This document shows, piece by piece, positions 1 through 32,984 of a DNA stretch of 32,984 nt. The number at the start of each line of letters is the position of its first letter. Position 1 is the stretch's first letter. The position numbers were made by a program, and so were the translations under genes. The notes under the pieces were generated by a model, which worked only from the letters and a program-made list of their open reading frames with translations, ran no database searches and was not told where the DNA came from. Source of the stretch: Candidatus Methylacidiphilales bacterium (GTDB lineage Bacteria; Verrucomicrobiota; Verrucomicrobiia; Methylacidiphilales; JAAUTS01); the NCBI GenBank assembly GCA_028713655.1, contig JAQTNW010000040.1, positions 1-32,984 on the forward strand, written 5' to 3'.

Positions 1-59
1 AGTGAAATAAAAACCGCCTTGTTTCCTTTTGTGTTCATGCACATTCTGAATGCCCGGCT

Positions 60-695
60 ATGTTGTTGAATTTAAACCCCTATCGGGTCTCAATCAACCC
101 TTCGGTACTGGTTTCCAGTGCCGAAGAGATGCTTGCCCATGCCGGTTCCGTGCAATCCCTGAGAAATTACCTCAACTGGGACCCCGAACCCGAAGTGTTG
201 ACCACCGGCTTCCCGGCGCAAAAAGACGCCAGAAAGCTGATCCAACTGGTCAAGGATTACAAACTCCGCCGGCAGTTGAAGGAAAAGCGACTGGCCCGGG
301 GGTTTGAGGATTTTATTGAACCGCGCAACGGACTTAAAGGCTGGTGGCAGAAAAAATTCTGTGATCCGAAGGAGTTGAAGCTGTCCGGCGGGCATGAAAT
401 CCTGGAGTTTCTCCGGCATTCTCACCGGTTGATGTTGCTGGCCTCGCTGCACGATGCGCTGTTATCGCATGTATCAGCCGCCGAACCGCGAATAATCGAA
501 ATCGAGGAATCATCGAATTACATCAATCCCCTGATGGAAATGACCGCCAAAAGTGACATGGCAGCCGCGGAGCGCGCGGTCAAAGCCCTGAGTGCGCCTC
601 TTGGCAAAGTGGAGCCGGATTTTTTGATCTACGGGGTTGCCGGCTATGTGTTGGGTTACGACCGGAAAAAGAGCGTGGCGTATTACCTCGCCTAG
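60..695 (+). CDS. Hypothetical protein, 211 aa
   Basis: No family is recognised. The frame is open from an in-frame TGA at 3-5, and no other ATG, GTG or TTG lies between that stop and the ATG at 60, so the start is well constrained although no Shine-Dalgarno sequence is visible. The protein is soluble-looking and mixed charged, with a basic stretch around residues 60-85 (many Lys/Arg), a probable helical middle (residues 120-150) and no signal peptide or membrane segment. It ends 17 nt before the FAD oxidoreductase gene in the same direction, so the two could be cotranscribed. Codon use looks like that of its neighbours, which supports a real gene. Confidence 0.7.
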   Translation: MLLNLNPYRVSINPSVLVSSAEEMLAHAGSVQSLRNYLNWDPEPEVLTTGFPAQKDARKLIQLVKDYKLRRQLKEKRLARGFEDFIEPRNGLKGWWQKKFCDPKELKLSGGHEILEFLRHSHRLMLLASLHDALLSHVSAAEPRIIEIEESSNYINPLMEMTAKSDMAAAERAVKALSAPLGKVEPDFLIYGVAGYVLGYDRKKSVAYYLA

Positions 696-712
696 AGAAT
701 CCTTGGAATTGA

Positions 713-2194
713 ATGACTGCTGAATCCTCTGGCAAACCGGCTGCCATTATCGTCGGAGCAGGCCCGGCAGGACTGACCGCCGCCGCCGAACTGGTTGAGA
801 ATGGTTTCCGTGTCGATGTCCTTGAAAAGGACCCGGAATATGTCGGGGGCATTGCCAGGACGGTGAGGTATAAGGGCTACCGATTTGATATCGGCGGGCA
901 CCGCTTTTTCAGCAAAAGCCCGGAAGTGACCGAATGGTGGCGCCGCCGGTTGCCGGATGATTTTATCCAGGTGCGCCGCATGTCCCGGATTTTTTACCGG
1001 GGCAAGTTTTTCGACTACCCGCTCCGGGCGGGCAATGCGCTGCGCAATCTTGGAATTTTCACAAGCATGGCCTGCATGTTGAGCTACCTGTGGTCGCGCC
1101 TGCGTCCTGTCAGGCCGGAAAAATCCTTCGCAGACTGGGTGACCAACCGGTTTGGTTCCCGCCTGTTCCGTATTTTCTTCAAGACCTACACGGAAAAGGT
1201 CTGGGGCATGCCGTGCAATCAAATCAGCGCCGACTGGGCGGCGCAGCGGATCAAGGGGCTTTCGCTTCTCAAGGCGATTTGGTTTGCCCTGTTGCCGCAA
1301 AGGAAAGGCGAGGGGTCCGGGGTGGTCAAGACCCTGATTGACCGTTTTGAATATCCCCGGCTCGGTCCCGGCATGATGTGGGAAAAAACGCGGGACGATA
1401 TCCAGGCGCGCGGCGGCGCCATTCACATGGGAACGGAAGTGACCCGCATCCGGCATGACGGTTCAAAAGTTCTCTCGGTGGAAACACGGATGGCGGATGG
1501 AGCAACGCGGGAATGGCAGGCCCACGCCTTTATTATTTCCATGCCCTTGCGGGAAACAATCGCCGCTCTCGATCCCAAAGCGGAGGATGAAGTGTGCCGG
1601 GCTGCGGAACGCCTGAAATACCGCGATTTTCTGACGGTGGCGCTGATGGTCCGGCGCGCGGATCTTTTTCCCGACAATTGGATTTATGTGCATGATCCCG
1701 GTGTCAGGCTGGGCCGCATCCAGAATTTCAACAACTGGAGCCCGGAAATGGCGCCGGGGAATGATACGACCTGCCTGGGCCTGGAATATTTTTGTTTTGA
1801 AGGGGACGGACTCTGGACGATGCGGGATGAGGACTTGATCGAACTTGGGAAGCGGGAATTGGCGACGCTCGGGCTGGTGAAGCCGGAGGAGGTCTTTGAT
1901 GGCGCGGTGGTGCGGATGCCCAAGGCCTACCCCGTGTATGGGCCGGGTTATCTGGAGGATGTGGCGCGCATCCGCCGCGCGCTTGGAAAATTTTCAAACC
2001 TGCAACCGGTGGGGCGCAACGGCCTGCACAAATACAACAATCAAGACCACAGCATGATGACGGCCCTTTTGGCGGCCCGGAATTTGAATGGGGGGGCGTT
2101 TGATGTCTGGAAAGTCAACACGGATGCGGAGTATCATGAGGAAGATGAGAAGGGCCAGGCAAGCGGGCGCAGGGTTCCGGAAAAAGCGTCTTGA
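713..2194 (+). CDS. NAD(P)/FAD-dependent oxidoreductase, amine oxidase / protoporphyrinogen-oxidase-like fold
   Basis: The protein (493 aa) opens with a Rossmann dinucleotide-binding motif, GAGPAG at residues 15-20, followed about 18 residues later by the acidic end of the beta-alpha-beta unit (VLEKD) and then by GGIARTV and GGHRFF. This layout is typical of the flavin amine oxidase / HemY / UDP-galactopyranose-mutase-like superfamily. Members with the IGGHRFFSK motif are commonly annotated as generic FAD-dependent oxidoreductases and often sit near polysaccharide or lipid genes, but no such genes are adjacent here. The C-terminal part has the usual second FAD-contact region ([15 protein letters not shown], about residues 438-452). 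There is no signal peptide. GGAATTG just before the ATG may serve as ribosome binding site. The substrate cannot be told from sequence; a desaturase or sugar-mutase activity is possible. Confidence 0.85.
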
Positions 2195-2218
2195 TCGCAG
2201 GGGAAAGGATTTTTTTGA

Positions 2219-2446
2219 ATGAGTGATAAGGAGTTGTCACGGAAAGAGGCGGCGGAAAAAATCATTTCCGCCCCGCAGAAATACAAGGTCTGCGAGAGCT
2301 GCGGCTCAATCGTGGTAAAGAAGGCCGATGTCTGCCCGAATTGCAATGCATACCGGTTTGATATTTCCGCGGAATCCGTGACGGCCCAGGCCAAATTGCT
2401 GGCGGCGCGGAACCCGCTCTCGATAGAAAAGAACGATTACATTTGA
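2219..2446 (+). CDS. Small zinc-ribbon protein, 75 aa
   Basis: The protein carries two CxxC knuckles (Cys25/Cys28 in CESC and Cys39/Cys42 in CPNC) spaced 10 residues apart, the classical treble-clef or zinc-ribbon arrangement that binds one zinc ion. The flanks are short helices, and there is no enzyme domain. AAAGGA lies 8-9 nt before the ATG and is a good ribosome binding site. It sits 24 nt after the FAD oxidoreductase and 16 nt before mqnD on the same strand, so it is probably cotranscribed with both. Such proteins are widespread and their roles are mostly unknown; protein-protein or nucleic acid contact is the usual guess. Confidence 0.75.
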   Translation: MSDKELSRKEAAEKIISAPQKYKVCESCGSIVVKKADVCPNCNAYRFDISAESVTAQAKLLAARNPLSIEKNDYI

Positions 2447-2462
2447 AGCGAATTTCCAACTT

Positions 2463-3302
2463 ATGAAAATAACCCTTGGCCACAGCCCCGATCCGGACGA
2501 CGCCTTCATGTTTTACGCCATGAAGGAGCACAAGATCCCGATGGGCGAGTACGAATTTAAACACATCCTGCAGGACATCCAGACGCTGAACGAGCGGGCG
2601 GGGCGGCAGGAACTGGACGTGACCGCTGTTTCGATCCACGCCTACGCGTACCTCACAAAGCAATATGCGCTTATGTCCTGTGGCGCCAGCATGGGGGACA
2701 ATTACGGACCGATGCTGGTCGCGCGCAAGACCTGCCCGAAGGAGGAGTTGCTGAAAAGGAAAATCGCCGTGCCAGGGAAATTAACGAGCGCTTTTCTGGC
2801 TTTTCAACTTTATGCCGGGCGGCGGGCGGAGGAATTGGACATTGTGATGGTTCCTTTCGATGAAATTTTCGGCGCTTTGCGCGAAGGCCGGGCCGAGGTC
2901 GGGCTGTTGATCCACGAGGGGCAACTGACGTATCAGAGCGAGGGCTTCCAACTCTGCGAGGACCTCGGGCAATGGTGGTATCGGGAAACCGGAGGACTGC
3001 CGCTTCCGTTGGGCGGCAATGTGGTGAAAAAATCGCTCGGAGCGAAGGCAATTCGTGAGATCACCGACATCACGCGCGCCAGCATCCGTTACGGGCTGGA
3101 GCACCGGAGGGCGGGAGTTGAACATGCGTTGCCGCTGGGGCGCGGGTTGGATGCGGGAATGGCTGACCAATTCATCGGCATGTATGTCAATGAGCTGACT
3201 TTGGATTATGGCGAACGCGGACGAAAAGCCGTGCGCGAGTTTCTCCGGCGCGGGCATGAGGCGGGGATTTTGCCGCCGCCGCAGGAAATCGAGTTTGCCT
3301 GA
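2463..3302 (+). CDS. mqnD: 1,4-dihydroxy-6-naphthoate synthase (menaquinone biosynthesis, futalosine pathway)
   Basis: The 279-residue product starts MKITLGHSPDPDDAFMFYA; the SPDPDDAFMF segment (residues 8-17) is the MqnA/MqnD family signature, equivalent to the SPCPNDTFxF of characterised MqnD. It has the size and two-lobed periplasmic-binding-protein-like pattern of the family, with no signal peptide, so it is cytoplasmic. MqnD converts cyclic dehypoxanthine futalosine to 1,4-dihydroxy-6-naphthoate, a late step of the alternative menaquinone route. The other mqn genes are not in this window. MqnA is the main alternative, but the length and the GKLTSAFLA motif around residue 103 fit MqnD better. 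No clear Shine-Dalgarno sequence precedes the ATG; translational coupling to the zinc-ribbon gene 16 nt upstream is possible. Confidence 0.82.
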   Translation: MKITLGHSPDPDDAFMFYAMKEHKIPMGEYEFKHILQDIQTLNERAGRQELDVTAVSIHAYAYLTKQYALMSCGASMGDNYGPMLVARKTCPKEELLKRKIAVPGKLTSAFLAFQLYAGRRAEELDIVMVPFDEIFGALREGRAEVGLLIHEGQLTYQSEGFQLCEDLGQWWYRETGGLPLPLGGNVVKKSLGAKAIREITDITRASIRYGLEHRRAGVEHALPLGRGLDAGMADQFIGMYVNELTLDYGERGRKAVREFLRRGHEAGILPPPQEIEFA

Positions 3303-3310
3303 AAAATTGC

Positions 3311-3754
3311 ATGAAAGTCGGGCGGCTTGGCTGTCTCATTGGGATTACGATTCTGGGGCTTTCAAAACCCGCTGCTGCGGATATTTTTTCACAGGTGCTG
3401 GTCCAGATCAATCAGGAGCGGGCAAAGGCCGGGCTGGCGGAAGTGGTGCTGGATGAAAACTTGAATCGTCTGGCGGGTGAATGGGCGGCTGAAGTCGGGC
3501 GCCGAGATGCGCTTGTGCATCGGTCGGATATTCTAAAGCTGGAAGCGGAATATGGCTACTCGTATATGAACGAAAACTTGTATTTTTCCAGCGCCGAACC
3601 GTCGCCTGCCCGTATGGTGGCTGCCTGGATGAACAGCCCCGGCCATCGCCGCAACCTGCTGAATGCGCAAATAGATCGAATTGGGCTGGGAATGGGGAAG
3701 TCGGCGACCGGTTATTATGTGGTGTTTAACGGAGCGGTACACAGCCGACAATAG
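3311..3754 (+). CDS. Secreted CAP-domain (SCP/PR-1-like) protein
   Basis: The N-terminus (residues 1-23: basic start, hydrophobic LIGITILGL, then AAA before DIF) is a Sec signal peptide. The mature part is a compact CAP domain: an NQERAKAG helix near residue 34, a HRSD segment around residue 76, the ENLYFSS equivalent of the conserved NE motif, the WMNSPGHRRNLLN helix (about residues 106-118) and the IGLGMG strand. Bacterial CAP proteins of this short type (YkwD-like) are exported and of unclear biochemical function. The gene begins 8 nt after the mqnD stop and could be cotranscribed with it. A palindromic repeat follows the gene. Confidence 0.85.
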   Translation: MKVGRLGCLIGITILGLSKPAAADIFSQVLVQINQERAKAGLAEVVLDENLNRLAGEWAAEVGRRDALVHRSDILKLEAEYGYSYMNENLYFSSAEPSPARMVAAWMNSPGHRRNLLNAQIDRIGLGMGKSATGYYVVFNGAVHSRQ

Positions 3755-3765
3755 CCTGCTTTTGT

Positions 3766-3816
3766 GGTGTAGCGCGGGCCGTCCCGGCTGCGGGTTCGAG
3801 GGGCGTCACGCCCCGT
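3766..3816. repeat. REP-like palindromic unit downstream of the CAP gene
   Basis: This GC-rich stretch ends in GGGGCGTCACGCCCC (3800-3814), a perfect odd palindrome, preceded by GCCGTCCCGGC with 4-bp arms. It resembles the other palindromic units in this window (23757-23855, 27213-27440, 28334-28400) in being intergenic, GC-rich and hairpin-forming. The GGGGC/GCCCC hairpin is followed by GTGTTTT, so it could also act as a weak terminator for the upstream operon. Confidence 0.5.
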
Positions 3817-3852
3817 GTTTTGAAGGAATTAAACGCAATTTTGCCGCTTGCC

Positions 3853-3880
3853 TTGACTTGGGGGGCGAAGTTGGTAGCCT
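3853..3880 (+). promoter_or_regulatory. Putative sigma-70-type promoter of rpmH
   Basis: TTGACT (3853-3858) matches the -35 consensus at five of six positions. It is followed after 16 bases by TAGCCT (3875-3880), a weaker -10. Predicted transcription would start near 3887, about 23 nt before the rpmH ATG, leaving room for the AAAGGA ribosome binding site at 3898-3903. A promoter here is expected because rpmH follows a repeat and a change of operon. Confidence 0.4.
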
Positions 3881-3909
3881 TCCCCGTTTTCACTTAGAAA
3901 GGACTGAAC

Positions 3910-4083
3910 ATGCAACCTACCTATAGACCGTCGCAACGCCGCCGGAAGCGCAAACTGGGATTTTTGTCCCGTACACGGACGAAAAACGGGCGCGCCACAC
4001 TGGCCCGCCGCCGGGCCAAAGGCCGCAAACGCCTGACTCCGAAAGGAACGGAGAGAAAATTTGCCCGCCACACCAAAGCCTGA
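3910..4083 (+). CDS. rpmH: 50S ribosomal protein L34
   Basis: The 57-residue, extremely basic product starts [18 protein letters not shown] and continues with [22 protein letters not shown], the diagnostic L34 core. L34 normally has 44-50 residues; here about ten extra C-terminal residues ([10 protein letters not shown]) follow. An AAAGGA ribosome binding site stands about 7 nt before the ATG. L34 is a structural protein of the large ribosomal subunit. The gene begins the rpmH-rnpA-yidD-yidC-khpB block, and its last 23 nt overlap the start of rnpA, so the C-terminal extension is itself coding sequence shared with the next gene. Confidence 0.95.
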
Positions 4084-4429
4084 TGAAACATTGCCGCGGA
4101 GTTCGACTCTGCGGCTGCGGGCGGATTTTGACGCGGTACGGTTGCTGGGAGTCCGCTTGAATGGGCGGTATCTGGCCTTGAATTACCGGGTGGCGCCGGA
4201 GATATTATTGCGCCGGGCCGGGTTCATTGTGCCGAAAAGCAGTGGCAACGCGGTGCAGCGCAACAGGATCAAGCGCCGGTTGCGCGAGATCTACAGAAAA
4301 ATGCAGCAAAAGCTGCCGCAGGGATTGCAATCCGTCTGGATCGGAAGGCGGGGTGCAGCGGAAGTGGAATTTGAAACGTTAAAGAAGGAAGTGCAAAACC
4401 TTTACCGCAAGGCGGGACTCCTTGCCTGA
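4061..4429 (+). CDS. rnpA: Ribonuclease P protein component
   Basis: RnpA binds the RNase P RNA and helps it mature the 5' ends of tRNAs. The product (122 aa) has the family pattern: [25 protein letters not shown] near the N-terminus, [23 protein letters not shown] in the centre (the RNR/KRxxRE RNA-binding motif) and a C-terminal helix. The only in-frame upstream initiator is TTG at 4061, which lies inside rpmH and has GAGAGAA just upstream; a second TTG lies at 4091. Either start implies coupled translation with rpmH. Length and position immediately after rpmH agree with the family. Confidence 0.92.
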
Positions 4430-4448
4430 ACCGCTTGGGGACATTTTT

Positions 4449-4706
4449 ATGAAAGAGCTGTTGATTGTGTGGATCCGCATCTACCAGGCGTTTTTTCCGC
4501 CGTTGAAGCCTTTGTTTGGGGGAACAGCCAATTGTTGCCGTTACTTCCCGTCCTGTTCCGAATATGGCATTGAAGCCCTGAAACGGCATGGGGCAGCCGC
4601 AGGTACGGCGCTGGCGGCCAGGAGAATCCTGCGCTGCCATCCGTGGGGTGGAGCCGGCCATGACCCGGTTCCGTACAAAAAGAAAGGGATCGGCTGCCAT
4701 GGATAA
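4449..4706 (+). CDS. yidD: Membrane protein insertion efficiency factor YidD
   Basis: YidD is a small membrane-associated protein that assists YidC-dependent insertion. The 85-residue product carries the conserved cysteine-rich core CCRYFPSCSEYGIEALKRHG followed by RILRCHPWGGAGHDPVP, both diagnostic for the family, and an N-terminal amphipathic stretch (LLIVWIRIYQAFF). The ATG at 4449 is chosen because GGGGA lies about 7 nt upstream; a TTG at 4422 in the same frame would add nine residues but overlaps the rnpA end. The last 8 nt overlap yidC. Confidence 0.93.
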   Translation: MKELLIVWIRIYQAFFPPLKPLFGGTANCCRYFPSCSEYGIEALKRHGAAAGTALAARRILRCHPWGGAGHDPVPYKKKGIGCHG

Positions 4707-6465
4707 GAAGACGTGGATTGTTGTCGCAGGATGCGTTCTGCTGTGGTTTGGATATCAGTATTTTCTGGATCGTTATTATCCGCCGCCGCCCCATCCGGCG
4801 ACCCCAGCCGCCGCGCCTGTCACGGCGGAAGCTCCAATAGCTCCTGCCAATCCGCCCGCCGCGGTCCCGGGCTCCCCCGAGCCGCAACTTCTGCCGGCCG
4901 AGCAAAAATTTATTCCCGAAACCAACCTGGCGCCCGAAAAAACCGCCGTGTTGGAAAACCAATATGTGCGGGCCGAGTTGACGACCCATGGCGGCGGATT
5001 CAAGACGATTGAGCTGAAAAAGCAAAAGGCGGGCAAAGACTCTACTGTGGTGTTGAATCGCGGCGGCGATCTGCCTGTTTTCAACATAGCGGGCTGGACG
5101 GACAAATACTCGCTGATCGGCTATGACCTGGTTTCCGCGGATGCAAAAAGCGCCACGTTTACCCGCATGCTGCAACCGGGTGTGCTGTTGACGCGCACGT
5201 ACACCCTGACAGGCGACTATAACTTTGAGCTGTCGCAAACCCTTTCCAACCAGAGTGCCGAGACGAAGGTTTTGCCTCCCTACCGCCTGAATCTCGGGGT
5301 GGCAACCCCGGTGCATTCCAACGACCAGAACGAGAAGCGTTATATTACGCTGTCGTGGTACACCAAGGCCGGAAGTTATGGCAGCCAGAATCTGCTGGCC
5401 TTTGATCCGACGAGCTTTTTGGGGATTAAATTTTCAGCGGGCAAGACGCTGCTGCAGAGCCCGCAGAATGAGGACATCGGGTGGGCGGCGGTCAAATCGC
5501 AGTTTTTTGTCCTGATGATCCATTGCGAGGAGTTTGAGGCCAAAGCCGTCGAAGGGCGCCGGCAGTATTTCCCCGACATTCGCCGGGAAATCAATGCGGC
5601 GGTCCCTGACGGGATTGCCGCCGAGATGTGGATCCCGGGTGTTCGAGTGGATGCGAACACCAACGCAGCGCAGAAGTTTACCTTTTATGCCGGCCCGAAA
5701 GAGGACTCGCGGCTGCGGGGCTTGAGTGATAACCAGGACAAGGTGATGGATTTCGGCTGGCTGGCATGGATCAGCCGCGCGTTGTTGATGTTGATGAACG
5801 GGATACACTCGTTTACGCACAACTACGGAGTGTCGATCATTCTGGTGACGATTATTCTACGCGCTCTTCTCTGGTATCCGCAGACGATGGCCAATCTGAG
5901 CATGAAACGGATGCAATCGGTGGCGCCGTTGATGAAGGAAATCCAGGGCAAGTACAAGGACAGCCCTGAAAAATTGAACCAGGAGATGCTCAAGATTTAC
6001 CAGGATTATGGCGTTAATCCCGTGGGCGGCTGCCTGCCCATGCTGATCCAGTTCCCGATTTTTCTGGGTTTTTATTACATGCTTCAGAGCGCGATCGAAT
6101 TGCGTTATGAGCACTTTCTCTGGATCACGGATCTTTCCCAGCCGGACACCATCGCGATCCTGCCCATGCTGAACCTTCCGCTCAACCCCATGCCGTTGAT
6201 CATGACAGCCACGATGGTCATCAGCATGCAGATGACGCCGCAACCGGCCGGGGTGGACAATCCGACGGCCAAGATGATGAAATTCATGCCGGTCATCTTT
6301 CTGGCCTTTTGCTATAATTTCAGCTCGGCGTTGTCCCTCTACTGGACGATGCAAAATATTTTGTCGGTTTTCCAAATGCGCTATAATATGAAGCAGGCGC
6401 CGCCCAGCCTGGAGGCTTTGAAGTTGCAGGCCCAGACGCGGCGCAAGAAACAAAAGAAGCGTTAG
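4699..6465 (+). CDS. yidC: Membrane protein insertase YidC (long, Gram-negative type)
   Basis: YidC inserts and folds inner-membrane proteins alone or with SecYEG. The 588-residue product has TM1 at residues 5-22, a Pro/Ala-rich linker (about residues 30-75), a large periplasmic beta-sandwich domain (about 80-345) and the C-terminal five-helix insertase domain starting near MDFGWLAW. Arg388 in IILRALLWYPQ matches the conserved groove arginine that contacts substrate. GGCLPMLIQFPIFLGFYYML and the LYWTMQNILSVFQ helix are typical. The C-terminus is basic (RRKKQKKR), suitable for ribosome contact. The ATG at 4699 gives a normal N-terminal anchor and has AAGGGA upstream; the open frame extends further back, but only by shadowing yidD. 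Confidence 0.96.
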   Translation: MDKKTWIVVAGCVLLWFGYQYFLDRYYPPPPHPATPAAAPVTAEAPIAPANPPAAVPGSPEPQLLPAEQKFIPETNLAPEKTAVLENQYVRAELTTHGGGFKTIELKKQKAGKDSTVVLNRGGDLPVFNIAGWTDKYSLIGYDLVSADAKSATFTRMLQPGVLLTRTYTLTGDYNFELSQTLSNQSAETKVLPPYRLNLGVATPVHSNDQNEKRYITLSWYTKAGSYGSQNLLAFDPTSFLGIKFSAGKTLLQSPQNEDIGWAAVKSQFFVLMIHCEEFEAKAVEGRRQYFPDIRREINAAVPDGIAAEMWIPGVRVDANTNAAQKFTFYAGPKEDSRLRGLSDNQDKVMDFGWLAWISRALLMLMNGIHSFTHNYGVSIILVTIILRALLWYPQTMANLSMKRMQSVAPLMKEIQGKYKDSPEKLNQEMLKIYQDYGVNPVGGCLPMLIQFPIFLGFYYMLQSAIELRYEHFLWITDLSQPDTIAILPMLNLPLNPMPLIMTATMVISMQMTPQPAGVDNPTAKMMKFMPVIFLAFCYNFSSALSLYWTMQNILSVFQMRYNMKQAPPSLEALKLQAQTRRKKQKKR

Positions 6466-6477
6466 GCGGACTTGTGT

Positions 6478-6933
6478 ATGTCGTCAGGTTATTCACCGAA
6501 GGAAACACTGGAGTTGATGCTCGGGCATCTGGGGCTCGTGTTTGAGATCCGGGAGGAAGACCGCCCCACCGGCCCCACCCTGCATGTCCTGACCGCTGAA
6601 CCCAACAAGTTAATCGGGAAAAACGGGAAGATTTTGGAGGATTTGCAATACCTGCTGAACCGCATCATCACGAGCGGCGACGAGGAGATCCAGCGCGTCA
6701 CGGTGGATGTGGAGAATTACCGCCAGCAGCAGTATTCGGGTTTGTTCAAGCAGGTGCAGGCGGAGGCGGAAAAGGTCCGCGCGACGGGGGAGGAAGTGGT
6801 TCTTCCGCCCATGAATTCGTTTGAGCGCCGCCTGGTTCATAATCTTTTCAAGGACGATCCCGAGATCCAAACGGCCAGTTCAAAGGAAGAGTCGCGCTAC
6901 AAGAGCATCACCCTGCGCCGGAAAACTGCCTGA
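6478..6933 (+). CDS. khpB: KH-R3H RNA-binding protein KhpB (Jag)
   Basis: The 151-residue product has a KH domain with the GKNG loop at residues 47-50 (LIGKNGKILEDLQYLLN) and a C-terminal R3H domain with the RxxxH motif Arg117/His121 (SFERRLVHNLF). It lacks the separate N-terminal Jag_N domain found in Firmicutes, which is common outside that group. KhpB binds RNA and affects cell division and envelope gene expression in other bacteria; its place after yidC is conserved. The ATG at 6478 is chosen because AGGCGGA ends 7 nt upstream; the in-frame TTG at 6472 is too close to that site. Confidence 0.9.
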   Translation: MSSGYSPKETLELMLGHLGLVFEIREEDRPTGPTLHVLTAEPNKLIGKNGKILEDLQYLLNRIITSGDEEIQRVTVDVENYRQQQYSGLFKQVQAEAEKVRATGEEVVLPPMNSFERRLVHNLFKDDPEIQTASSKEESRYKSITLRRKTA

Positions 6934-6946
6934 GCTGCAGGGGCAT

Positions 6947-7148
6947 TTAACGCCAAGACGCAAAGGCGCAAGAAAAACAAAAAATGAGAATTGGCCGCAA
7001 AAAATCACAAAGAACCACGGGAAAGCCAGAAGTTTAAATTCCGTATTCCACATTTTTTATTTTCTGTAATCTCCGCACCGTATGGGAAATATTTCTCTTT
7101 AACCCCTGTCTCTCTTGCGCCTTTGCGTCTTATGCCCTCTGCGTTAAA
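6947..7148. repeat. Inverted-repeat element of the 'gacgcaaaggcgcaag' family (copy 1)
   Basis: The 19-nt arm AAGACGCAAAGGCGCAAGA (6955-6973) is exactly reverse-complementary to 7113-7131. The match resumes further out as TTTAACGC (6947-6954 region) against GCGTTAAA (7141-7148). The roughly 140-nt interior is AT-rich, has no credible ORF, and includes ATTCCGTATTCCACATTTTT, which resembles a segment of the copy at 12098-12220. It fills the khpB-ndk gap. A small non-autonomous mobile element or a repeat spread by recombination are both possible. Confidence 0.6.
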
Positions 7149-7210
7149 CTGCATCTGGCTTCATATTCTCCTTTTCAAGCCCGAGACCCGCTGTAAGGTC
7201 TTTCCCCGGT

Positions 7211-7627
7211 ATGGAAAAGACGTTGATCTTGTTGAAGCCGGATTGCATGGCCGGGGGGCATTGTGGCGAAGTGATCAACCGCTTTGAAAAGGCGGGCTTC
7301 AAAATCCGGGCCTGTAAAATGATGCGGCTCGGGGATGCGGTCTTGAAAGAGCACTATGCTCATATCACCAGTCTTCCATTTTTCCCGCAAATCCAGGCGT
7401 TTATGCAGTCATCGCCCGTGATTGGCCTGGTTTTGGAAGGGGAACAGATTATTGAAAAAGTCCGCAAGATGCTGGGGCCGACGGATTCCACGAAGGCGCC
7501 GAAGGGCAGTATTCGCGGGGATTTGGGCAAGACGGTGATGATGAATGTGGTGCATGCCTCTGATTCCGCGGAAAACGCCCTCCTGGAGATCCAGCGATTT
7601 TTTAGCCCAGCTGAGCTGTTCGAGTAA
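7211..7627 (+). CDS. ndk: Nucleoside diphosphate kinase
   Basis: Ndk moves the gamma phosphate of ATP onto other nucleoside diphosphates through a phospho-histidine. The 138-residue product has the family length, the N-terminal TLILLKPD strand with Lys9, RGDLGKTVMMNVVHASDS with the catalytic His115, and the SPAELF C-terminus. All key residues seen are intact. The gene stands alone between the repeat element and the nitrogen cluster. Its ribosome binding site is weak (AAGG about 12 nt upstream). Confidence 0.96.
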   Translation: MEKTLILLKPDCMAGGHCGEVINRFEKAGFKIRACKMMRLGDAVLKEHYAHITSLPFFPQIQAFMQSSPVIGLVLEGEQIIEKVRKMLGPTDSTKAPKGSIRGDLGKTVMMNVVHASDSAENALLEIQRFFSPAELFE

Positions 7628-7742
7628 CAGATGTTGTTATCTTCCCAAGCTGTATCAAAATAGACATTTGAGCCGGATTTCTTCGAGTTTTCCCTGAAAC
7701 AGGGTCCTTGTTGCTGTAAAATCTCTACTGAGTAATTACAGG

Positions 7743-7766
7743 AGGAGGCTGAAGCCTCTTTTATTT
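7743..7766 (+). terminator. Possible intrinsic terminator downstream of ndk
   Basis: GAGGC (7745-7749), a TGAA loop and GCCTC (7754-7758) form a short hairpin followed by TTTTATTT. The stem is only five strong pairs plus weaker flanking ones, and it lies about 115 nt past the ndk stop, so it is a modest candidate. The remaining DNA from 7628 to 7842 shows no gene, only a small GCCAA-TCT-TTGGC inverted repeat at 7776-7788. Confidence 0.35.
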
Positions 7767-7841
7767 CAACCGGGTGCCAATCTTTGGCCGGAAAATATTT
7801 TTCACTTATTGCAAGGCAAGCGTACGTCCATGCCGTGGTAC

Positions 7842-7858
7842 TTGGCATGGAAGGTGCT
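7842..7858 (+). promoter_or_regulatory. Candidate sigma-54 (-24/-12) promoter for amt-glnK-glnA
   Basis: The sequence TTGGCATGGAAGGTGCT contains GG at 7844-7845 and GC at 7856-7857, separated by exactly 10 bases as required for sigma-54, and agrees with the TGGCACG-N4-TTGC consensus at most positions (T for C in GGCAC, G for T before TGC). Transcription would begin near 7869, giving a leader of about 98 nt before amt. Ammonium transporter/PII/glutamine synthetase operons are classic NtrC and sigma-54 targets, so position and content support the motif. The GCCAA-TCT-TTGGC inverted repeat about 87 nt upstream of the predicted start could be an activator site, but this is a guess. Confidence 0.6.
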
Positions 7859-7966
7859 TTTGATCTAAGCCCATGCCAATTCATTTAGTTGAGTTGAAAG
7901 TAAGTGTCGTGCGGCCTGGGTGGGTCGCATGCAGGTCAGTTAAAACAAATTAGGAGGATAAAACAT

Positions 7967-9526
7967 ATGTCGTTGATAAGGCTCGTAAGCCGTAAAATTT
8001 TGTCAAAAGGATGGCTCGGATTGGTTCTGGCCGCCTTTTTAATGGTACCCACAATAAAAGCCCAGACTGCGGCGCCAGCCGCAGCTCCGGCCCCCGCGCC
8101 TGAGGCTGCCGCAGCACCCGCTGCCGCCCCGGCGAAAGCGGCTCCCACAGTTGAGCAACGGATTGCTGACTTGGAAGCCTATGTAAACAACACGGCGCGT
8201 GGCGCGGATGATCCTGCCGCCAAATTCACGTCCAACATTGCCGGACCCGGACCTGGTCACAATGCGTGGTTGATGACTTCATCGGCCTTGGTGTTGTTTA
8301 TGACCCTGCCCGGTCTGGCCCTGTTTTACGGCGGTTTGGTCCGTAAAAAGAACGTGTTGTCCGTGCTGGCCCAGTGCATGGGTATTACCGGTCTGGTGGC
8401 CATTCTTTGGTGGGTGGTCGGTTACAGCATGGTCTTCCACAAGGGAACTCCGTTTTGTGGAAATCTGGATTTTGCCTTTTTCAAAGGCGTTGATTCCAAT
8501 GTGAATACCGACTACTCCTACTGGGTCTCCCAGAACGTCTTCGCGATGTTCCAGTTGATGTTTGCGATTATCACCCCTGCGTTGATCGTGGGCGGTATTG
8601 CCGAACGCATGAAATTTACGGCTGTTCTGGCCTTTGTCACATTCTGGATGCTCATCGTCTATTTCCCGCTTGCCCACATGGTTTGGGGTATTGACGGCTT
8701 GATGAACGGCGTCTGGAACCCGGATGCAAAAATCAAGGCGATGGATTTTGCCGGTGGAACCGTGGTGCATATGTCATCCGGTTGGTCCGCTTTGATCCTT
8801 TGCATGATCGTGGGCAAACGTATTGGGTTTGGCAAAGAAAACATGGCGCCTCACAGCATGGTCCTTTGCATGATCGGTACCGGAATGCTCTGGGTCGGCT
8901 GGTATGGTTTCAACGCGGGCAGCGCTGTCGCCGCCGACGTTGTCGCCGCCAACGCCTTCACCACCACGACTCTTGCAACCGCTGTGGGCTCCTTCACATG
9001 GGCTGCTGCGGAATTTATCTTTAAGGGCAAGGCCAGCGTCCTGGGCTTCTGCTCGGGTGCGGTCGCCGGCTTGGTTGTCATCACCCCTGCCTGCGGTTAT
9101 GTCAATCCTACAGGCGGCGTCATTATCGGCGTTGCTGCCGGTTTGATTCCGTTCTTCGCGGTTGTCAAACTCAAGGGCTGGCTTGGTTATGACGACGCCC
9201 TCGACACCTTCGGCGTACATGCCATCGGTGGAACCATCGGCGCGTTGCTCACCGGCATTCTGGCTGATCCCGCGATCAACAGCAATATTGCCACTGCGAC
9301 GCCCGCAAATCCTGCCACAACGAACGGTCTGGCTGCCTTGATCACCGGGCATCACGCCTGGATGCAGCAGAGCAAGGCCATCCTTGTGACTCTGGTTCTT
9401 GCGGTTGTGGGAACGGCCATCATTGGTTTCGTCCTGAAATTCACGCTCGGTCTGCGTCCGACACCGGAAGCGGAATCCCAGGGCTTGGATATCAGCGATC
9501 ACGGAGAGGAAGGCTACATCCTGTAA
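7967..9526 (+). CDS. amt: Ammonium transporter, Amt family
   Basis: Amt is a trimeric inner-membrane channel for ammonium. The 519-residue protein has an N-terminal signal sequence (about residues 1-33), an Ala/Pro-rich segment (34-64), a short coiled stretch and then the eleven-helix Amt core from about residue 100. Core motifs are visible: ALFYGGLVRKKNVLS, GGIAERMKF, DFAGGTVVHMSSG with the first pore histidine and DTFGVHAIGG with the second. The C-terminus LDISDHGEEGY is the conserved PII-interacting tail. An ideal AGGAGG at 7952-7957 lies nine nt before the ATG at 7967; the frame is open further upstream without such a site. It leads the nitrogen cluster with glnK and glnA. Confidence 0.95.
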   Translation: MSLIRLVSRKILSKGWLGLVLAAFLMVPTIKAQTAAPAAAPAPAPEAAAAPAAAPAKAAPTVEQRIADLEAYVNNTARGADDPAAKFTSNIAGPGPGHNAWLMTSSALVLFMTLPGLALFYGGLVRKKNVLSVLAQCMGITGLVAILWWVVGYSMVFHKGTPFCGNLDFAFFKGVDSNVNTDYSYWVSQNVFAMFQLMFAIITPALIVGGIAERMKFTAVLAFVTFWMLIVYFPLAHMVWGIDGLMNGVWNPDAKIKAMDFAGGTVVHMSSGWSALILCMIVGKRIGFGKENMAPHSMVLCMIGTGMLWVGWYGFNAGSAVAADVVAANAFTTTTLATAVGSFTWAAAEFIFKGKASVLGFCSGAVAGLVVITPACGYVNPTGGVIIGVAAGLIPFFAVVKLKGWLGYDDALDTFGVHAIGGTIGALLTGILADPAINSNIATATPANPATTNGLAALITGHHAWMQQSKAILVTLVLAVVGTAIIGFVLKFTLGLRPTPEAESQGLDISDHGEEGYIL

Positions 9527-9539
9527 CAATTACGAACAT

Positions 9540-9926
<387 letters not shown>

Positions 9927-9961
9927 ACAACAAAAAACTGACTTAAGGAAAATACGCCATC

Positions 9962-11395
9962 ATGGCATCAAAATATCTACATGCGAAGAGCGGCAAGGAA
10001 GCTCTGGACTTTGCCAAGAAGAACGAATGCAAACTCGTGGATTTCAAATTCACGGACATTCCGGGCACTTGGCAGCACTTCACGACCACTCTGGGGGAAA
10101 TCGACGAGAAGACATTTGACGAAGGCCTGGGTTTTGACGGTTCGTCCATCCGCGGATGGAAAGCCATCAACAACTCCGACATGCTGGTCATCCCCGACCC
10201 GGCGACCGCCTTCATCGATCCCTTCAATGTCGAGCCCACGCTGAGCCTGACCTGTACTGTGATTGATCCGCTCACGAAGCAGACGTATGAGCGCGATCCC
10301 CGCAGCATCGGTATCCGGGCCGAAAATTATCTCAAGAGCACCGGCATCGCCGATACCGCGTTCTTCGGACCCGAAGCCGAGTTCTTCGTGTTCGATGACG
10401 TGCGGTACCAGAGCAGTTCCAACATCCAATTCTACAGCGTGGATTCTGTGGAAGCGATCTGGAACTCAGGCCGCGAAGAAGGCCCGAACCTGGGTTATAA
10501 AATCCGCCACAAGGAAGGCTACCTCCCGGTGGCCCCGGCAGATACCCAGCAGGACCTGCGCAATGAGATGACTCTTCTCATGGAAGATTTGGGTGTCCAG
10601 ATCGAACGGCAGCACCACGAAGTGGCCACTGCCGGCCAGGCGGAGATCGATGTCCGTTTTGATAGCCTGGTGCGTACGGGTGACAAGATGGCGATCTACA
10701 AGTACGTGGTCAAGAATGTGGCCAGGAAGTATGGCAAAACGGCCACCTTCATGCCCAAGCCGCTGTTCGGTGACAACGGTTCAGGTATGCACACCCACCA
10801 GAGCTTGTGGAAGGATGGCAAACCGCTGTTCGCCGGCAACGGCTACGGCAACCTGAGCGAGATGGCCCTGTTTTATATCGGGGGCATCATCAAACACGCC
10901 CGGGCGTTGACCGCCATCACCAACCCCACTACCAACAGCTACAAGCGTTTGGTGCCGGGTTTTGAGGCTCCGGTGACGTTTGCCTACTCGGCCCGTAACC
11001 GCAGTGCGGCCATCCGCATTCCCACCTACTCGTCGAATCCCAAGACAATCCGCGTCGAATTCCGCACTCCGGATCCGGCGGCCAATCCCTACCTGGCCTG
11101 CGCGGCCATGTTGATGGCCGGTTTGGACGGGGTACAGAACCGGATTCATCCGGGAGATCCCATCGACAAGAACCTCTACGAACTGCCTGCTGAAGAGCTG
11201 GCCAAGGTTCCGGTGGCCCCGGATTCCTTGAAGGGTGCGATCGAGGCTCTGGAAGCCGACCACGACTTCCTGACCAAGGGTGACGTCTTCACGACGGACC
11301 TGATCGAAACCCTCCTGGCATCCCGTAAGAATGAATACGACCAGTTGCGTCTGCGTCCGCATCCTTACGAGTTCTTCATGTATTACGACGTTTAA
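9962..11395 (+). CDS. glnA: Glutamine synthetase, type I
   Basis: GlnA makes glutamine from glutamate, ammonia and ATP as a cytoplasmic dodecamer. The 477-residue product has [20 protein letters not shown] (metal-binding Glu), [33 protein letters not shown] and a NLYELP motif whose Tyr406 corresponds to the adenylylation site of the GSI-beta class. This implies control by adenylylation as well as by PII. AAGGAAA about 11 nt upstream of the ATG is the likely ribosome binding site. A strong terminator follows the stop. Confidence 0.97.
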
Positions 11396-11430
11396 TTATT
11401 AACACTGTCCTGCAAAGGATAGGCTCTCAA

Positions 11431-11465
11431 AAGGCGCCCGGCTTTTAATAGCGGGCGCCTTTTTG
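11431..11465 (+). terminator. Intrinsic terminator of the amt-glnK-glnA operon
   Basis: AAGGCGCCCG (11431-11440) pairs perfectly with CGGGCGCCTT (11452-11461) and is followed by a T tract ending near 11465. It lies about 35 nt after the glnA stop and is the strongest terminator in the window. Confidence 0.88.
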
Positions 11466-11487
11466 TTGGCACGGCCCATGCTATAAT
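11460..11487 (+). promoter_or_regulatory. Putative promoter with perfect TATAAT just before the next ATG
   Basis: TATAAT at 11482-11487 is a perfect -10 box. The best -35 at the right distance is TTTTTG (11460-11465, 16-base spacer), shared with the T tract of the glnA terminator. Transcription would start at about 11493-11495, at or next to the ATG at 11495, so the mRNA may be leaderless. No Shine-Dalgarno sequence precedes that ATG, which agrees. Confidence 0.5.
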
Positions 11488-11494
11488 TATATCC

Positions 11495-12082
11495 ATGAGC
11501 TGGACAATCCGACCTAATGTCTTCTGGCATGCTGTTCTGGGCGCTGTTGTTCTCTTTTTTGTCGGCTGGATGGACTATGTCTCAGTCGGCCAGCTTGATT
11601 TCTCGGTTTTGTATTATCTGCCAATCGCCCTCTGGGCATGGCATATCGGACTGGGTCCGGCGATTTTCATGGCTTGCGTTAGCACCTGCGGGTTCACGAT
11701 CAATGATTATCTCAATGGAAACACGTATCCGCACGAGATTTTCCGTGTCTGCAGTGCGGGGATACACGGGGCTGCATATATGGCCGTGGCGATTTGTGTT
11801 CATTTGCTTCACAAACGGTTCCTGCGCGAGAGGGAGTTGAACTTCCGCCTTGCGAAAACCGTGGGCGAATTGGACAAATCCATGACCGAGGTCCGGAAGC
11901 TCAGGGGGCAGGCTCTCACCATTTGTCCGGTAACGCGCCGGATCAAGATGGGCGGAGAATGGATCGGGATAGAAAGCTTCCTGCGCGAGAATCTGGAGAT
12001 GCCGGTGCAGGAGGAAGTTTCCGGGGAAGTCGTGTCCGGCATGGCGGAAAAGATGATCGAGTACTACGGCTGGCGCGAGTGA
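11495..12082 (+). CDS. Membrane protein with sensor-like helices and a degenerate signalling tail
   Basis: The 195-residue protein has about four hydrophobic helices (near residues 13-30, 38-50, 54-72 and 90-106), like the membrane input domain of some histidine kinases and diguanylate cyclases, then a charged coiled-coil segment (107-137). The C-terminal part, LRGQALTICPVTRRIKMGGEW and on to about residue 168, resembles the LxGLLPICxxCKxIRDDxGYW tail often attached to PAS, response-regulator or PP2C proteins. Here only the first cysteine (Cys144) remains, so any metal site is lost. No kinase, cyclase or output domain is present. It could be a truncated sensor or a stand-alone membrane regulator. 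This is inference from pattern memory only. Confidence 0.65.
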   Translation: MSWTIRPNVFWHAVLGAVVLFFVGWMDYVSVGQLDFSVLYYLPIALWAWHIGLGPAIFMACVSTCGFTINDYLNGNTYPHEIFRVCSAGIHGAAYMAVAICVHLLHKRFLRERELNFRLAKTVGELDKSMTEVRKLRGQALTICPVTRRIKMGGEWIGIESFLRENLEMPVQEEVSGEVVSGMAEKMIEYYGWRE

Positions 12083-12097
12083 TTTGATTACTCGGAA

Positions 12098-12220
12098 CAC
12101 TTCTCGCGCAAAGACGCCGAGCCGCAAAGAAAAACCAACAGAAAATGATGAATTCAGAATGTGGAATTCAGAATTTTTCGAATTCCGCATTCAACATTAT
12201 TTATTCTCCGTGTTCCGTGA
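12098..12220. repeat. Hairpin-forming repeat of the 'cgcaaagacgc' family (copy 2)
   Basis: It begins with CGCGCAAAGACGCCGAGCCGCAAAG, related to the arms of the element at 6947-7148. It then contains a 13-pair hairpin: GAATGTGGAATTC (12157-12169) against GAATTCCGCATTC (12180-12192), with one G-T pair and a 10-nt loop. The following CATTCAACATTATTTATTC parallels the interior of copy 1. No coding potential is seen. It lies between the membrane protein and the orphan antitoxin gene. Confidence 0.55.
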
Positions 12221-12228
12221 GAGAAATG

Positions 12229-12275
12229 GTTAGGTTCGAAAATCTGGATGAATATGCTTGACGTGATACTATCGG
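12229..12275 (+). pseudogene. Possible 3' remnant of a HigB-type toxin gene
   Basis: Read in frame from 12229, the sequence gives RFENLDEYA then a stop; one base shifted it continues LDVILSD. Together these resemble the end of HigB toxins, which usually reads RFENGDAYDVxxxDYH just before higA. The rest of the toxin is absent, and the repeat at 12098-12220 occupies its expected place. The match is short and may be chance. A TGATACTAT extended -10 at 12264-12272 may now serve the antitoxin gene. Confidence 0.3.
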
Positions 12276-12341
12276 ATGTTTTGTTTGGGGCCGGCACGGG
12301 CCGGAGAACGTGGAAATTGTAGATTACCATTGAAAACAGCG

Positions 12342-12650
12342 ATGAAAGACACCTTGCCGATTCCGTATCCCGGAGAAACCTTGCGGGAAGATTTTATGGA
12401 GCCCATGGGATTGAGCGCGTACCGGGTGGCCAAAGACCTGGGGGTACAGCCCATTGCCATCAGCCAGATTCTGCGCGGGCAACGGGCCATCAGCGCGGAA
12501 ATGGCATTGCGGCTGGCGCGTTACACGGGGGCTAGCGCAAGCTTTTGGCTGGGTTTGCAGGAGTCCCATGATTTGCGCCAGGCCCAGCGCAAGGCGGGAG
12601 CGCGAATTGAGCGTCTGGTCAAACCCCACCCGCAACTCCAGGCGGCCTGA
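12342..12650 (+). CDS. higA: HigA-family addiction module antitoxin (Xre helix-turn-helix), apparently orphan
   Basis: The 102-residue product has the HigA layout: PYPGETLREDFMEPMGLS, then an Xre-type helix-turn-helix (AYRVAKDLGVQPIAISQILRGQRAIS, about residues 27-51), and the MALRLARYTGASASFWLGLQESHDLRQAQ segment that is diagnostic for the family. In complete modules HigA neutralises the HigB mRNA-cleaving toxin and represses the operon. No complete higB lies on either side; only a possible 3' remnant is seen upstream. The ATG at 12342 is chosen because the family starts at this point; the frame is open upstream. No good ribosome binding site is visible. Confidence 0.85.
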   Translation: MKDTLPIPYPGETLREDFMEPMGLSAYRVAKDLGVQPIAISQILRGQRAISAEMALRLARYTGASASFWLGLQESHDLRQAQRKAGARIERLVKPHPQLQAA

Positions 12651-12783
12651 ATTCAAAAAAAGTTGATACGGGCCGTCAGTTGGCTTTAAGATTTATCCTG
12701 TGAGCTTGCGGCTTAGTTCGGCACTCGCGTCAGGCCTTCTTGTCTCTTGCTAGTTGTGGAGTTGTGAGGGTAAAGTTCAGACT

Positions 12784-12945
12784 ATGTCTTACGATCTTTT
12801 AACTGCACGTCGTCGATTTTATTCTTGGGCTGCATGCCGAGCTGTGCAGGCAGGATCTGCCAAGGCTAAGCGCAAAGAACTGCTCGGTGCCTTAGCCTAC
12901 AGTGGTGTGCAAGAGTATCTAGTGCAGATCCGAAGCTATCACTAC
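12784..12945 (+). pseudogene. Possible N-terminal gene fragment, unrecognised
   Basis: From the ATG at 12784 the frame reads MSYDLLTARRRFYSWAACRA and continues with VQAGSAKAKRKELLGALAYS. This looks like a natural amphipathic helical protein. After about 12940 the frame runs antisense through the 3' end of the antiporter gene, where it is only a shadow. The segment may be the 5' end of a gene cut off next to the antiporter. Its sequence is less GC-rich than its surroundings. No family is recognised. The rest of 12651-12941 shows no gene or RNA. Confidence 0.25.
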
Positions 12946-15230
12946 CCATCCAGCCAGCGCGTGAAAAACAAAGTTGCCTGCGCCGTGGCGAGGATGAGAA
13001 GCAGATCGCCGGGCTTGAGGGTCTCGTCGCCTCCGGGGTTGAGCAGGATCTTTTCGCCGCGTTTGATTCCCAAAACTTGTACGCCCGTTTCAACGGAGAT
13101 CCGAAGGTCCTGCAACGTTTGCCCCGCCCTCGGGGATTCGGGAGGAACCGCAACGGTTTCCAATCGTGTTTCATCAAACGATTCCGAAATCGCGTCACCC
13201 CCGCCTTCCTGCTGCAAATAATCCAAGGCGGCTTGTATCTGGGATTCCGAGCCGAATAAAAGAAGCCGGTCCGAGGGAAACAGGGCAAAATCCGGGCGCG
13301 GATTCGGGATGGCGACACCCTGTCGTTCAATTTCAACGACGTTGCACCCAAACTTGCGGCGCAACGGCAAATCGGCCAGCGTTTTCCCGCGGTAAAGCGC
13401 CTGGTCCGGCACGACAAACTCGACCAACTCCACCTTCCAGACTTGGGCGCGGCCTCCCTGGAAGGAGCGGTTGAGCCCCTGCAGGCCCGCGCGGGAAGAG
13501 AGCAAAAGCCTCTGGTTGAGCGAATATTGCAACTGGCTGTGCCAGCGGATCAGCCTCCGCCAAAACACGGCGCCAAACAGCAGGCAGAGCACGATAATAA
13601 TCACAACGGTCCATGGACCCTTGGCTTCGGGAGGCATGAAAAAGCCGATCAGCCAAAGCAGGCCGACTGCGGCAGCCAGTTGGAACCCGCCTTCAATCAC
13701 CGGCTTGAGCCGGCCGGGCTGAGCGGCCTGGGAGGCGCCGGCTTCCGCATAAATGAGGCTCAAAGCGCCCATATTGCGCCAGACGGCAATGATCAAAATC
13801 AGGTTGATGAGACCGATCAAAAACCAATAGAGATAAGACCAGCCTGGAAATGCGAAGCCTGACAATCCAATGGCGTGATTCAGCTCCGAGTGCAGGAATG
13901 AGGAATAACTTAAAACACCCGCGATCAACAAGAGTTCGACTGCCACCTGGCCCAATCTTCCCTTGGTCAGCCTCCACCACAGGTATTGGTCCTGCCGGTG
14001 CGCCAGGGCTTGGAGCCATGTTTCGTAGGCCGCAAGGATGCGCTGGAGCACATTCGGTTGATGGCGGCAGGCAAGGTCGGCGATAGGCCCTGAAAACCGC
14101 GTGAGCAGCGGAGCGGCAGCGGCTGTCAGGATGGAAATGCCGACAGCCAGCACATTGAAGTCGGCGGACAGGGTGCCGTCGGATATTCCGGTTTGGGCGA
14201 TGACGTAGCTAAATTCCCCAATCGGGATAATGCACAACGCCGTGCGGATGCTGCCGCGAAAATTGTTTCCAGATATAAGATAGGCAAGCAATGCCGCAAA
14301 AAACCGGGCTGCGATGGCGAAACAGGCAGCGCCCAAAATCAGGGGGAACTGCGCGAAGGCCGCGTGGACGTCGATCAACATACCGATGGAGACAAAAAAG
14401 ATGGCGCTGAACATGTCCTGCGTTCCGGACAACAATTTCTCGACCTTGTGTTTGAACGGGGTCTCGGCAATCACCATGCCCAGCAGGAATGCGCCCAGCG
14501 CGGGTGAGAATCCGGCTTTGGCCGCCGTGACAGCCGAGACAAAAAGCAGCCCCGCCACCAGCAGCATTTTCAGGTCGCCATCCTGGGATTTGCTGAATCG
14601 CTTGAGCAAACCCGGCAGGAACAGCAGGCCGAGGACCATCATCAGCACGACAAAGCCGCCGAGCAGGCCAAGGGTCTTTGCGATTGCGGCGGGTCCGTGG
14701 CCTCCTGCGGGCGTGCCGGAAGCCAGCAAGGTAAGCATGACGACCGCCACAATGTCCTCCAAAACCATGGCGCCCTGCGCGCGCTGGGCGAATTTTTCGT
14801 GCGTGATCTTTTGCTCTGACAGAATTTTGCTGATGATCGCGGAACTCGAAACCATGAGCATGGCGGAAAAGAAGAGTCCCGTCGTGTGGCTCCACCCCGC
14901 GAAGTGGGCAAAGATCTGGCTGAAATTAAAGACCAGCCATGCGGTCAGAATCGTGGAAGCCAGCATGACAAACCCCAGTCGGCGGATGCGGCTGAGGCTC
15001 AAACCCAGGCCGACAAAAAACATCAGAAAAACCAGGCCCAATTGGGAGAGCGTTTGAATGCGGTCCAGATCGCTGACCAGCGTGAACGGAGGCGTGTAGG
15101 GACCGATGAGGACGCCTGCGGCAAGATAGCCGATCACCACGGATAATCCGATGCGGCGGAAGACAAGGCCCGAGATTCCCGCAACGAGCAGGACGACGGC
15201 AAAATCCTGGAGCAATAACAAACTGTGCAT
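12942..15230 (-). CDS. CPA2-family cation/proton antiporter with two C-terminal TrkA-C (RCK-C) domains
   Basis: The 762-residue protein begins with a Kef-like exchanger domain (about residues 1-385, some 12 helices). Visible motifs are GYLAAGVLIGP, LGLVFLMFFVGLGLS, the long VLEDIVAVVMLTLL helix and FSPALGAFLLGMVIAETPF. A second group of hydrophobic helices follows (about 425-575). The C-terminus has two TrkA-C-like domains in tandem, around residues 600-675 and 690-760 (LRRKFGCNVVEIERQG and ISVETGVQVLGIKRGE). No RCK-N nucleotide-binding domain is present. Such proteins exchange K+ or Na+ for protons at the inner membrane; RCK-C domains bind regulatory ligands. The start codon is 3 nt after the polX stop, so the two genes form an operon. 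Confidence 0.9.
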   Translation of the reverse strand: MHSLLLLQDFAVVLLVAGISGLVFRRIGLSVVIGYLAAGVLIGPYTPPFTLVSDLDRIQTLSQLGLVFLMFFVGLGLSLSRIRRLGFVMLASTILTAWLVFNFSQIFAHFAGWSHTTGLFFSAMLMVSSSAIISKILSEQKITHEKFAQRAQGAMVLEDIVAVVMLTLLASGTPAGGHGPAAIAKTLGLLGGFVVLMMVLGLLFLPGLLKRFSKSQDGDLKMLLVAGLLFVSAVTAAKAGFSPALGAFLLGMVIAETPFKHKVEKLLSGTQDMFSAIFFVSIGMLIDVHAAFAQFPLILGAACFAIAARFFAALLAYLISGNNFRGSIRTALCIIPIGEFSYVIAQTGISDGTLSADFNVLAVGISILTAAAAPLLTRFSGPIADLACRHQPNVLQRILAAYETWLQALAHRQDQYLWWRLTKGRLGQVAVELLLIAGVLSYSSFLHSELNHAIGLSGFAFPGWSYLYWFLIGLINLILIIAVWRNMGALSLIYAEAGASQAAQPGRLKPVIEGGFQLAAAVGLLWLIGFFMPPEAKGPWTVVIIIVLCLLFGAVFWRRLIRWHSQLQYSLNQRLLLSSRAGLQGLNRSFQGGRAQVWKVELVEFVVPDQALYRGKTLADLPLRRKFGCNVVEIERQGVAIPNPRPDFALFPSDRLLLFGSESQIQAALDYLQQEGGGDAISESFDETRLETVAVPPESPRAGQTLQDLRISVETGVQVLGIKRGEKILLNPGGDETLKPGDLLLILATAQATLFFTRWLDG

Positions 15231-15233
15231 GAT

Positions 15234-16979
15234 TCAACGCTTCCGTTTCGCGAGGAGTTGTTTTTTGACGTCGCGCAATGCCAGGCAATTGATGACATGA
15301 TCCGCCGTCAGCCAGCCTTTGCGCGCAATCTGCACTCCGAGTTTCAAGTATCCAAGTTGAGAAACGGCATGCGCGTCGGGATTGATGACGCACTTCACGC
15401 CTTTGTCGCGTGCCGCCTTCCAGTAGCGCCAATCCATGTCCAGCCGCAGCGGATTGGCGTTGAGCTCGATCCAGGTTCCGGTGTGGGCCGCGGCATCGAT
15501 GATTTTTGGGATGTTGACCTTGTAAGGTTCACGCTTCAACAGCAGGCGCCCGGTCAGATGCCCCAGCATGGTGACATGCGGATTTTCAATCGCCCGGATG
15601 ATGCGGCGCGTCATTTCATCCTCGTCCAGCGTGAATGCGGAGTGGACCGAGGCGACTGTGTAATCCAGTTGCGAAAGAATATCATCTTCGTAGTCGAGCG
15701 ATCCGTCTTTCAGGATGTCGCATTCCACGCCGGCAAAAAGGTGGATGTCGTTTTGCGTTTTGTTATAATTCCGGATTTCCGAAACCTGTTTCAGGAGACG
15801 CTCGCTGCTGAGGCCGTTGGCCTGGACGGAGGACTTGGAGTGGTCGGCGATGCCGAGGTATTCGAGCCCCAGCATGGCGGCGGCACCGGCCATTTCCTCC
15901 AGCGAATTGTCGCCATCGCTTGCCGTGGTATGATTATGGAAACAACCGCGCAACTGGGTCCATTCCACCAGGCGCGGCAGCTTGTGCTGTTCCGCCGCCT
16001 CGATCTCGCCCAGGCCCTCGCGCAGCTCGGGAGGAATGGTGTCCAGGCCGAGTTGCGAGAAAAGTTCCTCCTCGCTCCGGCAAACCCGCAGGGTCGGGCT
16101 GGAAGCCTTGGATTTGGCGTTGTCTTCAGCCAGTCCGTATTCGTTCAAATGAAGCCCTTTCGAGAGGGCGCGTTGGCGCAGCGCGACGTTGTGCTCCTTG
16201 CTCCCCGTGAAATGATGAAGAGCACAGGCAAATTGGGAATCCTCGACGACCCGCAGGTCGCAGGCAATGCCGCCCTGGAGCAGAACACTGGACTTGGTTT
16301 CGCCGTGGTTGACGACACGCGCCACGCGATCGAGCGTGGTAAAATCCCGCATCACTTCCGCGGGTTTCTTCGACGAGGCCACGAGGTCCAGGTCTTTGAC
16401 AATTTCCTTGCCGCGCCGCAGGCTGCCGGCCAGGGCCACGCGCGTGACCGCAGGATGCTGGCGGAGGGTATCGACCAGTTCTTCCGCCAGCAGAATCACG
16501 TCTCCGTATAGGTGGAGGTTGCTGTAGGATTTGACCTGCCCGATGCCGGCGAGAATTTTGGCCACGGCCTTTTCTCCAAAACCATCCAGCCCGGCGATGC
16601 TGCCGTCGTGGCAGGCGGCCTCGAGTTTTTCCAGCGAGCCGATTTGCAACTCATGATAAAGAGCGCCCACCTTTTTGGGGCCAAGGCCTGGGATACGGAG
16701 CAAGTCGAGAATGCCGGATGGAAGCGAGGATTTCAGTTCGTCATAGTAGGGCAGGGAACCGTTCTTGACCCATTGTGTGATTTTTTCCTGCAAGGCTTCC
16801 CCGATGCCGGGTAGTTCCCGCAGACGGTCTTCAGCCGCCAAGGTGCGCAGGTCCTCCGGGCAGGATTCGATTGTGCGGGCTGCGTTGAGGTAGGCCCGGC
16901 ACTTGAAACTGTTCTCGCCCTGGATTTCAAGCAGAGTTCCGATTTCCTGGAAAATGTGGCTCAGTTCCTTGTTGCTCAC
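15234..16979 (-). CDS. polX: DNA polymerase/3'-5' exonuclease PolX with PHP domain
   Basis: The 581-residue protein has an N-terminal helix-hairpin-helix 8-kDa-like domain (LPGIGEAL at about 56-63, IPGLGPKKV at 96-104, LDGFGEKAV at 131-139). The family X polymerase core follows, with GSLRRG at 185-190 and the metal Asp pair DLDLV (196, 198) plus CDLRV further on. A C-terminal PHP phosphoesterase domain begins near residue 345 (HNHTTASDG, then LGIADHS, GVECDI and NPDAH). All catalytic motifs look intact. Bacterial PolX fills gaps and trims ends in base excision repair. The start is GTG at 16979 with AGGA just upstream. It heads a two-gene operon with the antiporter. Confidence 0.95.
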   Translation of the reverse strand: MSNKELSHIFQEIGTLLEIQGENSFKCRAYLNAARTIESCPEDLRTLAAEDRLRELPGIGEALQEKITQWVKNGSLPYYDELKSSLPSGILDLLRIPGLGPKKVGALYHELQIGSLEKLEAACHDGSIAGLDGFGEKAVAKILAGIGQVKSYSNLHLYGDVILLAEELVDTLRQHPAVTRVALAGSLRRGKEIVKDLDLVASSKKPAEVMRDFTTLDRVARVVNHGETKSSVLLQGGIACDLRVVEDSQFACALHHFTGSKEHNVALRQRALSKGLHLNEYGLAEDNAKSKASSPTLRVCRSEEELFSQLGLDTIPPELREGLGEIEAAEQHKLPRLVEWTQLRGCFHNHTTASDGDNSLEEMAGAAAMLGLEYLGIADHSKSSVQANGLSSERLLKQVSEIRNYNKTQNDIHLFAGVECDILKDGSLDYEDDILSQLDYTVASVHSAFTLDEDEMTRRIIRAIENPHVTMLGHLTGRLLLKREPYKVNIPKIIDAAAHTGTWIELNANPLRLDMDWRYWKAARDKGVKCVINPDAHAVSQLGYLKLGVQIARKGWLTADHVINCLALRDVKKQLLAKRKR

Positions 16980-17188
16980 GATTTCCTAGTGTTACTGAAT
17001 ATGGCACAGGGTTGCAACTTTTCTACTCAACCTCTCTTTCACCCTTGTCACTTGGGCTCCGGTAGGTATTTATCCTGCATGGACAGCGTCATCCCGGCCG
17101 TGGCACAAAGGTGCCGTTTTACACTCTGCACGGCCGTCATTGCATGTGAAACAGGCCGCCGAGCCCGGAAAGTTGAATAAACCGAGAC

Positions 17189-18550
17189 ATGGACACCAGC
17201 CTCTACAACGATTATGTACTGAGCGCCAGCGTCCAGGCCGGCTGGATCAGCGAGGATCAAAAACAGGTGATCGAATCCGCCCTGGCACGTTTGCCCGGCG
17301 TTGCCGCCCTCGATTTTATGTATGACCAGGCGATGCTGGAGCAGAGCCAGGTGGACATGCTGCAGGGCTTGATCGCCCAGGCCCAAAACCCCGCGCCCGC
17401 GACGGCGGTTCCCGAACCCGCTCCGATGCATTCGGTCGAATTGCGCCCTCCGAATCCGGGGAGTGGGGGACATTCGAAAGTGTTGGATTATCTGGCATAC
17501 GCCGTTTCGGTTGGCGCCTCTGATTTACATCTCGGCCCGGATTCCCCGCCCCTGTTGCGTTACAACGGAGCGCTGATGCCCATCAGCCCGGACGCCGCTG
17601 AGTTGACGCCGGAAGAGTGCGAAACCCTGGCGCGCCAGTTTCTCAGACCCGAGCAGGTGAAAATGGTCGAAGAAACGGGGGGTGTTGATTTTTGTTACCA
17701 GGCTCCGGACCAGGCCCGGTTCCGCACCAGCGTGGTGCGGCAGCGCCGCGGTTGGGAATCGGTGTTCCGCGTGATTCAGGCGCGCGTGCGCAGCATGCAG
17801 GAATTGGGCCTTCCGCCCGTGCTGTATGAACTGGTAAAATATCATAACGGGTTGATTCTTGTGACCGGCCCGGTGGGTAGCGGTAAAACCACCACATTGG
17901 CTTCCATGGTCCAGCAGATCAATATCGAGCGGCATGACCATATCATCACTCTTGAAGATCCGGTTGAATATGTTTTTAAACCGGAGGGTTGTCAGGTCAC
18001 CCAGCGTGAAATTCACACGCACACCGAGTCCTTTTCCTCGGCGCTCCGGGCCGCCTTGCGCCAGGATCCGGATGTTGTGATGGTGGGGGAAATGCGCGAC
18101 TTGGAAACCATCTCGCTTGCCATCACCGCTTCCGAAACCGGCCACCTTGTGCTGGCTACCCTGCACACCAGTAATGCCCCGCGCACCATGCAGCGTTTGT
18201 TGGACGTTTTTCCCGTCGATCAGCAGGCGCAGATCCGCACGATGGTCAGCGAATCGTTGCGGGGCGTCATCTGCCAGCAATTGGTGCCGCGGGCCGATGG
18301 AAAGGGCCGCGCCCTGGCGCTTGAAATCATGACGAACAACCCCGCCATCGGCAATCTCATCCGCGAAGGAAATAATTTCATGCTGCCCGGCCAGATCCAA
18401 ATCGGACGCCGGGCCGGCATGCAGTTGATGGATGACGCCTTGCTGGAGCTGGTCGAAAAAAGCATTATCACCCCGGATGATGCGTTTGAGCGTTGCGAGG
18501 ACCGTAAGGCGTTCGCGCAGGAACTTGCGGGAAGGATGAAGAAGCGATGA
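17189..18550 (+). CDS. Type IV pilus retraction ATPase, PilT/PilU family, with N-terminal extension
   Basis: The 453-residue protein carries about 90 extra N-terminal residues (helical, ending in a Pro/Ala-rich linker) before the usual PilT fold. The PAS-like N domain has the ASDLHLG motif. The ATPase domain has Walker A GPVGSGKTTT at 227-236, the Asp box LEDPVEY, Walker B VVMVGEMRD and the His box GHLVLATLHT. NPAIGNLIREG resembles the AIRNLIRE retraction motif of PilT. Such hexameric motors depolymerise type IV pili at the inner membrane. It overlaps the next pilT-like gene by 4 nt (ATGA), so the two are translationally coupled. Confidence 0.9.
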   Translation: MDTSLYNDYVLSASVQAGWISEDQKQVIESALARLPGVAALDFMYDQAMLEQSQVDMLQGLIAQAQNPAPATAVPEPAPMHSVELRPPNPGSGGHSKVLDYLAYAVSVGASDLHLGPDSPPLLRYNGALMPISPDAAELTPEECETLARQFLRPEQVKMVEETGGVDFCYQAPDQARFRTSVVRQRRGWESVFRVIQARVRSMQELGLPPVLYELVKYHNGLILVTGPVGSGKTTTLASMVQQINIERHDHIITLEDPVEYVFKPEGCQVTQREIHTHTESFSSALRAALRQDPDVVMVGEMRDLETISLAITASETGHLVLATLHTSNAPRTMQRLLDVFPVDQQAQIRTMVSESLRGVICQQLVPRADGKGRALALEIMTNNPAIGNLIREGNNFMLPGQIQIGRRAGMQLMDDALLELVEKSIITPDDAFERCEDRKAFAQELAGRMKKR

Positions 18551-19626
18551 AACAACGTTGTCTGATTGACGATCTTTTTGACGTGTTGGTCAGCCAAAAC
18601 GGCTCGGATCTTCATTTGTCCGAAGGCCAGCCTCCGAAATTCCGGAAAAACGGCGAGATCCAGCCCCTGCGCGAACAACCGCTCGACCGCGCGGAGATCG
18701 AGTCCCTGCTCAGCCCCATTTGCCGGACCAAAAGCTGGGAAAAATTCCTCGAAACCGGCGATCTGGATTTTGCCTATGAAATGGATGAAGAATCCCGGTT
18801 CCGCTGCAATTACCACAAACACCTGAACGGCCTTGGCGCGGTCTTCCGTCTGATTCCAAACCGCATCAAGACAATCGACGACCTCGGCGTTCCGAAAGTG
18901 ATCGAGTCCTTCGGCAAACTTCGCTCCGGCTTGGTGCTCGTCACCGGTCCGACCGGCTCGGGAAAATCGACCACGCTGGCGGCCCTCATCGACCACATCA
19001 ACACTCATACAGCGCGGCACATTGTTACCATTGAAGAGCCCATCGAATTTGTACATAAAAACAAAAAAAGCGTCATTACACAACGCGAGGTCCCGACCGA
19101 AACGTCCACGTTTGCGACCGGCTTGAAAGGCGCCCTGCGCGAGGACAGTGACGTGGTGCTCGTGGGCGAAATGCGCGACCTGGAAACCATTTCGCTGGCT
19201 CTTACTGCGGCCGAGACCGGGCTTCTGGTTTTTGGCACCCTGCACACCAATAACGCCCGCAAAACCGTGGACCGCGTCATCGACGCCTTTCCCGCGGACC
19301 AGCAGGAACTCATCCGCACCATGCTTTCCACATCGTTGCGAGGCGTGGTGGCGCAGTTGTTGTTCAAGCGGGCCGACGGCCAGGGGCGGCTTGCGGTGAA
19401 CGAGGTACTCATCGCCAATTCGGCCGTTGCGGCCATCATCCGCGAAGGCGCCACATACAAACTCAACGATGTGCTCAAATCGGGCCGGGCGGATGGAATG
19501 CAATTGATGGACGATTCCATCGAGCATCTTCTGCATCAAAAACTGATCAGCGGAGGCGAGGCCTACATGAAATGCATCGATAAACAGCGTTTCGTCCAGT
19601 ATCTGCCCAAGACCGGCGGACACTAG
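18547..19626 (+). CDS. Type IV pilus twitching motility ATPase PilT/PilU
   Basis: The 359-residue product is of normal PilT size. It shows GSDLHLSEGQPP near residue 19, Walker A GPTGSGKST at 134-142, the Asp box IEEPIEFVH, Walker B VVLVGEMRD (203-211) and the His box LLVFGTLHT with His233. The AIRNLIRE-like segment is weaker here (SAVAAIIREG) than in the upstream paralogue, so this copy could play the PilU part and the upstream one PilT, or the reverse. It starts inside the last codons of the upstream gene and is followed 17 nt later by a trpD-like gene. No pilin or pilus assembly genes are in the window. Confidence 0.92.
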   Translation: MKQRCLIDDLFDVLVSQNGSDLHLSEGQPPKFRKNGEIQPLREQPLDRAEIESLLSPICRTKSWEKFLETGDLDFAYEMDEESRFRCNYHKHLNGLGAVFRLIPNRIKTIDDLGVPKVIESFGKLRSGLVLVTGPTGSGKSTTLAALIDHINTHTARHIVTIEEPIEFVHKNKKSVITQREVPTETSTFATGLKGALREDSDVVLVGEMRDLETISLALTAAETGLLVFGTLHTNNARKTVDRVIDAFPADQQELIRTMLSTSLRGVVAQLLFKRADGQGRLAVNEVLIANSAVAAIIREGATYKLNDVLKSGRADGMQLMDDSIEHLLHQKLISGGEAYMKCIDKQRFVQYLPKTGGH

Positions 19627-19643
19627 CCGTACTTGTTTCAATC

Positions 19644-20681
19644 ATGAAACTGCAGGAGGCCACCCAAATTTGCCAGGACGGATTCGAATTGGATTCGGGC
19701 CGGATTGCCGCGGTGGCGGAGCAATTGCTCGATCCGTCCATTCCTGAAGATGACAAGGCCGGATTTCTCCGGGCGCTGACCGACAAGGGTGAAACTCCCT
19801 CCGAACTGGCGGCGTTTGTGCAGGCGCTGCTTCCGAAGGCCGTTGATCCCGGATTTAAGGGGGAATGGAATGGCAGGCCGCTTTTCGATTGTTGCGGTAC
19901 CGGGGGCGGCGGATTGAGCCTGGTCAATATTTCCACCGCCATGGTGTTTGTACTGGCGTCAGCGGGCGTCCCGGTGGTGAAACACGGAAACCACGGCGTG
20001 ACCAAAGTCTCCGGCAGCGCCGATGTGCTCGACGTGCTCGGAATCCGGCGCGACCTTCCCCCGGAAAAGGCCCGCGCGGTTTTTGAGAAAACGGGCGCGG
20101 TTTTTTTCATGGCCCCGGCCTATCATCCCGCATTTGCCGGGCTGGCCTCCGTGCGGAAGCGCCTGGCTTTGGAAGGGCGGAGGACCGTTTTTAATTTGCT
20201 CGGCCCGTTATTGAACCCGGCGTGTCCCGACACGCAGTTGATCGGGGTTTTCAAACAGGAACATGTCGTCCTCTTTTCAAAAGCCATGCGCCTGCTGGGG
20301 CGGAAGCGGTTTCTGGCGGTTTACGGCGAGGGCGAGGATGGCGCCGCTTTGGGCGAATATTCAATTTTCGGAAAAAATTTGTCGCACGGTTCCTTCGCTT
20401 TGGATGTACCGCAGCCGGAACCCGAAGACGTGCCGTCCGGTTCCTTCCGCGATTTGGTGGTTTCAGGCAAGGAAGAGAGCGCGGAACGGATTTTATCCGT
20501 GCTGCGCGGGCGCGAGCGCGGGTTGCTGAAGGAAATGATCGTGCAGAATACCGCCATTGGCCTGTTGGTGCATGGATCTTCGCCTGATTTCGCCGCAGGC
20601 TGCGCCCTCGCAAGGGAGCGGATCGAGTCCGGGGCGGCGCTGGCCAAGCTGGAAGAATGGAAGTCCGCGTGCATTTCCTAA
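19644..20681 (+). CDS. TrpD-family (anthranilate phosphoribosyltransferase-like) protein with altered motifs
   Basis: The 345-residue protein is homologous to TrpD over its length: helical N-terminal domain, CGTGGGGLSLVNIST (84-98), VVKHGNHGVTKVSGSADVL (111-129), MAPAYHPA and RRTVFNLLGPLLNPA (179-193). TrpD joins anthranilate and PRPP in tryptophan synthesis. Three signature positions differ from the usual enzyme: GTGGD reads GTGGG (Gly89), HGNR reads HGNH (His117), and the metal-binding DE pair reads GE (Gly237/Glu238). The substrate-side Arg in VRKRL is kept. No other trp gene is near; it follows the pilT pair by 17 nt. It may be a divergent TrpD, or a paralogue with another substrate. Confidence 0.75.
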   Translation: MKLQEATQICQDGFELDSGRIAAVAEQLLDPSIPEDDKAGFLRALTDKGETPSELAAFVQALLPKAVDPGFKGEWNGRPLFDCCGTGGGGLSLVNISTAMVFVLASAGVPVVKHGNHGVTKVSGSADVLDVLGIRRDLPPEKARAVFEKTGAVFFMAPAYHPAFAGLASVRKRLALEGRRTVFNLLGPLLNPACPDTQLIGVFKQEHVVLFSKAMRLLGRKRFLAVYGEGEDGAALGEYSIFGKNLSHGSFALDVPQPEPEDVPSGSFRDLVVSGKEESAERILSVLRGRERGLLKEMIVQNTAIGLLVHGSSPDFAAGCALARERIESGAALAKLEEWKSACIS

Positions 20682-20839
20682 CATCTATTCCGAAACATTT
20701 TAGCGCCTATATCGGCGGTTACTTGGACGCATCCTATCCTGATGCCAACGGCATGCCCGGCGGGAAACCAGACCCTGCCAAAGTCTTCAATCTTTATCCC
20801 GCTGCCGTTAAAAAGCTGACTGGCAGGAATTTTGAATGA
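20682..20839 (+). other. Possible 3' fragment of an unknown gene
   Basis: The frame overlapping the trpD-like stop and ending at TGA 20837-20839 reads TSIPKHFSAYIGGYLDASYP and continues with DANGMPGGKPDP up to a KKLTGRNFE end. It looks like ordinary protein sequence with a natural C-terminus, but there is no credible start codon outside the trpD-like gene, where an ATG at 20657 lies in another frame. It could be the remnant of a gene cut off at its 5' side. From 20840 to 20910 nothing is seen. Confidence 0.2.
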
Positions 20840-20910
20840 CGATGAACAAACCATGAACCAATCCGTAAATTCACGTTAATATTTGACGGTTGGCGTCCGG
20901 CATAAAAAAT

Positions 20911-21198
20911 ATGGAAGCCTTATTCCTGATTCCTCTCCTCCTTTTCCCCCTATTCATGATTTTGGGGATTGTTTTGATTATTTTCTGGATATGGATGCTT
21001 GTTGACTGCGCTCAAAATGAATCCTCATCCGGAAACGATAAAATAATCTGGATATTGGTTATTATTCTTACAGGTTGGCTCGGAGCTTTGATCTACTATT
21101 TTGTAAGGCGTCCTCAAAGGCTCAAATTGAAAACATCCCCTCCTCCCCTGCCTTTGGATGGCATTCATCCAAAGCCCGCACGCATCGCTCGACGGTAA
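20911..21198 (+). CDS. Small membrane protein with PLDc_N-like two-helix domain
   Basis: The product of the ATG at 20911 (95 aa) has two hydrophobic helices, residues 3-30 (LFLIPLLLFPLFMILGIVLIIFW) and about 45-63 (IIWILVIILTGWLGALIYYF), joined by WMLVDCAQNE. The pattern WMLVDC then WxLGALIYYFVRRP is that of the PLDc_N family (phospholipase D nuclease N-terminal domain), small integral membrane proteins of unknown function. The coding DNA is clearly more AT-rich than its neighbours, suggesting acquisition. The last 77 nt overlap the convergent glycosyltransferase gene, so the true C-terminus after RRPQRLKLK may be an extension created by loss of the original stop. A TTG at 20890 would add seven residues. 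Confidence 0.7.
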   Translation: MEALFLIPLLLFPLFMILGIVLIIFWIWMLVDCAQNESSSGNDKIIWILVIILTGWLGALIYYFVRRPQRLKLKTSPPPLPLDGIHPKPARIARR

Positions 21199-22363
21199 AC
21201 AGCAACCACAGGGTCAGAGGCGCGGCCACGAGCGATATCTGCCAGTGGCGCGCGCTCAGGGCCAGGAAGCCGCAGGACCAGAAAAAGGCGGTCCAAAACA
21301 AAATAGAGTGTCGGGGCAAGGGCAGCCGCAGAAAATAAATGCACCAGACGAGGCCAAGCACCAATTCGTATGATTTGACGTGCGGGGTGAAAATCAGCCA
21401 GTAAACCACAGCCAGAGCCAGGGTGAGATCGGCACTCCAGCTTTTGAGGGATTGGAGTTTGTTCAAGCGCCACACAAACCAGACGAGCGCCGCCATGGCG
21501 AACAGGTAGCTGAGCAGCATCCCCGCAGCTTGCCACCCATCAGGCAGTGCGGTGAGCACGAAGCCTTTCCAGGCCACGTTGGTTGCCATTTCATCGCTTT
21601 GCCGCCCGCGCAGGATTTCCCAGAGGCTGTGCAGCCAGTCGAGGTGAGCATGCCACCCGCACAAGAGCAGGCTCAGAGCGGCCCAAAGGATGCTTCCCAG
21701 TATCAGTCCGGCGCAAAAGCGTTTGTGGCCTGTCAGGAGCATCAGCAACAGGCCGCAGAGCACGAATTGCGGTTTATAGAAGGCGCAGGAAAAAACCAGT
21801 CCTGCAGCCAAGGCCTGGCTGTTTCGCAGGAGCTGACAACTTGCGCAAAGAATCAGGAAGGTCAGGCATGCATTTTGTCCCAAGGCAAGGGCGTACGTTA
21901 AGGGTGCAAACGACAAAATTAGCAGCCAGCAGGCGGCCGTCATTTTTTTAAATAGTGGAAGCCCGTGCAGCAATAAAAGAGCGGCTGCCACAGTGCAGGC
22001 GATTGAAAACCAGAACCAACCTTTGACCCAAAGGATGTAGGGCAGGGGGAGCGCCTTTTCGGAGATCCAGGCATAGAGCGGACTATAGCGAAAATTAAAA
22101 CGTTCCAATTCTTCGCCCCGGTCGAATGCCTCCCGTTCAAACCAGCGGTAGAGTTCCCGTCCGAAATGGTAATCGCGATAGAGAACGCGGTAGTCTTCCC
22201 GTTTGAGCATTTGTCCGGAGGCATAGAATTGTTTGAGATCGCCGCCCAGATCCGTGCCCGGTTGCCATTGGGCGGGAAGATGGAGGTAAAAGTTGGCGAG
22301 GAGATAGGCGCAGAGACAAGCGGCTGTAAGTCCGATCCCGATCAAAATCCGTTCTGTTCTCAC
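21122..22363 (-). CDS. GT87-family (DUF2029) membrane glycosyltransferase
   Basis: The 413-residue protein is an integral membrane protein with about ten hydrophobic helices. After the first helix it has GGDLKQFYASGQML, where the Asp matches the catalytic acidic residue of GT-C enzymes, and later FRYSPLYAW with the Pro-rich loop. This resembles the DUF2029/GT87 family, which uses polyprenyl-phosphate sugars on the periplasmic side, as in mycobacterial mannosyltransferases. It starts 22 nt after larC on the same strand and is probably cotranscribed with it, though no functional link is known. Its C-terminus overlaps the convergent small membrane protein gene. Confidence 0.8.
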   Translation of the reverse strand: MRTERILIGIGLTAACLCAYLLANFYLHLPAQWQPGTDLGGDLKQFYASGQMLKREDYRVLYRDYHFGRELYRWFEREAFDRGEELERFNFRYSPLYAWISEKALPLPYILWVKGWFWFSIACTVAAALLLLHGLPLFKKMTAACWLLILSFAPLTYALALGQNACLTFLILCASCQLLRNSQALAAGLVFSCAFYKPQFVLCGLLLMLLTGHKRFCAGLILGSILWAALSLLLCGWHAHLDWLHSLWEILRGRQSDEMATNVAWKGFVLTALPDGWQAAGMLLSYLFAMAALVWFVWRLNKLQSLKSWSADLTLALAVVYWLIFTPHVKSYELVLGLVWCIYFLRLPLPRHSILFWTAFFWSCGFLALSARHWQISLVAAPLTLWLLFTVERCVRALDECHPKAGEEGMFSI

Positions 22364-22385
22364 GAGAAATGAATCTTTATCCAGT

Positions 22386-23657
22386 TTAAGTCTCTGGAGA
22401 TTGCCGTGCGGCGGCCATGCTTGCTTGATAGACCTCTTGCAGGCTGACGCCGTGTTTTTCAGCGATGCGCCGGCAGCTTTCGTATTCCGGGCTGATTTGG
22501 ACGATTTTATCGCCGATGCGCCCGATCTTGACGCTCACCGCGCCCCAGGGGGTTTGGACTTCACGCGTGTCGCGTTGCAGCTTGATGCGGTCGGCTTGAT
22601 AAACCCGCAGGCCGAAAGCGGTGGTTTCGCTGAAAATCAGATGCAACGCCGCGTCCCTGGCTGATTCCGGTGTGATGACCTGAAGTTGCACCGCAGGGCG
22701 GCTCTTCTTCATAGTTAGGGGTACGAAAGCCACGTCATAAACCCCGGCTTGCATGAGTTTTTCCGACAGGTAACCCAGTGTCTCTCCGCTGCAATCGTCG
22801 AGGTTGGTTTCCAGGACCAGTACGCGGTCGGTGTCATATTTTTCGGAAGACTGGGATGACGCGCCGAGCAAGGCCCTTAGGACGTTGGGCCGGCCGGCAA
22901 TTTCGCGCGAGCCGAGACCGTAGCCGATTTTTTCAACCGTGAAGGAATGCAGCGGGGCAAAACTCTCGGCAAATTCAGCCAGCAGGGCCGCGCCTGTGGG
23001 GGTGATGAGTTCGTGCGGCACATCGATTTGGGTGATCGGAATGCCCGAAAGAATCGCCAGCGTGGCCGGGGCCGGTATGGGGAAGACGCCATGGGCGCAG
23101 GTGATTGTGCCGCGCCCGTCCGCGAGCGGCGAGGCGAGTACTTTTTTAATCCCCAGATTTTCCAGCGCGATGCAGGCGCCGGTGATATCGACAATGGAAT
23201 CGATGGCGCCGACTTCGTGGAAATGAATCTCCTCGATTGTTTTTCCGTGGATTTTGGCTTCAGCCTCCCCGATCCTGCGGAAGACATTCAGGGCGCGCTG
23301 TTTGACGCCTGTTGAAAGGGATGAAGATTCGATGAGTTGGCGGATGTCGGAATAGGAACGGCCATGCGTATGGGGTTCGGAGTGGTGATGATTTTCATGA
23401 GCATGCGCGTGGGCATGCCCGTGGTCGTGATGGGAATGTTCGTGGGTGTGGTGGGAATGCTCATGAACGTCAAATTTAATTCCGGCGATGGAACCCCGGG
23501 TGGCCCGGTTTGCATGGAGGTGGAAATCCGTGTGGACGGGCAGCTTTTTCAGTTCGGCTTCAAGGACTTCCAGGGGAAGGCCGAGGTCCAGGCAGGCGCC
23601 GAGGAACATATCGCCGCTGATGCCGGAAAAGCAGTCCAAATAGAGCGCATTAGCCAT
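22386..23657 (-). CDS. larC: Nickel pincer cofactor biosynthesis protein LarC
   Basis: LarC inserts nickel into the pyridinium-3,5-bisthiocarboxylate mononucleotide to make the nickel pincer cofactor of lactate racemase and related enzymes. The 423-residue protein has YLDCFSGISGDMFLGACLDLG at the N-terminus, EEIHFHEVGAIDSIVDITG (about 143-161), ELITPTGAALL and the C-terminal LETNLDDCSGETLGYL domain. A histidine-rich linker spans residues 65-98 with 18 His in 34 positions, a likely nickel store or relay. The two halves are fused in one frame, unlike the Lactobacillus gene that needs a ribosomal frameshift. larA, larB and larE are not in the window. Confidence 0.93.
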   Translation of the reverse strand: MANALYLDCFSGISGDMFLGACLDLGLPLEVLEAELKKLPVHTDFHLHANRATRGSIAGIKFDVHEHSHHTHEHSHHDHGHAHAHAHENHHHSEPHTHGRSYSDIRQLIESSSLSTGVKQRALNVFRRIGEAEAKIHGKTIEEIHFHEVGAIDSIVDITGACIALENLGIKKVLASPLADGRGTITCAHGVFPIPAPATLAILSGIPITQIDVPHELITPTGAALLAEFAESFAPLHSFTVEKIGYGLGSREIAGRPNVLRALLGASSQSSEKYDTDRVLVLETNLDDCSGETLGYLSEKLMQAGVYDVAFVPLTMKKSRPAVQLQVITPESARDAALHLIFSETTAFGLRVYQADRIKLQRDTREVQTPWGAVSVKIGRIGDKIVQISPEYESCRRIAEKHGVSLQEVYQASMAAARQSPET

Positions 23658-23756
23658 AATGGGTTATCCAAGCGGACGTGAGGTATAAACTCAAGAGTAA
23701 CGGCAGGGCAATCGCATTAAAGTTGCGGATTTTGCAGAGGTATGGCAACAAATTTG

Positions 23757-23855
23757 GACTGCGGCGGCAGGACGCCGCTTTCTACTGCGGGCGACATGTC
23801 GCCCGTCCTAAAGCGCAGACATGTCTGCGCACTCCAAAATTCGCGCTTCGCGCGG
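23757..23855. repeat. Cluster of REP-like palindromes upstream of sucC
   Basis: Four palindromic units follow each other. GCGGCG (23761-23766) pairs with CGCCGC (23773-23778). CGGGCGACATGTCGCCCG (23788-23805) and GCGCAGACATGTCTGCGC (23813-23830) are both perfect 18-bp palindromes centred on ACATGT. The last is CGCG-CTT-CGCG (23842-23852). The block is flanked by TTTGGACTGCG and TGCGCACTCCAAA, which are near-inverted. The 320-nt gap between larC and sucC holds this block and no credible gene. Confidence 0.8.
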
Positions 23856-23977
23856 CGATGGCATGGGAAAAAATCTTTGACGCAGGGGGCTTCATCTGGG
23901 ATTGTCGATTGTTTATGCTGGACGGTAATAAGCCCAATCTATCGATGCCCGCCATCGTTTAGCTTCCGCTCTCTTTT

Positions 23978-25165
23978 ATGAATATTCACGAATATCAAGC
24001 CAAGGAATTGCTCGAAAAATTTGGAGTGGCCACGCCGCGCGGAAAAGTGGCTTCCAGCCCGGACGAAGCCGAGCAAGTCGCCCGAACCTTGGGCAACAAC
24101 CTCGTCGTCAAGGCCCAGATCCACGCCGGAGGCCGCGGCAAGGGAACGTTCAAGGACGGGTTCAAGGGCGGGGTGCAACTGGCCAAAACGGCGGGCCAGG
24201 TGAAGGACCTGGCGGAAAAAATGCTTAACAATACGCTCATCACACATCAGACCGGCCCCGCTGGACGGGTTGTTTCCAGGGTGTTGGTGGCGGAATCGGT
24301 CACCATCGACCGGGAGCTGTATTTTGCGATCGTGATGGACCGCGCGACAAACGGCCCGGTCGTGATGGCCAGCCGCCAGGGGGGCATGGACATTGAGGAA
24401 GTGGCCGCCAAGTCGCCCGAGGCGATTTATCGCGAAAACATCAATCCGGCGCTCGGCTTGCAGCCGTATCAGGCGCGCAAGCTCTCCAAGCTTCTGGGTT
24501 TCGGCCCCACCGAAATGCGCGATCCCTGCCGCCTCTTCCATGCGGTGTACGACCTTTTCATCAAGAACGACTGCTCGATGGTTGAGATCAACCCGCTGGT
24601 TGTCACGAAGGGCGGGGAGGTTCTGGCCCTCGACGCCAAGCTGAATTTTGACGACAACGCGTTGTTCCGGCATCCGGAAATCGTGGCGATGCGGGACATC
24701 GGCGAAGAAGATCCGCGCGAAGTGGCGGCCTCAAAATCCAACCTGAATTACATCAGCCTGTCCGGAAACATCGGTTGCATGGTCAACGGCGCGGGCCTGG
24801 CGATGGCGACGATGGACATCATTCATTTTTACGGGGGCGAGCCGGCCAACTTCCTGGATGTCGGCGGTGGCGCCAACGAGCAACAGGTGACCGAGGCTTT
24901 CAAAATCCTCATGAGCGATCCGGGCGTGAAGGCCATTCTGGTGAACATTTTCGGCGGGATCATGAAATGTGACATCATCGCGCAGGGCATCATCAATGCC
25001 GTGAAAAACACCGGGTTGCCGGTGCCCCTGGTGGTTCGTCTCGAGGGGACGAATGTGGAAAAGGGGCGCGCCTTGCTGCGCGAATCCAATCTTCCGATTA
25101 TTGCGGCCGACCAATTGGCCGATGCCGCGGAAAAAGTTGTCAAAGCTGCGAAGGAGCAAAAATAA
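23978..25165 (+). CDS. sucC: Succinyl-CoA ligase (ADP/GDP-forming), beta subunit
   Basis: SucC pairs with SucD in the TCA cycle to make nucleoside triphosphate from succinyl-CoA. The 395-residue product begins [22 protein letters not shown], the standard SucC N-terminus, has the ATP-grasp lysine/glycine segment [17 protein letters not shown] and the metal-binding EINPLVV, and carries the C-terminal CoA-ligase domain ([29 protein letters not shown]). The length is normal. No Shine-Dalgarno sequence precedes the ATG. sucD starts 1 nt after its stop. Confidence 0.97.
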
Positions 25166-25166
25166 T

Positions 25167-26045
25167 ATGTCCGTTTTAGTTGGAAAGAATACGCGTTTGG
25201 TTGTCCAGGGCATCACCGGCAAGGCCGGCAGTTTTCATACATTGAGTTGCATGGAATACGGTACGAATGTGGTGGCCGGGGTGACGCCCGCGCGCGGCGG
25301 CGAGTTGTTTGAAGACAAAGTGCCGGTGTTTGACACGGTTTCCGAGGCCCGCCGGGAAACCCATTGCAACGCCAGCATGATTTTTGTCCCGCCCCCGTTT
25401 GCGGCGGATTCGATCATCGAGGCCATTGACGCCGGGGTCGAATTGGTGGTTTGCATCACCGAAGGCATTCCCGTGGAGGATATGATGCGCGTGAAGATCG
25501 CGATGCAGGGAAGGCCGACGGTTTTGATCGGGCCGAATTGCCCCGGCATCATCACGCCGGGCGAGTGCAAAATCGGCATCATGCCGGGTTACATTCATAA
25601 GGCCGGCAGCGTTGGCGTGGTTTCACGCAGCGGTACCCTGACCTACGAGGCGGTCTGGCAGTTGACCAATCGCGGCTATGGGCAGTCCACCTGCATCGGC
25701 ATCGGAGGCGACCCCATCCATGGGATGACCCATCGACAGGCCATTGAGTTTTTCAACAATGACCCGGCTACGGAAGCCATTGTCATGATCGGTGAAATCG
25801 GCGGGTCCGAGGAGGAGGAAGCCGCGGAATTTATCCAGAAAAACGTCAGGAAACCGGTGGCGGCGTTTATTGCGGGGCAGACGGCGCCTCCAGGACGGCG
25901 CATGGGCCATGCGGGAGCGATTGTGTCCGGCGGCAAGGGCACAGCCGCAGCCAAGGTTCAAGCTTTGGAATCCGCAGGGGTGGCCGTGGCCCAAACGCTC
26001 GCCCAGATTGGCGATACGCTGGTGAAAGCGATTCAGAAGCAGTGA
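25167..26045 (+). CDS. sucD: Succinyl-CoA ligase, alpha subunit
   Basis: The 292-residue product binds CoA and carries the phospho-histidine. It has the N-terminal CoA-binding Rossmann motif [60 protein letters not shown] and the active-site [15 protein letters not shown] with its catalytic histidine. Its ATG at 25167 is preceded by AAGGAG (25151-25156) inside the sucC end, so translation is coupled. A longer open frame exists upstream but only shadows sucC. Confidence 0.97.
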
Positions 26046-26082
26046 AAGATCAGAATTTCCAAGACAAAATGCAGCCGGGATG

Positions 26083-26112
26083 TTAAGACTCCTTATTAGC
26101 AAGATTTATAAT
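26083..26112 (+). promoter_or_regulatory. Putative sigma-70-type promoter of the aminotransferase gene
   Basis: TTAAGA (26083-26088, four of six to TTGACA), an 18-base spacer and a perfect TATAAT (26107-26112). Transcription would start near 26119, only about 8 nt before the ATG at 26127, so the leader is too short for a Shine-Dalgarno sequence, and none is seen. This is a second case of a near-leaderless layout. Confidence 0.5.
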
Positions 26113-26126
26113 TAACCGATCCAATT

Positions 26127-27212
26127 ATGGGAAAACCTAAATTATTCATTCCGGGTCCGATCCAAGTGTCGGACAAAACATTCAAAGCTTTCTGCCAGCC
26201 GATGATCGGGCACCGATCCAAGGATTTCCAGGAACTCTATGCACGCGTGCAGCCGGGCCTGAAAAAACTTTTTTACACCGAACAACCGGTGTTCGTGAAC
26301 ACGGGTTCCGCGTGGTCTGCGATGGAAGCTTCCCTTCGGAATCTTGTCGGCAAGAAAGTGCTGAACTGCATGAACGGTGCTTTTTCCGACAAATGGTACG
26401 GCGTGGCCAACGCCTGCGGGAAGCCGGCGGAAAAACTGCAGGTGGAATGGGGCCAACCGATTTCGCCGGAGTTGATTGACGCCAAATTGAAGACCGGCGA
26501 GTTCGATGCGATCACGATCATTCACAACGAGACATCGACCGGTACGATGAGCCCGATTGAAGACATCGCGAAGGTACTTAAAAAATATCCGGATGTGGTT
26601 TCCATTGTGGATGTGGTTTCCTCCCTGAGCGTGAAGAAAATCCCGTTTGACGAACTGGGCCTCGACGTGATGCTGGCCGGAACCCAGAAAGCCCTGGCCC
26701 TGCCGCCCGGCGCCTCGGTTTTTGCCGTCTCGGAAAAGGCGTTCAAAAAAGCGGCCCTGCAAAAAGACCGCGGGTATTATCTCGATTTTGTGGAATTCCG
26801 CGCGAACCACGACAAGAACATGACGCCGACCACGCCGTCGATTTCGCATTTTTACGCGTTGGAAAGCAAGCTGGAGGATATTTTCCAGGAAGGGCTGGAA
26901 GCGCGCTACGCCCGGCATCTGGAAAATGCGAAGCTCGCGCGCGCGTGGGCGAAGAAGCACGGGTTCGAGCTGTTCCCGAAGGCCGGGTTCGAATCGATTT
27001 CACTGACCTGCATCAAGAACCACCGGGATGTCGAACTGCCGGCCAATCTTAACAAGTGGCTGAAGCAAAACAAGAATGCGGTGATTGACGGCGGCTACGG
27101 CAAGATCAAGGGCGCCACATTCCGCATTTCGCACATGGGCGACGAAAGCACCGCCAACATCGCCGAGTTGCTCGGCTGGCTGGACGAAGGCCTGAAGACG
27201 CTCGGCGTTTGA
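26127..27212 (+). CDS. Class V pyridoxal-phosphate aminotransferase (alanine-glyoxylate / serine-pyruvate type)
   Basis: The 361-residue protein opens with KLFIPGPIQVSDKTFKAF and IGHRSKDFQELY, the typical start of the alanine-glyoxylate/serine-pyruvate group. The pyridoxal-phosphate lysine is Lys188 in AGTQKALALPPG, and the cofactor-binding aspartate is in SIVDVVSS. HNETSTGTMSPI is also typical of the fold. Substrates cannot be fixed from sequence: serine, alanine, aspartate or phosphoserine with glyoxylate, pyruvate or 2-oxoglutarate are all possible, and some bacteria use such an enzyme for serine synthesis. It stands alone after sucCD, with its own promoter candidate, and is followed by a repeat block. 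Confidence 0.88.
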   Translation: MGKPKLFIPGPIQVSDKTFKAFCQPMIGHRSKDFQELYARVQPGLKKLFYTEQPVFVNTGSAWSAMEASLRNLVGKKVLNCMNGAFSDKWYGVANACGKPAEKLQVEWGQPISPELIDAKLKTGEFDAITIIHNETSTGTMSPIEDIAKVLKKYPDVVSIVDVVSSLSVKKIPFDELGLDVMLAGTQKALALPPGASVFAVSEKAFKKAALQKDRGYYLDFVEFRANHDKNMTPTTPSISHFYALESKLEDIFQEGLEARYARHLENAKLARAWAKKHGFELFPKAGFESISLTCIKNHRDVELPANLNKWLKQNKNAVIDGGYGKIKGATFRISHMGDESTANIAELLGWLDEGLKTLGV

Positions 27213-27440
27213 TCGGATGGAGGGACGGCCTCCGTGCCGTCCCACAAATCCAGGTCCGCGCGTTTTGCTGGCGCAAGTGGCTCGAGGGAAACTGATGTGG
27301 AGTGCGGTGGCAAGCCGATGGTTAAGGAGGCGCGACACCGCTTTGGATTTCCAGGAAAAGACAACTCCGACATCCGTCGCGAGCGAGCTCCAATATGCAT
27401 CGCGAGTAAAAAACGTCCGCCGCGGCGGACGCACTCCAGG
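27213..27440. repeat. Repeat block with two REP-like palindromes
   Basis: GGGACGGC (27222-27229), a 6-nt loop and GCCGTCCC (27236-27243) form one hairpin right after the aminotransferase stop. CGTCCGCCGCGGCGGACG (27414-27431) is a perfect 18-bp palindrome. Between them lie GGAGTGCGGTGGCAAG and GACACCGCTTTGG, which recall TTTGGACTGCG at the edge of the 23757-23855 block. The 300-nt gap to the antitoxin gene holds no credible ORF. Confidence 0.65.
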
Positions 27441-27512
27441 GTGCTGGTGATGCGGTTGCCTTGTCCACCTGAAAACTTGCCTTCACCGGGGCTGAAGGGA
27501 TAAATTAATCCC

Positions 27513-27719
27513 ATGAACATCACTGAGATTCTCGATGAACTGCCTAAACTCAAGGTGGAAGAACGGGATGTGATCCTTCACCGCATTGAGGAATTGGATG
27601 AGCTGGCCAGCCCTGCGATGTTGGCCGCAATCGATGAAGCGGAGGCCTCTCCTGTCGAGAATGACTTGTCGGCGGAAGAGTTGCGCCAGCGGGTGAAGCA
27701 ATGGACGCATACCAAGTAG
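27513..27719 (+). CDS. Small antitoxin-like protein (addiction module component, Unstab_antitox / PF09720-like)
   Basis: The 68-residue acidic protein reads MNITEILDELPKLKVEERDV, then a middle ending in EAEASPVENDLSAEELRQRV. The pattern of an N-terminal helix with EER, a central AAIDEAE and a C-terminal W(A)EELRxRV-like helix is that of the short RelE/ParE-associated antitoxins of the PF09720 type. In full modules the gene overlaps or abuts a ParE-like toxin gene. Here the overlapping downstream gene (19 nt overlap) encodes a membrane protein instead, and no ParE-like ORF is found nearby. It may be an orphan or part of another kind of module. Confidence 0.7.
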   Translation: MNITEILDELPKLKVEERDVILHRIEELDELASPAMLAAIDEAEASPVENDLSAEELRQRVKQWTHTK

Positions 27720-28264
27720 TTGCAACTTTAATTTTGATCGCACTTCTGTGGTTCCAACTTTGGAAGCATGATGGAGTCCTGTCTGGGTTGCCACTTTCCT
27801 TTAGAATTCAAAATGGCCTTGTCACAACAGTCTTGGTGGCTGGCTATGCTGCCACGTTGCCTTCAATCGCATGGGCGCTAACACATTCCGATACTATTTT
27901 GAGTAAACTGTGGGTGCGGGTGGGAATGTTCGACCCGATTATTGCCACGATCATGTGGATATTTACCCAAATTGCCGGTGTGATGGCATTGAGCATGAGT
28001 TTCATGGTGGCCCAAAGAAAAAAGGGAATGAACAAGGTTATGGGAAAGCTGATTCCGTATTTTACCTTCTTTGCTTGGTTTAATTTTTTGATCGGATATC
28101 AAAAATCATCCGGAAACGATGGCGTTGGTTGCTTCGCTATAATCTTTGCTGGAAGCATGCTTCTATTTGGCGTAGTGACGTTTTGGGTGAGAAAATTTTA
28201 CTGTTCAGATAAAGCCGACCAGTTTTTCGATCAAAGACTTGGACCCGACTTAAACTCTATCTGA
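27701..28264 (+). CDS. Five-helix membrane protein of unknown function, overlapping the antitoxin-like gene
   Basis: The 187-residue product has hydrophobic helices at about 6-21, 39-60, 78-105, 117-133 and 143-163 and a polar C-terminus (YCSDKADQFFDQRLGPDLNSI). No family is recognised. Its ATG at 27701 lies 19 nt inside the antitoxin-like gene, in another frame; the next in-frame start (TTG near 27734) would remove most of the first helix. The DNA from about 27720 is visibly more AT-rich than nearby housekeeping genes, suggesting transfer. The first six codons may derive from a lost toxin gene, with the membrane ORF joined to them, or the pair may be a genuine two-gene unit. Nothing in it matches a ParE/RelE fold. 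Confidence 0.65.
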   Translation: MDAYQVVATLILIALLWFQLWKHDGVLSGLPLSFRIQNGLVTTVLVAGYAATLPSIAWALTHSDTILSKLWVRVGMFDPIIATIMWIFTQIAGVMALSMSFMVAQRKKGMNKVMGKLIPYFTFFAWFNFLIGYQKSSGNDGVGCFAIIFAGSMLLFGVVTFWVRKFYCSDKADQFFDQRLGPDLNSI

Positions 28265-28333
28265 CCTGAATCGGGCCAACTCGGAAATCCTCCCCGAGGC
28301 CCCAAACCATTCAAAAATGTGTTTTGAGTGGGA

Positions 28334-28400
28334 GCCTACCGCAACGCGGTAGCGTCTTTCAGCCCAGGGTTGGCGCGAGTCTGCGAGAGCCTACCCTGGG
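28334..28400. repeat. REP-like double hairpin downstream of the envelope cluster
   Basis: CTACCGC (28336-28342), AAC loop, GCGGTAG (28346-28352) forms a tight hairpin. CCCAGGGT (28363-28370) pairs with ACCCTGGG (28393-28400) around a 22-nt loop. GAGCCTACC occurs at both 28333 and 28388. It lies between the convergent ends of the membrane protein gene and the minus-strand envelope cluster, where it could also help terminate transcription. Confidence 0.7.
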
Positions 28401-28407
28401 TACTTAT

Positions 28408-29316
28408 TCAAAAATTCATGCGTTGCATGAGGGCCAGGGCGCATTGCTCGATGATTTCGGCGGAGGTTACCTGGTTGTAGCGCCGTTCCTTGCGGTCGCC
28501 GAAGCGGCGGTTGAAGCCGAAGAGTGAGTTGGAATTCACCTGGGCGAGCTTGACGCCGTCCTTCAGGCTCACGGCGGTCACGGTCAGTTCAAGCCGCACT
28601 TCCTTCTGGTCATCGCCCGAGGGCATGGGAATGACGACGGTCTTCTGCCGGGCGAGCACTTCGATTACAATGTCGGCGGATTTCTGCAATGCCTCCACTT
28701 CCTGCCGTTCCTTGTCGGTCTTGGGAGGGGTGAGGAAATTGGCGTCGGCATCCTTGAATTTGGTCAGGGCCACCTCGGCGATTTTTTGATCCACAATCTT
28801 GCTTCCCGCCTCAAAGAACGGGCGCTGGATGACTTCCTCGATTTCCCGGGCCTGGGCCTCGGTGACCGGAGCCACACCGAGCTCGCGTTCGGTGTTGACG
28901 CGGACTTTGGTGCTTGCGCTATCAATCTGTTCGCCGCCTTTGCCCGTGACGTTGTTGTTCCCGGACTGGTTTTTGTTGTCGTTCCCGATTTGGACGTTGC
29001 TGTTGCCCGTGCTGGGGATGGTGTCGCCCTTGGTTTTGCTGTCGGATTCCACTTCCACGGCATCAAGCATTTCGCCGCGGTTTTTGACCAGCGAACGGTT
29101 GACGTAAACCAGCAATTTGGGTTTGCCGGCTTTTTGGTATTGGGTGCGGAAACCATTCACCGTGCCATCGTAGTCTTCAATCGGCATGGCCGGACCGGTG
29201 GTTGCGGGAGCCGAGCTTTTGGCAACGGGTGGGGGCTGACTGGGTTCGCTATCGCCCCGGACAACGGCAGGCGCAAGGCTGAGGGCCAGCGGCAACAGGA
29301 GGATGCAGGGTTTCAT
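28408..29316 (-). CDS. Secreted/periplasmic protein of unknown function, last gene of the lpoB cluster
   Basis: The 302-residue product starts with a Sec signal peptide (residues 1-21, LLLPLALSLAPAVVRG). Then come a Pro/Ser/Ala-rich stretch, a conserved-looking segment RTQYQKAGKPKLLVYVNRSL, an Asn/Gly-rich insert (about 104-128, GNSNVQIGNDNKNQSGNNN) and an alpha/beta C-terminal half ending AEIIEQCALALMQRMNF. KLLVYVNR and the VRLELTVTAVSLKDG strand pair recall CsgG/LpoB-like folds, but this is only a pattern impression. It starts 10 nt after ycfL and is the fourth gene of the cluster, so a role with the lipoproteins at the envelope is likely. Confidence 0.75.
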   Translation of the reverse strand: MKPCILLLPLALSLAPAVVRGDSEPSQPPPVAKSSAPATTGPAMPIEDYDGTVNGFRTQYQKAGKPKLLVYVNRSLVKNRGEMLDAVEVESDSKTKGDTIPSTGNSNVQIGNDNKNQSGNNNVTGKGGEQIDSASTKVRVNTERELGVAPVTEAQAREIEEVIQRPFFEAGSKIVDQKIAEVALTKFKDADANFLTPPKTDKERQEVEALQKSADIVIEVLARQKTVVIPMPSGDDQKEVRLELTVTAVSLKDGVKLAQVNSNSLFGFNRRFGDRKERRYNQVTSAEIIEQCALALMQRMNF

Positions 29317-29326
29317 ATTTTTGAGA

Positions 29327-29767
29327 TCAGTTGGGACGTGCGAGGTAGCGTACGCGGACGGTGAAATTGCTGGCCTCGGCTGTGAGGGCGCTTTGCTTGT
29401 AGTAAACGGTTTGGCCCGGGGTCAAAGTCAGGGTTTGCCAGGCGGGTTCGCTGCCCACATCGGTATAAAGAACCTGTCCGGCGGGATTGCGGAACAAAGT
29501 CTGGGCCTGGATGTAGAGTGTTTCGTCATTGGTCATGTTGCGCAGGCCGCATTGGACGCTGAGAAAGCCGGCTTCCGTTTTCCCGACCGAGACCGGATTA
29601 TCGGCGGCCAGGACGCGGCGCAAATCCTTGTCGAGATAGACAACCGGAAACCCTTGGGCTTCGGCGGAGCTGGGATCTGACTTGGGGGTGTACGCTCCCT
29701 GGCTGCAGCCCACGAAGAGAGCGGCGGTGGAGAGAGCGAGGCAGGCGAGGATGGATTTGTTAATCAT
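29327..29767 (-). CDS. ycfL: YcfL-like lipoprotein (DUF1425)
   Basis: The 146-residue product has a lipoprotein signal peptide with lipobox LFVGC (Cys21). The body has the DUF1425 pattern: VYLDKDLRRVLAADNPVSVGKTEAGFLSVQCGLRNMT, then LFRNPAGQVLYTDVGSEPAWQTLTLTPGQTVYYKQSAL. YcfL is found next to lpoB in enterobacteria and its function is unknown; the fold suggests an Ig-like domain at the outer membrane. It starts 18 nt after the COG3014-like gene and ends 10 nt before the next gene, so it is mid-operon. Confidence 0.82.
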   Translation of the reverse strand: MINKSILACLALSTAALFVGCSQGAYTPKSDPSSAEAQGFPVVYLDKDLRRVLAADNPVSVGKTEAGFLSVQCGLRNMTNDETLYIQAQTLFRNPAGQVLYTDVGSEPAWQTLTLTPGQTVYYKQSALTAEASNFTVRVRYLARPN

Positions 29768-29785
29768 AAGATTGTTCCTTGCGGA

Positions 29786-31012
29786 TTATTTGAACTGGGC
29801 AAAAGCAATCCTGAATGGCTTGTTGGTCATTTTAGATGAGACGAGGGGAATGGTCAATTGATTCACAACAGTTCCGCCGGCGCTTAAGCCTTCGATTGTG
29901 ACGGTTTGATCCGTGTCGGGGAGGTTTAAATTCAGCAGATAAACGGAGTGGGGAAGGTTGTCCCAGCAACGGATGTCGGCCTGGGGGTTGGAGGTGGCGG
30001 AGAAGATCGCGGTACCCAGCGCGGCCAGGCCCAGGACACCGGAAGAGATGCCGGTGTTGTCCAATTGTGAAGCGGCGATGGCGCCTGCGGCGAGGCCTAC
30101 GGTTGCATTGGCCGTGTCTTCCTTGAACGAGGCCTTGTCCCCCAGGACGTAGTCGATCTTGCGGGTGCCGCGTGTGGTGGCTTGGAAATAAAGATTTTCC
30201 GCCGCAGCGCTGGCGATGGAAGTGTCGGGCGCCACCACATGGATTTGTGTGATGGCCGGGGGCTCTTCCTGAAAATGGAGTTGTTCGCCGTATTTTCCGC
30301 CCCGGAATTTAATCGGTCCCCGTCCCACTTCAACAACGATCAGCGTGTTGGTGTTGGCGTCCGGCGGTGGCACCTCGCCCTGCTTGCTCGGGAATTTTGA
30401 AGCGCGTTGGAGTGCTGCGGCAGCATCATCCGGATAGCCGTTGAGATTGGAGGCCAGAGCCAGGGCCAGTTCGTCGCTGTACCAATCGCCGGAAAAATCC
30501 TTTGCGTCGTCGCCGGTGATGTCCTCGATTTGGGAACGCTTGAAACAGGCTGCGGCGTTGCCGTAGTCGTGGTCGCGCAGGTAGAGCAGGCCGCGGTAGA
30601 AATACAGCGCCGAACGCTCGTAACTTTCGCCCTTGAACCATTTTTCGCGCTCGGCCACAAATTTACTTTTGGCGCGTTCGGCTTGTTTGGCGCCTTCCTG
30701 CATTGACTCCACCTCGCGGATGGCCTGGTCGAAGGTTTCCTTTGCCAGGTCGAAATAGCCGAGGCGCAGCGCCGACAGTCCCCCGCGCATGGCATGCAGA
30801 ACGGAATTCTGGCGGCCTTCGCTGTAGAGGGCGATGAACTCGGGTTTGAGCGGCTCGGGGATTTGCTTTTGCCCGACCATTTGCCGGGCGCTCGCAAGGG
30901 CGGCGGGGTCGATGTCGGTGCCGGAGGCCGAGCGCGGTCCGCTGGAGGCACACGCGGAGAATAGCAAACCGATGACGGAAATTTGAAGGGGGATGAAAAA
31001 GTGTTTGTTCAA
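29786..31012 (-). CDS. COG3014-like lipoprotein with TPR-like helices
   Basis: The 408-residue protein (from TTG at 31012) begins MNKHFFIPLQISVIGLLFSAC, a compact lipoprotein signal with Cys22 in FSAC. This is why this TTG is preferred over the TTG at 31111, which would add 33 odd residues. Residues about 60-230 form TPR-like helical repeats (GGLSALRLGYFDLAKETFDQAIREVE; YFYRGLLYLRDHDYGNAAACFKRSQIED). The C-terminal half is beta-rich with an Ala/Gly-rich hydrophobic stretch. In gammaproteobacteria, proteins of this kind sit next to ycfL and lpoB. No enzyme motif is seen. The gene lies 216 nt downstream of lpoB, separated by an inverted-repeat structure. Confidence 0.78.
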   Translation of the reverse strand: MNKHFFIPLQISVIGLLFSACASSGPRSASGTDIDPAALASARQMVGQKQIPEPLKPEFIALYSEGRQNSVLHAMRGGLSALRLGYFDLAKETFDQAIREVESMQEGAKQAERAKSKFVAEREKWFKGESYERSALYFYRGLLYLRDHDYGNAAACFKRSQIEDITGDDAKDFSGDWYSDELALALASNLNGYPDDAAAALQRASKFPSKQGEVPPPDANTNTLIVVEVGRGPIKFRGGKYGEQLHFQEEPPAITQIHVVAPDTSIASAAAENLYFQATTRGTRKIDYVLGDKASFKEDTANATVGLAAGAIAASQLDNTGISSGVLGLAALGTAIFSATSNPQADIRCWDNLPHSVYLLNLNLPDTDQTVTIEGLSAGGTVVNQLTIPLVSSKMTNKPFRIAFAQFK

Positions 31013-31139
31013 GGGGCTGGCCTGGTATTTTGAAACAACAGTGGAAAGTAATGCGCTGAACCTGTGCCGACTATTGAAAAACTGCTTCAAAATAAAGTGG
31101 TTCCATTTCAAAAAAACCCATTCAAGCGGTTTTGTTTAT

Positions 31140-31230
31140 AACCCGGATGTTGCCGGGCTCCAGTTCATGCCCGGCTTTGGCGGCTCGACTCTTTGCAGGG
31201 GTTTTCAGAAGCGTGTGAAACATCCGGGTT
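31140..31230. repeat. Nested inverted repeats between lpoB and the COG3014-like gene
   Basis: AACCCGGATGT (31140-31150) is exactly reverse-complementary to ACATCCGGGTT (31220-31230), whose last bases lie in the lpoB stop codon. Inside, GCCGGGC (31152-31158) pairs with GCCCGGC (31169-31175). There is no T tract on either strand, so a simple terminator is unlikely. It may be a REP-like unit, an mRNA processing site, or a stabiliser at the 3' end of the lpoB transcript. Confidence 0.6.
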
Positions 31231-31849
31231 AGCGGTACACGCCGCTTTCCCGGCCTTCCTTCTTGATTTCATACTGGTTTTCCCAGACGAGAACGTCCTT
31301 GAAATTCACCAGCTTGAAGGCGATGAGGAAATAATCGCTTTGTCCCTGGCTGGTGGCTGTGGAAATGCCCTGGAGTTCGGCGGTCAGGATGTAATCGTAG
31401 GTCGCGGCCACGCGAGTGGTGTCGGCCGTGCCGTTGCTTTCCACCGCCCCGCTTTCCCGCAATCGCTGTTCCCGTTCGTTGGTTTGGGATGCGGCGTCGC
31501 GGGCCAGGAACTGGACTTTGCCGGCCGCGTATTGCATCAGCGTGCCGCGCAGCTTGGTGGTGTAAAGGGTGGTGTCAATCGGGCTGGCGCTGCGATTGGT
31601 GACCGGTGTGATCAGGATGGTCGGGGGCTTTCCGGCGCTGTTGATGGCCGGAAGGTTGACGATGGACTGGGCGGCCTTTTGCGCCGCTGCGGCGATGTCC
31701 TGGGATTCGACCCCGGTGCCGGCGACCTGCCCTTGCGAATTGGGATCGACATAGCTCACTGCGGGCTGGGGCGCCGAAGAGCAGGAAACGAGCAATAAAA
31801 CGGTTGAGAGCGGGATCAGGGACAGGCTGAGGAAACGTTTGATCATCAT
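31229..31849 (-). CDS. lpoB: LpoB-like lipoprotein (penicillin-binding protein activator family)
   Basis: The 206-residue product has a lipoprotein signal with lipobox LLLVSC (Cys23). The mature domain has the LpoB/PF13036 pattern: SQDIAAAAQKAAQSIVNLP, PPTILITPVTNRSASPIDTTLYTTKLRGTLMQ, then YDYILTAELQGIS and YFLIAFKLVNFKDVLVWENQYEIKK near the end. In E. coli LpoB crosses the periplasm from the outer membrane to activate PBP1B; a partner PBP is not in this window. It leads the minus-strand cluster with the COG3014-like and ycfL genes. A CsgG-like relative is the main alternative. Start at the first of two adjacent ATGs. Confidence 0.85.
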   Translation of the reverse strand: MMIKRFLSLSLIPLSTVLLLVSCSSAPQPAVSYVDPNSQGQVAGTGVESQDIAAAAQKAAQSIVNLPAINSAGKPPTILITPVTNRSASPIDTTLYTTKLRGTLMQYAAGKVQFLARDAASQTNEREQRLRESGAVESNGTADTTRVAATYDYILTAELQGISTATSQGQSDYFLIAFKLVNFKDVLVWENQYEIKKEGRESGVYR

Positions 31850-31904
31850 GGAATCAAAATGGATTTACGGTTGAAGTCAATTTCAAATGCGTGTCACGGA
31901 AAAC

Positions 31905-32060
31905 TGGTTTAACCACGAAGACACCAAGACACGAAGGAAAGGTTTGGAGCAAGTTGCCTTTATCCCCCTGACAAGGGGGAAGAAAAGGGGGTTTGTGTTA
32001 CCAGTGAAACGCACGAAGGAAAGACGGAGGAAATGAAGAATTCAGAATGCAGAAAAACTG
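31905..32060. repeat. Repeat of the 'acgcaaag / gaattcagaatg' family (copy 3, degenerate)
   Basis: This gap contains AACCACGAAGACACCAAG at 31911, ACGCACGAAGGAAAGACG near 32010 and GAATTCAGAATGCAG near 32038; the last is shared with copy 2 (GAATTCAGAATG near 12150). CCCCCTGACAAGGGGG (31965-31980) is a short hairpin. No ORF is credible here. Confidence 0.45.
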
Positions 32061-32090
32061 AAGCCGCTTAAAACCTGAATTGCCTGCGCG

Positions 32091-32480
32091 TCAAAAATTT
32101 GACGGTGCTTTGGAAGCAGATCCGGGTTCTTTCTTGGGCGGTTCCGCGACAATGGGTTTCGGGAAAAAATCCGAAATAATTTTGGCTGCAATCGCATCGT
32201 TGGCAGCGATCCTCTGGAGGTCCGCCTTGAGCGAATCCACAAATTTGGTTTGTTTGCCGTACCGTTTAAGCAATTCCGCCGCTTGCGTGTTTTTCTGAGC
32301 AACGGCTTCCTTGCGTTTCTCCAGGGTGATGATGTCCCGCGCGGTTGAGAAAATCAGCGAGAGCAAAACGACCAGGACAGGCCAAAGAAGGGACTGTCCG
32401 CGTTTGAGTCCCTTTGCGGATTTCGAGCCCGAAGGTTGGTCTTCCGGATCAACAATGAACTGAGGGGTGGATTCATTCAT
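32091..32480 (-). CDS. Single-pass membrane protein with coiled coil, hypothetical
   Basis: The 129-residue product has a polar N-terminus, one hydrophobic helix (about 31-45, LLWPVLVVLLSLIFS), a charged coiled-coil-like stretch (about 50-85, LEKRKEAVAQKNTQAAELLKRY) and a Pro/Lys-rich tail. No family is recognised. It overlaps the upstream gene by 4 nt, so the pair is translationally coupled, and both have the same plan of one helix followed by a periplasmic coil. Confidence 0.7.
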   Translation of the reverse strand: MNESTPQFIVDPEDQPSGSKSAKGLKRGQSLLWPVLVVLLSLIFSTARDIITLEKRKEAVAQKNTQAAELLKRYGKQTKFVDSLKADLQRIAANDAIAAKIISDFFPKPIVAEPPKKEPGSASKAPSNF

Positions 32481-32809
32481 GGCGTTGAAGAAGTTGTGCT
32501 TTGAGGGTCAGAGGTTCCCTTGTCGGGCGCTGTTGTGGCTGTATTTTGTGTGGAGAACCGCACGATAATGCCGTGCTTCTTTAGGATTTCCACAAGGGCC
32601 GGATCACGCGTTGAATCCACAGCGATGCGGCGCACCAATTGTTCGGGGAAGCTGTTAAAGCGGTCTGCCTGGGCGAGCTTGGCCTGATAATCCAATTGTT
32701 GCGCATATGCGACGTCCCAAGCCCGGTACACGACTGTTTGTGCGACCACAAGCGTGGCAAATACCAGCGAGAGGCCCAAAGCCAGGTAACGGGTTATCTG
32801 GTGTAGCAT
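32477..32809 (-). CDS. Small membrane-anchored protein, hypothetical
   Basis: The 110-residue product has an N-terminal hydrophobic segment (about 7-27, YLALGLSLVFATLVVAQTVVY) that is either an anchor or a signal peptide, then a helical stretch and LVEILKKHGIIVRFS, and a Thr/Ser/Pro-rich tail. No family is recognised. Its last 4 nt overlap the next gene. TATTATAA lies just before the ATG on this strand and may be part of a promoter. Confidence 0.65.
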   Translation of the reverse strand: MLHQITRYLALGLSLVFATLVVAQTVVYRAWDVAYAQQLDYQAKLAQADRFNSFPEQLVRRIAVDSTRDPALVEILKKHGIIVRFSTQNTATTAPDKGTSDPQSTTSSTP

Positions 32810-32878
32810 ACGTTATAATAGTGCGAGGCCATTTGTAGGCGTATCTTATGGAATTGTAAAAAACTTTAACAAACAAAT

Positions 32879-32984
32879 TTAGGGCTTCGCCCCCCCTGGA
32901 GGCGGGCTGTCGGTGCCGGTGTCTGCCGCCACCATGCTGTTGAGAGCGGCAAGATAAGCCGTCCTGGCCCCTTCATAAGTTTCC
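32879..32984 (-). CDS. C-terminal end of an unidentified protein (runs off the window)
   Basis: Reading the minus strand from base 32983 gives ETYEGARTAYLAALNSMVAA followed by DTGTDSPPPGGAKP and a TAA stop at 32879-32881. The helical stretch and Pro/Gly-rich tail look like a natural C-terminus, and codon choice fits the neighbours. It precedes the 110-aa membrane protein gene by 69 nt on the same strand. The family cannot be told. Confidence 0.6.
   Translation of the reverse strand, partial: ETYEGARTAYLAALNSMVAADTGTDSPPPGGAKP

Follow-up and report, generated by a model that had tools for sequence, protein, structure and literature searches.

An orphan antitoxin gene in a Methylacidiphilales bacterium, with a foreign membrane-protein reading frame probably joined to the start of its lost ParE toxin

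The window analysed here, a stretch of 32,984 nt from a draft genome of Candidatus Methylacidiphilales bacterium, contains a pair of overlapping genes lying between two repeats (Table 1). The first gene encodes a protein of 68 aa, while the second—which extends from 27701 to 28264 and shares 19 nt (27701-27719) with the first—encodes a predicted membrane protein of 187 aa. These positions and the overlap agree with a preliminary description of the locus made from the sequence, which also presented the second gene as AT rich and as coding for five membrane helices. Both of these properties were recovered in our analysis. The membrane ORF has a GC content of 43% and a GC3 of 0.47, against 55-59% GC and a GC3 of about 0.7 in the neighbouring genes, and five hydrophobic segments are detected in its product at a relaxed Kyte-Doolittle threshold of 1.3, with three at 1.6. 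That the 187-aa ORF encodes a membrane protein is thus credible as a sequence-based prediction. A single-sequence AlphaFold model of the product consists of helices only (pLDDT of 54). Promoter and terminator scans returned nothing above chance, and Rfam gave no match in the window.

Table 1. Features of the antitoxin locus and its flanks (window coordinates)
Feature	Position	Strand	Remarks
Orphan antitoxin gene, 68 aa, assigned to a ParE-associated antitoxin family	27513..27719	+	Relatives at most 72% identical
Putative remnant (5' end) of the ParE toxin gene, with which the membrane ORF now begins	27701..27721	+	Overlap plus 1-2 nt
Putative replacement DNA: 180 further codons of the membrane-protein ORF, 43% GC	27722..28264	+	No detectable homologue
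Dispersed genomic repeat, upstream side	27294..27438		At least 40 partial matches in the genome; aligned to the C35 copy
Dispersed genomic repeat, downstream side	28311..28415		19 matches in the genome; contains an inverted repeat, 28363-28400

Repeats do flank the pair on both sides, as had been pointed out, but their use as a sign of acquired DNA does not carry far. They belong to dispersed families, with the numbers of matches listed in Table 1, and they are therefore weak evidence for acquisition. Both repeat families also occur side by side elsewhere in the genome (G000:C35:22701-22936), arranged in the same order and orientation as in the window and with some 20 bp between them. This single case would fit an insertion between the repeats of either the antitoxin-membrane segment or a toxin-bearing ancestor of it.

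The first finding concerns the 68-aa protein, which had been described as an antitoxin of the PF09720 type. The family assignment has to be abandoned. Pfam, NCBIfam, PADLOC and PHROGs contain no match to this protein; PF09720 (Unstab_antitox) stays below its gathering score and, in hmmscan searches taken to E = 10, matches neither the protein nor nine of its relatives; and a PF09720 search of the bacterium's own genome finds four other members and not this one. Comparison of a profile of the 68-aa family with five PF09720 members gives a probability of 42.5%, which is at most suggestive of a distant kinship, while a value of 97.5% comes from a mixed set that is not independent, since it held sequences picked by their similarity to the 68-aa protein. 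The more general claim that the protein is an antitoxin nevertheless holds, on the basis of homology and of gene association with ParE. Relatives were found by tblastn at 23 places in 14 genomes among 98 related ones, and a family model (A1) built from ten of these relatives extends the antitoxin family over the class, with 27 distinct loci at E < 1e-12 besides the one in the window. In 23 of the 27 a ParE gene directly follows the antitoxin gene, mostly overlapping it, and the toxin genes downstream of the closer relatives are ParE by Pfam (PF05016). Because ParE lies downstream in most relatives, the 68-aa protein is supported, by family and gene association, as an antitoxin of a separate ParE-associated family, whose members have the upstream, overlapping position typical of ParE-associated type II antitoxins. 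A membrane gene is the partner in none of the 27 other members, and no relative of the antitoxin was found on viruses or plasmids. The genome itself has an intact antitoxin/ParE pair of the same family on contig C42 (L026), the antitoxin of which is 43% identical to the 68-aa protein.

The remaining four of the 27 loci are without an intact toxin. In one of them (L008, G042:C102, ~11181-11500), the antitoxin has an in-frame stop and the ParE toxin is truncated and followed by an unrelated secreted-protein-like ORF. Another (L020, G000:C11, ~56460-56660, minus strand) belongs to the same genome as the window and is a frameshifted antitoxin relic without toxin, 55% identical to the 68-aa protein and with a near-identical C-terminal stretch (ENDLSAEELRQRV). 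The last two, L085 and L088, have no toxin. Toxin loss is thus recurrent in this family. As a separate observation, a more distant relative of the antitoxin (L024, G048:C22) stands alone, and the place of the toxin is taken by a thioredoxin-like gene.

The second finding, which bears on the fate of the toxin in the window, comes from the closest relative of the 68-aa protein (L006, 72% identity), found in a genome (G045) of the same order and another family. There, the antitoxin gene is followed by a ParE gene (PF05016, E = 2.4e-16), the two overlapping by the identical 19 nt, and the toxin starts with MGAYQVVIT where the membrane ORF starts with MDAYQVVAT. At the DNA level, this locus and that in the window share about 75% identity over the antitoxin gene, with homology ending within about 2 nt of its stop codon. 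Identity per 30 nt is 63-83% up to 27722 and 23-40% thereafter, the maximum-likelihood breakpoint is 27720 (27719-27721 within 2 lnL), and the break in composition coincides with it. Since homology runs through the overlap and is then followed by unrelated DNA, the seven-residue stretch MDAYQVV at the start of the membrane ORF (MGAYQVV in L006) is well supported as a relic of the old ParE toxin start. This is what had been proposed as one of two options in the preliminary description, namely a replaced toxin gene whose start was taken over by the membrane ORF. We also considered that a remnant of the toxin might lie further downstream or be concealed within the membrane ORF, and rejected this because a sensitive six-frame HMM search found no trace of ParE in the window or inside that ORF. 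With no toxin gene beside the antitoxin, this is not a complete type II toxin-antitoxin locus; it has an intact antitoxin frame at a site without toxin, which is the hallmark of an orphan antitoxin.

The explanation that we consider likely is therefore a decayed type II toxin-antitoxin locus, consisting of an orphan antitoxin and of a toxin start captured in frame by foreign membrane-protein DNA. The ancestor would have been an antitoxin/ParE pair with the 19-nt gene overlap, in which the DNA just past the antitoxin stop was replaced by foreign AT-rich DNA that carried a complete or partial membrane-protein gene. We infer both this order of events and the arrival of the membrane DNA by horizontal transfer. 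The new DNA would have happened to be open in the frame of the toxin, and the resulting in-frame join would let the membrane ORF use the toxin's start codon, with its translation presumably coupled to that of the antitoxin. No convincing direct repeats, of the kind left by a transposon, border the replaced segment. Being harmless on its own, the antitoxin would have persisted after the toxin was gone; it may still be able to neutralise ParE toxins of related loci, perhaps among them that of the C42 paralogue.

The antitoxin frame is undamaged and shows no decay. When changes are polarised with L007 as the outgroup, the window branch has 14 synonymous and 4 nonsynonymous changes in the antitoxin against 134:453 possible (Fisher p = 2e-6, on small counts and with no mutational-bias model), which argues that the antitoxin was probably constrained for most of this branch. 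The corresponding ratio on the L006 branch is 7:12. This leaves two options, a recent loss of the toxin or an antitoxin that still serves a purpose. This absence of decay speaks against a mere remnant, as does the position of the breakpoint almost exactly at the antitoxin stop, which would be rare for a random insertion in a toxin gene of about 300 nt and would be predicted by a precise partner swap.

The membrane ORF itself has no homologue in Pfam, NCBIfam, PADLOC, PHROGs or the PDB, in IMG/VR, in phage and plasmid records or in GTDB genome contigs. In several hundred genomes of relatives and of the same order, class and phylum, tblastn found chance-level matches only, such as one of 30% identity over 74 aa (E = 7e-4) with an internal stop, in one genome among 384. 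Matches to PsiE, EMC3 and YidC, all with E values of 0.05 or worse, were set aside as hydrophobic noise. Of 20,000 dinucleotide shuffles, only 2 leave the 180 codons beyond the overlap open, which argues that the frame is not due to chance. Between the toxin ATG and residue 76, the in-frame starts are TTG and GTG only, with no clear ribosome-binding site, and the ORF would thus either have lost its 5' end or have the toxin ATG as its true start. The former underlies a sub-case of the decayed-locus explanation, in which the ORF is a non-functional 5'-truncated fragment that is open only because it is recent, the antitoxin being an ordinary orphan nearing loss. This is possible, although we lean against it. 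The restriction of alternative starts to TTG and GTG without a clear ribosome-binding site, the lack of homologues and the sister antitoxin relic in the same genome, which is already frameshifted, are all in line with such a fragment, but 180 of 180 codons are open, five plausible helices are kept and the antitoxin is undamaged.

The other option in the preliminary description, a module with a membrane-acting partner, received no support. A true two-gene module, in which the antitoxin swapped ParE for a membrane-acting toxin that it controls or neutralises, is in our view very unlikely. Neither a homologue of the membrane protein nor another such pair was found in the several hundred related genomes, IMG/VR, phages, plasmids and GTDB contigs, so that the recurrence in other genomes that marks a toxin-antitoxin module with a membrane toxin is missing among those searched; and the other intact members of the antitoxin family all pair with ParE-type toxins. 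Furthermore, five hydrophobic segments in 187 aa are more than is typical of small membrane toxins. What makes this module conceivable is an antitoxin that is intact and constrained and an exchange at its stop codon that kept both overlap and frame. In addition, other antitoxins are known to exchange their partners, membrane-depolarising toxins being among those taken up (PMC10440598). Its more specific form, in which the ParE toxin was exchanged exactly at the gene overlap for a new five-helix membrane toxin neutralised or regulated by the antitoxin, would draw on two features, the precise breakpoint and the intact antitoxin, and is slightly less likely still. Finally, although the genome is a 90-contig draft and low-GC DNA abuts the antitoxin abruptly, it is very unlikely that the junction is a chimera of metagenome assembly masking an intact antitoxin/ParE pair, because a return to host-like sequence downstream would take two false joins some 545 nt apart, sequence of normal composition continues on both sides, and the assembly has no second copy of the antitoxin beside ParE, the C42 paralogue being only 43% identical.

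Comparison with known systems highlights similarities and differences. Like ParE/RelE type II loci (PF05016), the locus has the antitoxin first, the 19-nt overlap, and the toxin start codon with the first seven codons; unlike in these loci, the toxin body is absent and an unrelated membrane ORF is found instead. Orphan antitoxins are abundant in Klebsiella pneumoniae, where about half have a CDS of unknown function in the toxin position (PMC7192599). As in these cases, an antitoxin persists in the window where a toxin-antitoxin pair once stood but the toxin is gone; what differs is that the new CDS continues in frame from the start of the toxin itself. A small antitoxin gene adjoining a membrane protein gene is also seen in the Panacea/NetFlax network, where promiscuous antitoxins have membrane-active partners in pairs that recur across genomes (PMC10440598), and in ToxM-ToxR, where ToxM is a ParE-fold toxin with transmembrane parts that keeps its BECR/ParE domain (PMC11980606). 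However, Panacea is an unrelated antitoxin domain and the pair in the window does not recur in the genomes searched, and the BECR/ParE domain is absent from the membrane ORF.

As a decayed toxin-antitoxin locus, this site would offer a clear snapshot of toxin loss: other DNA has taken the place of the toxin body, the antitoxin and the overlapping start have been spared, and an unrelated gene has gained a translation start that was already in place and coupled. Should selection still maintain the antitoxin without its toxin, it would be a natural case in which anti-addiction, or the cross-neutralisation of paralogous ParE toxins, could be tested. What is notable is the clean in-frame capture of the toxin start together with an antitoxin that looks constrained; the locus is otherwise ordinary, orphaned antitoxins being common. 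A different toxin-antitoxin pair occupies the corresponding place in a sister genome of the same taxonomic family (L056, G004:C168, 2650-3176), where the gene downstream of an aminotransferase gene orthologous to that at 26127-27212 in the window encodes a canonical PF09720 antitoxin, with a ParE-like toxin encoded next to it on the downstream side.
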